This document shows, one piece after another, positions 1-64,000 of a stretch of DNA of 64,000 bases (the first letter of the stretch is position 1; each line of letters starts with the position of its first letter). This stretch comes from Rickettsiales bacterium. GTDB taxonomy: Bacteria; Pseudomonadota; Alphaproteobacteria; Rickettsiales; UBA8987. The position numbers and the translations under genes are program-made. The notes below the pieces were generated by a model that saw only the letters and a list, made by a program, of their open reading frames with translations, did not search any database and was not told the origin of the DNA. Location: contig JAHDCD010000002.1 in NCBI GenBank assembly GCA_020630095.1, positions 124,001-188,000 of the forward strand. Direction: 5' to 3'.

Positions 1-11
1 TATACTCGTAT

Positions 12-30
12 AGCAGGCGGTCAGCCTGCT
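12..30 (+). promoter_or_regulatory. Hairpin abutting the infB start codon
   Basis: AGCAGGC (12-18) and GCCTGCT (24-30) form a perfect 7-bp stem with a 5-nt loop ending one base before the infB ATG. No separate purine-rich ribosome binding site is visible. The stem could modulate access to the start codon. The pairing is visible; the role is inferred. Confidence 0.35.
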
Positions 31-2484
31 ATGAGTGATAATAAAGATAAACTTACCTTAAACCTTGCTGGCTCTGTTAAGCAGAACCTATCGAAGCAGC
101 GTAGTAAATCTGTAAAGGTTGAGGTTAAACGTTCCCGCCTACCTAAGAAAAGTACGCCAGCAGCGGATACTAACCTAGAAGAGCAACAAGCAAAGCTTGC
201 CGCGCTAGAGAAGATCCGTAGCGAACAGGCAACAAAAAGAAAGGAAACTGATCTTAAAATTGCCCACAATATACAGCCAAAACGTGCTGAGGGCGATGAA
301 CTGCCTGAGCCGGTAGAAGAAGAGACAGTTGAAGAAGAAGTTGCTCAAGAAACAACGGCAACCGAAACCTCAAAAGCTCCAGCAGCAGATAATAAGCAAG
401 AGCCAGTTCCTGTTCCAACTCCAGCAGCCCCTAAGCCGCCTGAAATTAAAACTCGTGCAGGTTTAAAAATTGTAAAAGATGCGCCAAAACAAACAGCCAC
501 TCAAAAGAATAAAAAGAAAATTGAGAAGCGTAAAGTGGGTGCAGGTATTGTTCCTGAAGCATCAAGCTACCTTAAAGGTCCTAAAGATAAACGTCGTAGT
601 AAGCTAACTATTGGTCAGTTATTCAATGCAGAGCAGGGTGAGCGTATGCGTTCATTAGCATCTGTTAAGCGCCAACGTGAAAAGCAAAAAGCTGGTTACG
701 TAAGCTCACAGGATCAAGAATTTGTAGCACGCGAAGTACAAATTACAGAATTTATTACTGTTGAAGAGCTAGCAAAAAGAGCGCAAGTTCGTGTTCAGGT
801 AGTAATTAAAGAATTAATGAAAATGGGCACAATGGCTCGCCAATCTCAAGAAATTGATGCTGATACTGCCGAATTAGTATTAAATGAGTTAGGCCACGCG
901 GCAGTTCGCGTTTCGGACTCTGATGTTGAAACTATCCTTGAAATTGAAATTACTGATGAGCAGTTAGAAACTCGCCCTCCAGTAGTTACTATTATGGGTC
1001 ACGTTGATCATGGTAAAACTTCCTTGCTAGATGCTATCCGTAACACTCGTGTAACAAGCGGTGAGGCTGGTGGTATTACTCAGCATATTGGAGCTTACCA
1101 AGCGCAAACTAAGGAAGGCAATTTAATTACCTTTATTGATACTCCGGGTCACGCCGCATTCACTGAAATGCGTTCACGCGGTGCACAAGTTACAGATATC
1201 GTAATTCTAGTTGTAGCAGCAGATGACGGCATAATGCCACAAACCGAAGAGGCAATTGCCCATGCAAAATCAGCAGGCGTTCCTATTGTTGTAGCAATTA
1301 ATAAAATTGATAAGCCAGAAGCTAACCCAGCAAAAGTTAAGGAGGCTCTACTTTCATACGAGCTAGTTCCTGAAGAATTTGGTGGTGATATTCAATGTGT
1401 TGAAGTTTCCGCTAAAGAAGCAATTAACTTAGATGGCTTACTTGAAACTCTTTATATTACTGCAGAAATGCAAGAGCTTAAAGCTGCACCAAGCGTGCGT
1501 GCAGAAGGTTCAGTTATTGAAGCAAGAATGGATAAAGGCCGCGGCGTTGTAGCAACTGTTCTAGTTCAGCAAGGTACGCTAGAAAAAGGTTCAATTGTTC
1601 TAGCTGGTACAGCTATGGGTAAAGTTCGCGATATGCGTGATGATATCAACAAACCTCTGAAATCTGCGGGTCCTGCGACTCCGGTAGAAATTATTGGTTT
1701 AGATGAAGCGCCACAAGCGGGCGACAAATTCTATGTAATGGAAGAAGAGAAAAAGGCGCGTGATATTATTGAATATCGTCGTAAGAAAGTAGTTGATGCA
1801 GCATCAACTAAAGCGGCGGCGGCAAACAATTCAATTGAACGCTTATTCAAGCAGGCAGAAGGCGGTGGTAAAGAACTTAACGTTATTATTAAAGGTGATG
1901 TACAAGGTTCAATTGAAGCTATCTCAGGCTCTTTAGATAAAATTGAAAATGATGAAGTAGATATTAAAATAGTTCACACAGGCGTAGGCGGTGTTGCTGA
2001 ATCAGATATTAATCTAGCGGCGGCAACAAATGCTATTGTTCTAGCATTCAATGTTCGTTCAACTGGTGAAGCGGAAACGCAAGCTAAGGCAAACGAAGTT
2101 AATATCCATTACTACTCAATTATTTATAACTTACTTGATGACGTTAAGAATCTAGTTTCAGGGCTTATGGAGCCTGTTATCCGTGAAGAATTTATCGGTA
2201 AAGCTGAAATCCAGCAGGTATTTAAAATGTCTAAATACGGTAAGGTTGCTGGTTGCTTAATGAAAGAAGGTGTTGTTAAGCGTGCATGTGGCGTACGCCT
2301 AATTCGTGATAATGTTGTTATCCATGAAGGCACTCTTAAAACTCTTCGCCGCTTCAAGGACGACGTTGAAGAAGTTAAAGATAACACTGAGTGTGGTATG
2401 GCATTCGAGAACTACGAAGATATGAAAGAAGGCGATATTATTGAGTGTTTTGTTAACGTTTCAGAGCGCCCTGTAATTGAATAA
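31..2484 (+). CDS. infB: Translation initiation factor IF-2
   Basis: GTPase that delivers initiator fMet-tRNA to the 30S subunit and promotes subunit joining. The 817 residues are full length for an alphaproteobacterial IF-2. The N-terminus ([12 protein letters not shown]) resembles the alphaproteobacterial IF-2-associated start and is followed by a long charged Lys/Glu/Pro/Ala linker to about residue 220. The G domain shows GHVDHGKT near 323-330, DTPGH near 370, NKID near 425 and a SAK motif near 460. C-terminal beta-barrel domains follow to the end. The frame stays open to the window edge, so the ATG at 31 is chosen on family resemblance. The preceding gene, perhaps ylxR of the usual nusA-ylxR-infB order, may end at the TAG at 11-13. 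First gene of a plus-strand operon. Confidence 0.97.
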
Positions 2485-2496
2485 TTAAAAAGAATA

Positions 2497-2853
2497 ATGG
2501 CAAAGCAGAGAGACAGAAGTAATAGACAGCTCAAGCTGGGCGAGAATATTCGTCACGCGCTTTCTAAACTATTTATGAAAGGCGCTTTCTTGCACCCTGA
2601 AAGTAATAGGGAAATTAATGTTTTGATTTCTGAGGTTCGTATTTCGCCAGATGCTCGTAACGCTACGGCGTTTTTCTTACCTGTCGGTGAAGATGTAGAT
2701 AAGCTTGAAAAAACGCTTAATAAGATTACTAAAGAAATTCAGTATCAAATGGCAAAAGAGATTCATATGAAGTACATGCCAAAAATTCATTTTAAGAAAG
2801 ATGAAACTATTGAGAACGCTCACAGAATTAATGAGCTACTAAACGAGGATTAA
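2497..2853 (+). CDS. rbfA: Ribosome-binding factor A
   Basis: Small KH-like protein needed for late maturation of the 30S subunit and 16S rRNA 5'-end processing. The 118-residue length, the opening (RSNRQLKLGENIRHALS), the INVLISEVRISPDARNATAF core and the central helix ending in KYMPKIHFKKDET match RbfA closely. It starts 12 bp after infB, the classical infB-rbfA pairing. Downstream, the common truB is absent and a bcp-type peroxiredoxin begins 2 bp after the stop, so translation is probably coupled along this operon. Function is confident from family resemblance and context. Confidence 0.96.
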   Translation: MAKQRDRSNRQLKLGENIRHALSKLFMKGAFLHPESNREINVLISEVRISPDARNATAFFLPVGEDVDKLEKTLNKITKEIQYQMAKEIHMKYMPKIHFKKDETIENAHRINELLNED

Positions 2854-2855
2854 TT

Positions 2856-3314
2856 ATGACACTAGAAGTAGGAAGCAAAGCCCCAGCATTTGATTTACCA
2901 GCCGATAACGGCGAGAACCTAAGCCTTGAATCATTAAAAGGCAAAAAAGTAGTTCTATATTTTTACCCGAGGGACGATACTCCGGGTTGCACAGTTGAAG
3001 CTAAAGAATTTACCGAACTTGCCAGCGATTTCGATAAGGCTAACACTGTAGTTGTTGGCGCATCAAAAGATACTATCGCTAAGCACTGCAAATTCATTGA
3101 TAAATACGGCCTAAAGGTAAAATTAATCTCTGACGAAGAATGTAAAATGTTCGATGCCTATGGCTCGTGGGTTGAAAAAAGCATGTATGGTAAAAAATAC
3201 ATGGGCATTCAACGCGATACTTTCTTAATTGATGAAGAGGGTAATATCCAAAATATATGGCGTAAAGTTAAGCCAGCAAACCACGCGGCAGAAGTGCTAA
3301 AAGAGGTTGCTTAA
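2856..3314 (+). CDS. bcp: Thioredoxin-dependent peroxiredoxin, BCP/PrxQ type
   Basis: Reduces H2O2 and organic hydroperoxides through a peroxidatic cysteine recycled by thioredoxin. The 152 residues show the AhpC-TSA/BCP fold, with FYPRDDTPGCTVEAKEF carrying the peroxidatic Cys45. The resolving Cys found five residues later in E. coli BCP is Lys50 here. Cys78 in AKHCKF lies roughly where other PrxQ proteins carry the alternative resolving Cys. The C-terminal MGIQRDTFLIDEEGNI segment is typical. It begins 2 bp after rbfA, so it is probably co-transcribed with translation genes. Confidence 0.95.
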   Translation: MTLEVGSKAPAFDLPADNGENLSLESLKGKKVVLYFYPRDDTPGCTVEAKEFTELASDFDKANTVVVGASKDTIAKHCKFIDKYGLKVKLISDEECKMFDAYGSWVEKSMYGKKYMGIQRDTFLIDEEGNIQNIWRKVKPANHAAEVLKEVA

Positions 3315-3341
3315 ATTTGCATCATAAGTAGTTTTGCAACT

Positions 3342-4199
3342 GTGAAGCACTTCCTTTCAATAGATGATCTAAGACTTGCCGATATCCAAAAGATTTGGAA
3401 AAGAGCGGATAAAATTTCACGCTCTAAAAAGCTGAAAGGTAAAACTATCATTAATATCTTCTTTGAGGACTCCACGCGCACAAGAGCATCATTTGAAATT
3501 GCAGGTAAACAAGCCGGTGCAGATATTATTAATCTGGAAGTTGATAAATCATCGCTTTCTAAAAAGGAAACTACCGAGGATACTCTTTATACCTTAAACG
3601 CAATGAACCCTGATTTTCTAGTTATCAGAACATCAGATGAGTCACTTTTTGATAGAGTAAAAGGTAACCTAAACTGCTCAATTATTAATGCAGGAAATGG
3701 TAAGTTAGAGCATCCAACCCAAGCACTTTTAGATTGCTACGTTATCACCAGAAACACTGTTCAGAGCGAAGGTAGAATAATTACCATCATAGGTGATATT
3801 GCCCACTCTCGCGTAGCACGAAGTAATGTTAAACTACTAAAGGAACTGGGTTATGAAATCCGCGTAGCTGCACCAGAGTCCTTAAAATCAGAGGATTACA
3901 GCGAATTTAAGAATTTCAATTCACTAGAAGAAGCAATTAAAGATGCTAATTTTATAATGTGCCTACGTTACCAATATGAACGTATGGATAGTAAGGTTGA
4001 TGCCCCTAAAAATTTCCTACTTATGGAAGAAAAATTAAAGCTAGCACATCCGAATTGTAAAATACTTCATCCAGGGCCGGTTAATAGAGATATAGAAATT
4101 GAATCAAGCTTAGTAGATTCAGATAAAAGCCTAATTTTAGAACAAGTAAATGCTGGCGTAAAAACAAGGCAGGCACTGCTGGAGTTTTTAAGTGCATAA
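3342..4199 (+). CDS. pyrB: Aspartate carbamoyltransferase catalytic chain
   Basis: Condenses carbamoyl phosphate with aspartate, the committed step of pyrimidine synthesis. The carbamoyl-phosphate loop DSTRTRASFE (STRTR at 44-48), HPTQALLD (from residue 124) and HPGPVNRDIEI near the C-terminus are all present. The start is GTG (3342); no ATG fits the N-terminal MKHFLSIDDL. At 285 residues it is slightly shorter than the usual 300-310. Neither a regulatory chain nor pyrC is next to it. The stop overlaps the next gene by 8 bp, indicating translational coupling. Confidence 0.94.
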   Translation: MKHFLSIDDLRLADIQKIWKRADKISRSKKLKGKTIINIFFEDSTRTRASFEIAGKQAGADIINLEVDKSSLSKKETTEDTLYTLNAMNPDFLVIRTSDESLFDRVKGNLNCSIINAGNGKLEHPTQALLDCYVITRNTVQSEGRIITIIGDIAHSRVARSNVKLLKELGYEIRVAAPESLKSEDYSEFKNFNSLEEAIKDANFIMCLRYQYERMDSKVDAPKNFLLMEEKLKLAHPNCKILHPGPVNRDIEIESSLVDSDKSLILEQVNAGVKTRQALLEFLSA

Positions 4200-5457
4200 A
4201 TTACTATACATACTGCTTGTCATGTTATTTGCTGCATCAGCAGAAGCATCATCATTTAAAGATGAAATGCGTAAACTTGCTAAAAACTACTCTGAATTAA
4301 GGTCTGCAAGGGCGGAGTTAATAGCTAATAAACAAGATTCATTGCTACCAAGAAAACAGCTAAACCCAAGCATTTCAGGGTTTTACAGCATAAATCGTGA
4401 ACGTTCGGACAATAACTTCTCGGCAGATACCCAATACAGAACGCCAGAAAGCTATGGCATTAATTTAAACCAAGTAATTTTTGATGCCTCAAAGTACAAA
4501 GATATCGCAAAAGGTGAGCATCAATATGAAGCGGCGGTAAATAATTACTACGCTAAGGAGCAGGCAATTATTTTGAAGGCGATAGAGGTTATAATTGCAA
4601 TTAATCAGGCAGAAGCTGAAAATAAATTAAATAAAAATAATGTTAAGGCGCTTCAAAAACAGTTCGACACGGTACAGATTGAATATGATTCTGAAGTAAA
4701 AACTATCACCGACCTTAACCAAGCTAAGTCTAGGTTGGCGCTTGCCAAGGCTAGGCAGAAATTATCACAAACAAAATTGAACTCGGCTAAGAAGCAGTAT
4801 AAAAGAGTTTTTGGCTCTGCACCTAAAAAGGCAATAAATTTACATGAGTATAAAGGTAAGTTGAACGAGCTTAAGCGCGAGTTTGTTAAGCAAAATAATT
4901 TTGAAATTCTAAGCTATAATGCTCAGCTAGAAGCATCTAAAAAAGATGTAGAAATCGCACAATCAAACTTTTACCCAACAGTTGAACTAAACGCATCTGC
5001 ACAAAAGCAGGTTGGGGCATCTGCGTTCGGCAGTAACTTTGACAATGAAGATTACTCTGCAGGAATTAGAGTCAACGTACCAATATACCAGCGCGGAATT
5101 GAGTATACTCAATTAAAATCCGCTAAAGCCCGCCATGAGCAATTACAGGCGGATTACGATAATTTTGTATCAGAAAAATTAATAGAAGCCGAAATAGAAT
5201 ACGGCGAATATGAGGCGGCATTTGCAACGTATAACGCCAACAAATCAGCGGTTGATGCTAATAAAATCGCGTTAGAATCTATCCGTGAAGAATATAAAAA
5301 CGACACTAGAACTACGCTTGATGTGCTAGATCAAGAGCAAGAATTATTACAGGCTAACCTTGATTTATTAAACTCCGATAACGATATATTAAGAAAGCAT
5401 TTCCAGCTACGCGCCATTAATGGTAAGCTAACGTTAAAGCACCTTTTAGATGAATAA
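4192..5457 (+). CDS. tolC: TolC-family outer-membrane efflux protein
   Basis: Predicted trimeric outer-membrane channel that docks with inner-membrane exporters (RND or type I secretion). The 421 residues begin with a Sec signal peptide (KLLYILLVMLFAASAEAS) from a GTG start overlapping pyrB by 8 bp. Two OEP-type halves rich in long helices follow, each with a beta segment (residues about 70-95 and 260-300) and an ITDLNQAKSRLALAKARQ helix. The next gene is a DUF2497/PopZ-like protein, the neighbour seen beside tolC in many alphaproteobacteria. Family is clear; substrate unknown. Confidence 0.9.
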   Translation: MHKLLYILLVMLFAASAEASSFKDEMRKLAKNYSELRSARAELIANKQDSLLPRKQLNPSISGFYSINRERSDNNFSADTQYRTPESYGINLNQVIFDASKYKDIAKGEHQYEAAVNNYYAKEQAIILKAIEVIIAINQAEAENKLNKNNVKALQKQFDTVQIEYDSEVKTITDLNQAKSRLALAKARQKLSQTKLNSAKKQYKRVFGSAPKKAINLHEYKGKLNELKREFVKQNNFEILSYNAQLEASKKDVEIAQSNFYPTVELNASAQKQVGASAFGSNFDNEDYSAGIRVNVPIYQRGIEYTQLKSAKARHEQLQADYDNFVSEKLIEAEIEYGEYEAAFATYNANKSAVDANKIALESIREEYKNDTRTTLDVLDQEQELLQANLDLLNSDNDILRKHFQLRAINGKLTLKHLLDE

Positions 5458-5656
5458 TTCGCTAGACATAATCGCCGCGAAGATGAAAACTGCTGCTAAA
5501 GAAGATAAAAACTCGCCGTTAAGATTAACGGAAGTTATATCTAAAAAACAGGCCGTTGAACTAGATGATTATTTGAAGCAGGAGATTAAAATCTGGCTTG
5601 ATAACAACTTAGAGAAAATCACCCGCGAGGAAGTGGCTAAACACTTAAATAAATGA
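5450..5656 (+). CDS. Minimal PopZ/DUF2497-like protein
   Basis: A 68-residue acidic helical protein. LTEVISKK (about 26-33) followed by ELDDYLKQEIKIWLDNNLEK resembles the C-terminal part of PopZ/DUF2497 proteins, where an LTE/LTD segment precedes an LRPxLxxWLDxNLP helix pair that drives oligomerisation in the Caulobacter polar organising protein. The long N-terminal and Pro/Glu-rich spacer regions of PopZ are missing. It overlaps tolC by 8 bp and folK by 4 bp (ATGA). The tolC-DUF2497 order supports the assignment. What such a short version does is unknown. Confidence 0.7.
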   Translation: MNNSLDIIAAKMKTAAKEDKNSPLRLTEVISKKQAVELDDYLKQEIKIWLDNNLEKITREEVAKHLNK

Positions 5657-6114
5657 AAATCGTTTTATCATTAGGCTCTAACGAGGGCGATAAAGAGGCT
5701 AATATTAACAAGGCCTTAGAGCTTCTTGATCTTAAAAATCCTAAGGTTTCAGAGGGTTTTCATAATAAAGCATTACTTCCTAAAAATGCCCCAAAAGAGT
5801 GGGATATGGAGTTTATTAATATCTGTATTTCCGCCGAAACAGATAAAACTGCACAAGAAACTTTACAGCAAATCCATAAAATTGAAGATAAATTAGAGCG
5901 TAATCGTACTCGCGGTATTTGGAGTCCTAGAACTGTAGATATTGACATAATTTATTATGGTAACGAAATTATAAAGGAAGCGCATCTTCAAGTGCCACAT
6001 AAGCTAATGCACAAGCGTGACTTTGTACTTATTCCCTTACAAGAAATTGAACCAGATTTTATTCATCCAATTTTTAAGCTTACTACAAAAGAATTACTAG
6101 CATCTTTAGATTAA
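5653..6114 (+). CDS. folK: 7,8-dihydro-6-hydroxymethylpterin pyrophosphokinase (HPPK)
   Basis: Transfers pyrophosphate from ATP to 6-hydroxymethyl-dihydropterin in folate synthesis. The 153 residues show the HPPK signatures: LSLGSNEGD at the N-terminus, the ERNRTRGIWSPRTVDIDII motif with the Mg-binding Asp pair, and VPHKLMHKRDFVLIPLQEI. Length is typical. The start overlaps the preceding stop as ATGA. folP and folB are not adjacent, so the gene sits alone in a mixed operon. Confidence 0.95.
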   Translation: MKIVLSLGSNEGDKEANINKALELLDLKNPKVSEGFHNKALLPKNAPKEWDMEFINICISAETDKTAQETLQQIHKIEDKLERNRTRGIWSPRTVDIDIIYYGNEIIKEAHLQVPHKLMHKRDFVLIPLQEIEPDFIHPIFKLTTKELLASLD

Positions 6115-6132
6115 CTAATTAAATTGCATTTA

Positions 6133-6852
6133 ATGGCTACTAACGCAAATAACGACAAAGCCAAGAAAAAGGCTGAACAAATATCCAAGAAAAAGAATTG
6201 GTATATTGATAGGTACAAGCGCGTTGCCGCACAACGCAACTGGTTACTAGGTATTACAATGCTTGCACTAGCTGGACTTTTATTAGCTGCATTCAGTTTG
6301 GTAATTATTGCAGATAGTAAAACTTTCCAACCATTCCTAATTCAAATTGATAAGCAGGTAGGTGTTGCCACAACTGTAGATGCTGGCTCTATTAAGCGTT
6401 ATTCATCAAAAGAATCAATTATTCGAAGCTATTTAGCACGTTATGTATTAGCGCGTGAAGGTTATGATCCAGGCAATTATAGATATTTCTACTATGGTTT
6501 AGTAAGAATTTTCTCTACCAAGCGTGTATGGCAAGAATTCTATAATACCATAGCCAAAAGTAACCCTAATAGCCCATTAAGGTTAGGTGGTAATACTGTA
6601 CAGAAGGCATTCATAAAATCTATCACGTTCCTAGATCAGCAACGAAATCTGGCATTAGTACGTTTTGCAATTAATCAGTATGATGGCTATTTAAAAACTA
6701 AAACTAAGACTGAGCATTTTACCGCTACAGTTGGCTTTAGATTCATCGATGACCTAACACTAAAGAAAAATGAGCGTTACTTTAACCCTCTAAACTTCCA
6801 AATTTTATCGTACACGAAAGAGACTGAGGACGTACAAAATGCAAAAGAATAA
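6133..6852 (+). CDS. virB8: VirB8-family type IV secretion protein
   Basis: Bitopic inner-membrane assembly factor of type IV secretion systems. After a Lys-rich cytoplasmic stretch comes WYIDRYKRVAAQRNWLLG and one membrane helix (about 42-62), as in VirB8. The periplasmic domain carries REGYD, NPNSPLRLGG and NPLNFQILSY, matching conserved VirB8 positions. The ATG at 6133 is preferred over an in-frame TTG at 6124. No virB6, virB9, virB10 or virD4 is nearby; the gene lies between folK and mrp and overlaps mrp by 14 bp. Dispersed T4SS genes are known in Rickettsiales. Membership in a working system cannot be judged from this window. Confidence 0.88.
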   Translation: MATNANNDKAKKKAEQISKKKNWYIDRYKRVAAQRNWLLGITMLALAGLLLAAFSLVIIADSKTFQPFLIQIDKQVGVATTVDAGSIKRYSSKESIIRSYLARYVLAREGYDPGNYRYFYYGLVRIFSTKRVWQEFYNTIAKSNPNSPLRLGGNTVQKAFIKSITFLDQQRNLALVRFAINQYDGYLKTKTKTEHFTATVGFRFIDDLTLKKNERYFNPLNFQILSYTKETEDVQNAKE

Positions 6853-7807
6853 TATTCTTGAAGCGCTGAAGTCTGTACCTTACTTAAATTCTAATATTGT
6901 TGATTTAGGTATTCTATCTTCACTCGCAATTAAAGATAAATCCATTGGCTTCATTCTAGATTTCACAGAGCAAAAATTATTGGATATCAAGTCATATGAT
7001 TCAGTTAAAAAACAATGTGAGGAGATATTAACTAAGCTAGGCGCTTCAGAAGTTAAAATTATTGTAACGGACGACTCCGACAGAAAATCTAAGAAGATAA
7101 GGCTACCTGCCGATAAAGTAATCATTGTGGCATCAGGTAAGGGTGGCGTAGGTAAAAGCTTTATTGCATCTAACCTTGCAACGCATTTGGCTAATAAGGG
7201 CAAAAAAGTTGGAATTATAGACGCGGACATTACGGGCCCTTCTTTAGGCCAAATATTTTTCGGGCAAAATCGTCCAGAGCCTGAAAGTAAAGAAGGTAAG
7301 CTAATACCAATAGAAAAGTATGGCCTAAAAATTCTTTCAATGGCTTTCCTAGCTGATGAAGGTGTGGTATGGCGTGGACCAATGCTCTCAAAGGCTTTGA
7401 ATCAGCTACTTATAGGTGCAAATTGGGGTGATTCACAGTTAGACTATTTAATTATAGATACTCCACCTGGCACATCAGACATCCACCTATCAATATTGGG
7501 TAGTTATTTAATAGATGGCTCAGTTATTGTTACTACTCCGCAGAAATTATCAGAAATAGACGTTAGAAAGGCTGAGAATATGTTCTCTAAGATGAATGTA
7601 CCCAACTCATGCAAAGTACTTAATATGAGCTATTTTGAAGATTCTCAGGGCAATAAGAATTATATCTTTGGTAAGTCGAAAGAGAAGAGTTCAGTAGAAA
7701 TTCCTATAATTCCCAGAATTTCTGAACTAGCAGATTCTGGCTATCCTGCAATATTAGAACTCCCATCATTAGAACAAGCATTTGACAAGATAGTCAAGAA
7801 TCTGTAA
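6839..7807 (+). CDS. mrp: Mrp/ApbC-type P-loop ATPase (Fe-S carrier family) lacking CXXC
   Basis: Iron-sulfur carrier family ATPase. The N-terminal 85 residues form a MIP18/DUF59-like domain. The deviant Walker A is GKGGVGKS at 100-107, followed by GIIDADITGPSL and a DTPPGTSD switch. In many Mrp/Nbp35 proteins the ENMSYF segment is followed by CPHC, the bridging-cluster cysteines. Here NMSYFEDSQGNKNYIFG has no cysteine, a variant I recall from other alphaproteobacterial Mrp proteins. Overlaps virB8 by 14 bp; last gene of the operon before an AT-rich palindrome and tRNA-His. Confidence 0.93.
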   Translation: MQKNNILEALKSVPYLNSNIVDLGILSSLAIKDKSIGFILDFTEQKLLDIKSYDSVKKQCEEILTKLGASEVKIIVTDDSDRKSKKIRLPADKVIIVASGKGGVGKSFIASNLATHLANKGKKVGIIDADITGPSLGQIFFGQNRPEPESKEGKLIPIEKYGLKILSMAFLADEGVVWRGPMLSKALNQLLIGANWGDSQLDYLIIDTPPGTSDIHLSILGSYLIDGSVIVTTPQKLSEIDVRKAENMFSKMNVPNSCKVLNMSYFEDSQGNKNYIFGKSKEKSSVEIPIIPRISELADSGYPAILELPSLEQAFDKIVKNL

Positions 7808-7819
7808 TTATACTGCACT

Positions 7820-7844
7820 ATATTCTTATATAAGAATATTTTAT
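7820..7844 (+). terminator. AT-rich palindrome with short T-run after mrp
   Basis: The 20-nt perfect palindrome ATATTCTTATATAAGAATAT (7820-7839) is followed by TTTTA, 12 bp after the mrp stop. It could form a weak intrinsic terminator, although the stem has almost no G/C. Confidence 0.4.
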
Positions 7845-7846
7845 CA

Positions 7847-7907
7847 TGGCGGATGTAGCTCTCCCGCGTCGAACAGGCGCAAAACAGTAATAACTGAGCT
7901 ACACCGC
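7847..7907 (+). repeat. Fragmentary copies of the tRNA-His 5' end
   Basis: TGGCGGATGTAGCTC (7847-7861) repeats the first 14 nt of the adjacent tRNA-His plus one flanking base. GAGCTACACCGC (7896-7907) is a near reverse complement of the same tRNA segment. The two pieces can form a 12-bp hairpin with one bulge around a 34-nt loop. This is neither a complete second tRNA nor a normal leader. It looks like debris of tRNA duplication or recombination. Confidence 0.7.
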
Positions 7908-7913
7908 ATTTGT

Positions 7914-7991
7914 GGCGGATGTAGCTCAGTTGGTTAGAGCGCTGGTTTGTGGTACCGGAGGTCGCGGGTTCGAACCCCGTTATTCGCCCCA
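7914..7991 (+). tRNA. tRNA-His (GTG)
   Basis: Complete cloverleaf. The acceptor stem includes the extra 5' G (G-1) opposite C73, the identity element of tRNA-His. The D-arm is TAGCTCAGTTGGTTAGAGC and the anticodon GTG lies at 7949-7951 within a CTGGT/ACCGG stem. The T-arm GCGGGTTCGAACCCCGT is regular and the 3' CCA is encoded. Two G-T wobbles occur in the acceptor stem. Confidence 0.97.
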
Positions 7992-8004
7992 CTTCAATAA
8001 ATAA

Positions 8005-9912
8005 TTAGAATTGTAAAGGTCTTCTATCGGTCGGGAAGAAGTCGTTATAGAATGAACGATCTTCAATCGATACACCCTGACCCTTCTGTATAGTTGCTTT
8101 AATAAAGATCACAGTTTCGACAACTTGATTATCTTTTTCAACAGTTTTAAATGCTCTACCTAGTAACGGAACTCTAGAAGCCCCTGGAATACCGCGGTCA
8201 ACATTATTAGAACGTTCACTCATTAAACCGCCAATAACCATAATTTCGCCATTCTTCACACGCATAACCGTATCAATTTCACGCACTTCTACAACAGGGA
8301 TGCTAGAAGGTTCAATATCATCAGTATTCTCATTAGTATTTAAGATAAACTGTGTTGCAGGATCAGTTACAGTACCAGTAATACGCGTTAAAGTAGGGCG
8401 TACAGATAACATTACTTCATCACGAACTAAATCAATTGAAGGCTGAATGTTAAGTATTACACCAATTGGTACAGATTTAATTTGAGAGTTAACATCAAAA
8501 CGAGTTCTAGCAATGCCATTAAGATCATTGTCAGTGCTTTCAGTTACATCAAGCAGTGTGTATACAAAATTCTCAGCGAATGAAAGTATAGCATGCTGAT
8601 TATTCATAGCTGAAATACGCGGGCTAGATAATGTACGCGTTGCACCAAATTGCTCTACTAGATCAATAGCGGCTCCAATTGATAAGTTAGATGCGCCAAA
8701 TAATGAGCCAGGTAGTACTCCAATTGAGAAATCTTGTCCCGCGGCACCAATACCGCTAAATGAACCAAAGCTACTATCTACAGTAGTTCTGTCGCCAATA
8801 CCTATATTCCAATCAATACCACTTCTATGCCTATCATCTAACTCAACTTCAACTACTTTAGCTTCAATTAGTACTTGTGAATTAAATGATATAGAGATGA
8901 AATCTAGATAATCTCTAATCTCTCTATGTTGTTTAGAGTTAGCTAAAATAGAGATAATACCAGTATGCTTATTAACCGCTATAACCTTTGATTCTAGTGG
9001 TTTACCAGTAACTGCAGAAGTTACCTGATTAGTACCAACAGATCGTCCTTTATTATTAGCACTTGTTTCTTGAACCTGCTGTGGAGCATCTTGTGCTTCA
9101 GCCCCGGGGTTATAGTTTAAAATAATATTGTCTAAACCTTCTTTAACATTTTCCCAAATATTACCACCGTCAGAATTTTGATTTAAGTTACTGGTAGAAC
9201 CCGTATTTACCGAACTTCCTTCACCTGAAGAGCTAATAGAGGTAGACGTTTTTACCGTACTAGTTGAATTACGTTCAACATTAAGCAAGTTCATACGATA
9301 GTTCAGTACATAAGGCTTATCCTTAGATATCTTAACAGTACCGTTTTCAACTCTAATTACTAAATTTAGCTGTCTTGCTATACGCGCTAGAATCTCAGAA
9401 ACTCTACGTTTTCTAATATTAAGTAATACGCCACCCTCAATGGTCGGATCAATTTCAATATCTAAATCAGCCGATTGCGCCAATTGTAGTATAACATCTT
9501 TAATTGGTACATCTTCGGTAACGGATATTGAAAGGCGCTTATCATTAGGAATTTTAGGAATAATTAGTTCATCAGAAGTTGCTCTGTAAAGCGTAGTTGA
9601 TGAACTTGGATAACCTTTAATATTTTTATCAGAGAATTTTGAGCCTCGGCCATATAAATCTCTAATAAAATCAGATCTTGTTTGCCCTGTAACTTTATCT
9701 AGCGGGTCAATTGATCTGCCTGAGGTGAAGCGTTGGTTAGAATCATAATAAGTGGGGTCAATAGGGTCTTCACCAGGTTTGTATATTTCGCCATTTAGCG
9801 TAGCTTGGCCACGAGCGCGCAAATCGTCTATCGTGCCGACTTCACTGGCGTAATCACAACCGGATACACCTATTAAAATTAATAGAGAAAATATTAGATT
9901 TTTATAATTCAT
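8005..9912 (-). CDS. Secretin of type IV pilus / MSHA type (MshL/PilQ/GspD family), lipoprotein
   Basis: Outer-membrane secretin ring through which a pilus or type II-like system passes. From the ATG at 9912 the protein is 635 residues, with a lipoprotein signal ending GVSGC (Cys19) and a plausible AGGTAG ribosome binding site upstream, so the longer frame to 9966 is rejected. An STN/secretin N0-like domain (LSISVTEDVPIKDVILQLA) lies in the first 200 residues, then a Ser/Asn-rich linker. The C-terminal secretin domain holds the VLIEAKVVEVELDD segment and the RVPLLGRAFK gate-like segment. Prepilin peptidase lies upstream on the same strand; the remaining pilus genes are not here. Confidence 0.88.
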   Translation of the reverse strand: MNYKNLIFSLLILIGVSGCDYASEVGTIDDLRARGQATLNGEIYKPGEDPIDPTYYDSNQRFTSGRSIDPLDKVTGQTRSDFIRDLYGRGSKFSDKNIKGYPSSSTTLYRATSDELIIPKIPNDKRLSISVTEDVPIKDVILQLAQSADLDIEIDPTIEGGVLLNIRKRRVSEILARIARQLNLVIRVENGTVKISKDKPYVLNYRMNLLNVERNSTSTVKTSTSISSSGEGSSVNTGSTSNLNQNSDGGNIWENVKEGLDNIILNYNPGAEAQDAPQQVQETSANNKGRSVGTNQVTSAVTGKPLESKVIAVNKHTGIISILANSKQHREIRDYLDFISISFNSQVLIEAKVVEVELDDRHRSGIDWNIGIGDRTTVDSSFGSFSGIGAAGQDFSIGVLPGSLFGASNLSIGAAIDLVEQFGATRTLSSPRISAMNNQHAILSFAENFVYTLLDVTESTDNDLNGIARTRFDVNSQIKSVPIGVILNIQPSIDLVRDEVMLSVRPTLTRITGTVTDPATQFILNTNENTDDIEPSSIPVVEVREIDTVMRVKNGEIMVIGGLMSERSNNVDRGIPGASRVPLLGRAFKTVEKDNQVVETVIFIKATIQKGQGVSIEDRSFYNDFFPTDRRPLQF

Positions 9913-9928
9913 ATATCTACCTGATATA

Positions 9929-10036
9929 GTAAAAAACAGCATGCTATTTTTTACAAAAGCTAGCATGAGCTAGCTTTTCGCTGGCGTAGGCCTAGCGAGT
10001 ATTAATAAATTCTATGAATTTATTAACCAAAAAACA
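9929..10036. repeat. Double-palindrome element, copy A
   Basis: Outer palindrome around 9929-9954. Stem 1 is AAAAGCTAGC (9955-9964)/GCTAGCTTTT (9969-9978). The core 9979-9999 is CGC-rich and contains GCGTAGG and TAGCGAG. Stem 2 is an 11-bp perfect hairpin, 10002-10012/10016-10026. AAAAAACA occurs directly repeated at 9931-9938 and 10029-10036, like a target duplication. The element lies between the secretin and prepilin peptidase genes and supplies the stop codon of the latter. Confidence 0.6.
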
Positions 10037-10679
10037 AATGACCTGTTACTGCGCCAATAAATAGCGAAATACATAACGCTGGTGCAAATGGAAAGTAGCT
10101 ATCTTCCCTTTTGCTACGTAGAACAAGCCCACTTAATATACCGAATATACCAGCCAGAAACAAATACAAGCTAATTATTTCAATGGGCATAAAAAGGAAT
10201 GACGCGCCCAAGAACTTAACATCCCCCAAGCCTAGTCCCTCTGTACCTTTCCATTTAAGCATTAATAAGCGTAACCCAAAGCCAAGAGCTAGTGCTAATA
10301 GAGGCATATAGATGGTCTGTAATTCAAGGCCACTATAGTATAAGCCAATTATAGCCAGAGCTATATTTAACTCATCGGGTATGATGTAATGGTCAAAATC
10401 TATCACTGTAATAACCACGCATAAAAACAGCAGACCATAAAAAACATAAGGTAAATTTAAAATTGTAATTAATGTAAAAGAGATGGCAAAGAATATCTCA
10501 AGATACCTATAGCGCGTTGAAATCTTAGCCCCACACGCTCTGCATTTTGAATGAATTAATGGTATTAAATCAAATAATTTAAGCTTAACGCCGCACGCTG
10601 TACACTCAGATCTATCAAATATTACAGGTTTACCTTCTGGTAACCTATGAATAAGTACACTAGCAAATGAGCCGGCCAC
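10023..10679 (-). CDS. pilD: Prepilin peptidase / N-methyltransferase (PilD family)
   Basis: Inner-membrane aspartyl protease that cleaves type IV prepilins and methylates the new N-terminus. Two zinc-type pairs appear (CTACG and CRACG), then catalytic-type Asp motifs in VIDFDHYIIPDE and GLGLGDVKFLG, with several membrane helices. The only standard start is GTG at 10679, which opens inside the conserved GLVAGSFASVLIHRLP segment. The same frame reads IILGLVAGSF further upstream without ATG, GTG or TTG before a stop near 10720, overlapping trpA. The true start may therefore be non-canonical. The stop lies inside repeat element A. Confidence 0.87.
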   Translation of the reverse strand: MAGSFASVLIHRLPEGKPVIFDRSECTACGVKLKLFDLIPLIHSKCRACGAKISTRYRYLEIFFAISFTLITILNLPYVFYGLLFLCVVITVIDFDHYIIPDELNIALAIIGLYYSGLELQTIYMPLLALALGFGLRLLMLKWKGTEGLGLGDVKFLGASFLFMPIEIISLYLFLAGIFGILSGLVLRSKREDSYFPFAPALCISLFIGAVTGHLFFG

Positions 10680-10696
10680 CAGCCCTAGAATTATAT

Positions 10697-11479
10697 TTAA
10701 GAGATATTCGATTTTAAGTCAGATACAAAGTTACCAGCTTCATCTAGCTTACCTGTTCCTACCATGTCAACAATAGATGAGCCAACAACAACACCATCAA
10801 CGCCATCAATAGATGCAAACTCTTTTGCTTGAGCAGGCGTTTTGATACCAAAACCAACTACTACATTAACATTAGAATTTATAGAGCGTATGCGTGCAAT
10901 ATTATCCTTAACCTCATCCAAATCAGCCGATTGAGTGCCTGTAACGCCTTTAATAGAAATGTAGTAAAGAAACCCTTCAGCGCCTTTAGCTATTTTTTCT
11001 AAACGCTCTGTCGATGTAGTGGGAGCAACAAGTTTAATTAGTGAAAGCTCATCAGCAGTGCATAATTTATCACGCACATTTAAAAACTCAGCTTCTTCTT
11101 CGGCAGGTAAATCTACAATAATCAGCCCAGAAACGCCTGAATCCAAGCATTTTGTAATAAATTCTTCCGCGCCATAATGAAATATAGGATTATAATAACC
11201 CATTAAAATAACAGGAACTTTAGCATTAAAATTTTTAGCTAATTTGAAGCAATTATCAATTGACCCATCAGCTTTTAATGCGCGGTTAGCAGATTTCTGT
11301 ATTGTAACACCTTCCGCCATAGGGTCAGAAAAGGGCATTCCAAGCTCAATAATATCTGCACCATTTTCAGCCAGCATATCAAGTGCCTTAGCGCTAGTCT
11401 CAAAATCAGGGTCTGAGCCCATAATATAAGTTACAAGCTTTTTACCTTCAGATTCAAATTTTTGTTTAATGCTAGCCAA
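10697..11479 (-). CDS. trpA: Tryptophan synthase alpha chain
   Basis: Cleaves indole-3-glycerol phosphate and passes indole to TrpB. The 260 residues have the TIM-barrel signatures: catalytic Glu45 in IIELGMPFSDP, the ILMGYYNPI strand, GLIIVDLPAEE, and phosphate-binding VGFGIKTPAQAKEF and VVVGSSIV. The second catalytic residue, Asp60 in E. coli (ADG), is Glu56 here (SDPMAEG), a conservative but unusual change confirmed in the codon (GAA). trpB is not adjacent; thiD lies 3 bp upstream on the same strand. Confidence 0.95.
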   Translation of the reverse strand: MASIKQKFESEGKKLVTYIMGSDPDFETSAKALDMLAENGADIIELGMPFSDPMAEGVTIQKSANRALKADGSIDNCFKLAKNFNAKVPVILMGYYNPIFHYGAEEFITKCLDSGVSGLIIVDLPAEEEAEFLNVRDKLCTADELSLIKLVAPTTSTERLEKIAKGAEGFLYYISIKGVTGTQSADLDEVKDNIARIRSINSNVNVVVGFGIKTPAQAKEFASIDGVDGVVVGSSIVDMVGTGKLDEAGNFVSDLKSNIS

Positions 11480-11482
11480 TAT

Positions 11483-12223
11483 TTATTTCCTGCTCATATG
11501 GTTTAAATAGTTACCATTACCAACATTCCTTGGGGATTTTCTAATAGATAACTGCACGTAGTTTATAGCCTCATAAATCGCAGTTACCATATCTTTTCCA
11601 CGTGCTAATTCGCAGGCAGTTGCAGTAGCTAATGCACAGCCAGTACCATGGAAGTCATTTTGTGTAGTACGAACGGAACGGAAAGTATATTCTTCATTCT
11701 GATGGTTCAGCACGTCCGTAATAACAGAACCTTCCTTATGCCCACCTTTAACTAGCACTGAAACATCTATTTCATCTAGCTGAGAGCTAAACTTTTTATA
11801 TTCATCTAAGTTTGGTGTTATTAAGGTGCAAAGCGGAAATAATTTTTCTACTAAAACATCTAATGCTTCAGAATCGTATAATTCTTCGTCAGTAGATGAT
11901 ACCATAACGGGATCTAGTATAACAGGTGCTCCGGCAAATAGATTTCCAACTGCGCTTGCTACAACTTCAACTACTTCCGCATTATGTAGCATGCCAATTT
12001 TTATAGCATCTACACCAACTCCTTCCGAGATGGCAATAATTTGTTTACGAATCAATTCGGGTGAAACTGCTTCTTGCATATAGAATTTATCAGCGCTTTG
12101 TGCAGTCACAGCTGTTACTACAGAAGATGCATAGCACGAAAATGCAGAAGCTACTTTAATATCCGCCTGAATTCCTGCCCCTCCTGAAGGGTCTGATCCA
12201 CCTATGGTTAATAATCGAAACAT
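11483..12223 (-). CDS. thiD: Hydroxymethylpyrimidine/phosphomethylpyrimidine kinase
   Basis: Phosphorylates HMP and HMP-P for thiamine synthesis. Ribokinase fold with TIGGSDPSGGAGIQADIKV at the N-terminus, VTAVTAQ, the VILDPVMVSS segment and the catalytic anion hole DFHGTGCALATA. The 246 residues are slightly short but complete. The start codon sits at the edge of a 17-bp perfect palindrome (12222-12258), so the translation start could be masked in RNA. I looked for a TPP riboswitch upstream and saw none. Confidence 0.94.
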   Translation of the reverse strand: MFRLLTIGGSDPSGGAGIQADIKVASAFSCYASSVVTAVTAQSADKFYMQEAVSPELIRKQIIAISEGVGVDAIKIGMLHNAEVVEVVASAVGNLFAGAPVILDPVMVSSTDEELYDSEALDVLVEKLFPLCTLITPNLDEYKKFSSQLDEIDVSVLVKGGHKEGSVITDVLNHQNEEYTFRSVRTTQNDFHGTGCALATATACELARGKDMVTAIYEAINYVQLSIRKSPRNVGNGNYLNHMSRK

Positions 12224-12339
12224 AATTAATAATAAATTCTAAATTTATTATTAATTATCAAAATAAAGGCTGACACGCCTTTATTTTGCGCGCGAAGCGC
12301 AAGCGTAGTGTTAATAATTTTTTGTTAAAAATTATTAAC
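12222..12339. repeat. Double-palindrome element, copy B
   Basis: Three hairpins in series between divergent genes. First, a 17-bp perfect AT palindrome (12222-12238/12242-12258). Second, an 11-bp stem with AAAATAAAGGC (12260-12270) and GCCTTTATTTT (12277-12287). A G/C-rich core (12288-12309) contains GCGAAGCGCAAGCGTAG. Last, a 13-bp perfect stem (12310-12322/12327-12339). Same plan as copies A, C, D and E with different arm sequences. Confidence 0.6.
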
Positions 12340-12388
12340 AAAAGACAAGAGCTTGTAATGAAGTTAAGAATATTTATCTTTGTTGGCA

Positions 12389-13525
12389 ATGCCTAATAAA
12401 AATAAAATAATTATCGTTGGTGGTGGCTTGTCGGGTTTACTAACCGCGGTTGCACTAAAAAATATCGGCGAAATTACCTTAATAGACCCCAATATCAATA
12501 AGCCTTATAAGGATTTTAGAACCACAGCTATCAGTCATGGCTCATCATTATTTCTAGAAAAACTAGGTATTTGGAAAGATATAAAAGAGTTAGGCGCTAT
12601 AGATAAAATCAAAATCTTTGATAATGAGGGTGAACGCGATTCAGTTTTCTCTAGTGATTTTGAGAATAACTCCCATCCAATGGGTTATATTATCGAGAAT
12701 AAATATATTATCTCTGCATATAAAAAAGCTTTGCCTAAAGGCATTGCCATTGTTGAAGATTTCGTATCATCTATTGATAAAGAAAATAACCAGATAACCT
12801 TAAAATCAGGGGATCAGCATAAATTTGATATCTTAATCGCGGCAGATGGTAGAAACTCATTCGTACGCGAGCATCTTAATATAAATACGCGCTCTAAAAG
12901 CTATAAACAGTCGGCTATGGTTTCCATTGTTGAACATGAAAAGCCTCACAATAATATCGCTGTAGAACGCTTTACCGCCGCAGGCCCATTAGCCATTCTA
13001 CCAATGGCGGATCAGCATAAATCTTCAATTGTATGGTCTGAAGAAAATGAAATAGCCAAAAAAATATTTGAATCAGATGATTTCCAAAGCCTATTAGAAC
13101 GTGGCACTTCAAAAGATATCGGCAAAATTACCAAAATTACCGATAGAGCCATGTATCCGCTTTCATTAAAATATATGCGTAAAATGGTGCATAACGATAT
13201 TATTTTTATCGGTGATGCCGCCCATGCCATTCACCCTATCGCAGGGCAGGGCTATAATCTAACTATACGCGATATTGAGGCCTTAAAAGAGAAGTTAGAA
13301 GGAAATATTTCGCTAGGTTTTGCCCTGAAATCTGGGCTAGAGCAATTTTCATCTTCGCGCATGAGAGATATTTATAAGCTTATTGCCGCCACGGACGGAC
13401 TAAACTCTCTATTCTCAACGGATAACTTCGCCGTGAAGGCGCTGCGCAGAGTAGGGGTTGGCATATTCAGCAAGTCCACAAAAGTTAAAGACTATACCAT
13501 CAAGTACGCAATGGGACTGGGGTAG
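12389..13525 (+). CDS. UbiH/UbiF/Coq6-family FAD-dependent ring hydroxylase
   Basis: Flavin monooxygenase, probably hydroxylating a ubiquinone precursor ring. The Rossmann FAD motif IIIVGGGLSGLLTAVAL opens the protein, LIAADGRNSFVRE is the DG motif, and GDAAHAIHPIAGQGYNLTIRD is the second FAD/ribityl motif characteristic of the UbiH family. The ATG at 12389 is chosen over an in-frame TTG at 12380. It stands alone between repeat elements. Which ring position (C5, C6 or C1) it modifies cannot be told from sequence. Confidence 0.88.
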   Translation: MPNKNKIIIVGGGLSGLLTAVALKNIGEITLIDPNINKPYKDFRTTAISHGSSLFLEKLGIWKDIKELGAIDKIKIFDNEGERDSVFSSDFENNSHPMGYIIENKYIISAYKKALPKGIAIVEDFVSSIDKENNQITLKSGDQHKFDILIAADGRNSFVREHLNINTRSKSYKQSAMVSIVEHEKPHNNIAVERFTAAGPLAILPMADQHKSSIVWSEENEIAKKIFESDDFQSLLERGTSKDIGKITKITDRAMYPLSLKYMRKMVHNDIIFIGDAAHAIHPIAGQGYNLTIRDIEALKEKLEGNISLGFALKSGLEQFSSSRMRDIYKLIAATDGLNSLFSTDNFAVKALRRVGVGIFSKSTKVKDYTIKYAMGLG

Positions 13526-13540
13526 TGAATTTTCTAATAC

Positions 13541-13768
13541 GTCATTCCAAAAAAACGACAGCGAAGCTGAGTGCATATCCGGAATCCAGTTAGTCTATGC
13601 TTGCGTTAGCAAGCACTTATAGTAAATTAGAATTTACTATCAACAAAAGCTTGAACTTTTGTTACGCCGCGTAGCGAGTGTATCTAAATTACATCGTATT
13701 CACGATGTAATTTAGAAAAGACTATGCTATTTAATGCTCTGGATTCGCCGATCAAGTCGGCGAATGAC
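13541..13768. repeat. RPE-like GTCATTCC repeat interrupted by double-palindrome element copy C
   Basis: Outer parts (13541-13589 and 13739-13768) resemble the GTCAT(T/C)CC...GGAATGAC repeats at 17.1 and 53.3 kb. Between them lie hairpins 13619-13628/13631-13640 (10 bp) and 13643-13649/13656-13662 (7 bp), a core with GCCGCGTAGCGAG (13663-13680), and a 15-bp perfect stem 13683-13697/13702-13716. AG(T/A)CTATGCT occurs directly repeated at 13592-13601 and 13719-13728, as if the inner element had inserted with a 10-bp duplication. Confidence 0.6.
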
Positions 13769-14387
13769 AATTGAAGGAATCAATCGCCCGAGCAATATTA
13801 TCACTATTCCAAACAGATGAAATAACGGCGATGAAATCTGCACCGGCATCTTTTAAAGGTTGGGCATTATCAGCATTAATTCCACCAATTGCAACACATG
13901 GGATATTAGCAAACTCATTCCAGAATGTAAGTAATTCAACTTCAGCTTTGCGTAGTTTTTCAGCGGGTTTACTGGTGGTCGGGTAAAATGCCCCGAAGGC
14001 TACATAATTAGCGCCTTGCTCGCCTGCGCTAAATGCTAAATCAAGTGAGTCATAACAGCTCGCGCCGATAATCTTACCTTCGCCTAATATTTCACGCGCT
14101 TGCTTTACAGAAACATCATCTTCACCTAGATGTACACCAGATGCTCCCACTTCGCTGGCAACCTTTACATTGTCATTAATTATAAGTTCAACTTTATGCT
14201 TATCACAAACTGGCTTAATTGCCTTTGCGTATTCAAGCATTAACTCGTTAGATACTTTACCATAAGGTTCAAGCTTCAAGCGTAATTGAAACACCGCAAC
14301 CTTGCCCGTTGCTAATGCCTCATCAAGTTTAAGCAAAAAGTTTTCTAGCTCAAAATTCGGTGGAGATATTAAGTATAACTTAGCCAT
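13752..14387 (-). CDS. thiE: Thiamine-phosphate synthase
   Basis: Couples HMP-PP with the thiazole phosphate to give thiamine phosphate. TIM barrel with VAVFQLRLK, LIINDNVKVA, GVHLGEDDVS, the GASCYDS strand, FGAFYPTTSKP and VAIGGINADN, matching the ThiE phosphate and pyrophosphate sites. It overlaps the queF stop by one base (TAATG), so the two are coupled. The last few residues (CHSPT) and the stop are encoded by the edge of the intergenic repeat, suggesting the repeat replaced the native C-terminus. Confidence 0.92.
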   Translation of the reverse strand: MAKLYLISPPNFELENFLLKLDEALATGKVAVFQLRLKLEPYGKVSNELMLEYAKAIKPVCDKHKVELIINDNVKVASEVGASGVHLGEDDVSVKQAREILGEGKIIGASCYDSLDLAFSAGEQGANYVAFGAFYPTTSKPAEKLRKAEVELLTFWNEFANIPCVAIGGINADNAQPLKDAGADFIAVISSVWNSDNIARAIDSFNCHSPT

Positions 14388-14845
14388 TAGCCGCGCCCTT
14401 TATAGTTTTGAACATCCTGTTCAGGTATATAAACGCCAGCAGGTTTTTCATCAGTTTGATAGAAAATATCAATAGGAATACCACCGCGTGGATACCAGTA
14501 ACCACCGATTCGTAGCCATTTAGGTTTGCATGTTTCTATAATTTTCTTGGCAATAGATATCGTACAGGCTTCATGGAAATCGCCGTGATTGCGGAATGAG
14601 GTAAGGTATAGTTTTAACGATTTACTCTCTACAATTTTATCATTTGGAACATAATCTATAACTAAATGCGCAAAGTCTGGCTGACCAGTTACAGGGCAAA
14701 TAGAGGTAAATTCAGGACATGAGAAACGAATGTTATAATCAACATCTGTATGCGGATTATCAACTGCTTCTAGCTCTGCCTTTTCTGGCGATGCAGCTGC
14801 ATAAGAGGTTGAGCCTAGCTTTTCTAAATCTTGGTAATTGGTCAT
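14387..14845 (-). CDS. queF: NADPH-dependent 7-cyano-7-deazaguanine reductase
   Basis: Reduces preQ0 to preQ1 in queuosine synthesis. The 152-residue unimodular (YkvM-like) form has the nucleophilic Cys50 in [12 protein letters not shown], Asp57 seven residues on, the QueF motif [20 protein letters not shown] and RGGIPIDIF near the C-terminus. The ATG follows directly on a hairpin/T-run. The GGGG in the 3' arm of that hairpin (14853-14856) is the only apparent ribosome binding site. thiE follows with a 1-bp overlap. Confidence 0.95.
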
Positions 14846-14877
14846 AAAAAATCCCCATGTAAATATACACAGGGATT
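14846..14877 (-). terminator. Porin terminator whose hairpin contains the queF ribosome binding site
   Basis: On the minus strand a 10-position stem (14868-14877 with 14850-14859, including G-T wobbles and no obvious interruption) is followed by six T's that run directly into the queF ATG. It looks like an intrinsic terminator for the upstream porin. Its 3' arm also carries the GGGG that would serve queF as a Shine-Dalgarno, so RNA folding could limit both read-through and queF initiation. Confidence 0.6.
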
Positions 14878-14911
14878 CTAATTAAAATAATCTTAAGTTA
14901 CAACAGCTTTA

Positions 14912-16369
14912 CTAGAAGCTAAGTTCAATACCAGCTAAAGTGATTATACCATCTCTATCAGCAAAAGCCGCATTATCATGAGTAAAGTCAACAAAGTTGA
15001 ACTCTAAATATGGAGCAATACCAGCAGCAAAGTTATAGTCTAAACCAAGTGAGATATTTTCAAATTCAACGCCATTAGCATTAGTTGAATCATCAATTTC
15101 AGAAGCAAAATAACCTAATGAAGCACCTATACCAGCAATTTCATAAGCTATAGCTAAGTCATAATATTCACCATCGCGAGTAGCATCTAGGTCGCCATGG
15201 CTACCATAGGAGCCGGCAACACTTAAGCCTTTATGATCTATACCTAAGCCTAATGCCCAAGCAGATCTATCTTCATTAGCGCCTTTACCTGAACCAAATT
15301 CACCAGTTAATGATGCATGAATTGCAGTGCCAGCTAATTCATTAATAATTCTAGAGTAAAGTGCACCAATCTGAACTAAGTTTTCTTGAGTTCTTACGTC
15401 TGCAACTGGGTTAAATATGTTTTGACCAACAGAGTTTGACTGTGGTGCAAATGATAAACCAAATTGAAGTCCATTAATGCTAGGAGAATAGTATGAAACT
15501 TTAGTGGCATCTAGCTCATTATTAAAGCCTGCCTTCTGAACGTTATAAGATACAGAACCTGGTTTGATAATAGTATCAACAGGGTTGGTTGTATAAGCAG
15601 TATTATTTCCAGCTAAGAAGTGGTGGAAATCACCTGAAGTACCACCGGTACCTCTTTGTATATTAGCAGAAGAAACGGCTAATCTAGTTTCAGCACCTTC
15701 AACGCCACCTAGCTCAAATCGACCAGCTTTATTTTCAACATAAAGGAATGTTTTATCAGCATTGAAACCATCATTTCTAGCGTCAGATGAAACATCACCT
15801 TCTAGCTCAATAACGGCACCATATTCTAGGCCTCTATCTGTTTCAGCAGAGATTTTGAAGTGAATCTCAGTATCATTTCTAAATGCGTGCTCATTACCTT
15901 GGTTACCATTTATGAAATCATAAGGATTAACGCCGGCTTGGAAGTCCATGAATCCACCTAGAGTAATATCTAAGCCTGTTCTTTCAGATTCCAAAGAAGA
16001 TGTATTAACAACTTTCTCAACAACTTTAGTTTTAGTTACAGTATTTTGAACTGCTTTTGGCTGTTCCAGTTGAACAGTTCTAACTGCAGGAGCCTTCTGA
16101 ACAGTAATAGCTGGCGCAGTATATGTTGGTGCCGAGGTGCGCACTGTAGGAGTTGCCGACGGAAGTGTGTAAGTATTACTTTGAACAGTTGGCGCTCTAT
16201 ACGTCGTCGTAGTTGGAGCCTGATAAGTAACTGTATTCGTAGTAGATGGCTGATATAATTTAACAGCGGGTTGATACGAAGGTACTTCGTAAGTGTAATT
16301 TAGTCCACCTGCCATCGCAGAGCTAGACGCAATAAAAGTTGCCACAAAAGCATAAGATAATTTCTTCAT
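14912..16369 (-). CDS. Outer-membrane porin with Pro/Thr-rich N-terminal segment
   Basis: Predicted general-diffusion porin. A signal peptide (MKKLSYAFVATFIASSSAMA) is followed by about 90 residues rich in Pro, Thr, Val and Tyr (repeated YQAPT/YRAPT-like units). From GGFMDFQAGV near residue 140 a Porin_4-type barrel of alternating strands runs to the terminal aromatic residue (LAGIELSF). GAGG-type loop-3 equivalents are not obvious. A good ribosome binding site (AAGGA) precedes the ATG. The proline-rich extension is unusual for this family and may span periplasm or bind the cell wall. Confidence 0.85.
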   Translation of the reverse strand: MKKLSYAFVATFIASSSAMAGGLNYTYEVPSYQPAVKLYQPSTTNTVTYQAPTTTTYRAPTVQSNTYTLPSATPTVRTSAPTYTAPAITVQKAPAVRTVQLEQPKAVQNTVTKTKVVEKVVNTSSLESERTGLDITLGGFMDFQAGVNPYDFINGNQGNEHAFRNDTEIHFKISAETDRGLEYGAVIELEGDVSSDARNDGFNADKTFLYVENKAGRFELGGVEGAETRLAVSSANIQRGTGGTSGDFHHFLAGNNTAYTTNPVDTIIKPGSVSYNVQKAGFNNELDATKVSYYSPSINGLQFGLSFAPQSNSVGQNIFNPVADVRTQENLVQIGALYSRIINELAGTAIHASLTGEFGSGKGANEDRSAWALGLGIDHKGLSVAGSYGSHGDLDATRDGEYYDLAIAYEIAGIGASLGYFASEIDDSTNANGVEFENISLGLDYNFAAGIAPYLEFNFVDFTHDNAAFADRDGIITLAGIELSF

Positions 16370-16459
16370 TTTTTCCTTCTCTCTTACCTAGTGAAAGGTA
16401 TTAAATTACCTAATTAAAGGTATTAATTAAGTTAACCATTCTCAGGATTAAAATTAAAT

Positions 16460-17083
16460 TCAAGAGAAAATTTCAATAAACTTTCTAACTAATACTTCGT
16501 CAAATTCATTCATATCAGTAGTTAAGCCTAATTTTTTAAAAGAAGTTACGCCATGCTCAGCTATTCCACAAGGAACAATGGCTCTATAATGAGATAAGTC
16601 AGGGTTTATATTTACAGAAACGCCATGAAAACTAACCCATTTGCGTAAGCGTATACCTATCGCGGCTATCTTCTCTTCCTTACCATTAGCCAGTGCCACC
16701 CATATACCCACGCGTCCTTCACGCCTTTCACCTTTAATATTAAATTCGGCAAGTGTTTGGATAATCCATTCTTCTAAATTATAGATAAATTGCTTAACAT
16801 CTTTAGCATCGCGCTTAGCTAAATTAACCATAACATAGGCAATACGTTGCCCTGGACCATGATAAGTATTTTCGCCACCTCGCCCAGTTTCATAAACAGG
16901 AAATTCATCAGATAAAACATCATCCGCCTTGGCAGATGTACCCGCAGTAATAATAGATTTATGCTCTAGCAACCACAAAGCCTCGCTCTGTTCGCCGTCA
17001 ATAATGCCACGCACTCGCGCTTCCATTTCTTGCAATGCAGCTTCGTAATCAACCGGCTTACGTGATGTTATTATTTGAACCAT
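16460..17083 (-). CDS. lipB: Lipoyl(octanoyl) transferase
   Basis: Transfers octanoate from acyl carrier protein to lipoyl domains of the 2-oxoacid dehydrogenases. The [12 protein letters not shown] motif, the catalytic Lys in [19 protein letters not shown] and the acyl-accepting Cys in RAIVPCGI are all present. The ATG at 17083 ([10 protein letters not shown]) gives about 207 residues. The frame continues upstream to 17170, but that extension is encoded by the RPE-like repeat and is rejected as coding. Confidence 0.94.
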
Positions 17084-17096
17084 GACTTTAATATAT

Positions 17097-17165
17097 GTCA
17101 TCCCCGACTTGATCAGGGATCTCGAGAAGCGACCAAAGAGAGATTCTCGCCTCCGCGGGAATGAC
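17097..17165. repeat. RPE-like intergenic repeat (GTCATCCCC...GGGAATGAC)
   Basis: Begins GTCATCCCCGACTTGATC and ends CTCCGCGGGAATGAC, with internal GATCAGGGATCTC and GATTCTCGCC, able to fold into hairpins. A close relative lies at 53250-53319 and a diverged one around 13541-13768. On the minus strand it supplies an open frame fused in front of lipB. Confidence 0.75.
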
Positions 17166-17197
17166 AACACTAAAATTATCTATTTGTTGCTACCAAA

Positions 17198-18700
<1,503 letters not shown>

Positions 18701-18744
18701 TTAAGTTGAACGCTATATCAACATTAAAAGTTTTAAATAAATAA

Positions 18745-18772
18745 TAAAAAAGGGAGCCGGCAAGCCGACCCC
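18745..18772 (-). terminator. Intrinsic terminator for the 63-residue secreted protein gene
   Basis: On the minus strand a G/C-rich stem of about 9 bp (with two G-T pairs and a CTTG loop) is followed by TTTTTTATT. It lies about 95 bp after the stop at 18866 and before guaB. Confidence 0.7.
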
Positions 18773-18865
18773 CTCGTAACTAGGTTAAGGAAAAAGTGAG
18801 TTGAGTGGTTAACAACCTGTAAAGTCTCCACTTCACAGATATTTCTTTTTCAATTACGGCAGTTA

Positions 18866-19057
18866 TTAAATAACTGGTTTATCCATAATCTCTGGTTTTA
18901 ACTTCAATATATCCTCTAAACCAGCCGCTTCAGCTGTAACGAAATTTACTTTTGCTTTAAAAGTAAAAGATTCCGCAGCTTGTGCATCTGAGTTTAAAGA
19001 AAGAGCAGTTGTGGCGAATAAGCCCATTACTGCAAAAAGCTTAAATAGTTTTGTCAT
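18866..19057 (-). CDS. Small predicted secreted protein
   Basis: Product of 63 residues with a clear Sec signal peptide (MTKLFKLFAVMGLFATTALSLNSDAQAA, ending in an AQA-A cleavage site). The mature part has about 35 residues with no family I recognise. The gene stands alone, with a strong terminator downstream and a 200-bp AT-rich leader region upstream, consistent with its own transcription. It could be a small periplasmic protein, or the remnant of a longer one. Confidence 0.6.
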   Translation of the reverse strand: MTKLFKLFAVMGLFATTALSLNSDAQAAESFTFKAKVNFVTAEAAGLEDILKLKPEIMDKPVI

Positions 19058-19260
19058 AGTCGATTACCATTTGATTGTTGTTTAAAAGTTTACTTGAAAC
19101 AGTAGTTGCAAACAGCGTGCCAACTTAAAAATGTAAGAGATATCAAGGGTTTCATGGTTTTATCCAAATAATTTGGCATGTATCAGATTCTCAAATATAG
19201 AAAATTTTACAATATCTAGAGTACTTTACATAAAATGGGCTAGATGCTAGAATATTAGTC

Positions 19261-19794
19261 ATGGCAGTTTTACAAATAGTTACCGCGCCAGATCCGCGCT
19301 TAAAGCAAGTATCACAACCTGTTGATAAGGTGGACGATGCTTTGCGTACATTTATAGATGATATGTGCGAAACAATGTATGCTGCCAAAGGTATAGGCTT
19401 GGCCGCAGTACAGGTTGGAGTGCATAAACGTATACTGGTTATGGATATTGAGCAACCGGCGAACTCGTGCTGTTCAGATGTATCATGCGATGAAAATGAC
19501 TTTAAGCCCCTAGTTCTAATTAATCCTGAACTTTTTGATGAATCAAAAGAGCAGAATGTTTACGAAGAAGGGTGTTTATCTTTTCCTAATCAATATGCTG
19601 ATGTTGAGCGCCCTAAAACAGTAAAGGTAAAATATTTAGATTATGACGGCGCTGAACAGATTATGGAATGCGATGAACTACTTGCTACCTGCGTTCAGCA
19701 TGAGATAGATCACTTAAATGGCATAGTTTTTGTAGATCATATATCTAAGCTAAAGCGTAACCGCATATTAAATTCCCTAGCTAAGAAGAAGTAA
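19261..19794 (+). CDS. def: Peptide deformylase
   Basis: Metalloenzyme removing the formyl group from nascent N-terminal Met. All three motifs are present: GIGLAAVQ (44-51), EGCLSF with the metal ligand Cys105, and QHEIDH (146-151). An insertion near residues 66-81 (PANSCCSDVSCDEND) carries three extra cysteines just before the FKPLVLINPE strand and is not usual. fmt is not adjacent. The 3' end overlaps the convergent ctaA gene by 14 bp. Confidence 0.96.
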   Translation: MAVLQIVTAPDPRLKQVSQPVDKVDDALRTFIDDMCETMYAAKGIGLAAVQVGVHKRILVMDIEQPANSCCSDVSCDENDFKPLVLINPELFDESKEQNVYEEGCLSFPNQYADVERPKTVKVKYLDYDGAEQIMECDELLATCVQHEIDHLNGIVFVDHISKLKRNRILNSLAKKK

Positions 19795-20743
19795 TCTTCA
19801 CTTGTAGCATTGCCAAAGTTAGAATTCCTAGCGCCGTTATTTGATGCAAACTCGCAGGTACTATCGGCACGCCATATATAAGAGTGGTAATTCCAAGTGC
19901 GAATTGAATAAATATACCAACTAGTAAAGCCAAAGAGTAATTATCAAAATTACGTTTAAATGCATTCAGTATAATTATCGCCATAACCACGTAAGCAAAT
20001 ATGCGATGTATAAATTGTACAAAAGTATGATCGCCAAAATTAAACTTTAAATCATGTGGCACCCATTCGCCATTCATTGTGGGATAGGTATTATATATCA
20101 TGCCAGCATCTAAACCTGCCACAAACGCACCAAGTATGGTTTGAATAAATATGGTAGCAATCAATAGGCAGTTAAAAGATGAATATAAAAACTCTTTTGA
20201 ACCAAATTTAGTTTTAAGCCCATTATAAAAAATGAAAATATAAAGCAAAAACGCACTTCCCAAATGTAAGGCTAGTTTATAATGATTAACGTAGGGCAAA
20301 TCTTGTAATCCACTACTTACCATTATCCAGCCGATTGCACCTTGTACGCCTACAAAAGATATTATGCCGAATATCCGCAACGCGTATAATTTGCTTCCAA
20401 AGCGCCCTTTAAATAAAAAGTAAAAGAACGGAACAAATAGCACTAACCCCGTTATTCGTCCCATAACGCGATGGATATATTCCCAGTAAAATATTTTCTT
20501 AAACTCAGCCAATCCAAAATCATAATTTATTTTATTAAATTCTGGTGAGTTTTGGTATTTAGCAAATTCCACCTGCCATATTATATCTGATAATGGCGGT
20601 AACCAGCCAGTTATTGGTCGCCAATCTACCATAGAAAGCCCTGAGCCAGTTAAGCGCGTTAACCCGCCAATAATCACCATAAGGAAAATAAAGAAGCAGC
20701 ATATAAACAGCCAATTAGATATTTGTTTGTCTTGTATAAGCAT
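19781..20743 (-). CDS. ctaA: Heme A synthase (Cox15/CtaA)
   Basis: Oxidises heme O to heme A for aa3-type oxidase. Multi-helix membrane protein of 320 residues. GGLTRLTGSGLSMVDWRPITGWLPP follows the first helix as in Cox15. The EYIHRVMGRITG and QFIHRIFAYVVM segments carry heme-ligand His residues, and NHYKLALHLG and LHQITALG supply further His positions. The alphaproteobacterial (type 2) architecture fits. 3' overlap of 14 bp with def. Confidence 0.93.
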   Translation of the reverse strand: MLIQDKQISNWLFICCFFIFLMVIIGGLTRLTGSGLSMVDWRPITGWLPPLSDIIWQVEFAKYQNSPEFNKINYDFGLAEFKKIFYWEYIHRVMGRITGLVLFVPFFYFLFKGRFGSKLYALRIFGIISFVGVQGAIGWIMVSSGLQDLPYVNHYKLALHLGSAFLLYIFIFYNGLKTKFGSKEFLYSSFNCLLIATIFIQTILGAFVAGLDAGMIYNTYPTMNGEWVPHDLKFNFGDHTFVQFIHRIFAYVVMAIIILNAFKRNFDNYSLALLVGIFIQFALGITTLIYGVPIVPASLHQITALGILTLAMLQVKITSS

Positions 20744-20810
20744 TTGCTAATAAGGTAATTATCTATATATACTGTTAGGTTACTTAAATTTACACCGATT
20801 TTTTAACCTT

Positions 20811-20894
20811 ATCCGCTGGCTATGCCGCGCTAGAAAAGCTCAAGCTTTTCTAGATAGTAAATTCTAATTTAGTACATAAATTAGAATTCACTAT
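20811..20894. repeat. Double-palindrome element, copy D
   Basis: G/C-richer core CCGCTGGCTATGCCGCG (20813-20829), then an 11-bp stem CTAGAAAAGCT (20830-20840)/AGCTTTTCTAG (20843-20853), then an 18-position stem (20854-20871/20877-20894) with one mismatch. The ATAGTAAATT start of the last stem is shared with copy C. It lies between the divergent ctaA and helicase genes, close to both promoters. Confidence 0.6.
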
Positions 20895-20908
20895 AATATC
20901 CCCCTAAA

Positions 20909-22399
20909 ATGAAACCTTTTGAAAGTCTTTTACCTCAACCCCTTTACCATCGCCTTGAGCAGTTAGGTCTTGTTGAGCCTACACCAATTCAAGCGCAAGC
21001 CATTCCATTGGCATTAGAGGGCGCTGATATTCTAGGTTCGGCACAAACAGGAACGGGTAAAACGGCAGCCTTTGGTGTGCCATTAATTACGCATTTATTA
21101 AATAATGAAAACGGGCATGGTTTAATTTTATTACCAACGCGTGAGCTTGCCAGCCAAGTTATGGAAACTATGGAGAAGTTCATAGGTTCATCTAAAATTA
21201 AAACTGCACTTCTTATCGGTGGTGCGCCTATCGGCAAGCAAATTAATAAATTAAAAGCTAAACCGCGTTTAATTGTCGGTACTCCGGGCCGTATTAATGA
21301 CCATCTTCGCCAAGGCACGTTAAAACTAAAAAGCACTGATTTCATGGTGCTAGATGAAGTAGATAGAATGCTAGATATGGGCTTTGGTGTTCAGCTAGAT
21401 GAAATTGCTAAGCATCTAGGCGAGAACCGCCAAACATTAATGTTCTCCGCTACTATGCCGAAGAATATTAATAATATTGCCGCTAAATATTTAACTGAAC
21501 CTACTCGTATTGAGGTAGGCTCAACGCGCGCTCCTACGGAGAATGTAAAAATTGAAACTGTTAATATTCCTCAAGCAGACAAGCTAGAGCGCTTAGTGCT
21601 TGAATTAAAAGAGCGTAATGGATCTGTAATTATCTTCGTAAAAACTAAACATCTAGCAGATAGGTTAGCCGATAAGCTAAAGAAACATAAATATAAAACG
21701 GACAGCCTACACGGCGATTTACGTCAAAATAAGCGTACTCAAGTTGTTAATAACTTCCGTGATATGAAGTTCCAAATTCTAGTAGCAACAGATGTTGCCG
21801 CACGTGGTTTAGATATCTCTCACATTGAGCATGTAATAAACTACGACATGCCTCAGAATCCAGAAGATTATATCCACAGAATAGGACGTACAGGCCGTGC
21901 AGGCGCAAAAGGTCATGCGCTTAACTTTGTAACTAAAGAAGACAAAATGAAATGGCGCGCTATTTCACGTTTACTTAACCCAGACGAGCCAATGCCAGAC
22001 GGCGAAGATGATGGCTTTAGAAAGCCGAAGCGTCCTAAGAAGCGCCCGTTCATTAAGGCTAATAAGCGTAATGGCAACCGCGAGGATAGACGCTCCGATG
22101 ATAGAAGAGGTGGCAGAAATGAAGGTAAGCCATCTAAACCTTCAGGAAGTAAAAAACCTTTCCGCAGTAAAGAAGGCGGTAAAAAGTCTGAAGGTGGAGA
22201 AAATAAGCGTAAATCATTTAGTAAATCTGGTGATGATAATAAACCATCAGGTAACAGAAAGCCTTTTAATAATGAAGGCGCTAAAAGAAAAGATGATGGC
22301 AACAGATCTGCTAAATCTGGCGCTAAGAAAAAGGGTAAATCTAATGGTAAGTCATCTAAGGGTTTTACTGCTAATAGCACTAGGAAAAAGAAAGCTTAA
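20909..22399 (+). CDS. DEAD-box RNA helicase, RhlE-like
   Basis: ATP-dependent RNA helicase, likely acting in ribosome assembly or RNA decay. Motifs in order: Q motif (PTPIQAQAIP), AQTGTGKT, PTRELASQV, GTPGR, DEVD, SATMP, HGDLRQ, ATDVAARGLD and HRIGRTGRAG. Instead of the usual DEAD it has DEVD. From about residue 370 the tail is long, basic and low-complexity (Lys/Arg/Gly/Ser/Asn), a common RNA-binding extension. Long open frames on other strands in the tail are by-products of its composition. Confidence 0.94.
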   Translation: MKPFESLLPQPLYHRLEQLGLVEPTPIQAQAIPLALEGADILGSAQTGTGKTAAFGVPLITHLLNNENGHGLILLPTRELASQVMETMEKFIGSSKIKTALLIGGAPIGKQINKLKAKPRLIVGTPGRINDHLRQGTLKLKSTDFMVLDEVDRMLDMGFGVQLDEIAKHLGENRQTLMFSATMPKNINNIAAKYLTEPTRIEVGSTRAPTENVKIETVNIPQADKLERLVLELKERNGSVIIFVKTKHLADRLADKLKKHKYKTDSLHGDLRQNKRTQVVNNFRDMKFQILVATDVAARGLDISHIEHVINYDMPQNPEDYIHRIGRTGRAGAKGHALNFVTKEDKMKWRAISRLLNPDEPMPDGEDDGFRKPKRPKKRPFIKANKRNGNREDRRSDDRRGGRNEGKPSKPSGSKKPFRSKEGGKKSEGGENKRKSFSKSGDDNKPSGNRKPFNNEGAKRKDDGNRSAKSGAKKKGKSNGKSSKGFTANSTRKKKA

Positions 22400-22435
22400 T
22401 TGACTTAAATTTCATTTTGTTCATTTATTAAAACT

Positions 22436-23176
22436 ATGAACAAAAATTTAATACTAAGTTTCTTCCCAGCATTATTTCTTGCTATAGGTATTGCCTCAGC
22501 GGGTTACTTTATTGGTAATACTTTATATAAGTCCCAAACGGCTAGTAACACCGCATTCGTAAAAGGATTATCTGAGCGTAAGGTAATTTCGGATAAAGCT
22601 AGTTGGCAAATTAACTTTAGTGTTTCACGCACTTCGAAAACGCCAATTTCTCGTGAAGAGTTATTTGCTTCTGCCGAAAAGAATGAAAATAAAATCAGGT
22701 CATTCTTAAACAAAAATGGCTTTGCAGATGCCGAAATTGAATCTGATCCCTTAAATTATAATGCGTACGATAATACAAAGTATAATAAGCAGAACCAATC
22801 TTATGATAAAATTAGTACCACCTATACAGTTTCAGGGCTTGTTAAGGTGAATACGGACAAGGTTTATTCAATTAAAGATGCTCGTAAGAACATAACTTCA
22901 TTGGTTAAAGAGGGCGTTAATTTAACTAATGGCACACCGCAATATAAATATACTAAGCTAAATGAAATTAAGCCTTCGATGCTTAAAGAGGCAACTGAGA
23001 ATGCCCGCGCAGCCGCAAACGAATTTGCTAAAAACGTTGAAGCGCAAGTTGGTTCAATTAAGTCTGCTTCACAAGGTAGATTTTCAATAACAGATTCTGG
23101 CGCAAGCTATGGCGACAGCGCTAAGATTGAAAAGAATGTTAGAGTAATCACTAACATCACATTTTACTTAAAATAA
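22436..23176 (+). CDS. SIMPL/DUF541-domain protein with N-terminal membrane anchor
   Basis: The 246 residues begin with a membrane segment (LILSFFPALFLAIGIASAGYFIG) that may be an uncleaved anchor. VKGLSERKVISDKASWQINFSVSR matches the start of the SIMPL (DUF541) domain, which ends KNVRVITNITFYLK. Members lie in the periplasm; a few affect stress or signalling, but no biochemical activity is established. It follows the helicase by 36 bp and converges on an outer-membrane protein gene 1 bp away. Confidence 0.82.
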   Translation: MNKNLILSFFPALFLAIGIASAGYFIGNTLYKSQTASNTAFVKGLSERKVISDKASWQINFSVSRTSKTPISREELFASAEKNENKIRSFLNKNGFADAEIESDPLNYNAYDNTKYNKQNQSYDKISTTYTVSGLVKVNTDKVYSIKDARKNITSLVKEGVNLTNGTPQYKYTKLNEIKPSMLKEATENARAAANEFAKNVEAQVGSIKSASQGRFSITDSGASYGDSAKIEKNVRVITNITFYLK

Positions 23177-23177
23177 A

Positions 23178-23945
23178 TTAGAAGTTAAACTTATAACCTA
23201 GTTCAAGGTTATGAGTTTCATAATCAAAATCAATGCTACCAACTAGACCAGCCTGATTAATATCAAACGACGCTTCTTCAGTTGCAAAGTATTTATAGCC
23301 TACAACAAAAGCTCCTTTACCACTGCGTGAAGGTGCTTCAAAGCCAACCATGCCTTGATAAGCTAGTGCATCAGTGTCTAATTCGCCATCTGTAAGGTTG
23401 GCATAACCAATACCTACACCGAAATAAGGATTAATTTTACCTTCACTAGGTGTTCTAAATTTAGCATTAACCATGAAAGCAGAGCTATCAAAAGTACTAT
23501 CTTCGCTACTTGCAATAGCCACAAGAGTACCTGCAATCACAGCATCGCTGTAAGTACTCGTTCTAAGTGCATATTCTAGCTCAAAACTTGTTGTTTCAGA
23601 TACGTTAGTACCAAGCACTAAGCCGAAACCTAAATCAAAGTCATAGCCAAAAACACCATCAACACTTGGTGCAGGTGGTGTTGTATAATTAAAAGTAATG
23701 TCTTGATCGCTTAGTTGAAAACCATAGATACTCGGCTGGAAATAGAATTTATTTGCAGCAGTTTTAGTTGGATTTGTAACAACTTTATTAGCACGTGCAG
23801 TATCTTTCTTAACTACTTCTCTAATAGTTTTGATACCAGTTTTTGGGTCAATGCTTACAACACGTTTAACTACGTTTCCTTCTTGCGCAAAAGAGTTGCC
23901 GGCTAGGGTTAACAATAAAATAGATAAACTCACAAACTTTCTCAT
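23178..23945 (-). CDS. Outer-membrane beta-barrel protein (small porin/OmpW-OmpA-barrel type)
   Basis: Signal peptide MRKFVSLSILLLTLAGNSFAQ from the ATG at 23945; the longer open frame to 24050 runs into typA and is rejected. A short basic stretch (VVKRVVSIDPKTGIKTIREVVKK) precedes a barrel of about eight amphipathic strands, including PYFGVGIGYANL and the terminal HNLELGYKFNF ending in Phe. It resembles surface beta-barrel antigens common in alphaproteobacteria. Specific role unknown. Confidence 0.8.
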   Translation of the reverse strand: MRKFVSLSILLLTLAGNSFAQEGNVVKRVVSIDPKTGIKTIREVVKKDTARANKVVTNPTKTAANKFYFQPSIYGFQLSDQDITFNYTTPPAPSVDGVFGYDFDLGFGLVLGTNVSETTSFELEYALRTSTYSDAVIAGTLVAIASSEDSTFDSSAFMVNAKFRTPSEGKINPYFGVGIGYANLTDGELDTDALAYQGMVGFEAPSRSGKGAFVVGYKYFATEEASFDINQAGLVGSIDFDYETHNLELGYKFNF

Positions 23946-23991
23946 GGGCACCAATATAGCATAAAATTGTAATACGTACAAATAAAACTTT

Positions 23992-25821
23992 CTAACCAGC
24001 TTTGGCAGCTGCTCTAGAAGCTTTTTTACGTTCGTTAGGGTCAAGCGCACGCTTTCTTAAACGAAGAGTTTGTGGCGTAACTTCTACTAGCTCATCATCT
24101 TCAATATAAGAAATCATCTCTTCTAGAATCATCTTTTTAGGCGGAGTAACTTTAACCGCATCATCCGTGCCAGATGCACGTACGTTAGTTAACTGCTTAC
24201 CTTTTAGAATGTTAACTTCTAAGTCATTCTCACGGTTATGCTCACCAATAATCATGCCCTCATAAACTTTATCCTGATGCGATACAAACATTGTACCACG
24301 ATCCTGCAAGTTAAAGATTGCATAAGCAACAGCCTCACCTTGGCCGTTAGAAATTAATGCGCCATTACGCCTTCCTTCAATTTTACCCTTATAAGCTTCA
24401 TGGCTATGGTAAAGGCGGTTCATAACACCAGTACCACGAGTATCCGTTAAGAACTCAGACTGGTAACCAATTAACCCGCGCGAAGGCGCAAGGAATGTAA
24501 TACGTTGCTTGCCACCGCCTGAAGGGCGCATATCTGTCATTACACCTTTACGAAGTGATATTTTCTCAACAACTGAACCTGAATATTCTTCATCAACATC
24601 AACGAATACTTCTTCTACAGGCTCTAATAATTGTCCAGATTCATCTTCTTTTAATAATACTTTCGGGCGACTCACTGAAAGCTCAAAACCTTCACGACGC
24701 ATAGTTTCAATTAATACACCAAGCTGTAATTCGCCACGGCCACCAACTTCAAACGCTTCTTTTGAAGCAGACTGCTCCAGCGTAATAGCAACGTTAGTTT
24801 CCGCTTCCGCCTCTAGGCGCTTCGCAATAACAGATGATGTTACTTTTGTACCTTCTTGACCGCCAAATGGTGAATCATTTACAGTTAAAGTAACTGACAT
24901 TGTAGGTGGATCAATCGGCGTAGATTGTACCGGCTCGGTAACGCTTTCATCACATAAAGTATCAGATACTGAAGCATCTGTAATACCTGCAATTGAAATA
25001 ATATCACCTGCAACAGCTTCTTCAACTGGTACACGTTCAACACCTGAGAATGTTTGTAATTTTGTTAATCTGCACTTCTCAACTTCCTCGCCCTTTAAGT
25101 TGATAGCTTTGATTGGCATATTAACTTTCGCCGTACCAGAAATTACACGACCAGTTAAAATTCTACCTAAGAATGGGTCACTTTCTAATAAAGTTGCTAA
25201 GAAAGTAAATGGTGCATCTTTATCCACTTTAGGCTCAGGAACGTGCTTACAAATTAAATCTAACATTGGCGTTAAATCTTTACGCTCATCATTATCTAAA
25301 TCTTCAACGCACCAGCCATCTCTGCCTGAAGCGTACAGAACTGGGAAATCTAACTGATCTTCATCAGCGTCAAGTGATGCGAATAAATCAAATACTTCAT
25401 CAAGTACATAATCAGGACGAGCATCAGATTTATCAATTTTATTGATAACTACCATAGGGCGCAAACCTTGCGCTAATGCTTTACCTAGTACAAATTTTGT
25501 TTGAGGCATAGGGCCTTCGGCAGCATCCGTTAATAAAATAACGCCGTCCGCCATTGAAAGTACACGTTCAACTTCACCACCGAAGTCCGCGTGACCTGGT
25601 GTATCGATAACGTTAATACGAATATCATTATATTTAATTGAAGTACATTTTGCTAAAATCGTGATACCACGTTCTTTCTCTAAATCGTTAGAGTCCATAA
25701 CGCGTTCATCAACCGCTTGGTTACTACGGAATGTACCGCATTGAGCAAGTAACGAGTCGATCAGGGTAGTTTTACCATGGTCTACGTGGGCAATAATAGC
25801 TATATTACGAATTTCTTTCAT
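23992..25821 (-). CDS. typA: Ribosome-associated GTPase TypA/BipA
   Basis: EF-G-like translational GTPase affecting 50S assembly, stress and cold growth. The G domain has AHVDHGKTTLIDSLL, the ERGITI switch, DTPGHADFGGEVERVL and NKIDKSDARPD. Later, the FGGQEG domain III start, GRGELQLGVLIETMRREGFEL and FLAPSRGLIGYQSEFLTDTRGTG in the BipA-specific C-terminal domain confirm TypA over LepA. The 609 residues are full length. Monocistronic in appearance. Confidence 0.97.
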   Translation of the reverse strand: MKEIRNIAIIAHVDHGKTTLIDSLLAQCGTFRSNQAVDERVMDSNDLEKERGITILAKCTSIKYNDIRINVIDTPGHADFGGEVERVLSMADGVILLTDAAEGPMPQTKFVLGKALAQGLRPMVVINKIDKSDARPDYVLDEVFDLFASLDADEDQLDFPVLYASGRDGWCVEDLDNDERKDLTPMLDLICKHVPEPKVDKDAPFTFLATLLESDPFLGRILTGRVISGTAKVNMPIKAINLKGEEVEKCRLTKLQTFSGVERVPVEEAVAGDIISIAGITDASVSDTLCDESVTEPVQSTPIDPPTMSVTLTVNDSPFGGQEGTKVTSSVIAKRLEAEAETNVAITLEQSASKEAFEVGGRGELQLGVLIETMRREGFELSVSRPKVLLKEDESGQLLEPVEEVFVDVDEEYSGSVVEKISLRKGVMTDMRPSGGGKQRITFLAPSRGLIGYQSEFLTDTRGTGVMNRLYHSHEAYKGKIEGRRNGALISNGQGEAVAYAIFNLQDRGTMFVSHQDKVYEGMIIGEHNRENDLEVNILKGKQLTNVRASGTDDAVKVTPPKKMILEEMISYIEDDELVEVTPQTLRLRKRALDPNERKKASRAAAKAG

Positions 25822-25858
25822 GCCCCTTTAATAGGGCAACAAATATAATAGGCTATAC

Positions 25859-26467
25859 TTAAATTTTAGGTAGTTGTAGCGTGTAACGAATAGCTAGGAA
25901 GCGAACCAGTAAGCCAGTTACAAAAACTATAGGAATATAGGTGTTCTCTGCCATGCCAATATAGTTTAGCCCGTACATACCAAGCCCTACAATTACCGCA
26001 ACTGAACCATAGAAACCTGAGCGTAAAATTGCCGGCACTTCATTAACCAAAGTATCACGAAGTATACCACCACCTACGGCAGATATAAACGAGATTAAAA
26101 TAACCGTAAAAAACTCTAATCCAGCCGCCATTGCGGCCTGCGCACCAGATATCGCGAATGCCACCAAACCTATAGTATCAGAGGCTCTAAAGATAAACGT
26201 ACCTTCTAAATGATCTATAATATCTTTCTTACGTAAAAACTTAAAAACTATAATTATCGCTATAACCGCAGCATAAATATACTGAGTTTCTAGGAATACA
26301 GGCACGCGGTTAAGTAAAATATCACGAAATATACCGCCACCGGACGATGTAAGCAGTGCCATTATAAATATACCCATAATATCTAAATCTCGGCGCATAC
26401 CCATAATTATACCACTCACCGCAAAGGCGATTGTTCCTAGGTAATTTGATATTAATAGATAATCCAT
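25859..26467 (-). CDS. Trimeric intracellular cation channel-like protein (UPF0126, YicG type)
   Basis: Membrane protein of 202 residues with about seven helices made of two inverted halves. Each half carries a glycine-rich kink motif: SSGGGIFRDILLNRVPVF and SAVGGGILRDTLVNEVPAIL. This duplicated GGG-RD motif defines the UPF0126/TRIC family, bacterial members of which conduct K+. It stands between typA and tRNA-Ser on the same strand. Substrate in this organism unknown. Confidence 0.9.
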   Translation of the reverse strand: MDYLLISNYLGTIAFAVSGIIMGMRRDLDIMGIFIMALLTSSGGGIFRDILLNRVPVFLETQYIYAAVIAIIIVFKFLRKKDIIDHLEGTFIFRASDTIGLVAFAISGAQAAMAAGLEFFTVILISFISAVGGGILRDTLVNEVPAILRSGFYGSVAVIVGLGMYGLNYIGMAENTYIPIVFVTGLLVRFLAIRYTLQLPKI

Positions 26468-26478
26468 AATTTCAATAA

Positions 26479-26568
26479 TGGCAGTGAGGAAGGGATTCGA
26501 ACCCTCGAAACTATTGCTAGTTTACACGCTTTCCAAGCGTGCGCCTTCGACCGCTCGGCCACCTCACT
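26479..26568 (-). tRNA. tRNA-Ser (GGA)
   Basis: Class II tRNA with a long variable arm. Acceptor stem AGTGAGG pairs with CCTCACT, the discriminator is G, and CCA is encoded. The D-arm begins TGGCCGAGCGGTCGAAGGC. The anticodon GGA lies at 26532-26534 in a CACGCTT/AAGCGTG context. The variable arm (ACTAGCAATAGT) forms a short stem and the T-loop GGTTCGAATCC is regular. Confidence 0.97.
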
Positions 26569-26623
26569 AGATTTCTAGGCTTTTAATAGTTGAAACACAT
26601 CATAACTTCAATAGCCTAAAATA

Positions 26624-27166
26624 ATGGAATGGTTACTTATAATAGCATATCTTTTGTTTTGCATTATTCTAATTGCAAAGTTCATAACCATTTTTACATG
26701 GGCGTTTACTAATCCGCCATCTATCCCATCGGATAGAAAATCTAGAGCTAAAATTGCTGAACTAATTGGAAAATATTCTAAAAATCCTAAAATTATATAT
26801 GATTTAGGCTCTGGTTATGGCGATTTAGCATTCCATATTTCTAAAAAACATCCTTTATCTAAAATAATAGGTATAGAGCGCTTAGGTTATGCAATCTTTA
26901 TATCGCGCGTAAAAAGAAAATTATTTGGCTATAAAAATGTTAATCTAATAAGGGGCGATTATTTCAAGCAAGATTACCAAGAGGCAGACGTAATTGTCGG
27001 TTTTTTCATTCAATCTATAATGGATAAGGTAGAGGAAAAACTAACGCCACTTAAAGGGAAAATACTTATTTCAAATAACTTCTACTTACCCAATATAGAG
27101 CCTTTAGAAGTCATAAAGATCCGTTACCTATTAAGCACGCGCAAAATATACGTTTATCGTTTTTGA
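26624..27166 (+). CDS. Class I SAM-dependent methyltransferase, membrane-anchored
   Basis: The 180 residues begin with a hydrophobic helix (LLIIAYLLFCIILIAKFITIFTW), then motif I IIYDLGSGYGDLAFHISK, the acidic ribose-binding GIERLG and a NLIRGDYF strand typical of a class I fold. The compact DLGSGYGDL core with an N-terminal helix recalls FAM173/lysine-methyltransferase-like proteins, but the substrate cannot be deduced. It overlaps the convergent thioesterase gene by 13 bp. Confidence 0.8.
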   Translation: MEWLLIIAYLLFCIILIAKFITIFTWAFTNPPSIPSDRKSRAKIAELIGKYSKNPKIIYDLGSGYGDLAFHISKKHPLSKIIGIERLGYAIFISRVKRKLFGYKNVNLIRGDYFKQDYQEADVIVGFFIQSIMDKVEEKLTPLKGKILISNNFYLPNIEPLEVIKIRYLLSTRKIYVYRF

Positions 27167-27543
27167 GGGTCGGCAGGAATAGGATTATAATTTTCATCAA
27201 CCGAAACAAAAATTATCTCACCTGTGGCAATAAGTTCTTTCTTATCAATGTTAATTGCCCATGCCTCAACTTCAGTAGTCAGTGACGTATTACCAACCTT
27301 TTTTAGAGTCGCATAAACTTCTAAAATATCACCAACGCGCGCTGGCTTATGAAATAGAAAATTATTAACCGCACGGGTAACTATCATAGCTTTACTATGC
27401 ATTTTACAAAGGATAGTCGCACCGATATCCATTTGACCAAATATCCACCCACCAAAAACACCATGTTGAAAGTTTTTAGTATCATGCCCGCAAGATACTC
27501 GTAGCATTAATTCGCCCGAAGGCTCTTTGAAATCTTTAGTCAT
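27154..27543 (-). CDS. Acyl-CoA thioesterase, hotdog fold (YciA-like)
   Basis: Hydrolyses acyl-CoA thioesters. The 129 residues show the YciA/BACH pattern: GGWIFGQMDIGATILC helix, VNNFLFHKPARVGDILEVYA strand and GEIIFVSVDENYNP end. The usual catalytic Asp is placed within the FGQMDIG helix. It overlaps dapF by 8 bp upstream and so lies in an ftsB-dapF-thioesterase minus-strand operon. Confidence 0.85.
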   Translation of the reverse strand: MTKDFKEPSGELMLRVSCGHDTKNFQHGVFGGWIFGQMDIGATILCKMHSKAMIVTRAVNNFLFHKPARVGDILEVYATLKKVGNTSLTTEVEAWAINIDKKELIATGEIIFVSVDENYNPIPADPQKR

Positions 27544-28255
27544 GTTTGCTTACCTTGCCATTCATTAATATCTCGCCAGCGTCGTTATACTTAATTTCTA
27601 GATCACCACCTTGTAATGAAAACTTAGCCCCATTTTTAGATGCAATGCCAAGTTCTACTGCGGTAGCAAATGCCGCGCATGCACCAGTACCACAAGCTTT
27701 GGTTTCCCCAACCCCACGCTCATTAACGCGTAATGCAAAATGATTCTCACCAAGCTTTTCAAATATTCCAACATTAACCCCTTCAGGGAAATCATCTTCA
27801 TCAGCGCGTAAGTTTTTAGCTAATGTGTTAAGGTCGTATTTATTAATATTCGCCTGAGCAAAAGATATATGCGGATTACCCATGTCAACTTTAGCAAAAT
27901 TGCTAGAAACTTCTGAAATCAAGGGTTTACCCATGTTAACTTCAACTTGCTCATCGTTAATTGAAGCTTCTAAAATACGCTCGTTAGTTTCAATGGTAAC
28001 TTGTGCTTTACCCTGTAAATAAGCCACGCACCTAGTAGCATTGCCACACGCGTTACTGCATGAGCCATCCGAGTTAATAATGCGCATAAAAATATCAGCA
28101 TTATCAGACTTGCTCAATAAAACTACGCCGTCTGCACCGCCAGTAGAGGTGTTTTTGCGATCGCATAACTCTACAGCTTCAGCTTGAGTTATTTCGACAT
28201 CAGTAAAGATAAGGAAATCATTACCTAGCCCATCCATTTTAATATAATTATTCAT
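27536..28255 (-). CDS. dapF: Diaminopimelate epimerase
   Basis: Converts LL-DAP to meso-DAP for lysine and peptidoglycan. MDGLGNDFLIF opens the protein. The two catalytic cysteines lie in NACGNATRCVA (alphaproteobacterial form of MCGNGARC) and ETKACGTGACAAF. MGNPHISF is the third signature. At 239 residues it is shorter than the common 270-280 but no motif is missing. Overlaps of 8 bp with both neighbours indicate coupled translation. Confidence 0.95.
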   Translation of the reverse strand: MNNYIKMDGLGNDFLIFTDVEITQAEAVELCDRKNTSTGGADGVVLLSKSDNADIFMRIINSDGSCSNACGNATRCVAYLQGKAQVTIETNERILEASINDEQVEVNMGKPLISEVSSNFAKVDMGNPHISFAQANINKYDLNTLAKNLRADEDDFPEGVNVGIFEKLGENHFALRVNERGVGETKACGTGACAAFATAVELGIASKNGAKFSLQGGDLEIKYNDAGEILMNGKVSKHD

Positions 28256-28526
28256 AAACTATTTTCTCATTCTCGCCAATTAACCCTAAAGATTTACGAG
28301 CCTCTATCTCTAATTTAGTTTTATTCAGATTCTCTTCGGTTAAATCTTCAACTTTCTGTTCTAACTCTTCACGCTGAGATGTTAGTTCTTCGAGTTCTAT
28401 CTGTTTAAGTTCCAAATCTTTGGTAATATTTTGATATTTTATTAACCCTTTTTCGCCCGTTGCTAAGTGATAGCCAAAATAAACTATTAAAAATAGGACA
28501 ATTATATATTTTACGTATTTACTCAA
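28248..28526 (-). CDS. ftsB: Septum formation initiator (FtsB/DivIC-like)
   Basis: Small bitopic division protein that bridges FtsL and FtsQ. The 92 residues have one membrane helix (YIIVLFLIVYFGYHLATG), then a coiled coil (LELKQIELEELTSQREELEQKVEDL) and a tail ending in ARKSLGLIGENEKIVYE, the conserved ARxxLGLxxpdE feature. In other alphaproteobacteria ftsB usually lies near eno or pdhA; here it is joined to dapF with an 8-bp overlap. It is divergent from the rodZ-like gene. Confidence 0.85.
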   Translation of the reverse strand: MSKYVKYIIVLFLIVYFGYHLATGEKGLIKYQNITKDLELKQIELEELTSQREELEQKVEDLTEENLNKTKLEIEARKSLGLIGENEKIVYE

Positions 28527-28552
28527 AATGATTCGGTAACTATAAGAATAGC

Positions 28553-29299
28553 ATGGCTATGGATATAGGTAAAATTTTATCAGAGCGAAGGCAAGAAAAA
28601 TCGCTTACCATTCAAGAGGTGGTAAAGGCGATTAAAATTCGTGGTGTCTATATTCAGGCGCTGGAGGCTAATAATTTCCAAGAATTGCCAGGTGGTATAT
28701 ATACGGAAGGTTATTTAAGGCTATACGCTGAATATCTAGAGGCGGATGCAAATGCGTTAACTGAAACTTATAGAAATTCGATTTCTAATCAAATCCCTGT
28801 AGAAGAAAATTCTACTAATTCAGTAAACGAAACTCCAAATTATTCGGATACTACTCCAAGTAAACTTTTATTAATTTTCTGTTTAGCCCTAATTACAATT
28901 CTTGTAGTTATTAAAAATTATAATTCTCATAAAGAAGCTAACAAAGTTAAAGAGGCTCAAACTCTAGCAGAACGTTTAAATGAAATTATAGCATCTGATG
29001 ATAAAGCAATAACGGTTTTATCTAATGCACAAAGTTTAGTTACTATTTTCGATTCATCTAAAATTTCTCAGCTAGATGGCAATGCAGAAATTATCTTCAG
29101 CTCTATTATGAAAGCAGGCGATAATTACAGCTTCGTTATCGAAAATGGAAGCTCGCCAGTTATCCAAACTGAAGATATTTCTAAGCTAGATATTTTCTTG
29201 GACGGCTACTTAGTTGGCGATATTAATAATTTAGAAGTTAATGATAAAGGTGTGGTTCTAGATGTTAACAAACTTCTATCTAATATTGAATTAGACTAA
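28553..29299 (+). CDS. RodZ-like HTH membrane protein
   Basis: Cytoskeletal adaptor family linking MreB to the rod complex. The N-terminal HTH_25 domain ([25 protein letters not shown] then [30 protein letters not shown]) is diagnostic. One membrane helix ([16 protein letters not shown]) follows near residue 110, then a periplasmic beta-rich C-terminal region resembling DUF4115. Its stop overlaps the ispG ATG by one base (TAATG), reproducing the rodZ-ispG pairing of many proteobacteria. Confidence 0.85.
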
Positions 29300-30489
29300 T
29301 GACTCACAAGGTCAAAATATCAGACAATCTATATATTGGTGGCGACGCACCTGTTGCTATCCAAAGCATGACCAATACGGATACTGCCAATGCGGATGCC
29401 ACAGTTAAGCAAATCATTGAACTGGCGGATGCTGGCTCCGAGTTGGTTAGAATTACCGTTAATAATGAAGATTCAGCCTCAAAAGTAGCTGAAATCAAGG
29501 CTTCTCTAATAGCTCAAGGCTATGGCGATGTTCCAATAGTCGGCGATTTTCACTATAATGGGCATACGCTTTTACAAAAATATCCGGATTGCGCTACCGT
29601 CCTTTCAAAATATCGCATAAATCCTGGGAATGTAGGTTTTGGCGAAAAGAAGGATAGGCAATTTTCTGAAATTATTGAAATAGCAAAAAACAATAATAAG
29701 CCAGTTCGTATTGGCGTTAATTGGGGCAGTTTGGACCAAGCCTTATCCCAAAAATTAATGGATCAATATGCAGGTAAAATGACTGCGGAAGAAATTGAAC
29801 GCGAAGCAATTTTACAAAGCGCATTAATATCTGCTGAGCAGGCTGTAAAACTTGGATTACCAGAAGATAAAATCATAATTTCATGCAAGGTAAGTAAGGT
29901 AAATTCGCTAGTAAGCTTATACCGAGAACTTGCTAAACGTTGCGATTTCTCACTTCACTTAGGGCTAACGGAAGCAGGAATGGGAATAAAAGGCATAACA
30001 GCATCTGCTGCCGCATTAGGCATTTTATTAAATGAAGGCATTGGCGATACCATAAGAATATCCCTTACTCCTAAACCAGATGAGCCCCGCACTAATGAAG
30101 TTCAAGTTGCTAAAGAATTGCTACAATCTTTAGGTTTGCGTAGCTTCGCACCAGAAGTAACTGCTTGCCCCGGTTGTGGTAGAACTACAAGTGATTATTT
30201 CCAACATTTGGCGCTAGATATCGAAGGCTTTATTAAAGAACAAATGCCTATTTGGAAAACAAAATATAACGGCGTTGAAACTCTAAAACTTGCCGTAATG
30301 GGTTGCATTGTAAATGGCCCTGGGGAAAGTAAACATGCCGATATTGGTATATCATTACCCGGAACTGGCGAAGCGCCAACTGCCCCTGTATTTATTGATG
30401 GTAAAAAAGCTCATACTTTGCGCGGTGATAATATTGCTAACGAGTTTAAACAAATTCTAACCGACTACGTTAAACAGAAATACGCATAA
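29299..30489 (+). CDS. ispG: 4-hydroxy-3-methylbut-2-enyl diphosphate synthase
   Basis: Fe-S enzyme of the non-mevalonate isoprenoid pathway, converting MEcPP to [27 protein letters not shown] is the family start. The cluster cysteines are in TACPGCGRT and [11 protein letters not shown], the latter followed by ADIGISLPG. The 396 residues are the normal bacterial length without the plant-type insert. Coupled to the rodZ-like gene; the 3' end overlaps the convergent rluD-like gene by 20 bp. Confidence 0.96.
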
Positions 30490-31381
30490 TCAGCTCTTCT
30501 AACTCGCTAGAATGTTTTTCAAAGCTAAGTACTTCCTTTGTTTCAGGATGTTCAAACTCAATAAAAAACGAGTGCAAGGCTTGCCTGTCGAATAAAGTTT
30601 CTCCATTGCGCCCGTAGGTTTTGTCGCCAATAAGTGGATTACGCTTATGCGCCATATGCACACGAATTTGGTGCGTACGCCCAGTTTCTAACTTACATTC
30701 AACTAGCGAATAACGCGCTTTATTTATCTGCTTTAGTGTGCGGTAATTAGTTAAAGCCTCGCGCCCACCACTTTGCACTATAGCCATTTTGGTTCTGTCC
30801 TTTGCACTGCGCGCAATATTAGCATTAACTTGCCCTAGCGGCGGCGTAACTAAACCATGCACTACGGCATGATACTTCCTTATTAATGTACGATTTTGTA
30901 TCTGTTTCTGTAAATGGTAGTGCGACTTGTTATTAAACGCTACCACCATAAGCCCCGAAGTATCTTTATCTAAGCGGTGTACGATACCTAACCTGTCTTC
31001 GCCACCTCTATCCGCTAAATTTTTATATTTATAGAGTAGCGCATTAACCAAGGTGTCTTCATTATTACCCGCCCCAGGGTGGGTAGTTAACCCAGCCTGC
31101 TTATTTATAACGGCTAAATGCTCATCTTCATAAATAATATCTAATGGAATATCTTTCGGCGTTAAATCTAACGGCTCATTTTTAATTTCTATATTACAAG
31201 CAATCTCGTCATCATCTTGTAATTTATAGTTAGGCTTAACGGACGCGCCATTCACCAAAATATTGCCCGCCTTAACTTGTCCCTTTAATAGCTCGCGCGA
31301 ATATTCATCATATTCTTTGGCTAAAAATGCATCTATTCGCGTTCCAACATTGTGATACTCTATTTTAAAATTTTTTTCCAT
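30470..31381 (-). CDS. rluD: RluA-family 23S rRNA pseudouridine synthase (RluD-like)
   Basis: Isomerises uridines in 23S rRNA, probably in helix 69 if orthologous to RluD. An S4 domain ([31 protein letters not shown]) is followed by the RluA catalytic motif [17 protein letters not shown], with catalytic Asp, and [14 protein letters not shown]. The 303 residues fit RluC/RluD. Assignment to RluD rather than RluC rests on overall layout only. Confidence 0.88.
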
Positions 31382-31434
31382 TGACTTAAAGCCTACGTTT
31401 TATTAATAATACTAGTCCTTAACAAAGTACAGAC

Positions 31435-31914
31435 ATGAAAACGTCACAGAAAACATATTCAATGAAGTTAGGCGAAATCAAGAAAGATTGGTACGTAGTA
31501 GACGCTACCGACCTTATTCTTGGTAGAATGAGCAGTGAAATTGCTCTAATTTTACGTGGTAAAAACAAGCCTTCATACACACCTCACCTAGACATGGGTG
31601 ACAACGTTATCGTTATTAACGCTGATAAAATAGCGTTAACTGGTAACAAAGTACAGGATAAGAAATATTACTGGCACACAGGTTACCCAGGTGGTATCCG
31701 TGAAATTAACGTTGAAAAGCAGTTAGAGAAAAAGCCAGAAAACGTTGTTAGAAAAGCGGTTGAGCGTATGATCTCTAGAAACCCTCTAGGTCGTCAGCAA
31801 ATGAGAAATTTATACATTTATGCTGGTACTGACCACCCTCACGCAGCGCAACAGCCTAAGAATTTAGACATTGCTGCTAAAAACCCTAAGAACAAAAGAA
31901 CTAAAAAGAACTAA
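31435..31914 (+). CDS. rplM: 50S ribosomal protein L13
   Basis: Early-assembly large-subunit protein. [49 protein letters not shown] and the [21 protein letters not shown] signature near the C-terminus are typical. The 159 residues are usual for alphaproteobacteria. Followed by rpsI after 8 bp, the universal rplM-rpsI operon. Confidence 0.98.
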
Positions 31915-31922
31915 TAAAAGAT

Positions 31923-32426
31923 ATGATAGATATCCCTACAGAAGTTAAAGAAAATGCAGAAGCTACAGTTGAAACTCAAACAACTGAGAACGTAGCTAAT
32001 GAAAACACACCTGAGCCTCGCGAAGCACAAATTGATGATCTTGGCAGAGCTTATGCTACTGGTCGTAGAAAAGATGCTACTGCAAGAGTTTGGGTTAAGA
32101 AAGGTTCTGGCGTTGTAACAGTTAACGGCAAGAAGATTGATGATTACTTCAAGCGTGCAGTACTAAGAATGGTACTTAACCAGCCATTTGAAGTAACTGG
32201 TTCTGAAAATGAGTTTGATGTAGTTTGTACAGTAACTGGCGGTGGTCTTTCTGGCCAAGCTGGTGCGGTAAAGCATGGTATTTCTCGAGCATTACAAAAC
32301 TACAACCCTGAACTTCGCGCAGCTTTGAAGAAAGCTGGTTTCTTAACTCGTGATTCAAGAGTTGTAGAGCGTAAGAAATACGGTAAAGCGAAAGCTCGTC
32401 GTTCATTCCAGTTCTCGAAACGTTAA
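31923..32426 (+). CDS. rpsI: 30S ribosomal protein S9
   Basis: Small-subunit head protein whose C-terminal tail contacts P-site t[44 protein letters not shown] and the basic terminus RRSFQFSKR are diagnostic. About 40 extra acidic residues precede the conserved domain, an extension seen in alphaproteobacterial S9. A strong terminator follows. Confidence 0.98.
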
Positions 32427-32451
32427 GCGATTTGTACATTGCATTATTTAC

Positions 32452-32483
32452 AAAGCCTGCTTAATTTTAAGCAGGCTTTTTTA
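32452..32483 (+). terminator. Intrinsic terminator after rplM-rpsI
   Basis: A 12-bp perfect stem, AAAGCCTGCTTA with TAAGCAGGCTTT, around an ATTT-type loop, runs into a T-rich tract, 25 bp after the rpsI stop. Confidence 0.92.
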
Positions 32484-32513
32484 TTATCTAAAGAAACTAC
32501 ATAAGACATAAGA

Positions 32514-33542
32514 ATGACTAAAAAATTAAATACAGTAATCCTTGGTGCATCAGGCTACACAGGAATAGATTTATACAGATTGTTGCAAGGTCACCCTGAA
32601 GTTGAAGTTAAATATTTAGTAGGTGAATCTAGCTGTGGTAGAGACTTACAAGAACTTTATCCATCAACTATATCATGGGAAACTAACGGCTTAAAATGCG
32701 TTAAATTTGAAGAAGTTGATTTTACAAATATTGATATTGTATTTTCATGCTTACCACATGGTGTAGGGCAGAAGTTAATCTCTACATTACCAGAAAATAT
32801 TCAAATTATTGACCTATCTGCCGATTACAGATTAAAAGATTTAAGCCAATTTGAAAAATATTATGGCAGTGCACATACTGCACCGGAACTTCAAGCAAAG
32901 GCAGTTTATGGCTTAACAGAAATCTATAAGGATAAAATTAAGGATGCTAAAATTATTGCCTGCCCTGGTTGTTATCCAACATCTATGTTGCTTCCACTTA
33001 TTCCAATTAAAGATAAACTAACGGATGCCACAATTATTATTGATGCTAAATCAGGCATGACGGGCGCTGGTAGAAGCTTGCGCGTTGGTAATTTGTTCGT
33101 TGAAATGAATGATAATATTAAACCTTACGCCCTTTCGGGTAGACACAGACACAACAGCGAGCTAGCACAGGAACTAGAAGGTAGAAGCTTCAGCTTTAAC
33201 CCTCAAATTATTCCAACATCTCGTGGTATACTATCTAATATCTATGTTGAATCTAAGGTTAGCATTGCGGAATTAAAGGAAACTTTAGCTGACTTTTATA
33301 AGGATTCGCCATTCATTATTATTCCTGAAGATGACCATTTACCATGCGTACGTGACGTTGCAGGCTCTAATTATGCAGTAATTAATGTATTTACTGATGA
33401 GCTTAACCCTAACCGCGCAGTTATAGTTTCTACTATTGATAACCTTATTAAAGGCTCAGCAGGGCAAGCGGTACAAAATATGAACATCAGATATGGCTTT
33501 GAAGAAACAACTGGTTTAAAAGACTTACCAAAATTTCCGTAA
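32514..33542 (+). CDS. argC: N-acetyl-gamma-glutamyl-phosphate reductase
   Basis: NADPH-dependent third step of arginine synthesis. The Rossmann motif ILGASGYTGIDLYRLLQGHP, the catalytic Cys in IACPGCYPTSMLLPL and the KSGMTGAGRS segment define the 342-residue long-form ArgC. No other arg gene is in the window. It lies between two strong terminators, so it appears monocistronic. Confidence 0.96.
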   Translation: MTKKLNTVILGASGYTGIDLYRLLQGHPEVEVKYLVGESSCGRDLQELYPSTISWETNGLKCVKFEEVDFTNIDIVFSCLPHGVGQKLISTLPENIQIIDLSADYRLKDLSQFEKYYGSAHTAPELQAKAVYGLTEIYKDKIKDAKIIACPGCYPTSMLLPLIPIKDKLTDATIIIDAKSGMTGAGRSLRVGNLFVEMNDNIKPYALSGRHRHNSELAQELEGRSFSFNPQIIPTSRGILSNIYVESKVSIAELKETLADFYKDSPFIIIPEDDHLPCVRDVAGSNYAVINVFTDELNPNRAVIVSTIDNLIKGSAGQAVQNMNIRYGFEETTGLKDLPKFP

Positions 33543-33548
33543 GCGGAA

Positions 33549-33600
33549 ATGAGGGAACGAAGTAATAAAAACTCCTTCGTTCCCTCAATCCTTCTTTTTT
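33549..33600 (+). terminator. Intrinsic terminator after argC
   Basis: GAGGGAACGAAG (33551-33562) pairs perfectly with CTTCGTTCCCTC (33575-33586), followed by a T-run at 33593-33600. It separates argC from the phage-type cassette. Confidence 0.88.
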
Positions 33601-33649
33601 TAAAAACACCCTTCCGCAAGTTTTCTAACTGTTAGATAAGCTAGGCATT

Positions 33650-33997
33650 ATGCCAACGGAAAGAGAAACTTATCATCAATTTATCGAGCCTGAAGAATAT
33701 GTAATATCTGGTACTCAGTCAGACATTATAGAGCTTTACGCCACTTCAATTTCAGGTTTACAAGTGCCAGCAGGACTTTCATCGGATGAAATTTCATTTG
33801 AAGGAAGCACAGACGGCACCAACTTTGCCCCACTTCATCATCCGCTAGAAGATACTTTAATAGCGGTAAAAAATTCAGGCCAAGCAGCTTGTTACCCACT
33901 TAATCCACACCATTTTTATCCGTGGAGATATGTACGCATTAACTTTAACAATCCAGAAAGCGGTGCTGTTGTAAAAGTAGCATTCTACAGAGTTTAG
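33650..33997 (+). CDS. Small phage-type beta-rich protein of unknown function
   Basis: The 115-residue product has no signal peptide or membrane helix. The pattern LPxGLSSDEISFEGSTDGTNFAPL, then YPLNPHHFYPWRYVRINF, recalls small beta-sandwich proteins encoded near tail or lysis genes in prophages and gene-transfer-agent-like clusters. This is a resemblance by pattern, not a confirmed family. It opens a plus-strand cassette ending with holin and endolysin. Confidence 0.6.
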   Translation: MPTERETYHQFIEPEEYVISGTQSDIIELYATSISGLQVPAGLSSDEISFEGSTDGTNFAPLHHPLEDTLIAVKNSGQAACYPLNPHHFYPWRYVRINFNNPESGAVVKVAFYRV

Positions 33998-34007
33998 GTA
34001 ACAAAAT

Positions 34008-34148
34008 ATGAGTTTACAGAACGACATATTGCTAATGTGGGGCACGGATTATCTTGTAGAAGAGATAGAAAATCGCCCCTGCCTAATAACGGATGAACAA
34101 GAAGATATTGTTACCGATGAGGGTATTTGTCTAATTTGGAATGAATAA
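34008..34148 (+). CDS. 46-residue phage-type small protein
   Basis: Short frame starting ATG at 34008, 10 bp after the preceding stop. The ending LITDEQEDIVTDEGICLIWNE has the tandem (L/I)(I/V)T-x-(D/E) pattern seen in tiny proteins of phage structural modules. No ribosome binding site stands out (AACAAAAT precedes the ATG). Spacing, strand and composition support it as a real gene of the cassette. Confidence 0.5.
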   Translation: MSLQNDILLMWGTDYLVEEIENRPCLITDEQEDIVTDEGICLIWNE

Positions 34149-34208
34149 TTAACAAAGGTAGGAAATATCGATATTTCCAGATTTATATTGAAATATAATA
34201 GTAATTAG

Positions 34209-34469
34209 ATGAACGAACAGGACAGAAGAGAAATAGATGCGCTTATACGGCGCGCCGTTAAGGATGGTCAAAAAGATGGCCTTAGAATGCTTGGGTTTAA
34301 TTTAAATGAGCCACAAGAAATTCAGGCCGACCTTCAATATTTACGCAATATCCGCAACGGCACACGCGAACTGCGCCGTCATGTTATAAAGTCTACAATA
34401 TGGGCGTTCATATGTTTTTTTGGCTATTTAGTTTGGGAATCAATAAAGGTAAAATTAAAGGGAGAATAA
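34209..34469 (+). CDS. Small membrane protein of the lysis cassette
   Basis: The 86 residues have a charged helical N-terminal part (NEQDRREIDALIRRAVKDGQKDG) and one C-terminal membrane helix (STIWAFICFFGYLVWESIKV). It is placed 3 bp before the holin gene, where phage accessory lysis genes sit, so it may be a holin partner or antiholin-like protein. No defined family was recognised. Confidence 0.6.
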   Translation: MNEQDRREIDALIRRAVKDGQKDGLRMLGFNLNEPQEIQADLQYLRNIRNGTRELRRHVIKSTIWAFICFFGYLVWESIKVKLKGE

Positions 34470-34472
34470 TTT

Positions 34473-34877
34473 ATGAGTGCAATAATAGGTTCAATAATTG
34501 GCTTCGTAGGAGCGGTAATACCAGATGTTTTTCGTCTAGTTCAAGAATCACGCGATAGAGCGCACGAACTCGCTATTTTCAAATTACAAATTGAACAGCA
34601 AAGGCAAGGTCATACTCAGCGCTTAGAAGAAATTAATGCCACGGCAGATATAAGCGAAGCGCGCACGATTTATAAAACTTATAATACTGGCGTTAAATGG
34701 GTCGATGCGCTTAACGGCACAGTGCGCCCAGTAATTGCCTACGCATTCTTTACATTATATGCGTGCGTTAAATTTACTACTGATACACCAATTTGGAGTA
34801 CCGAGGATCAGGTGATCTTTGCAGGAATTATTTCATTCTACTTTGGTCAACGTGCCATGAATAAGATCAGAAAATAA
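34473..34877 (+). CDS. Holin, 3-TM type
   Basis: The 134 residues have a hydrophobic N-terminus (AIIGSIIGFVGAVIPDVFRL), a helical EIFKLQIEQQRQGHTQRLEEI region, then two membrane segments (TVRPVIAYAFFTLYACVKF and DQVIFAGIISFYFGQRAM) after KWVDALNGTVRP. This layout is that of the 3-TM phage holins found with GTA and prophage lysis genes. It is 0 bp from the endolysin start, so they should be co-translated. It would form membrane lesions that release endolysin. Confidence 0.8.
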   Translation: MSAIIGSIIGFVGAVIPDVFRLVQESRDRAHELAIFKLQIEQQRQGHTQRLEEINATADISEARTIYKTYNTGVKWVDALNGTVRPVIAYAFFTLYACVKFTTDTPIWSTEDQVIFAGIISFYFGQRAMNKIRK

Positions 34878-35312
34878 ATGAATATCTCACAAAATTGCAT
34901 AGAGCTTATAAAGCAATTTGAAGGTTTTAGCTCAAATGTTTACCTAGATTCAGCGGGTTATAAAACCATCGGTTATGGGCATATGCTCAAAAAAGGTGAA
35001 GATTTTATAGAAATTTCAGTATCTCAAGCAGAAGCTCTATTGCTAAGCGATATTAAATGGGCTGAAGATTCAGTTAATAGAAATGTTAGTGTTCCCATTA
35101 GTCAAAACCAATTAGACGCGCTTACATCATTCACTTATAATGTAGGCTCAGGTGCATTACAACGCTCCACTTTGCGTAGAAAACTCAATAGGTATTCCTA
35201 TAATGAAATTCCGAACGAAATCCTACGCTGGACAAAATCTGGTGGTAAAACTCTTCAAGGGCTCGTAAACAGACGCAAGGCTGAAGCCAGTCTTTTTCAA
35301 AATATTCTATAA
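34878..35312 (+). CDS. Phage-type endolysin (GH24 lysozyme)
   Basis: Muramidase cleaving the MurNAc-GlcNAc bond. The 144 residues start IELIKQFEGFSSNVYLDSAGYKTIGYGH, giving the T4-lysozyme triad Glu15, Asp24, Thr30 with canonical spacing (8 and 5 residues between). LDALTSFTYNVGSGALQRSTLRRKLN is the second helical part. No signal-anchor sequence is present, so export would need the adjacent holin. A terminator-like hairpin follows. Confidence 0.93.
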   Translation: MNISQNCIELIKQFEGFSSNVYLDSAGYKTIGYGHMLKKGEDFIEISVSQAEALLLSDIKWAEDSVNRNVSVPISQNQLDALTSFTYNVGSGALQRSTLRRKLNRYSYNEIPNEILRWTKSGGKTLQGLVNRRKAEASLFQNIL

Positions 35313-35340
35313 AAAAGCTTATAAATCTTAAGCATTTTTT
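35311..35340 (+). terminator. Probable intrinsic terminator after the endolysin
   Basis: AAAAAAGCTTA and TAAGCATTTTTT pair apart from one A-A mismatch, ending in six T's, directly at the endolysin stop. It would separate the lysis cassette from the giant autotransporter gene. Confidence 0.6.
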
Positions 35341-35462
35341 AACTTCTCTTTGTTAGTATTGTAATCGGTCCTACTCAAAACGGCTTTGGTCTGCCGTATA
35401 CTTACACACACTAAGTTACACTGTGGCAACGCAACGTAACTAAAAATTATACGGAGAAACAG

Positions 35463-38400
35463 ATGAAGTTGAATAATATTACGCTTGCGCTTGCGCTTTT
35501 ATCATTAACACAGTTAAGCACTAATAATGCTTATGCTGCATGTACACCTGCATCACCCACTAACGGGCAAACAGTTACATGTACTGGAACAGATGAAACG
35601 GACGGAGTAATTTCAACAGCGACTGATTTAATTATAGATATAAACCCAGCCTCAGAAGTAAGAAATTCAGGTGGCCACGTTATTGACCTAAATACAGTTT
35701 CAGGAACAACAGTAATAAATGTAAATGGTGATATTATTACAACTACTGCAAATGGTATCTCAACTGAAGGTTCAAACTCATTATCAAAATTCGAAATTAA
35801 TATAGGCTCAACGGGTAATATATCTGGTGGTGGTGGCGGTGGCCAACCAAACGAGGCAATTGATGGCAGTAACGCAGAAGAAACAGTAACCATAGAAGGT
35901 TCAGTAACAGGACCAATTAGATTAGATGGCGGAAATGACGAAGTTATCCTTAATGGTGGTACTATAAATGATGATATAGAAATGGGCAATGGATCAGACA
36001 TTGTACGTCTGAATTCAGGGACTTTCAACGGAGATATAGACCTAAGTGCGGGTGATGATTTCTTATTTATTAATGCACTAGGCTTTACAACATTACCAAC
36101 AACTCAAATCGATGGTGGTGTTAATTCTACAAATGGTGTTGATACGCTAGAAATATTCGGTGATTCATTCACTTTTGATAATACAGCTAATAACTTCGAA
36201 AAATTCGTATTTAACCCAGGTGCAGGTAATACGGCTACTATTGGTGCGGGCACATATAATGCTGATGAATTTGAACTTTCATCAGGCACGTTAGATATGA
36301 CTAACCCTGCAAGCCAGCTTGAAGGTGCGTTATTAATAACAAATACGGCTGAACAATTGGATAATGGCGGTACATTATTTAATGCAATTGGTAACTCAAT
36401 ATTAGTAGATGTTGATGGTTTTGTAATAAATAACGTTGCTGGCGGTGAAATTGCAGCAAATAATGGTGTTGCAATAGATGTAGCAAACGATGCATCAGTA
36501 ACTATCGTAAATGATGGTATCATTCGTGGTACAACAAACTCTATCCGCTCAACTGATGGTGATATTCACTTAACAGTAACTAACGGCGGTGTAGTTCGTG
36601 GCGATATTGCTCTTGATGGTGGCGATAATACAGTAATTCTAGAAAATGGTGGCTCAATTGAAGACGATATACAGCTAGGTGAAGGCACAAATACTTTAGA
36701 TATCGATGATACTTTCACAGGTAATACAACATTTGGCAATGGTGATGATGTATTAATTATCAGAGAAGATGGTGATTTAGCATCATTAACTGAAATTGAT
36801 CTTGGTAATGGCGATAACACACTAACAGTAGAGGGTGACCTTAATGCTGATGTAACAATGGGCACAGGCGATGACCAAGTAAATATCTTCTTAGATACCG
36901 CAACAATTGGTGCTGGCGTAGATATTGACTCAGGTTCAGGTACAGATGAAATTAATTATGTAAGCACAGGTACAAATACGATTGACCTTGCTTCAGTAAT
37001 AGAGTTCGAACAATTAGGGCTAGATGGCGGTGGTGCATATACTTTAATTAATGATGATGATACGGCATTAGAAGATATTAATTTAACTAACACATCTTTA
37101 GTAACAATAGCCTCATCTGCTATAATTGACGCAGACATTAATGGCTCAGCAAACGCAGATACAATAACATCTGAAGGTACAGTAAATGGCGATATTATGT
37201 TAGGTGCTGGCTCAGACACATTAAACTATAATGATGGCGATATTACAGGCACAATAGATTTCGGTGCGGATGATGATAATTTCAACGTAAACCTTGATAA
37301 TGTAAGCATCTCAGGCGGTATTGACGGTGGCGCAGGCACAAATGATGTTGCAACATTAACATCATCAACAGATGAAACTATTAGCGGTTCAATTAATGGC
37401 TTTGAAGATTTAACATTAGTTGGAGATCAAGAATTTACCTTTGCAGGTAACGTAACAGCAGATGATATTACCTTAGATACAGCAACTGATTTAACAATAA
37501 ATTCAGGTACGACAACCACTGCTACAAACGTTTTAGGTGACTCTGGTGTAAATATTTTAACAGTAGATGGTAATTTAAATGCAGATGTTGATTTAGGTGC
37601 AGATGACGACGTATTTAATATCGACCTTGATACTGGTTCTTATACAGGAACAGCAGATGGTGGCTTAGGTGCAAATGATATTTTACGTGCGGATGCTTCT
37701 GCGGGTAATGCGACATTCACACCAACAAATACTATTCGCTTTGAAACTTTAGACCTAACAGGTGATAATGAAATCACAGTTGCGGGCACAAATACATTCG
37801 AAGATGTAACATTAGATGCTGACACTGACTTAGAAATAGCTTCAGGCTCATCATTAACTGTAACAAACGATATTACCGGCGATACCGGTTCAAACGATAT
37901 TACTATTGGCGGTACAATTAATGGTAATATTGACCAAGCTGCAGGTGATGATAAATTAACTATCGACCTTGATACAGCATCTTTCACTGGCACAGCAGAT
38001 GGTGGTGCGGGTACAGATACTGTAGAATACGCATCTACTTCAAACCAAACTTTATCATCAACGTTAAGCAATTATGAAGCGCTAGAACTATCTGGAAACA
38101 GCGAGTTCACATTGGATATGAGCACTTCATTTGATACAATTACATTAGATGATGCAACGGATGTTATAATTGATTCAGCTGAAGTAGTTTCAACAACCTC
38201 AGGGCTTGTTGGCGATACAGGAAATAATAAAGTAACAGTTGAGGGTACTTTAAATTCATCAGTTGCGTTAGGCTTAGGCGATGATGAAATGGTTATCAAC
38301 CTTGATACTGGTGCGTTTACAAACACGGCAGATGGTGGTGCAGGCGGTAATGATACACTAACTTATAACGCTTCAACTGCTCAAACATTAATAGGTGCAA

Positions 38401-41400
38401 CAGGTACTAACTTTGAAACTTTAGACCTTACCGGCGACTCAGAATACACTCTTGGCGGTACATTCGCTTATGATGATATTACATTAGATGGTGATACTGA
38501 TGCTGTTTTAGATAACAGTTTCTCATCAACGGCTGATATTACAGGTGATACTGGCGTGAATGACATTACCTTAGAAGGTACTTATTCAGGCAATATTGAT
38601 CAAGATGCAGGTAATGACACGCTTACAATTGACCTAGACCAAGCTAACTTTACGGGTAATGCAGATGGTGGAGCAGGTACGGACACAGTTGAATATACTT
38701 CAAGCACTGATCAAACTATTTCATCTACGTTATCAAACTATGAAAACACTACACTTTCAGGGGATGTTACATATTCTACAGGCGCAGATATTACTACTGA
38801 TACGCTAACTTTAACTAACGCTACAGACCTTACTATCAATAATGGCAACACTGTAACAGCGACAGATTTAAACGGCGATTCTGATATTAATATTGTAACT
38901 GTAAACGGCGACCTAAACGCAAATGTTGACCTTGGCGCAGCTAATGACGAATTTATTTTAGATCTTGATACAGGTTCTTATACAGGTTCAAATGATGGTG
39001 GTGCAGGTACGGATATTGCGCGTATTAATTCTGACAATGCTGACGCAACTGTAACTCCAACAAACTTTACTAACTACGAAACTTTAGACCTAACAGGTGA
39101 TAATAAAATCACTGTCGGTGGTGCTAATACATTCGATGATATAACTCTTGATGGCAATACTGATTTAGAGGTAGCGGCAGGTTCATCATTAACAGCTAAT
39201 AACGCAATTACGGGCGACACTGGCGAAAATGATATTACAATTGCTGGCACAGTAAGCGGTGCAATTGACCAAGGTGCAGGCGATGACACGTTAACTATCA
39301 ACCTTGATACAGGTTCTTATACTGGTGCAGCAGATGGTGGCGCAGGTACAGATACTATTGAATATACCTCTGCAGCGGATCAAACAATCACTTCAACTTT
39401 CGCTAACTATGAATCTTTAGGTGTAGCGGGTGATAGTGAATTTACGTTAGATATGACATCTAGCTTCACGGATATTTCAATTGATGATAATACGGATTTA
39501 GTTATCGCAAGCGGTGCAGACATTACAGCAACTTCTGGCGTAACGGCAGATGGTGGCGACAATACATTAACTATTGAAGGTGCACTTTCAGGTGATGTTG
39601 ATTTAGGTTCTGGCGATGATATTGCAATTATTGACCTAGATACGGCAACTTATTCTGACAATTTAGATGGTCAAGGCGGTGACGATACTATCACTTACCA
39701 AGCAACTTCAGCACAAAATATTGATGGCGATAAAGTAGATAATTTTGAAACAATGAATCTTGATGGAGATACTATTTTCACGCTACAAAATTCATTCGAT
39801 GAAGATGATATTAATCTAACAAACGAAGCAGATGTAACAACTAATGCTACAACTAATATTACTGCAGATATTACTGGCGATAACGGCGTAAATGACCTTG
39901 TTATTAATGGTGGTACTATTTCGGGTGACATTAACTTAGGCGATGATGACGACACTATTGCTTATAATAATGGTACGCTTTCAGGTGCAATTGATATGGG
40001 TGCAGGTGATGACACTTTCACAGCCAATCTTGATAATGTAACGCTTCCTTCGAATATTTCTGGCGGTGCGGGTACGAATGATGACTTAACTTTAACGGCA
40101 TCATCTAATCAAGTGCTAATGAGCCAAGTTACAGACTTTGAAAACATGACTCTTGCTGGTGATGTTTTATACACAACTGGTGACGATATTACAGTTGATA
40201 ACCTAACATTAGACACTGATACAGACTTTACTATCGCAGCAAATGATACTGTAACAGTTACTAACTTAAACGGCGATACGGGTGCTAATGATTTAACAGT
40301 AAACGGCGACCTTTCTGCAACATTAACTGACCTTTTAGGTGGTGATGATACGTTAACAATTGATTTAGATACTGCGACTGTTTCAGGCAACTTTGAAGGT
40401 GGTGCAGGTGGTAATGATACGCTAACAATTGATAATAGCTCAGACCATACATTAACAGCAACTCAATATACAGAATTTGAAGAGTTGAACTTATCTGGTG
40501 GTTCTGAAGTAACTTACAGCGGTAATGATGATGCTGAATTAACTGATATTAACTTAGTAAATGATACAGACCTAAACGTAGCTAATGGTTCAGTAATTGA
40601 TGCGAATATTACTGGTGATACTTCATCTGAAGATATTACAATTGCAGGTACAGTAAACGGCGATATTGACCAAGGTTCAGGAAATGACCAATTAACTATC
40701 GACCTAGATACGGCTGTTCTAGCTGGTTCAGCTGATGGTGGCGCAGGTACGGACACTGTAGAATATACATCTACTTCTGACCAAACTCTAACCTCTACTT
40801 TAGCTAATTACGAAAACTTAAATTTAGCGGGCGACATTGAATATACTACCGGTGCAGACATTACTGCTGATGATATTACAATGGTTCAAGATACGGACTT
40901 AACCATTTCAGCAGGCGATACTGTAACAGCAAATAATATATTAATGGGTGATTCAGGTGTTAACGAGTTAACTGTTGATGGTACATTAGCAGGTGATTTT
41001 GACCTTAAACAAGGTGATGATATTTTTAATATTAATCTAGACACGGCAACTTTCGCTGATAATGCAGATGGCGGCGCAGGTACAGATATTGCTAACTATA
41101 CAGCAACTTCTGCTCAAACTCTTGATGGTGATTTAATTGATAATTTCGAAACGCTAAACCTTAATGGCGACGACACTTATACATTAACTAACAGCTTCAC
41201 TGAAGATGATATTAACCTTGTAGCAGATACGAATGCAATTGTGGATACTACCGCAAATATTTCATCTAATATTACAGGTGATTCAGGTGTTAATGATATT
41301 ACTTTAAACGGTACAATGTCTGGCGATATAGCTCAGAATTCAGGTGACGATACATTAACTATCGACCTTGATACAGCCAACTTCACAGGCTCAGCTGATG

Positions 41401-44400
41401 GTGGTGCGGGTACGGATACTTTAGGCTTTAATTCATCAAGCGATGTTACAACTAACTTAAGCGCATCAGACTTTACTTCATATGAAAACGTAAACCTTGA
41501 TGGCGATGTTTTATACACAGTACAAGGCACTAATAGTACTATTGATACATTAACTCTAGTAGGCGCAACAGATGCTGTAATTGATGATAATGCAAATATT
41601 ACGCTAGCAACTGGCTTAAATGGTGATTCAGGTATAAACGAGCTTACTATTAATGGTACTTTAGGTGGCGATATAGACCTACTAGCAGCAGATGACATTC
41701 TTAATATTAATTACGATAATGCTACATTTACGGACACTGCAAAAGGTGGTGCGGGCGATAATGATATCCTAAATATCGATAGCTCATCAGATATGAATAT
41801 TGATCAAGCTGATTTCACGGAATTTGAAGAAATAAACCTTTCAGGCGCTTCAGAATTTACATTAACAGGTGATGATGATGCTGAATTAGCTAATCTTAAT
41901 TTACTTTCAGATACAAGCCTTGTTGTAGATGCAACTGGCACAGTTGATGCTGATATTACAGGTACTACTGGCGAAGAAAATGTAACTATCGCAGGTACAG
42001 TAAATGGTGATATCGACCAAGGCGCAGGCGATGACCGCTTATTAATTGATGTTGATACTGGCGGTACATTAACAGGTTTAGCTGATGGTGGTGCGGGTAC
42101 AGATACAGTAGGTATTTCATCTGCTGGTGTACAAACTGTAACTGCGGGTGCGGCAGGCTTTACTAACTATGAAGGTATTGCAGTTGGTGGCGGTGGTGAC
42201 TTCACTATCACAGGTACAGACCCAACAGTTGAAGCTATTACAATTTCAGATGCTGGCACAGATGTTCTATTAGATAACACTACAGATTTCACTGCAGATG
42301 TAACTGGTGACACTGACGTTCAAACTTTAGAACTAGATGGTAAATTAACAGGTACAGTAGATTTACGTCAAGGCGATGACATATTCACTTTAGACTATGT
42401 TGATGGCGCAGACTTCACAGGCACAGCAGATGGTGGCGCTGATAACGATACTCTAGTAGTTAAAAACAATGCAGACAGAACTATCAATACAGATGATTAC
42501 GTTCGTTTTGAAACTCTAGATCTTGATGGTGATGCAGAATTTACATTAACAGGTAATGACCCTGATTTTGATACTGCAAATCTGGTTAATGATGCTGACT
42601 TAGTAATCGCTAACGGCGCAGATATTACTTTAGATGTAAATGGTAATGACGCCACTGAAGATACCTTAACAGTTTTAGGTACTTTAACGGGTGATGTTGC
42701 GTTAGGCGACATGGATGATGAAATGAAACTAGACCTAAACACTGGCGCATTTACAGGCTCAGCTGATGGTGGCGCGGGTATTGATACTTTCACAGTTATT
42801 TCAGCAACAGATAATACAATTAATGCTTCAGTTGCTAACTTCGAAAATTTAGGTTTAGAAGGCGATGCAACTTTCACAACGGGTGCAGATATCAATGTTG
42901 ATCAGATAATTCAAGATGGCGATACTAACTTTGTAATTGATGATACAGTGACGGCAACAATCGTAGGTGACACAGGTTCAAACGACTTAACAGTTAATAT
43001 GGATACTGGCCTATTAATTGGTACGGCAGATGGTGGCGCAGGCACAGATGTTTTAACATTCAACTCTGCAGCGGATCAAACATTAAACACAAATGACTAC
43101 ACTAATTATGAAACATTGAATTTAGTAGGCGACCAAACGTACACAGTTGAAACTGCAACATTCGATGACATCTTATTAGACAATAATACAGATCTTCTAG
43201 TAGATTCATTTGAAACTCTTACAGGCGATGTAACAGCTGCAGGTGGCGACAATATAATCACAGTTGGCGGTACTATTACAGGTAACGTTGACCAAGGCGC
43301 AGGTAACGATATTCTAGCATTTGATCTTGATTCAAGTGGTACAGTAACAGGCCTTTCTGATGGTGGTGCAGGTTCAGATACTATCCGCTATATTTCAACA
43401 TCAACTGAAACAATTGATGTTAGCCCAACGGCAGTAACATCTTACGAAAACTTAGATTTACAAGGTAACGTTGACTACACATTAGATGGTACAAACACAT
43501 TTGATGATATCACTACAGACGTTTCAACTGACTTAACAATTGCTACAGGCTCAAACTTAACTGCTAACAATAATATTACTGCAGGCACAGGCGACACAGA
43601 CTTTATAGTAGATGCTGGCGCAACAGTTACAGCAGATGAAATTGACCTTCAAGAAGGTGTTAACAATGCAACAATTAACGGCGTAGTAAACTCAGATATT
43701 ATTGGTGGTGCTAACCGCGATATCTTTACCTTAGCTCCGGGTTCAGCGGTAACGGGTAACCTTGATTTTGAAGGTGATGATGATGTTCTTAACCTTGCTG
43801 ATCCGGCAGCCTTTACAGGTGTTGCAGATGGTGGCGCAGGTACTGATACTCTGGATGTAACTTCTGCATCTCCAGTAACTATTGATACGGATAACTTCCC
43901 TAATTTTGAAACTATGGACCTTGATGGTGCAACTACTTTCACTGTAGCAGGTACTGATCCTAATTTTGATACAGCTAACCTATTAAATGATGCTGATATG
44001 ATTATAGCACCAACTGCTATCACTACACTAGATATTCTAGGTGATGCTACAGATAATATCTTAACTATAGATGGCGCTAATAATGGAGATATAGACTTAG
44101 GTGATGGTCAGAATGAAATCATTGTTAATGGCTCATTAAATGGCGATATTGATACTGGCACAGGCGACGATATCTTAACTATCCCGAACGGTATTTACAG
44201 TGGTGATGCAGACTTATCTACTGGTGATAATACAATCAATTTAGGTGGTAATCTAATTGGTACTATAGTAACCGGTGACGATGACGACATTTTAAATTCA
44301 ACTGGAGGTGTTGTTTCAGGAACTATAGATTTAGCGGGTGGTGATAACGGCATTAATGGCCCTATTACTAACGCTGGTGAAATCATCTCAGATACTCCAC

Positions 44401-45902
44401 TAGATATTAACGGCAACTACACGCAAGCACCAACTGGTCAACTTACATTTGAAGTTCAATCAGATGATCCTAATTCAACAGGTGTAACAGGTGTAACCAA
44501 CCCATTAACAATTACAGGTGACGCAGATTTAGCAGGTACATTTGTTGTTAATAACCAAGCTGGTGACGACCCTGTAAACTTCATCTTAGGTGAAACTTAT
44601 GACATCTTAACAGCTACAGGTACAATTACTGATAACGGTCTAAGCTTTGTGCTTCCAACTATTACAGACCCTACGCTTGGTTTCCAAACTAACATTACTG
44701 GCAATCTAGTTCAACTAGAAGTAATTTCTCAGTTGCTTGGTTGTGGTGGTTCAAACTTACCAGCAAACACGCAAGCTATTTGTGACGCTATTAATGCCCA
44801 AATAGCTTCAGGCAATGCAACAGGCGCTCAAACTGCAGCAATTAATGACCTTAATGGTCATGTAAATACTACAGGTAACTTTGCGGCAATGGATGCTGCA
44901 GGTGCTGAAGGCTATTTCGCTGCATTAGGTGGCTTAACTAGCTCAGCTTCAGCATTTAATAAGCTATTCCATGATAGACAAGTAAACTTACGCCATGTTG
45001 AAATTTACGAGCGTGAAGTATATGGCAATCCATCAAACAAGAAAGATGATGAAACTGATTGCGGTGCATATGGCCACGCATATGGTAATAAATTCTCTAT
45101 GTCTAACGACCCTGATAATGGTTGGAAAGGTTATGAATCTACCACAGCAGGTTTAGCCGGTGGTGTAGACTGTTACACAGAAGATTACATGTTCGGTGGT
45201 GCTTTAGGCCTATCACAAACATCTACGGAATCAGAACTTCCACTAGAAAATGATGCTCTTAACGTACATGCGGCAGCTTATGGTGCATTATGGCATGATA
45301 GCTGGCACTTAGGTGGTATGTTATCATACACGCACGCTATGAACGAAGCTACTCGTGAAGTAACTACAGGTTCTACAAGCACAGCAACATCTGAATTTAA
45401 TGGTTCAGCAATTTCAGCTAAAATTGAAGGTGGCTTCGACTACACCTCAACAGCTTATAATGTGCGTCCATTCGTTGCTGCTGAATATCAAATGTTATCA
45501 ACTGAGGATATTACAGAAACTGGTGCTGGTGCATTAGATATCTCAGTAGATGGCTTTGATACGGATAGAATGTTTGCAACTGCAGGTGTTCGCCTAGAAG
45601 CTGATATTATCTCAACGGATGATACTATCTTCGTACCATACTTTGAAGGTGCATATATCAATGAAATCTCTGAGATGGATAGAAACATAAGCGCTACAAT
45701 TTTAGATCAAAATGTTACTATGCAAGGTATCGACACTCCTGAGCATAGATGGAACCTAGGCGTAGGCTTTAACTCTAACCTATTCGGCGATGATGGCATT
45801 AATAACCACCAGTTCTATGGCGGTTACGATTACGAGTTAGGTATGGATGATAATGAATCTGAGAACCACCATGTTCGTGCTGGTTACAGATATAATTTCT
45901 AA
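35463..45902 (+). CDS. Giant repetitive autotransporter adhesin (type V secretion)
   Basis: The 3479-residue predicted surface protein has a Sec signal (cleavage after AYA at 25) followed by CTPASPTNGQTVTCTG, a Cys pair common at the start of autotransporter passengers. Residues about 490-2830 hold some 21 degenerate repeats of about 114 residues. Each contains a GDDxLxIDLDT strand, TGxADGGAGTDT (resembling RTX calcium nonapeptides), NYExLxLxGD and a DDITLxxxTDL segment. A second Cys pair near 3085 precedes a 270-residue C-terminal beta-barrel ending HVRAGYRYNF. The passenger is extremely Asp/Thr/Asn/Gly-rich and poor in Lys. GGAG ribosome binding site upstream. Adhesion is inferred. Confidence 0.9.
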   Translation: MKLNNITLALALLSLTQLSTNNAYAACTPASPTNGQTVTCTGTDETDGVISTATDLIIDINPASEVRNSGGHVIDLNTVSGTTVINVNGDIITTTANGISTEGSNSLSKFEINIGSTGNISGGGGGGQPNEAIDGSNAEETVTIEGSVTGPIRLDGGNDEVILNGGTINDDIEMGNGSDIVRLNSGTFNGDIDLSAGDDFLFINALGFTTLPTTQIDGGVNSTNGVDTLEIFGDSFTFDNTANNFEKFVFNPGAGNTATIGAGTYNADEFELSSGTLDMTNPASQLEGALLITNTAEQLDNGGTLFNAIGNSILVDVDGFVINNVAGGEIAANNGVAIDVANDASVTIVNDGIIRGTTNSIRSTDGDIHLTVTNGGVVRGDIALDGGDNTVILENGGSIEDDIQLGEGTNTLDIDDTFTGNTTFGNGDDVLIIREDGDLASLTEIDLGNGDNTLTVEGDLNADVTMGTGDDQVNIFLDTATIGAGVDIDSGSGTDEINYVSTGTNTIDLASVIEFEQLGLDGGGAYTLINDDDTALEDINLTNTSLVTIASSAIIDADINGSANADTITSEGTVNGDIMLGAGSDTLNYNDGDITGTIDFGADDDNFNVNLDNVSISGGIDGGAGTNDVATLTSSTDETISGSINGFEDLTLVGDQEFTFAGNVTADDITLDTATDLTINSGTTTTATNVLGDSGVNILTVDGNLNADVDLGADDDVFNIDLDTGSYTGTADGGLGANDILRADASAGNATFTPTNTIRFETLDLTGDNEITVAGTNTFEDVTLDADTDLEIASGSSLTVTNDITGDTGSNDITIGGTINGNIDQAAGDDKLTIDLDTASFTGTADGGAGTDTVEYASTSNQTLSSTLSNYEALELSGNSEFTLDMSTSFDTITLDDATDVIIDSAEVVSTTSGLVGDTGNNKVTVEGTLNSSVALGLGDDEMVINLDTGAFTNTADGGAGGNDTLTYNASTAQTLIGATGTNFETLDLTGDSEYTLGGTFAYDDITLDGDTDAVLDNSFSSTADITGDTGVNDITLEGTYSGNIDQDAGNDTLTIDLDQANFTGNADGGAGTDTVEYTSSTDQTISSTLSNYENTTLSGDVTYSTGADITTDTLTLTNATDLTINNGNTVTATDLNGDSDINIVTVNGDLNANVDLGAANDEFILDLDTGSYTGSNDGGAGTDIARINSDNADATVTPTNFTNYETLDLTGDNKITVGGANTFDDITLDGNTDLEVAAGSSLTANNAITGDTGENDITIAGTVSGAIDQGAGDDTLTINLDTGSYTGAADGGAGTDTIEYTSAADQTITSTFANYESLGVAGDSEFTLDMTSSFTDISIDDNTDLVIASGADITATSGVTADGGDNTLTIEGALSGDVDLGSGDDIAIIDLDTATYSDNLDGQGGDDTITYQATSAQNIDGDKVDNFETMNLDGDTIFTLQNSFDEDDINLTNEADVTTNATTNITADITGDNGVNDLVINGGTISGDINLGDDDDTIAYNNGTLSGAIDMGAGDDTFTANLDNVTLPSNISGGAGTNDDLTLTASSNQVLMSQVTDFENMTLAGDVLYTTGDDITVDNLTLDTDTDFTIAANDTVTVTNLNGDTGANDLTVNGDLSATLTDLLGGDDTLTIDLDTATVSGNFEGGAGGNDTLTIDNSSDHTLTATQYTEFEELNLSGGSEVTYSGNDDAELTDINLVNDTDLNVANGSVIDANITGDTSSEDITIAGTVNGDIDQGSGNDQLTIDLDTAVLAGSADGGAGTDTVEYTSTSDQTLTSTLANYENLNLAGDIEYTTGADITADDITMVQDTDLTISAGDTVTANNILMGDSGVNELTVDGTLAGDFDLKQGDDIFNINLDTATFADNADGGAGTDIANYTATSAQTLDGDLIDNFETLNLNGDDTYTLTNSFTEDDINLVADTNAIVDTTANISSNITGDSGVNDITLNGTMSGDIAQNSGDDTLTIDLDTANFTGSADGGAGTDTLGFNSSSDVTTNLSASDFTSYENVNLDGDVLYTVQGTNSTIDTLTLVGATDAVIDDNANITLATGLNGDSGINELTINGTLGGDIDLLAADDILNINYDNATFTDTAKGGAGDNDILNIDSSSDMNIDQADFTEFEEINLSGASEFTLTGDDDAELANLNLLSDTSLVVDATGTVDADITGTTGEENVTIAGTVNGDIDQGAGDDRLLIDVDTGGTLTGLADGGAGTDTVGISSAGVQTVTAGAAGFTNYEGIAVGGGGDFTITGTDPTVEAITISDAGTDVLLDNTTDFTADVTGDTDVQTLELDGKLTGTVDLRQGDDIFTLDYVDGADFTGTADGGADNDTLVVKNNADRTINTDDYVRFETLDLDGDAEFTLTGNDPDFDTANLVNDADLVIANGADITLDVNGNDATEDTLTVLGTLTGDVALGDMDDEMKLDLNTGAFTGSADGGAGIDTFTVISATDNTINASVANFENLGLEGDATFTTGADINVDQIIQDGDTNFVIDDTVTATIVGDTGSNDLTVNMDTGLLIGTADGGAGTDVLTFNSAADQTLNTNDYTNYETLNLVGDQTYTVETATFDDILLDNNTDLLVDSFETLTGDVTAAGGDNIITVGGTITGNVDQGAGNDILAFDLDSSGTVTGLSDGGAGSDTIRYISTSTETIDVSPTAVTSYENLDLQGNVDYTLDGTNTFDDITTDVSTDLTIATGSNLTANNNITAGTGDTDFIVDAGATVTADEIDLQEGVNNATINGVVNSDIIGGANRDIFTLAPGSAVTGNLDFEGDDDVLNLADPAAFTGVADGGAGTDTLDVTSASPVTIDTDNFPNFETMDLDGATTFTVAGTDPNFDTANLLNDADMIIAPTAITTLDILGDATDNILTIDGANNGDIDLGDGQNEIIVNGSLNGDIDTGTGDDILTIPNGIYSGDADLSTGDNTINLGGNLIGTIVTGDDDDILNSTGGVVSGTIDLAGGDNGINGPITNAGEIISDTPLDINGNYTQAPTGQLTFEVQSDDPNSTGVTGVTNPLTITGDADLAGTFVVNNQAGDDPVNFILGETYDILTATGTITDNGLSFVLPTITDPTLGFQTNITGNLVQLEVISQLLGCGGSNLPANTQAICDAINAQIASGNATGAQTAAINDLNGHVNTTGNFAAMDAAGAEGYFAALGGLTSSASAFNKLFHDRQVNLRHVEIYEREVYGNPSNKKDDETDCGAYGHAYGNKFSMSNDPDNGWKGYESTTAGLAGGVDCYTEDYMFGGALGLSQTSTESELPLENDALNVHAAAYGALWHDSWHLGGMLSYTHAMNEATREVTTGSTSTATSEFNGSAISAKIEGGFDYTSTAYNVRPFVAAEYQMLSTEDITETGAGALDISVDGFDTDRMFATAGVRLEADIISTDDTIFVPYFEGAYINEISEMDRNISATILDQNVTMQGIDTPEHRWNLGVGFNSNLFGDDGINNHQFYGGYDYELGMDDNESENHHVRAGYRYNF

Positions 45903-46183
45903 GTCAAAACGAAGTAATACTGAATAGTATATTTTATCACGCTTATAATAACTAACAGTAGAAGAGGGGCTAAATCTATAGCCCCAATTCTAGGTACAAA
46001 GCGTGTTACATATTCTAAAGGCACGCCAATTATTTTATATAAGCCTGTTCCAATACGATATAATTTAGGCTTATAATCAGCAAATATTTCAAGGCTCATT
46101 ATTATAGACACAATAACGTAGGCAATCACTAGCCAGCTAAAAATATCTAATAATAGTAAAAATGTATAAATTATTGGGTGCAT
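45899..46183 (-). CDS. YggT-family membrane protein
   Basis: The 94 residues contain two hydrophobic segments (IIYTFLLLLDIFSWLVIAYVIVSII and IDLAPLLLLVIISVIKYTI) and the YggT feature in which LYKIIGVPLEYVTRFVPRIGAIDLAP precedes the second segment. The ATG at 46183 with an AGAGG site upstream is preferred over the longer frame to 46213. It lies 1 bp after the uspA stop. Proteins of this family have been linked to osmotic stress and division; function is unsettled. 3' overlap of 4 bp with the autotransporter. Confidence 0.87.
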   Translation of the reverse strand: MHPIIYTFLLLLDIFSWLVIAYVIVSIIMSLEIFADYKPKLYRIGTGLYKIIGVPLEYVTRFVPRIGAIDLAPLLLLVIISVIKYTIQYYFVLT

Positions 46184-46184
46184 A

Positions 46185-46634
46185 TTAATCCTCTTTAACA
46201 GGTTCAGGAACAAGCGTTATTGGACATTGAATCTCATTACCAAGCGCTAATATAAGCTCTGGCAAAATTGAACCGCCATTACTTTCTCTATCAATTCCTA
46301 AAAATATATAATCATAATTACCGGTTTCTGCAACATCTACAATCTTCTCAACAGGATTGCCTTGTTCAATCACAGGCTTAACACTAACGCCAATATCAAT
46401 TAGAATTTCCTTAGCATATTCTTTGCATAGCTTCTCAGCATCATCTAAGTTTTCTTCCATTATAAAGTCTGATACGGAGAACATCATATCCGTTTGTTCA
46501 ACAGGCTCTACTACACATAAAGCATCAAGCGCGGCATTATGTTCCTTAGCATATTCAGATGCAAAAATAAGCGCATTCTTAGAATGCTCAGACGAGTTAA
46601 CACAAACCAATATTTTATCCTTTTTCTTAATCAT
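46185..46634 (-). CDS. Universal stress protein (UspA family)
   Basis: Nucleotide-binding alpha/beta stress protein. The 149 residues begin KILVCVNSSEHSKNALIFASEYA and include DYIFLGIDRESNGG followed by LGNEIQCPITLVPEP. The usual ATP loop GxxG(9x)G(S/T) is altered (GIDRESNGGSILPELILALGNE), so ATP binding is uncertain. In the same minus-strand operon as TIGR02186 and TauE genes. Confidence 0.87.
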   Translation of the reverse strand: MIKKKDKILVCVNSSEHSKNALIFASEYAKEHNAALDALCVVEPVEQTDMMFSVSDFIMEENLDDAEKLCKEYAKEILIDIGVSVKPVIEQGNPVEKIVDVAETGNYDYIFLGIDRESNGGSILPELILALGNEIQCPITLVPEPVKED

Positions 46635-46643
46635 AGTAATCGC

Positions 46644-47372
46644 CTATCTCCTCATAAATCTGTTAGCTAACCAGCCAAAAATTACGGCCATTAAAATACA
46701 AACTAAACCATATATATATTTCTGTTGATGCGCCAAGTCATACATAAATGCATCAAAGCCACTCTTCTTAACTTCAACAGGAATTATCTGCATTGAAGAA
46801 ACTGTACCACTATCAAACAGATAAATTTCTACCGCATAAATACCGCGCTCTAAATTATCAGGAAAGTTTATTTGAGACCTGAATAACGGGTCAAAACCTA
46901 AATTAACTTCTCCAATTTCAGTATTATACAAACCACTCTCAACTTGGTTCTTTGTAAATGCAGTTCTAAACTCGTTAAGCTCTTTATATTCAAAATCAGA
47001 AACTAAATTAATCTTATCAAGTTTGAGCTCTAGCGCATTAAGTAATTCGTCATTTCTAATATCTTCTAACTTACTGCTAGACCATAACGCAAATAAACTA
47101 GGTACATCATAAAATTCAGCCGAATCTTTGTTCGCCCAAATGCCTGCCGTGCGCTCCTTTTTACGAACTGCATAATCTCTAGATGGCCCCCTAAGCGCCA
47201 CTAATATACGACCAGGATCATTACGATAACCATATAAAAGTACATCAATTCCACTGAAATCAGAATCAATATGAATCTCATGCAAGCCTAAATCTGCAAT
47301 TATAGGTTCTGCCTTAAGATTCCCAGAAATCAGGGCTATACAAAGCAATATGTACTTAAAAACACTCTTCAA
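46644..47372 (-). CDS. TIGR02186-type membrane-anchored protein
   Basis: Conserved alphaproteobacterial protein of unknown activity, usually next to a TauE/SafE permease as here (4-bp overlap). The 242 residues have a signal peptide (ILLCIALISGNLKAEP), then IADLGLHEIHIDSDFSGIDVLLYGYR, a DVLVALRGPSRDYAVRKKERTAGIWAN-like block and VPSLFALWSS. A single C-terminal membrane helix (YIYGLVCILMAVIFGWLANRF) follows. The mostly periplasmic domain suggests partnership with the permease. Confidence 0.82.
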   Translation of the reverse strand: MKSVFKYILLCIALISGNLKAEPIIADLGLHEIHIDSDFSGIDVLLYGYRNDPGRILVALRGPSRDYAVRKKERTAGIWANKDSAEFYDVPSLFALWSSSKLEDIRNDELLNALELKLDKINLVSDFEYKELNEFRTAFTKNQVESGLYNTEIGEVNLGFDPLFRSQINFPDNLERGIYAVEIYLFDSGTVSSMQIIPVEVKKSGFDAFMYDLAHQQKYIYGLVCILMAVIFGWLANRFMRR

Positions 47373-48313
47373 CCTATTAGCTCCTCAATTGAGTATAAAT
47401 TATCTGGCTCAAGGAATAAGCCAATGCCAAGCTTGGTACATACTGCCAATACAATTACTGCTAGTATAATACGTAAGTTCTCTGCCTTTAATTTTGCTCC
47501 AATGCGTGAGCCAAATTGTGCCCCAACTACTGCACCAATTATTAAAATTACCGCTAATAGCATATCAACCGATTGTGTAGATGTTGCATGTAAGAATGTT
47601 ACAAGTGCGGTAGTAAATATTATCTGGAATAAAGACGTTCCAACTACAACGCTGGTCGGCATTCCTAATAAATAGATCATTGCTGGTATCATAACGAAGC
47701 CACCACCAATACCCATTAGTGAAACCATTATACCCGCAAGAACACCAACAATTACCGGCAATAATGCAGATATTGTTAGTTCACTTTTAGGAAAGTAAAT
47801 CTTAAACGGCAATGGCAATGAACGAATCTTTTCACCTAAACTGCGCTTTTCTTTTCTTATCTTACGACTTTCTTTTTTAGTAAGTTTCCTGCGCCCTTTA
47901 ATCAGCGTAGTTAGTGACTCAATAAACATTACTGTACCAATAAACCCTAAGAAAACCACATAACTTAATGATATCACCACATCAATTAGCCCCAGAGTTT
48001 GAAGCATCTTAAACATCCAAATACCTAGAACCGCGCCAATTAACCCACCTACCAGCATTAGCCCGCCCATGAGTATATCTACATTTCGCCGATACCAATG
48101 TGAAAGGAATCCAGAAACGGAACTCGCTATAATTTGATTAGTAGATGTTGCCACCGCAACTGCCGGCGGTACGCCAATAAAAATTAAAATAGGAGTGATT
48201 AAGAAACCACCACCAATACCAAACATTCCTGCCAAAATTCCACCAATTCCACCTAATGCAATCAAGAAGAAAATGTTAATCGGTAATTCCGCTATTGGTA
48301 AATAGATAGTCAT
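47369..48313 (-). CDS. Sulfite exporter TauE/SafE family permease
   Basis: Membrane protein of 314 residues with about eight helices in two homologous halves. Each half has the family's glycine-rich motif: GMFGIGGGFLITPILIFIGVPPAVAVATS and SLMGIGGGFVMIPAMIYLLGMPTSVVVGTS. A charged cytoplasmic loop (KGRRKLTKKESRKIRKEKRSL) separates the halves. Transport of sulfite or organosulfonates is known for the family; the substrate here is not known. Second gene of a five-gene minus-strand operon. Confidence 0.9.
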   Translation of the reverse strand: MTIYLPIAELPINIFFLIALGGIGGILAGMFGIGGGFLITPILIFIGVPPAVAVATSTNQIIASSVSGFLSHWYRRNVDILMGGLMLVGGLIGAVLGIWMFKMLQTLGLIDVVISLSYVVFLGFIGTVMFIESLTTLIKGRRKLTKKESRKIRKEKRSLGEKIRSLPLPFKIYFPKSELTISALLPVIVGVLAGIMVSLMGIGGGFVMIPAMIYLLGMPTSVVVGTSLFQIIFTTALVTFLHATSTQSVDMLLAVILIIGAVVGAQFGSRIGAKLKAENLRIILAVIVLAVCTKLGIGLFLEPDNLYSIEELIG

Positions 48314-48331
48314 GTTTGCGTTGTATAGACT

Positions 48332-48763
48332 TTATAAGTCAATTTTTTGGCCAACCTCTAACCCAACTAAATTTGCGATACCTTGATTAACTTCAATCAC
48401 ATATTTTATTACCTCACCAGAAGGAATATAAGTTTCATCCATCGGCTTACCTTGAGATATTCTTTTAATAATCTTGTCCTCGCCTACAAAAATAATATCC
48501 AGCGGAATGTAAGTATTTTTCATCCAGAAACTAACCTTTTGTGGGTTCTTATAAATAAAGATCATTCCTTTTTCTTTAGGCATAGATTTTTTATACATAA
48601 GTCCACGTGCTTGTTCAGCTGGGTTATCAGCAATATCTGCTGTAATTTCAAGCTCACCTAATTTTATAGACATTATATCAGGGTTACTTGCGCGCACCTG
48701 CCAAATGGCAACAACAAGAATAGCCACAAAAAAGGCACTTCCGAATATTTTGAAAATTCGCAT
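48332..48763 (-). CDS. DUF192 protein, membrane-anchored
   Basis: The 143 residues have an N-terminal signal anchor (FGSAFFVAILVVAIWQV) and the DUF192 core: NPAEQARGLMYKKSMPKEKGMIFIY, VSFWMKNTYIPLDIIFV and a C-terminal VIEVNQGIANLVGLEVGQKI. No enzymatic role is established for the family. It lies 18 bp upstream of the TauE gene and probably heads that operon. Confidence 0.88.
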   Translation of the reverse strand: MRIFKIFGSAFFVAILVVAIWQVRASNPDIMSIKLGELEITADIADNPAEQARGLMYKKSMPKEKGMIFIYKNPQKVSFWMKNTYIPLDIIFVGEDKIIKRISQGKPMDETYIPSGEVIKYVIEVNQGIANLVGLEVGQKIDL

Positions 48764-48793
48764 AAAGTAATTTATAGATTAACCAATTGATAA

Positions 48794-49414
48794 ATGGCAA
48801 CAACTAATAATTTACAAATTACCTTAATTGAACAATCCCAAGCGCAGAAGGAAGTTACCGCTAATGAGGCCTTCTCTCGCATAGAGGCTTTAATAAATAA
48901 TTGCGCTATAGAGCGCGGGATAACTACCCCGCCAGCATCACCTTCAGAAGGCGATTTATACTTAATCGGTTCAGGTGCATCTGGCTTGTGGGCTGGTAAT
49001 GATAATAATATCGCCTATTTTAATCAGATTTGGCGCTATATTACCCCGCGTGAAGGTGCTTTAATATACGTAAAATCAGAAAATGCAGTTTATCGCTATG
49101 ATGGGTCATATTGGCTGAAGTCAGGCTCTAAGCAGGTAGAAACCTTATCCGCTAACCATTTAACAACCTATGGCGACATTAATAAATTATATAAGGTTTA
49201 TTCAGGCATAGATATTACTATCCAAAACGATAGCTCAGTATTTTTTCCAACGGGTTCAGAAATTGAATTTGTACAGTTCGATGTTAACCCAATCACCTTT
49301 GTAGAAGATGCTGGAGTAACAATTTTATCTGAAGGTGGTGCACTTACCACTATTTCTCAAAATCAGCACGTTAAACTAACGAAACTTGAAGGAAATCTAT
49401 GGCTAATGAAATAA
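48794..49414 (+). CDS. DUF2793 phage/GTA-related protein
   Basis: The 206 residues match the DUF2793 pattern: QITLIEQSQAQKEVTANEAFSRIE, then PPASPSEGDLYLIGSGASGLWAG, IAYFNQIWRYITPREGALIYV, and AVYRYDGSYWLKSG. Such proteins occur with tail fibre or GTA-like genes in alphaproteobacteria. The rest is a beta-rich C-terminal half. With the holin/endolysin cassette at 33.6-35.3 kb it suggests dispersed remains or parts of a phage-like particle system. Monocistronic here. Confidence 0.75.
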   Translation: MATTNNLQITLIEQSQAQKEVTANEAFSRIEALINNCAIERGITTPPASPSEGDLYLIGSGASGLWAGNDNNIAYFNQIWRYITPREGALIYVKSENAVYRYDGSYWLKSGSKQVETLSANHLTTYGDINKLYKVYSGIDITIQNDSSVFFPTGSEIEFVQFDVNPITFVEDAGVTILSEGGALTTISQNQHVKLTKLEGNLWLMK

Positions 49415-49424
49415 AGTTATATGT

Positions 49425-49805
49425 TTAATTACTCCAAGGTCCAGCAGACAATATCCAATTGCCAATCTCAGATGGGCTTTTAGATTCCAATTCTGGACGA
49501 GAAGCAAATATATATGGAGTAGCTTGATTAAAAAACTGCACTTTTTTTTCCATTTTACTATTAAACTCTTCGGGAGGAATAATAATTAGCATATCATTAT
49601 CTCTTCTTTTAAATTCTATCTTGGAATCAAATAGAAAATCACAGAATGTATTAAATGTTAATCCAATAGCCTCTCTTCGCGGATGATGAGGCGTTACAGA
49701 AATACACGCGGAACCATTATGTACTACCTGAGTATCAAATCCGTGTTCTCTAGATAGAGAGCTTAGAATATCTTGCATAGTAACGGCCATAGCTACATTA
49801 TACAT
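49425..49805 (-). CDS. Hypothetical protein, 126 residues
   Basis: No recognised family. From the ATG at 49805 the product is soluble and mixed alpha/beta, with a helical start (MQDILSSLSREHGFDT), a His/Pro-rich turn (VTPHHPRREA), and IEFKRRDNDMLIIIPPEEF in the middle. Alternative starts are the ATG at 49790 and a TTG at 49820; none has a clear ribosome binding site. It is convergent with the DUF2793 gene, 10 bp apart. Coding rests on the open frame and codon use. Confidence 0.55.
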   Translation of the reverse strand: MYNVAMAVTMQDILSSLSREHGFDTQVVHNGSACISVTPHHPRREAIGLTFNTFCDFLFDSKIEFKRRDNDMLIIIPPEEFNSKMEKKVQFFNQATPYIFASRPELESKSPSEIGNWILSAGPWSN

Positions 49806-49885
49806 ATTTTTTATACTCAATCAAACTATATAAAAACAAAATCTCAAAACCTTGTAGTTAAGTAATAACATGGTATTTTCCTGCC

Positions 49886-51418
49886 ATGTTTGAAACTAAT
49901 GAATATCTTTCTTCTAATGCGTGGGTTTTTCAAGAGGCTAAAAAGCTAAAGGCCAAGGTAGAAGGCTTAGGCAAGAAAGAGGTGATCTTTGAAACCGGTT
50001 ATGGCCCTTCAGGCTTGCCGCATATTGGCACATTCGCAGAAGTATTCCGTACCACATTAGTTCGCCAAGCATTTGAAAGAATATCTGATATTCCAACTAG
50101 ACTTATTGCCTTCTCAGATGATATGGACGGGTTACGCAAAGTGCCTGATAATCTACCTAATCAAGAGATGATCGCTGAAAACTTAGGTAAGCCGTTAACT
50201 AATATTCCAGACCCTTTCGGTACGCATGATTCATTCGGTGCGCACATGAATAACCGCCTAAAAGAGTTCTTAGATTCTTACAGTTTTGAGTATGAATTTA
50301 AAAGCTCTACCGAATGCTACAAAAATGGTGAGTTCAACGATGCCTTACTTTCGGTATTAAAAAATTACGATAAAGTAATGGCAATTATTCTGCCAACTAT
50401 CGGGCAGGAGCGTCAAGAAACTTACTCTCCATTCTTACCAATATCCCCTGAAACCGGTGTTGTTTTACAAGTTCCATGCGAAGTAGTTTCAGAAACGGAA
50501 ATTAAATTCCAAGCAGAATCTGGTGAATATTATACAGTTCCAGTAACCGATGGTAATACTAAACTTCAATGGAAGCCGGACTGGGGTATGAGATGGGCGG
50601 CACTTGGCGTTGATTATGAAATGCACGGTAAAGACCTTACACCATCAGCTGCACTTTCAGCGCAAATATGTAAGGCCATAGGCGGTAAAACCCCGCTAAA
50701 TTATATTTATGAAATGTTCCTAGATGGCGAAGGGCAGAAGATTTCAAAATCTAAAGGTAATGGGCTATCTATCGAAGAATGGCTGAAATACGGCACTAAG
50801 GAGAGCTTGGGTAACTACTTATTTGCTAACCCGCGCAAGGCGCGTAAATTATATTTCGCTGAAATTGCAAAGTCGGTAGATGAATATTTAACTCATGTTG
50901 AAAAATATGACTCACTAGAGAATGATAAAAAACTGCAAAGCCCAGCTTTCCATATTCATAATGGCAATATCCCTGTGGAGCGCGCGCAAGTTTCATATTC
51001 GCTACTAGTAAATCTAGCATCAGCTTGTAACCCAGAGCAGCCAGAGGTACTTTACGGCTTTATCGAGAAATATACAGGTGTTGAAGTTAATGATTCTACT
51101 AAGAAACTGGCAGAATACGCGCTTAATTACTATAATGATTTTGTTAAACCTCATAAGCAGTTCAAAACCCCTGATTCTAAGGAGAAATCAGCTATTCTTG
51201 AACTTAAAACTTCCTTACAAAACATAGCAGAAGATGCAGATATCCAAACGGAAGTATTCACTGTTGGTAAAAACAATGAATACGAAAACTTGCGTGATTG
51301 GTTCAAATTATTATACGAAGTTCTGCTAGGTCAAAGCCAAGGGCCAAGAATGGGTAGTTTCATCTCCCTTTTCGGCAAGGACAATATGATTAAACTTATT
51401 GAAGATAAAGTTGCTTGA
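49886..51418 (+). CDS. lysS: Lysyl-tRNA synthetase, class I
   Basis: Charges tRNA-Lys using the class I Rossmann fold, the form found in archaea and many alphaproteobacteria. The HIGH-type motif GPSGLPHIGTF (46-49) follows FETGYG. KISKSKGNGLSIEEWLKYG near 285 is the KMSKS loop. The 510 residues with a helical anticodon-binding C-terminal domain fit LysRS-I. No class II LysRS is seen in this window. Confidence 0.95.
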   Translation: MFETNEYLSSNAWVFQEAKKLKAKVEGLGKKEVIFETGYGPSGLPHIGTFAEVFRTTLVRQAFERISDIPTRLIAFSDDMDGLRKVPDNLPNQEMIAENLGKPLTNIPDPFGTHDSFGAHMNNRLKEFLDSYSFEYEFKSSTECYKNGEFNDALLSVLKNYDKVMAIILPTIGQERQETYSPFLPISPETGVVLQVPCEVVSETEIKFQAESGEYYTVPVTDGNTKLQWKPDWGMRWAALGVDYEMHGKDLTPSAALSAQICKAIGGKTPLNYIYEMFLDGEGQKISKSKGNGLSIEEWLKYGTKESLGNYLFANPRKARKLYFAEIAKSVDEYLTHVEKYDSLENDKKLQSPAFHIHNGNIPVERAQVSYSLLVNLASACNPEQPEVLYGFIEKYTGVEVNDSTKKLAEYALNYYNDFVKPHKQFKTPDSKEKSAILELKTSLQNIAEDADIQTEVFTVGKNNEYENLRDWFKLLYEVLLGQSQGPRMGSFISLFGKDNMIKLIEDKVA

Positions 51419-51454
51419 TAAAGAATTAAGCACAAACTATAAAAGCAAGCAATT

Positions 51455-53239
51455 ATGGCAGGAAAAGCATACGAAATTATTGATCACGAATACGACGTTG
51501 TAGTAGTTGGCGCGGGTGGCGCTGGCTTACGTGCAACGCTTGGCATGGTAGAGAAGGGCTTAAAAACGGCTTGTATCTCAAAAGTATTCCCAACGCGCTC
51601 GCACACTGTAGCAGCTCAAGGCGGAATATCTGCTGCACTTGGTAACATGAGCGAAGACGATTGGCGCTGGCACATGTACGATACTGTAAAAGGTTCGGAC
51701 TGGTTAGGCGACCAAGACGCAATTGAATATATGTGTAAAAACGCACCGCAAGCTGTAATTGAGCTTGAGCATTATGGTGTGCCATTCTCGCGTACTGAAG
51801 AAGGTAAAATTTACCAGCGCCCATTCGGCGGCATGACAACGCAATACGGCGAAGGCCCATCAGCGGTTAGAACTTGCGCCGCAGCAGACAGAACAGGTCA
51901 CTCAATTTTACACACGCTTTATCAGCAATCATTAAAGCATAAGGCGGAATTCTTTATCGAATATTTCGTAATCGATTTATTAATAGAAGATGGCCAATGC
52001 TACGGCTGTGTAGCAATTAACATGGATGACGGCTCAATCCACCGCTTCCGCGGTCACGAAACTGTGTTAGCTACAGGCGGTTACGGTAGAGCTTACTTCT
52101 CATGCACATCTGCCCATACTTGTACCGGCGATGGCGGCGGTATGGTTGCTCGTGCTGGCTTACCATTACAGGATATGGAGTTCGTACAATTCCACCCAAC
52201 AGGCGTATATGGCTCAGGCTGTTTAATAACCGAAGGCGCACGCGGTGAAGGCGGTATTTTAAGAAATTCAGAGGGCGAACGCTTCATGGAACGTTATGCC
52301 CCTAACGCTAAGGATTTAGCATCGCGCGACGTTGTTTCACGTTCAATGACTATTGAAATTAATGAAGGTCGTGGCGTAGGTAAAGGCGGCGATCATATAT
52401 TCTTGCACCTAGACCATCTAGACCCCGCAATTATTAATAAGCGCTTACCAGGTATTGCTGAAACAGCAAAAGTATTCGCTGGTGTTGATGTTACTAAAGA
52501 CCCTATCCCTGTTATTCCAACGGTTCACTATAACATGGGTGGCGTACCGACTAACCTAAATTGCGAAGTATTATCAGACGGTAAAGAAACCGTTCTTGAA
52601 GGCTTAATGGCTATCGGCGAAGCTGGTTGTATTTCAGTACATGGCGCTAACCGCCTGGGCTCAAACTCATTGTTAGACCTTGTAGTATTTGGCCGCGCAG
52701 CAGCTATTAGAGCCGCTGAGAAAATTAAAGCCGGTAAGGCTCACAAGAAAATCAAAGCTGGCACAACTAATTTCGCACTAGATAGATTCGATAAGATTCG
52801 CTTCAACAAGGGTGACCAGTCAGTTGCTGAACTTCGTGATAATATGCAAGCGACAATGCAAAAACATTCTGCTGTATTCCGCGATGAAGCTTCAATGTCC
52901 GAAGGCGCAGCAAAAATGGCTGATATTTATGCTGTTAAGGACAATATTGAAATTAAGGATAAAGGCTTAATCTGGAACACAGATTTAATTGAAGCGCTAG
53001 AGCTTGAGAATTTACTTCCACAAGCAGTTGCAACAGTTGAATCAGGTCTTAATCGTAAAGAATCGCGCGGCGCACACGCTCGTGATGATTTACAAGACAG
53101 AGATGATAAAAACTGGATGAAGCACACAATGTGTACTGTTGATGCTAAAGGTAAAACAAACATCACTTATCGCGAAGTGCACCAAGATACTTTAACTGAC
53201 GAAGTTAAAGCCATCCCACCTAAGAAACGCGTGTATTAA
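51455..53239 (+). CDS. sdhA: Succinate dehydrogenase flavoprotein subunit
   Basis: TCA-cycle and complex II subunit oxidising succinate with covalent FAD. The N-terminal dinucleotide motif is [17 protein letters not shown], with the FAD-linking His50 in [32 protein letters not shown], the active-site arginine region of [10 protein letters not shown], and [18 protein letters not shown] near 395-415 are all as in SdhA. The 594 residues are full length. sdhC, sdhD and sdhB are not adjacent: lysS lies upstream and a repeat plus purQ downstream. Confidence 0.97.
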
Positions 53240-53249
53240 TTTATGAGGT

Positions 53250-53319
53250 GTCATCCCTGACTTGATCGGGGATCTCATATCGCGATCTGGGAAGAGATTC
53301 CCGCCTTCGCGGGAATGAC
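53250..53319. repeat. RPE-like intergenic repeat, second clear copy
   Basis: Starts GTCATCCCTGACTTGATCGG and ends GCCTTCGCGGGAATGAC, matching the element at 17097-17165 at both ends with a variable middle (CATATCGCGATCTGGGAAGA). It fills the sdhA-purQ gap and ends 12 bp before the purQ start. Confidence 0.8.
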
Positions 53320-53331
53320 AAAACTTTTATT

Positions 53332-54021
53332 ATGACAAAAAAGGCAAGTGTAATAGTATTCCCAGGTTCTAACTGCGACAGAGACATGAAAGTGGCTCTT
53401 GAACGCAACGGCTTTGACGTTGAAATGGTATGGCACGATGATGGCGTATTGCCAGCATGCGACCTTGTTGCCGTTCCAGGTGGCTTTTCATATGGCGATT
53501 ACTTACGTTGTGGCGCAATCTCAGCTAATTCAAAAATAATGGCTGAAATCAAGGCGCACGCAGAAAAAGGTAAATATGTTCTAGGCGTATGCAACGGCTT
53601 CCAAGTTCTAACTGAAGCTGGCCTGCTAGACGGCGTATTAATGCGCAACCGCGACCTTAAATTCATCTGTAAAGACGTTAACCTAAAAGTAGCTAACGAC
53701 AGAACTGACTTTACTAAAAACTTCACTTCAAGCCAAATCATAAAAGTTCCAGTTGCACACCATGATGGTAATTATCAAATATCTGAAGACGGCTTAAAAG
53801 GTCTAGAAGATAACGACCAAATCGCATTCCTATATGCAGATGCACGCGGTAATGTTGAAGATGCACAGAATATCAACGGCTCAGTAAAAAATATTGCAGG
53901 AGTATTCAATAAAAATAAAAACGTGCTAGGCTTAATGCCTCACCCAGAGCGCGTATATGATTCTACAATCGGCAACGCCGGCAAAGACGGTAATATCTTA
54001 TTCGAAAGCCTATTAGGATAA
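53332..54021 (+). CDS. purQ: Phosphoribosylformylglycinamidine synthase, glutaminase subunit PurQ
   Basis: Supplies ammonia from glutamine for FGAM synthesis in purine biosynthesis. SVIVFPGSNCDRDM at the N-terminus, the nucleophile Cys87 in LGVCNGFQVL, and the His/Glu pair in GLMPHPERVYD complete the class I amidotransferase triad. The 229 residues are the small-subunit form requiring PurS and PurL, neither of which is adjacent. The upstream space is filled by an RPE-like repeat. 9-bp convergent overlap with the next gene. Confidence 0.95.
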   Translation: MTKKASVIVFPGSNCDRDMKVALERNGFDVEMVWHDDGVLPACDLVAVPGGFSYGDYLRCGAISANSKIMAEIKAHAEKGKYVLGVCNGFQVLTEAGLLDGVLMRNRDLKFICKDVNLKVANDRTDFTKNFTSSQIIKVPVAHHDGNYQISEDGLKGLEDNDQIAFLYADARGNVEDAQNINGSVKNIAGVFNKNKNVLGLMPHPERVYDSTIGNAGKDGNILFESLLG

Positions 54022-55527
54022 TCCCCTGCCATCAAAAACTCTTTCAGAGGCGGCTATTTCTACATCGCCAATTACCGAGGTGTGGTCTAGCTTAAAATCG
54101 GATGTTGATTTTCTTTCATCAACATATTTTTCTAAGGTGTATTTCAGTTCATCAGCATCCATACCTTTCGGAGCGTGAGCTTTTCTACCAGCCTCAATAA
54201 CCATATCGTAAGATTTAAGCATGAATTTATCAATAAACTTAAGCCAAGCGCGCTGTTCATTTGGTTCAACTGTTCCAGGGTGATGCCTAAATTCAATAGT
54301 TCCATGTTTATCTACAGCAAAAAGATTTATCCTTGCTCTCCTTCTGCCAGTATAACCATCCTTGTCTTTTTTGCCGCCTGGTTGGATAAGGTTTTTTAAA
54401 GCTTCTACGGATTTTGATTCTAAGATTAATGGTTTTATCTCATCGGTTGTCTTATCAAAATCTTTAAAAGTAGATTTATAGCTAAAAGTTAATCTACTAT
54501 TAGGGTCTATAAATCCCATATCATCTTCTAGTTCAATGTAATTTAGGATTGCTTGTTTTATAATTTCTAATCCAAGTTCTTCAGATATTATACCGCCATC
54601 AGAAAGCTCTTTTATTCCAACATGAGTGTGAAAGGCGCAGCTCTCATTTACTTCCATACCTTGCAGATATAACATTTCAGTAACTCTTCTAAAGTCTCTA
54701 TCACCTTGATGATTACCAACTATTCTTGATATAACTTCTTTTCCAGAAGTGGGTAAGTGTGGTTCTATAGTTTGATCTAAAGTTTTTTCCCAACCTTCTT
54801 CAGTGGCAAGCATTTTTCTTTCAGGTTTCCCTGCAAATAAATTAAGTACACCAAAGCTTTCATTTTCTACCCCAAAAGTAAAAGGTGATTCAAATTTAAT
54901 TGGCTTAAAATCTACTTCAGATGAAAGTAAGCTTGCTAAGCGGTCAAAGCATATAAACCTTTCTTGAAGTTCAAGTAGTTTATTTTTAGATTCTGAAATA
55001 TTTTCTGAGGATGAATCTATATAATCTGCAATAATCTTGGCTTTATCTTTAACTTCTTCTTCAATACCCTCAAGCTCAAGGAAGGCCATTGCCTGATTAT
55101 ATGCATAATCATATTTATCTTGATCCTCAGTAATATTGAAAATTAAAGGGGTGGTTTCTAATTTTTCTAACTTAATCTCTTTTCCATATAAAAATTGGGC
55201 TCTTTTTTCTGTGTAGTGCTCTTGTATATCATCGGAGGTATATGTAAAAATTAATGATGTTCTTTTTACAATATCTCTGGCAGTTTCTATATCCGAATAT
55301 CTTGTTAAGGATTTTAGTGTACTTTCAAAGCCTTGATCAAAATTAATAAGATTAGCTTCAATAATATTTTTTACTAAATTAAATTCACCAGCGTTAATAA
55401 GTTTGTTTAAGTATCTGCTTAAAATCCTTACTTCATTGCCTGTAAAGTTAGCAGGCGGATTCATTAACTTGTCAGTAATTAAGCCACTTTCTGCTTCCTC
55501 ATTAGGGTTATTTATTATTGACCGCAC
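54013..55527 (-). CDS. Amidoligase-like protein with long N-terminal extension
   Basis: C-terminal half (about 215-440) resembles Amidoligase_2 (COOH-NH2 ligase) proteins. It has FGVENE (218-223) at the position of the metal-binding GxExE strand, KEVISRIVG, CAFHTHVG (297-304) like the conserved C-G-x-H-x-H-V motif, and INLFAVDKHGTIEFRHHPGT (400-419) like R-x-x-x-N-x..G-T-x-E-F-R. The first 200 residues are helical and charged with no family seen. Such ligases are thought to form amide bonds on peptides or amines. No peptide substrate or companion protease is adjacent. Moderately sure of the fold, not of the reaction. Confidence 0.65.
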   Translation of the reverse strand: MRSIINNPNEEAESGLITDKLMNPPANFTGNEVRILSRYLNKLINAGEFNLVKNIIEANLINFDQGFESTLKSLTRYSDIETARDIVKRTSLIFTYTSDDIQEHYTEKRAQFLYGKEIKLEKLETTPLIFNITEDQDKYDYAYNQAMAFLELEGIEEEVKDKAKIIADYIDSSSENISESKNKLLELQERFICFDRLASLLSSEVDFKPIKFESPFTFGVENESFGVLNLFAGKPERKMLATEEGWEKTLDQTIEPHLPTSGKEVISRIVGNHQGDRDFRRVTEMLYLQGMEVNESCAFHTHVGIKELSDGGIISEELGLEIIKQAILNYIELEDDMGFIDPNSRLTFSYKSTFKDFDKTTDEIKPLILESKSVEALKNLIQPGGKKDKDGYTGRRRARINLFAVDKHGTIEFRHHPGTVEPNEQRAWLKFIDKFMLKSYDMVIEAGRKAHAPKGMDADELKYTLEKYVDERKSTSDFKLDHTSVIGDVEIAASERVFDGRGLS

Positions 55528-55971
55528 ACGTTAAGTATAAAACAAGAGTATAAATAAAAGGTTAAGAGGATTTAATAACTCCCTTCCGCGCGGGGGTAAC
55601 TATAGATACTATTGTATCTATGAATGATTTTCAAAATAAGGGTAATTATATACAGAGTAAGAAGGCTAATATTTCTATAAAAATTTACAAAAATGGTTAC
55701 AATCAGCTAAGCTCTCACCTTAGGTGAGAGCTTAGCATTTGCAACGCACTTGTGCCGTAGCGAGCCAAAAAACATCAAAAAATGCTCATTTTATTACGTT
55801 TTTTAACTGTTTTTTGATGCTAAATATAGCGGATTAATCCTAAGCTATATTGAAATATAAGAGTTTATTGCGCTTAAGGTGCATAAAAATGATTTTTTCA
55901 GAAAAATGGGTTTTCGGGATTTTTCCAGAATATAGAAAAACCCACTTAAACCACTGATAAATATAAATAAA
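55528..55971. other. Gene-free segment with two hairpin elements
   Basis: No convincing gene. It holds a small hairpin pair at 55578-55621 (ACTCCC with GGGGGT, then ATAGATAC with GTATCTAT), double-palindrome copy E (55706-55819), and ATATAGC/GCTATAT around GGATTAATCC near 55824-55850. A 35-codon frame from 55620 is not supported by a ribosome binding site. Confidence 0.6.
55706..55819. repeat. Double-palindrome element, copy E
   Basis: Stem 1 is a 15-bp perfect inverted repeat, GCTAAGCTCTCACCT (55706-55720) with its complement at 55722-55736. A G/C-richer core (55741-55766) contains GTGCCGTAGCGAGCC. Stem 2 is CATCAAAAAA (55773-55782) with TTTTTTGATG (55810-55819). The GTAGCGAG core matches copy C. 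Confidence 0.6.
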
Positions 55972-56268
55972 TTACTGAACGCAGTAAACTCTGTAACTTC
56001 TAGGAGTATAAATACCAAGGGTAAATATAGAAACTGCGATGTTCCCTGGTGATAATCTGCTCTCAACTGCCGCTACATTTTCTGAATTTCCACAAACTGC
56101 TTCAGCATCTACTTCGTCAGACTGGCCTAGTCCGCCAAAAAAGTAACCGCTTGAGTCTTGAACATATCGTGCGTTTGTTAATGTAGAATCATCTACAAAC
56201 TGACTACGCTGCCTAGAGCATGAGCTTAAAATTAATGGAATAATTGCTAATATTAAAAATTTCTTCAT
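55972..56268 (-). CDS. Bor-like lipoprotein, first copy
   Basis: The 98 residues have a lipoprotein signal (FLILAIIPLILSSC). The mature part FFGGLGQSDEVDAEAVCG, then NVAAVESR, and ending FTLGIYTPRSYRVYC matches the pattern of the phage lambda Bor outer-membrane lipoprotein (FFVSGIGQ...ICGG...TLGIYTP...VYC). Bor confers serum resistance in E. coli lysogens. Two Cys in the mature part are conserved in Bor. A second, diverged homologue lies immediately upstream. Confidence 0.8.
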   Translation of the reverse strand: MKKFLILAIIPLILSSCSRQRSQFVDDSTLTNARYVQDSSGYFFGGLGQSDEVDAEAVCGNSENVAAVESRLSPGNIAVSIFTLGIYTPRSYRVYCVQ

Positions 56269-56284
56269 ATATACCTACCTGTAT

Positions 56285-56578
56285 TTATTTGCAGTTTACC
56301 TCTACGCTTCTTGGGCTGTACACTCCGTATGTAAACGAGCTTAGAACAATATCTAATGGTTTTTGTTCATATGCAATTTTTACAACTTCATTGTGTCCGC
56401 CACATCTTTCATCAGAGCGTATAACTTTTGTTTGGCCTACACCATTCACAAAGAAATCCTGAGTTTCTTTAACATTAACTGTGCGATGCACTTGCGCGCC
56501 TTTTTTATCAATAATAAATTCTTGCCTCATGCAAGAAGTAAGCACAACTAAAGTAGATAAAATTATACAAATTCTCAT
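56285..56578 (-). CDS. Bor-like lipoprotein, second copy
   Basis: The 97 residues have a lipoprotein signal (ICIILSTLVVLTSC). FFVNGVGQTKVIRSDERCGG followed by VVKIAYEQ and SFTYGVYSPRSVEVNC reproduces the Bor pattern, in places closer to lambda Bor than the downstream copy (FFVNGVGQ). The two genes are 16 bp apart and clearly paralogous yet strongly diverged. Probably co-transcribed. Confidence 0.8.
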   Translation of the reverse strand: MRICIILSTLVVLTSCMRQEFIIDKKGAQVHRTVNVKETQDFFVNGVGQTKVIRSDERCGGHNEVVKIAYEQKPLDIVLSSFTYGVYSPRSVEVNCK

Positions 56579-57072
56579 AACTTTTAGAATATGACACAGA
56601 TAAGTTAAAATAAAGTTAATAAATTTATAAAAATTAACTTCCGGCGATTATATCAGATAGATATAAATAATCCTATAAAGAAAAAGTGGTGCTGCAAGAA
56701 AAGCAAGCTACTAGCTATGTATCAAAATACGCTGTTAAGGGCTAAAATACTGGGAATTTTACCAAATTTACAGCGAAATGCTCTGATTTCAGCTATTTCA
56801 GCAATTTTTAATTAAGTCCTGAAGCCATTTACAAGGCACATTTCCCGCATTCCCTGTTAACATTTAAATAGCGAATTTATGTTCTCTGATATATAATGTG
56901 GAACAATAATTATAAGCTTAATAGAACAAACTAAAACCTAGTTCTCCATTACATGAAACATCATTATTGATGTAAATTAGCGTAATATCACTAAAATCTT
57001 TAATATTTAGAAATCAAGGTCGTTTGCTAACGTTTTAAAGGCAGTATTAACTTTTCAGGTCAGGCAAACTTA
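56579..57072. other. AT-rich gene-free segment at possible island edge
   Basis: No open frame of note on either strand. It contains the 20-bp near-copy of the tRNA-Thr 3' flank (56674-56693) and GGGAA/TTCCC-containing stretches (ACTGGGAATTTTACC near 56750 and CATTTCCCGCATTCCC near 56838) like non-coding remnants often left near integration sites. The latter comparison is only an impression. Confidence 0.45.
56674..56693 (+). repeat. Direct repeat matching the tRNA-Thr 3' end (putative attL)
   Basis: TATAAAGAAAAAGTGGTGCT matches 63909-63928 at 19 of the first 19-20 positions apart from one A/G change and the last base. At the right copy the GTGGTGC portion is the 3' end (CCA plus discriminator) of tRNA-Thr. 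Confidence 0.5.
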
Positions 57073-57852
57073 TTAGATATAATCCTTTATAAGTTCATTT
57101 AATGTTTCAATTATTTTTTGATTCTTAATATCATTTAGTGCATCAGGCTGTGGACTAGCGAAACGATTAGAATCATTGTCAAAATACTTACCAGAGGCAT
57201 TTTCAAACTCGTCTGAAAGAGCAGCTCTAACTAAAATGTCAGCGCCAATTGAAAGGCTACTGCCTTCAACACCAAAGCCTTCCTTAACCATTTTGGATGC
57301 TAAAAGTGAACCTGGATTAACTGCGATAAATAAAGGTGATTCATATTCTTTAGCTAGAGCAAAACTCCACTGAGTAATTGCGAGCTTACTTTGCGCATAA
57401 GCTGACATATCATCAAAATTATTATACTCGCCTTTTAAGCCCTCAATTAACACTGGTGCTTGCGCCGCAGATGATAAATTAACCACTCTCTCTTTAACTT
57501 GCTTTAAGAGTTTTTTTGTGAGTAAATATGGTGCAATTGTGTTAACAACAAAACGTATATCAATACCATGTTTGGTCTGTGTATTTGAAGCTTTTAAAAC
57601 TCCAGCATTATTTATTAAAACATCAATATCACCCTCAATGGAGTTAGCTAGCTTTACAACTTCATCAAGATCAGATAAATCTGCTATATGGCTCTCAACT
57701 TTTGTTACCTTTGATAACTCTTCACTAACTTTATATAATTTGTTTTCACTTCTGCCATGAAGTAATAATTCATGCCCTTGCTCAGCTAATATTCTGGCAG
57801 TCTCTAAGCCAATGCCATCAGTTACACCTGTAATTAAAATTCTTTTTTTCAT
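57073..57852 (-). CDS. Short-chain dehydrogenase/reductase (SDR)
   Basis: NAD(P)-dependent oxidoreductase, classical SDR of 259 residues. LITGVTDGIGLETARIL is the cofactor motif (TGxxxGIG), DVLINNAGVL the NNAG motif, Ser in VVNLSSAAQ and YAQSKLA the catalytic Ser-Tyr-Lys set. The LLLHGRSENKL segment with Arg after the second strand suggests NADP. It overlaps the LLM gene by 4 bp, last in a minus-strand operon of four oxidoreductase/crotonase genes. Confidence 0.87.
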   Translation of the reverse strand: MKKRILITGVTDGIGLETARILAEQGHELLLHGRSENKLYKVSEELSKVTKVESHIADLSDLDEVVKLANSIEGDIDVLINNAGVLKASNTQTKHGIDIRFVVNTIAPYLLTKKLLKQVKERVVNLSSAAQAPVLIEGLKGEYNNFDDMSAYAQSKLAITQWSFALAKEYESPLFIAVNPGSLLASKMVKEGFGVEGSSLSIGADILVRAALSDEFENASGKYFDNDSNRFASPQPDALNDIKNQKIIETLNELIKDYI

Positions 57853-58781
57853 AGTAACTCCTTAGATATTTTCTCGAGGGCTTTCTCAATATTAGCTTTA
57901 TTAAATCTTAAATTTAAAGCCACGTGGTTTACACCTATATTTTCCCTAGAATGTAAATATCTTTTTAAATAATTAATGCCCAATTTTAAACCTAAATGAA
58001 TAGGCTTTGGTTTAAAATTATCATCTTCGCTTAAATCAATATATAAAGGTTCAATAACTGGTTTTACAAAATCATTAAACTCGAAAGATTTTTGTCTATA
58101 GTTATTTATAATAGACTTCTGAATTAAGCCATTCCTTGGATATAAAATCCAACCATTACCATTCTGCGCTATCCAGTCATCCGATTGCCTTGAGCTTCCA
58201 GTAATTAACATTGGCAAATCACTTTCCATCTTAGGTAACATATCCATGTTTGCGCTTATTTTTCCAAACTTATTATCAAGCTTTGGAAAAGGCTCATTAA
58301 CAGCTCTAATATATTCATATGACTCTCTAAAACTCTCACCACGCTCATTATAATTAATATTTAACGCTGGATACTCCTCTGGCCTATCCCCTGAAGCAAC
58401 GCCTAAAAGAAGACGTTCGTTAGATAATTTTTGAATAGTAGCAACAGATTTTGCCACATGCGCAGGATGCCTAAGCGGAAGAATTAAACTTGCAACCCCA
58501 AGAGAAATCTTCGATGTAGAAGCTGCTAAGTAACCCAAGTAAACTAATGGGTCAAATGTTTGCCCAGCATCACCAAATTGCGGCACGTTAAATGGCACAT
58601 CGCGCAGCCAAAGAGCTTTAAAACCAAGCTCTTCTGCTAGCTTAACTCGCTCAATATGCTTCTCCATTTTTGGTACATTTGAGCTATCATAATTTTCAAT
58701 TGGCACAACCAAGCCCAGGCTCAACTTACCATATTTAAAAGTTGAGTCATAAGCTTGGTTTATGCTTTGAAACTTTGCCAT
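57849..58781 (-). CDS. LLM-class (luciferase-like) flavin oxidoreductase
   Basis: TIM-barrel FMN- or F420-type oxidoreductase of 310 residues. LSLGLVVPIENY at the start, KLAEELGFKALWLRDVPF, DPLVYLGYLAASTSKISLGVASLILPLRHPAHVAKSVATIQKLS and LLLGVASGDRPEEYPALNI are the hallmark segments. Presumably FMN-dependent, since F420 genes are not suggested. Substrate unknown. It overlaps the SDR by 4 bp and follows the crotonase gene by 9 bp. Confidence 0.85.
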   Translation of the reverse strand: MAKFQSINQAYDSTFKYGKLSLGLVVPIENYDSSNVPKMEKHIERVKLAEELGFKALWLRDVPFNVPQFGDAGQTFDPLVYLGYLAASTSKISLGVASLILPLRHPAHVAKSVATIQKLSNERLLLGVASGDRPEEYPALNINYNERGESFRESYEYIRAVNEPFPKLDNKFGKISANMDMLPKMESDLPMLITGSSRQSDDWIAQNGNGWILYPRNGLIQKSIINNYRQKSFEFNDFVKPVIEPLYIDLSEDDNFKPKPIHLGLKLGINYLKRYLHSRENIGVNHVALNLRFNKANIEKALEKISKELL

Positions 58782-58790
58782 TAATTAAAG

Positions 58791-59636
58791 TTAATTAACT
58801 TCTTGTACATTAACTAGCATATCTGGCCAGTTATGTTGATTTTCCATATCAAACTGAGCGCCTTTCTCATCTGCCCATTTAAACCTTTTAAGTGCAGGTG
58901 TTTGACTGGTCGCTTGATATAACCAATAAGCTTCAGCTTTTAAAGCCTCTTCAATTGGCTTATCAATTGACTCATAAACTGCTTGCTTAGTTGCATTAAT
59001 TGACTCTGAAGGCCAAAGCGCAATTCTAGCAGCTAAATCATCTACAAATTTACCTATCTCATTTGCATCTAACGCACGGTTGATTGTGCCAACTCTTTCA
59101 GCTTCATCAGCATCAAAATCTCTTGCACCAAGAGTTATCTCTAATGCTCTGCCTAAGCCAACTTGTCTGGCCATTCTTGAAGCACCGCCGCCACATGGCA
59201 AGATACCCATACCAACTTCCATTTGCATGAACTTAGCTTTGCCGCGAGCCGCAAAGCGCATATCGCATGCTAATGCAAATTCATGGCCACCACCACGAGC
59301 ATAACCTTCAATTTTAGCTATTGTTGCTTGCGGTAGCCTGCTAATTCGCTCTAGAACAATTTGCAAATCCAGCAACTTAGTTTCTTCACGAGAAACAGCC
59401 TTACCAGACATATCTTTTAGGAAGTTAGTGTCCGCATGACAAACCCAGATATCAGGATTAGCAGATTGGAAAACTACTACTTTAATAGTGCTATCCGCTT
59501 CTAACTTTTGAGCTAGCATATTTAAATCAGCTAACATAGGCAGCCCTTGCACGTTTACAGGGCCAAAGTCAAAAGTTATTGTTAAAATGCCGTTTTGAGG
59601 TTCTGCTTTGAATGTAGTAAAATTATTATATTCCAT
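58791..59636 (-). CDS. Enoyl-CoA hydratase/isomerase (crotonase) family protein
   Basis: The 281 residues show the crotonase fold: GILTITFDFGPVNV, VVVFQSANPDIWVCHAD (first oxyanion-hole segment), IEGYARGGGHEFALACDMRFAA (second) and MGILPCGGGASRMARQVGLGRALEITLGARDFDADEAERVGTIN. GYARGGGHE carries the glycines of the oxyanion hole. The particular acyl-CoA reaction is not determinable. Part of the HxlR-linked minus-strand cluster. Confidence 0.85.
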   Translation of the reverse strand: MEYNNFTTFKAEPQNGILTITFDFGPVNVQGLPMLADLNMLAQKLEADSTIKVVVFQSANPDIWVCHADTNFLKDMSGKAVSREETKLLDLQIVLERISRLPQATIAKIEGYARGGGHEFALACDMRFAARGKAKFMQMEVGMGILPCGGGASRMARQVGLGRALEITLGARDFDADEAERVGTINRALDANEIGKFVDDLAARIALWPSESINATKQAVYESIDKPIEEALKAEAYWLYQATSQTPALKRFKWADEKGAQFDMENQHNWPDMLVNVQEVN

Positions 59637-59666
59637 AGTTTTATTTTGTTAAGTTGTTAAGTTTTA

Positions 59667-60653
59667 TTAGTGAGGTACAACAATCTTGCCCATTGCTTTA
59701 CCGCTTTGCAGGCGTGCATGAGCATCACCTATCTGATCAAGATTGTAATTTGTTTCATCAAGCACTGGTTTTAATTTACCCTCATCAACAATCTGAGCGA
59801 TGTGAGTTAAGATCTGGCCATGCTCTTCACGTTTAAAATCATGAAGCATAGGAATTAGCATGAACACCACATGAACTGATAAGCCTTTAAAATGGGCTAA
59901 TGTTAAATCTAGTTCGCACATTGAAACTGTTGTTGCAACATTGCCGTTTAAAGAAGCTGCCTCAAATGAATTAAGCATATTAGCGCCACCTACAGAATCA
60001 TACACAACATCAAAACCAGCACCGTCAGTATGCTTTGCAACATAGTCAGTAACTGCTTCTGTTTTATAGTTAATTGCAGTTGCGCCCAACTTTTCAATTA
60101 ATTCTGACTGAGCATCGCCGCCGCCTGTTGAATAAACATCGGCACCGAAATAATTTGCTAATTGTATTGCAATATGCCCTACACCGCCAGAACCACCATG
60201 TACTAGAACTTTCTGCTCTTCTTTAACACCCGCTCGCTTTAAGCCTTCATAAGCTGTAATGCCAACCAGTGGAATTGCCGCCGCTTGCTCAAATGAGAGT
60301 GATTTTGGTTTATGGGCAACTAATTTAGCATCTGCAGATACATATTCCGCTAAAGTTCCTTGAAGGTTGCTCAAGCCGCCAACACAACCATATACTTCAT
60401 CACCAGCTTTAAAGTCTTGCACTCCTTCACCAACTTCTTCAACAACACCAGCAAAATCCATACCTAAGATCGCTGGATTATCTGGAGATAATGGTAGGTC
60501 TTTGCCCATATTACGAATCATCGTATCAACAGTATTAACGCTGCTAGCCTTAATGTTAATGAGTAGTTCGCCGTCCTTAGCTTGAGGTTTTTCTACCTCA
60601 GTTATTTCAAATTTGCTATCTGGTCCGTATGTATTTAATATTAGTGCTTTCAT
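59667..60653 (-). CDS. MDR-superfamily alcohol dehydrogenase/quinone oxidoreductase
   Basis: Zinc-free-looking medium-chain reductase of 328 residues. GroES-like start ALILNTYGPDSKFEITEVEKPQ, then GMDFAGVVEEVGEGVQDFKAGDEVYGCVGG, PLVGITAYEGL, and the cofactor motif VLVHGGSGGVGHIAIQLANYFGADVYSTGG. Structural and catalytic zinc Cys clusters are not seen, favouring the quinone/enone reductase branch. First gene of the cluster, divergent from an HxlR regulator. Confidence 0.88.
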   Translation of the reverse strand: MKALILNTYGPDSKFEITEVEKPQAKDGELLINIKASSVNTVDTMIRNMGKDLPLSPDNPAILGMDFAGVVEEVGEGVQDFKAGDEVYGCVGGLSNLQGTLAEYVSADAKLVAHKPKSLSFEQAAAIPLVGITAYEGLKRAGVKEEQKVLVHGGSGGVGHIAIQLANYFGADVYSTGGGDAQSELIEKLGATAINYKTEAVTDYVAKHTDGAGFDVVYDSVGGANMLNSFEAASLNGNVATTVSMCELDLTLAHFKGLSVHVVFMLIPMLHDFKREEHGQILTHIAQIVDEGKLKPVLDETNYNLDQIGDAHARLQSGKAMGKIVVPH

Positions 60654-60713
60654 AATTTATTTCACTTTTAATTGTATTTTATTTAAAATATAAACTAACC
60701 TATAAAATAACAA

Positions 60714-60740
60714 GTAAGCACAATATTATTATATACTTAC
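60714..60740. promoter_or_regulatory. Candidate HxlR operator in the divergent promoter region
   Basis: GTAAG (60714-60718) and CTTAC (60736-60740) form an inverted repeat with a 17-bp spacer in the 112-bp gap between the MDR dehydrogenase and hxlR-type genes. HxlR proteins bind dyads in divergent gaps and often repress both sides. A good AGGAG (60756-60760) precedes the hxlR-type ATG. Confidence 0.4.
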
Positions 60741-60765
60741 AAAAAAGTAACTAATAGGAGCTGAT

Positions 60766-61113
60766 ATGGATTACAAAGATAAAAATAATTGCGATGGCCC
60801 TTATGGCTGCTCAGTAGGAACAACTTTAGCCGTAATTGGTGGCCGCTGGAAACCAATTATAATATTTAAACTACTTCAAAATGAAGTGCTTCGTTTTGGT
60901 GAGTTAAAAAAGGAAATACAAGGCGTTACACAAAGAATGTTAACTCAGCAACTTCGTGAATTAGAAACGGATAAAATAATATCACGCAAGGTTTATGCAG
61001 AAGTTCCGCCAAAAGTTGAATACTCCCTTACTGAATACGGCAAGACCCTTGAGCCAATAATGATAGCAATGCGTGATTGGGGCGCAGGGCATAAAACTGA
61101 CCAGTATTCTTAA
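60766..61113 (+). CDS. HxlR-family winged-helix transcriptional regulator
   Basis: DNA-binding regulator of 115 residues. GCSVGTTLAVIGGRWKPIIIFKLL, RFGELKKEIQGVTQRMLTQQLRELETDKII and EYSLTEYGKTLEPIM define the HxlR winged helix. The N-terminal Cys (two: NNCDGPYGC) sits where HypR, QorR and YodB carry redox- or electrophile-sensing cysteines. Divergent from an MDR quinone reductase-like gene, the QorR-qor2 arrangement, which suggests control by quinones or aldehydes. Confidence 0.92.
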   Translation: MDYKDKNNCDGPYGCSVGTTLAVIGGRWKPIIIFKLLQNEVLRFGELKKEIQGVTQRMLTQQLRELETDKIISRKVYAEVPPKVEYSLTEYGKTLEPIMIAMRDWGAGHKTDQYS

Positions 61114-61134
61114 TTTAAAGATGATTAGTTATTT

Positions 61135-61938
61135 TTAATCTATTTTGAACTTACCATCTGTTCTAATGTAAATAATAGTTTCTTCAGCTGCGCCAGAAAT
61201 AACGGTATGATTAGCCTTACCTTCAGAGCCAAAATAGCTACCCTCAGTAAGTTCTTGAGAAGAGATTTTAGGGTTCCCTTTAATTATTATAGCATGAAAA
61301 TTATCTGCATTAACCTTAATTTTTGCTTTATAATTTTTTGGTAATTTAAGCAGGCTTCCACGCAAATTATTTGCGCCTTCCCACAAGAATGCTACTTCTG
61401 CATTATCTTCCTTTACCCATTTTATTTCATCAGAACTAAGCCATACAATATTAGATTCATCGACATTTACGGGTCTTTCATGGTTGTGAAATGCTTCATG
61501 CTCTGGGTGAACACCAAAATTATCTTCAACCTCAATGTAAGCTAAAACATTATCGCCTTTTGCAGCGGTAATATGTACTTCACCAGCTGGCTGAGTCCAA
61601 AACGATCCCTGAGGCATCCACATATCAACGGCCTTCGGATCATCATTGTGCAGTAAGCCACTTATTACAACCCCTCTATAAGCAATATTGTGAATATGAG
61701 GAGGGGAGCGGAAACCATCAATAGGCTTTAATAAAAAGCCAGACGGACCATCTTCATTTCTGATTCCCCATAAATTTGCTGCCTGTGGGCTTTTATCTCC
61801 CCTAGCAGGGTTTAATTGTTCCCACTTAACATCTGATTTTAATAAAATAGTATTTTTATCCGAGGGTTTTTCACCAAGAGATTTATATAAAACTACCGCA
61901 GCTAAAGTTATTATTGCTATTATTAATATTTTTTTCAT
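61135..61938 (-). CDS. DUF4437 bicupin-like exported protein
   Basis: The 267 residues have an N-terminal signal anchor ([19 protein letters not shown]). Two cupin-like halves follow: [34 protein letters not shown] with [16 protein letters not shown] in the first, and [13 protein letters not shown] with [11 protein letters not shown] in the second. The DUF4437 assignment rests on the PPHIHNxxYRGVVxxG and MPxGSFWxQPAG patterns. HxH in the first half could bind metal; the second half lacks it. Start is 1 bp after the YceI stop on the same strand. Confidence 0.78.
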
Positions 61939-61939
61939 T

Positions 61940-62677
61940 TTAATTCCTTTTATTTTTATTTTTATTTTTATTTTTTGCTTTTACTGCAAAGTTAATGTTA
62001 ATATTTTTACTAACCCATTCCGCTTTTGGGTCTGAGTTTTTACCTATTTTATAATCTAACCTATTAATATCGAAGCTGCCTTTAGCATGTTCATCTAATT
62101 TGGTTATTATTGCCTCATATGAAATTTCTTTTGTTATATCTCTGATAGTAAGATTACCAATAACTATGTATTTACCATTTTCTTTTTCAATTCTAGTAGA
62201 TTCAAAAATACTATTTTCATAATTCTCTACATCAAACCAATCTTTTGATGGCAATGTGCCATCATACATTTTATTATCCGTTTCTGCTGAAGCATTATTA
62301 ATGACTATTTTAATTTTAGAATTCGCAACATCGTCAAAATCAAAATTTATTTGAGCATCAAAATCATTAAACTTCCCTTTAAATTTATTACCTGCATGAG
62401 TGCCAGAAAATTCAATATAAGATTCACTTTTTAAAAGTTCAAATTCACTTGCCTTTAGGTTTGGAGTGAGTCCAAAAATAATAAGAATAATAATTAGGCT
62501 TTTAAAAAAGCTCATTCTTTTAAGTAAATTTTCTTTATCAAGTATATAATGCTTAACTACTGCTAATATATGGAAGATAATCATAATTATAATGGTTAAC
62601 GCTAAGTAAAAGTGAGTATCTTTTGAGAGGTTATAAGCCTCCATATTTCCAGCTAAATTAGGAATGTAGAGGCTCAA
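61940..62677 (-). CDS. YceI-domain protein with remnant of cytochrome b561 (5'-truncated fusion)
   Basis: Residues about 75-240 form a YceI lipocalin-like domain ([31 protein letters not shown] to [14 protein letters not shown]). The first 54 residues read YIPNLAG, then a helix [27 protein letters not shown], matching only the last helix and heme-His region of cytochrome b561, a known fusion partner of YceI. The other b561 helices are missing: homology stops near 62668, where the HsdM remnant begins. The listed start is a TTG; ATG 62644 or 62515 ([15 protein letters not shown], a signal peptide) may be used, so a stand-alone YceI could still be exported. Confidence 0.75.
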
Positions 62678-63687
62678 GCGAAGGGCATATAAGAAAGTTC
62701 TTAATTGAAGAGAAAAACTACCTAGATGCCGTAATAGGCTTACCAGCTAATATTTTCTACGGAACATCAATTCCAACCTGCATTTTAGTATTTAAAAAAT
62801 GCCGTGAAGACCAAGAAAATATTTTATTCATCGATGCATCTAATGATTTTGAAAAAGCTAAAAACCAAAATTACCTGCGTGAAGAAGATATTACTAAAAT
62901 TATCAATACTTACGCCAACAGAGAAGTAATTGAGAAATACAGCTACCTCGCGCCAATATCCGAAATTAAGGAGAATGATTATAATCTAAATATTCCACGC
63001 TACGTTGATAAGCTTGCCTTTGTGCAGTCCTTCCGTGAGCTGATGCGGTTGCATAATGTGTTAAAAACATTCGCTAACTTCAAATTTGATGATACCAATA
63101 TGGCATCGCAAGAGTTTGAGGATTATAAAAGTAAATATCTTGATATTCATGATTCTGTAAAGCAACAGAATGAAGGTGAAGAGAAAGTTTCAGTTCTTGA
63201 TGATATTGATTTTGAGCTGGAATTAATACAGCGAGATGAGATTAATGTTTCATATATTCTTAATCTGCTAGCAGAACTTCATCAAAATGAAGGTGATGAA
63301 GGGGGTTTTGAGAAGCAGAAAAAGGCAATTCTTGATACATTGGCAAGTGAACAGAAATTACGTTCTAAGCGTGATTTAATTAGTAAATTCATAGAGGAGA
63401 ACTTGCCTAAAATATCTGATGCTAACGAAATTGAAGTTGAGTTTATGAACTTCTGGAAAGGTGAGCGTAAGAAGGCGTTTAACGAGATAGTAGAAGAAGA
63501 GGGGTTAATTCAAGAAAAGGCAGAAAAATTAGTTCAAGATTATCTGTACACAAGCCGTAAGCCACTACGTGATGACGTGATGGAAGCCCTAGAAAAACCT
63601 CCAACCCTTTTACAGCGTAAAAAAATCTATGACAAAGTTACTAATAAAATAACTACTTTTGTTGAAAAGTTTGAAGAAGGTATTTAA
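62668..63687 (+). pseudogene. Chimeric remnant: HsdM C-terminal piece fused in frame to HsdR C-terminal piece
   Basis: One open frame with no ATG near its 5' edge. Codons 62668-63009 read [20 protein letters not shown], then AVIGLPANIFYGTSIPTCIL, and end NDYNLNIPRYVD: the C-terminal part of a type I N6-adenine methylase, after its NPPF motif. From 63010 the frame reads KLAFVQSFRELMR, then DDIDFELELIQRDEINVSYILNLL and PLRDDVMEALEKPPTLLQRKKI, the C-terminal helical domain of a type I restriction subunit HsdR. Catalytic and SAM motifs, hsdS and the nuclease/helicase parts are absent. The last 221 codons (from 63022) could be translated from a GTG. Confidence 0.82.
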
Positions 63688-63921
63688 TTTCTATCTAGCC
63701 CTATAAAACTTATATAGTTTTCGACATGCCCTAGGATTAAAAAACCTAGCTAGCCCCTCTCCTATCTGGCCATTATTTGCCATCATTTATATACCCCTTA
63801 AGTAAATTAAATATAGTCTAGTTTAATCTCTAGGGGTTCAACTAGGGTTCAACAGGGTTTTTAGCTCTAAAATGCAAAAATTTAGAATTGACGTAAACTG
63901 CTGAAATATATAAAGAAAAGG
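63688..63921. other. Non-coding tail beside tRNA-Thr
   Basis: AT-rich, without an open frame. It includes CTAGG/CCTAG and AAAAC/GTTTT inverted repeats near 63705-63750 and a short tandem run (AGGGGTTCAACT, AGGGTTCAAC, AGGGTTT) at 63831-63860. The right copy of the att-like direct repeat begins at 63909. Confidence 0.5.
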
Positions 63922-63928
63922 TGGTGCC
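63909..63928 (+). repeat. Direct repeat overlapping the tRNA-Thr 3' end (putative attR)
   Basis: TATAAAGAAAAGGTGGTGCC; see the partner at 56674-56693. Its right part is the encoded CCA, discriminator and first acceptor bases of tRNA-Thr. Confidence 0.5.
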
Positions 63929-63998
63929 TGTTGAGAGATTCGAACTCCCGACCCGCTGATTACAAATCAGCTGCTCTAGCCAACTGAGCTAAACAGGC
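63922..63998 (-). tRNA. tRNA-Thr (TGT)
   Basis: Complete cloverleaf on the minus strand. Acceptor GCCTGTT pairs with AACAGGC, discriminator A, CCA encoded. D-arm TAGCTCAGTTGGCTAGAGC. Anticodon stem GCTGA/TCAGC with loop TTTGTAA, giving anticodon TGT (63962-63964). T-arm CGGGAGTTCGAATCTCT is regular. Confidence 0.97.
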
Positions 63999-64000
63999 AG

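Follow-up and report, generated by a model that had tools for sequence, protein, structure and literature searches.

An in-frame HsdM::HsdR fusion frame as the probable remnant of an EcoR124-like type I operon in a Rickettsiales genome

In the 64,000-nucleotide stretch of Rickettsiales DNA that was analysed as a whole (hereafter the window, whose numbering is used throughout), a plus-strand open frame at 62662-63687 carries 115 residues of HsdM followed, without a frameshift, by 225 residues of the tail of HsdR. This fused frame, referred to below as the scar, is very probably a pseudogene, the remnant of an EcoR124-like type I operon after two rearrangements; rather than a protein of a new kind, it is most likely an ordinary leftover. 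Truncation, the lack of an ordinary start at the front and a join to an unrelated, truncated neighbour, which are the marks of a pseudogene formed by deletion, were all observed. The coordinates of the features are collected in Table 1.

Table 1. Features of the HsdM::HsdR scar and its immediate surroundings in the window
Feature	Coordinates	Strand	Basis
Cytochrome b561-YceI remnant: last part of b561 and complete YceI domain	61940..62677	-	Pfam YceI, Ni_hydr_CYTB, L131 similarity
Junction 1: truncated cytochrome b561 (-) against headless hsdM (+), at ~62668	62662..62674		Both similarities begin there
HsdM catalytic domain, C-terminal part (115 aa), without start, NPPF or HsdM tail	62665..63009	+	Pfam N6_Mtase, TIGR00497, L029 alignment
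Junction 2: HsdM::HsdR, GTTGAT AAGCTT	63004..63015	+	Comparison with intact relatives
HsdR C-terminal helical domain (225 aa) and stop codon	63010..63687	+	Pfam EcoR124_C, PADLOC REase_I only, L029 alignment
tRNA-Thr (tgt), next to the remnant on the right, 3' end towards it	63922..63998	-	ARAGORN

The frame is preceded by a stop codon at 62659-62661 and its 340 codons run free of stops to the terminal stop at 63685-63687, which bears out a preliminary description of this DNA in that the join is in frame and no stop interrupts the HsdR part. On comparison of the translation of 62665-63684 with Pfam, N6_Mtase matched residues 2-116 (profile positions 190-305 of 311; 121 bits against a cut-off of 20.4) and EcoR124_C matched residues 109-336 (profile positions 32-260 of 260; 195.5 bits against a cut-off of 23.1). 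The two matches overlap at residues 109-116; since the overlapping word, through NLNIPRYVD, is HsdM in the relatives, the HsdR part proper begins at 63010. When 63010-63684 was compared alone, EcoR124_C was matched at profile positions 39-260 of 260 with 196.4 bits, which identifies this part as an HsdR C-terminal helical domain. Alignment with the two families, N6_Mtase on the left and EcoR124_C on the right, therefore yields the same halves as the preliminary description had drawn, with HsdM up to NLNIPRYVD at 63009 and HsdR from 63010. Additionally, TIGR00497 (hsdM) matched the HsdM part at profile positions 375-488 of 515 with 112.9 bits, under its cut-off of 242.75. In a related operon (L029), the HsdM part aligns with residues 359-472 of a 516-residue HsdM and the HsdR part from residue 733 or 734 of a 952-residue HsdR; counted on this operon, the hsdM remnant has lost about 358 residues at its front and about 44 at its tail.

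The nature of the join becomes apparent from intact relatives. A pattern search matched at least 586 stretches; at least 549 of these could be confirmed, and the 80 best were retained. Two EcoR124 (IC-like) type I operons studied in full, L022 and L029, have the order hsdM, hsdS, one further ORF and hsdR; the HsdM part of the scar is 75 and 78% identical and its HsdR tail 54 and 52% identical to them, respectively. In both, hsdM stands ahead of hsdR on one strand, as the HsdM and HsdR parts do in the scar. The scar lacks hsdS, both ends of hsdM and roughly three quarters of hsdR. Amongst the matches listed, 66 loci carry the two parts together on the plus strand; hsdM comes before hsdR in 20 of them, and in all 20 the break points lie 3474-5649 bp apart. 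Given this gene order and spacing, a deletion of about 3.5-5.6 kb would account for the join, in agreement with the earlier proposal that hsdS and most of hsdR were deleted with a break near 63009/63010. In the remaining 46 of these 66 listed loci hsdR comes first, an order from which a simple deletion would not yield the join and which counts against the deletion account; however, the identity of the HsdR tail, 43.3-54.9% in the 20 hsdM-first loci as against 28.2-43.9% in the 46 hsdR-first loci, argues against an hsdR-first parent.

At the break itself, 77 of 78 relatives show D-T-F as the continuation of HsdM; in HsdR the residue immediately ahead of the break is D in 10 of 23, and the one immediately following it is K in 8 of 23 (relatives among the best 80 of at least 549 confirmed matches). 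Judged from the sequence, it is possible that 3-4 bases, GAT or GATA, were common to both ends of the deletion, as in deletions between very short repeats. A random join falls in frame one time in three, so the in-frame join is no sign of function. Compared with disrupted or scrambled hsd loci in general, the scar differs in that its join happens to be in frame and lies between two different subunits.

A second break lies at the left edge of the frame. The similarity to HsdM starts at residue 2 (62668) in most of the loci compared, and on the minus-strand frame the similarity to cytochrome b561 starts at residue 4 (L131) or 5 (L132), corresponding to 62668 or 62665. As both similarities break at about 62668, two unrelated genes are cut at one point, and this point is a second junction at which hsdM has lost its front as well as its tail. 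The preliminary description was right about the HsdM::HsdR join but incomplete at this edge, where it had overlooked the junction with the truncated b561-YceI gene. The minus-strand frame encodes a YceI protein preceded, in frame, by the last part of cytochrome b561; Pfam YceI is matched at 3-150 of 150 and Ni_hydr_CYTB at 134-176 of 179, the latter with 23.1 bits and hence under its cut-off of 30.1, and the b561 part shares 50% identity over 56 residues with a separate frame of another genome (G040, L131). An inner ATG ahead of what by eye looks like a signal-like stretch may still yield a complete YceI protein.

The motif NPPF or NPPY is the defining catalytic motif of type I HsdM. Neither form is present in the translation of the fused frame, and ELKRRG, GSGKT and DECH are absent as well. 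In L029 all four motifs lie outside the parts that were kept, NPPF at position 299 of HsdM, and ELKRRG, GSGKT and DECH, which we take to be the nuclease, Walker A and DEAD-box motifs, at positions 133, 267 and 378 of HsdR. No in-frame ATG, GTG or TTG occurs in the fused frame before the GTG at 63022, and none at all in the HsdM part; with this GTG as the first ordinary start, usual initiation is possible for the HsdR part only. Type IIG single-chain enzymes function and so hold catalytic domains. Such restriction-modification enzymes, for example AloI, unite methyltransferase and restriction-enzyme parts in one chain (according to an excerpt of PMC3874165), and in this they resemble the fused frame; the fused frame differs from them in lacking every catalytic motif checked.

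We consider that the frame is presumably not expressed. Between 62000 and 64000, 12 sigma-70-like sites were found as against 8.2 (sd 3.3) in shuffled sequences; three of the 12, with starts at 62082, 62248 and 62553, are on the plus strand, none of them within the fused frame. The last of the three ends at 62581, 80 bases ahead of the frame, so that transcription of the frame is possible, which counts against this view.

The age of the scar was approached through conservation. A leave-one-out test was made with 78 HsdM and 23 HsdR sequences from the best 80 of at least 549 confirmed matches, with identity limits of 68% for HsdM and 43% for HsdR and with minus-strand and weaker matches left out; the 23 HsdR loci are the 20 hsdM-first loci, two with no HsdM match in the stretch covered (L041 and L048) and one with hsdR first (L053). 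None of 57 conserved columns is changed in the HsdM half, whose score ranks 37th from the lowest of 79. In the HsdR half, three of 43 such columns carry a substitution (I to V, E to D and R to K), a number matched by two and surpassed by one of the 23 others, and the score of this half ranks 5th from the lowest of 24; L053 is an outlier with 14 changes at conserved columns. In a simple model, about 5.3% of single substitutions in the fused frame would create a stop, and the probability that the frame is still open at 1% neutral change is 0.58 if indels are left out and 0.21 if one indel accompanies every ten substitutions, falling to at most 0.066 at 5% neutral change. The scar is, on this reckoning, probably young. 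The intact frame and the nearly unchanged conserved positions may also fit selection on the HsdR tail, under which 340 stop-free codons would also be expected, and this counts against simple drift. The preliminary description had offered the alternative of a very recent join or a tail still expressed; a young age is likely in view of the conserved columns (0 of 57 and 3 of 43 changed), whereas the strict choice between the two falls away with a one-in-three chance of joining in frame and a probability of 0.21-0.58 of staying open at 1% change.

It is conceivable, though unlikely, that the cell carries an intact operon which was collapsed or misjoined at 63010 (and 62668) during assembly. The genome is in 13 contigs, which favours such an error; however, it is rated 100% complete with 0.02% contamination, and two separate errors, at 62668 and at 63010, would be required. 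When the full-length HsdR and HsdM of L029 were compared with the organism's own genome, the missing parts were found on no other contig, and further matches were confined to C8 and C13 at 29-38% identity. The absence of these parts from a genome rated complete speaks against misassembly.

Further type I loci occur in this genome. Six Methylase_S matches were found, on C4, C8 and C13 and none on C2, and the set of hsdM, hsdS and hsdR is incomplete at the scar. Frames resembling complete hsdM, hsdS and hsdR occur on C8 and C13 (the HsdR of C13 by eye), and on C4 an N6_Mtase match is accompanied by Methylase_S matches. One type I locus (L020) consists of hsdM at 6714-8297, an ORF of 201 residues, hsdS at 8969-10252, three ORFs and an hsdR of 1025 residues at 11963-15040; beside it, on the other strand at 4178-5836, lies a frame that by eye is like a large serine recombinase. 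A third set (L021, 7567-13766) has an hsdM of 483 residues, two ORFs of about 200 residues, an hsdS of 393 residues and, by eye, an hsdR of 776 residues. The ORFs between hsdM and hsdS in this set look by eye like small membrane proteins, and a similar-looking small ORF occupies the matching place on C8 (L020, 8371-8976).

A further reading, which we regard as very improbable, is that the HsdR tail works as a stand-alone protein, started at GTG 63022 or ATG 63043, which binds methyltransferase cores and blocks or tunes restriction. The 221 open codons from GTG 63022 and the retention of 40 of 43 conserved columns would suit it. However, this GTG encodes the V in a segment (FV or FI, followed by FR) which recurs in intact HsdR relatives, and is hence an ordinary inner codon; the 12 promoter-like sites compare with 8.2 (sd 3.3) in shuffled sequences, with the plus-strand starts all upstream of the frame. 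Moreover, the only EcoR124_C match in the genome is the one in the fused frame, so that a retained tail would lack an evident partner of its own type, a point that makes a function less plausible, and the remaining matched HsdM proteins share 29-34% identity with the type of the scar. Similarly slight is the chance that the scar has been taken over, the internally started tail occupying the methyltransferase cores of incoming EcoR124-like systems; if true, a lost restriction system would leave behind an inhibitor of its own kind. The sole footing of such an inhibitor is the helical tail of EcoR124I HsdR, which is thought to join in assembly with HsdM (in an excerpt of PMC5248579).

That the fused frame is one genuine gene family, an HsdM with a long helical tail, deserves practically no credence: the match of PADLOC PDLC03031 (MTase_I) extends over residues 2-291 and that of one locus (L050) over residues 2-170, but PDLC03031 scores 106.1 bits on the HsdM part alone and 93.9 bits with the tail, the tail is matched by HsdR models (EcoR124_C and, as the single PADLOC family on the HsdR part alone, the type I restriction enzyme REase_I), the L050 frame is an HsdM continuing VDTFEEEE as others do and stopping soon after, and the PDB matches are split. 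Amongst the 12 PDB sequences matched, residues 2-117 are covered by the best HsdM (3lkd) and residues 109-298 by the best HsdR (3evy); coming from the HsdM side, the match that extends deepest beyond the join (7vru_A, an HsdM chain) ends at residue 153. Alignment end to end with one family, which the preliminary description had named as fatal to a chimera, was thus looked for, and two families were found instead.

The same fusion was not encountered elsewhere. Six of 54 other genomes gave matches, none over both halves and the furthest ending at residue 136, and none of the best 80 of at least 549 confirmed matches covered both halves, the furthest being L050; L050, L083 and L008 continue as HsdM frames which end soon after. 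Amongst viral contigs, all seven matching loci match the HsdM part only, and amongst plasmids 206 records match, in none of which any one place covers as much as 80% of the query; the five records listed are all annotated as subunit M. A deletion fusion of HsdM and HsdR was not found in the titles and abstract openings of the literature searched. As regards the site, the ETF-QO protein used as an anchor has a match in 7 of 7 genomes of the family including the organism's own, and is full-length only in the latter and in four others (G001-G004). Around ETF-QO in these four, neither an intact operon nor a tRNA-Thr was found, and of ten proteins encoded near the scar only ETF-QO recurs, plus one neighbour in G001. 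The want of an intact site counts against the operon explanation, but with three of these stretches as short as 4.1-8.7 kb the result carries little weight.

On the preferred explanation, an operon of hsdM, hsdS, another ORF and hsdR would have stood between the cytochrome b561-YceI gene and the tRNA-Thr gene. A deletion of the size given above would have joined hsdM at about codon 472 to hsdR at about codon 733 (L029 numbering), in frame by chance, and a second rearrangement, most simply also a deletion, would have taken the front of hsdM together with that of the adjoining b561 gene. The frame so formed, with neither an ordinary front start nor catalytic motifs, would give no working enzyme and would have been drifting, probably briefly.

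A direct repeat was noticed around this tract (56674-56692 and 63909-63927, 18 of 19 bases identical), its right copy consisting of the last 6 bases of the tRNA-Thr and 13 further bases outside it. Between the copies lie 7.2 kb with the scar and with frames that by eye resemble a cluster of redox genes. The repeat may delimit an integrated island, but of 300 stretches of 140 bases drawn at random from the window, 15 match similarly within 12 kb upstream.

The remnant indicates that this genome once had a further type I system, besides those on C8 and C13 and, going by the M and S matches, on C4, and that the tract adjoining the tRNA-Thr gene has been rearranged at least two times. It also calls for caution in annotation, since a restriction protein might be recorded for the fused frame though no catalytic part remains. 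Were the tail expressed, it would allow one to see in a natural setting whether the helical HsdR domain is able to act by itself.
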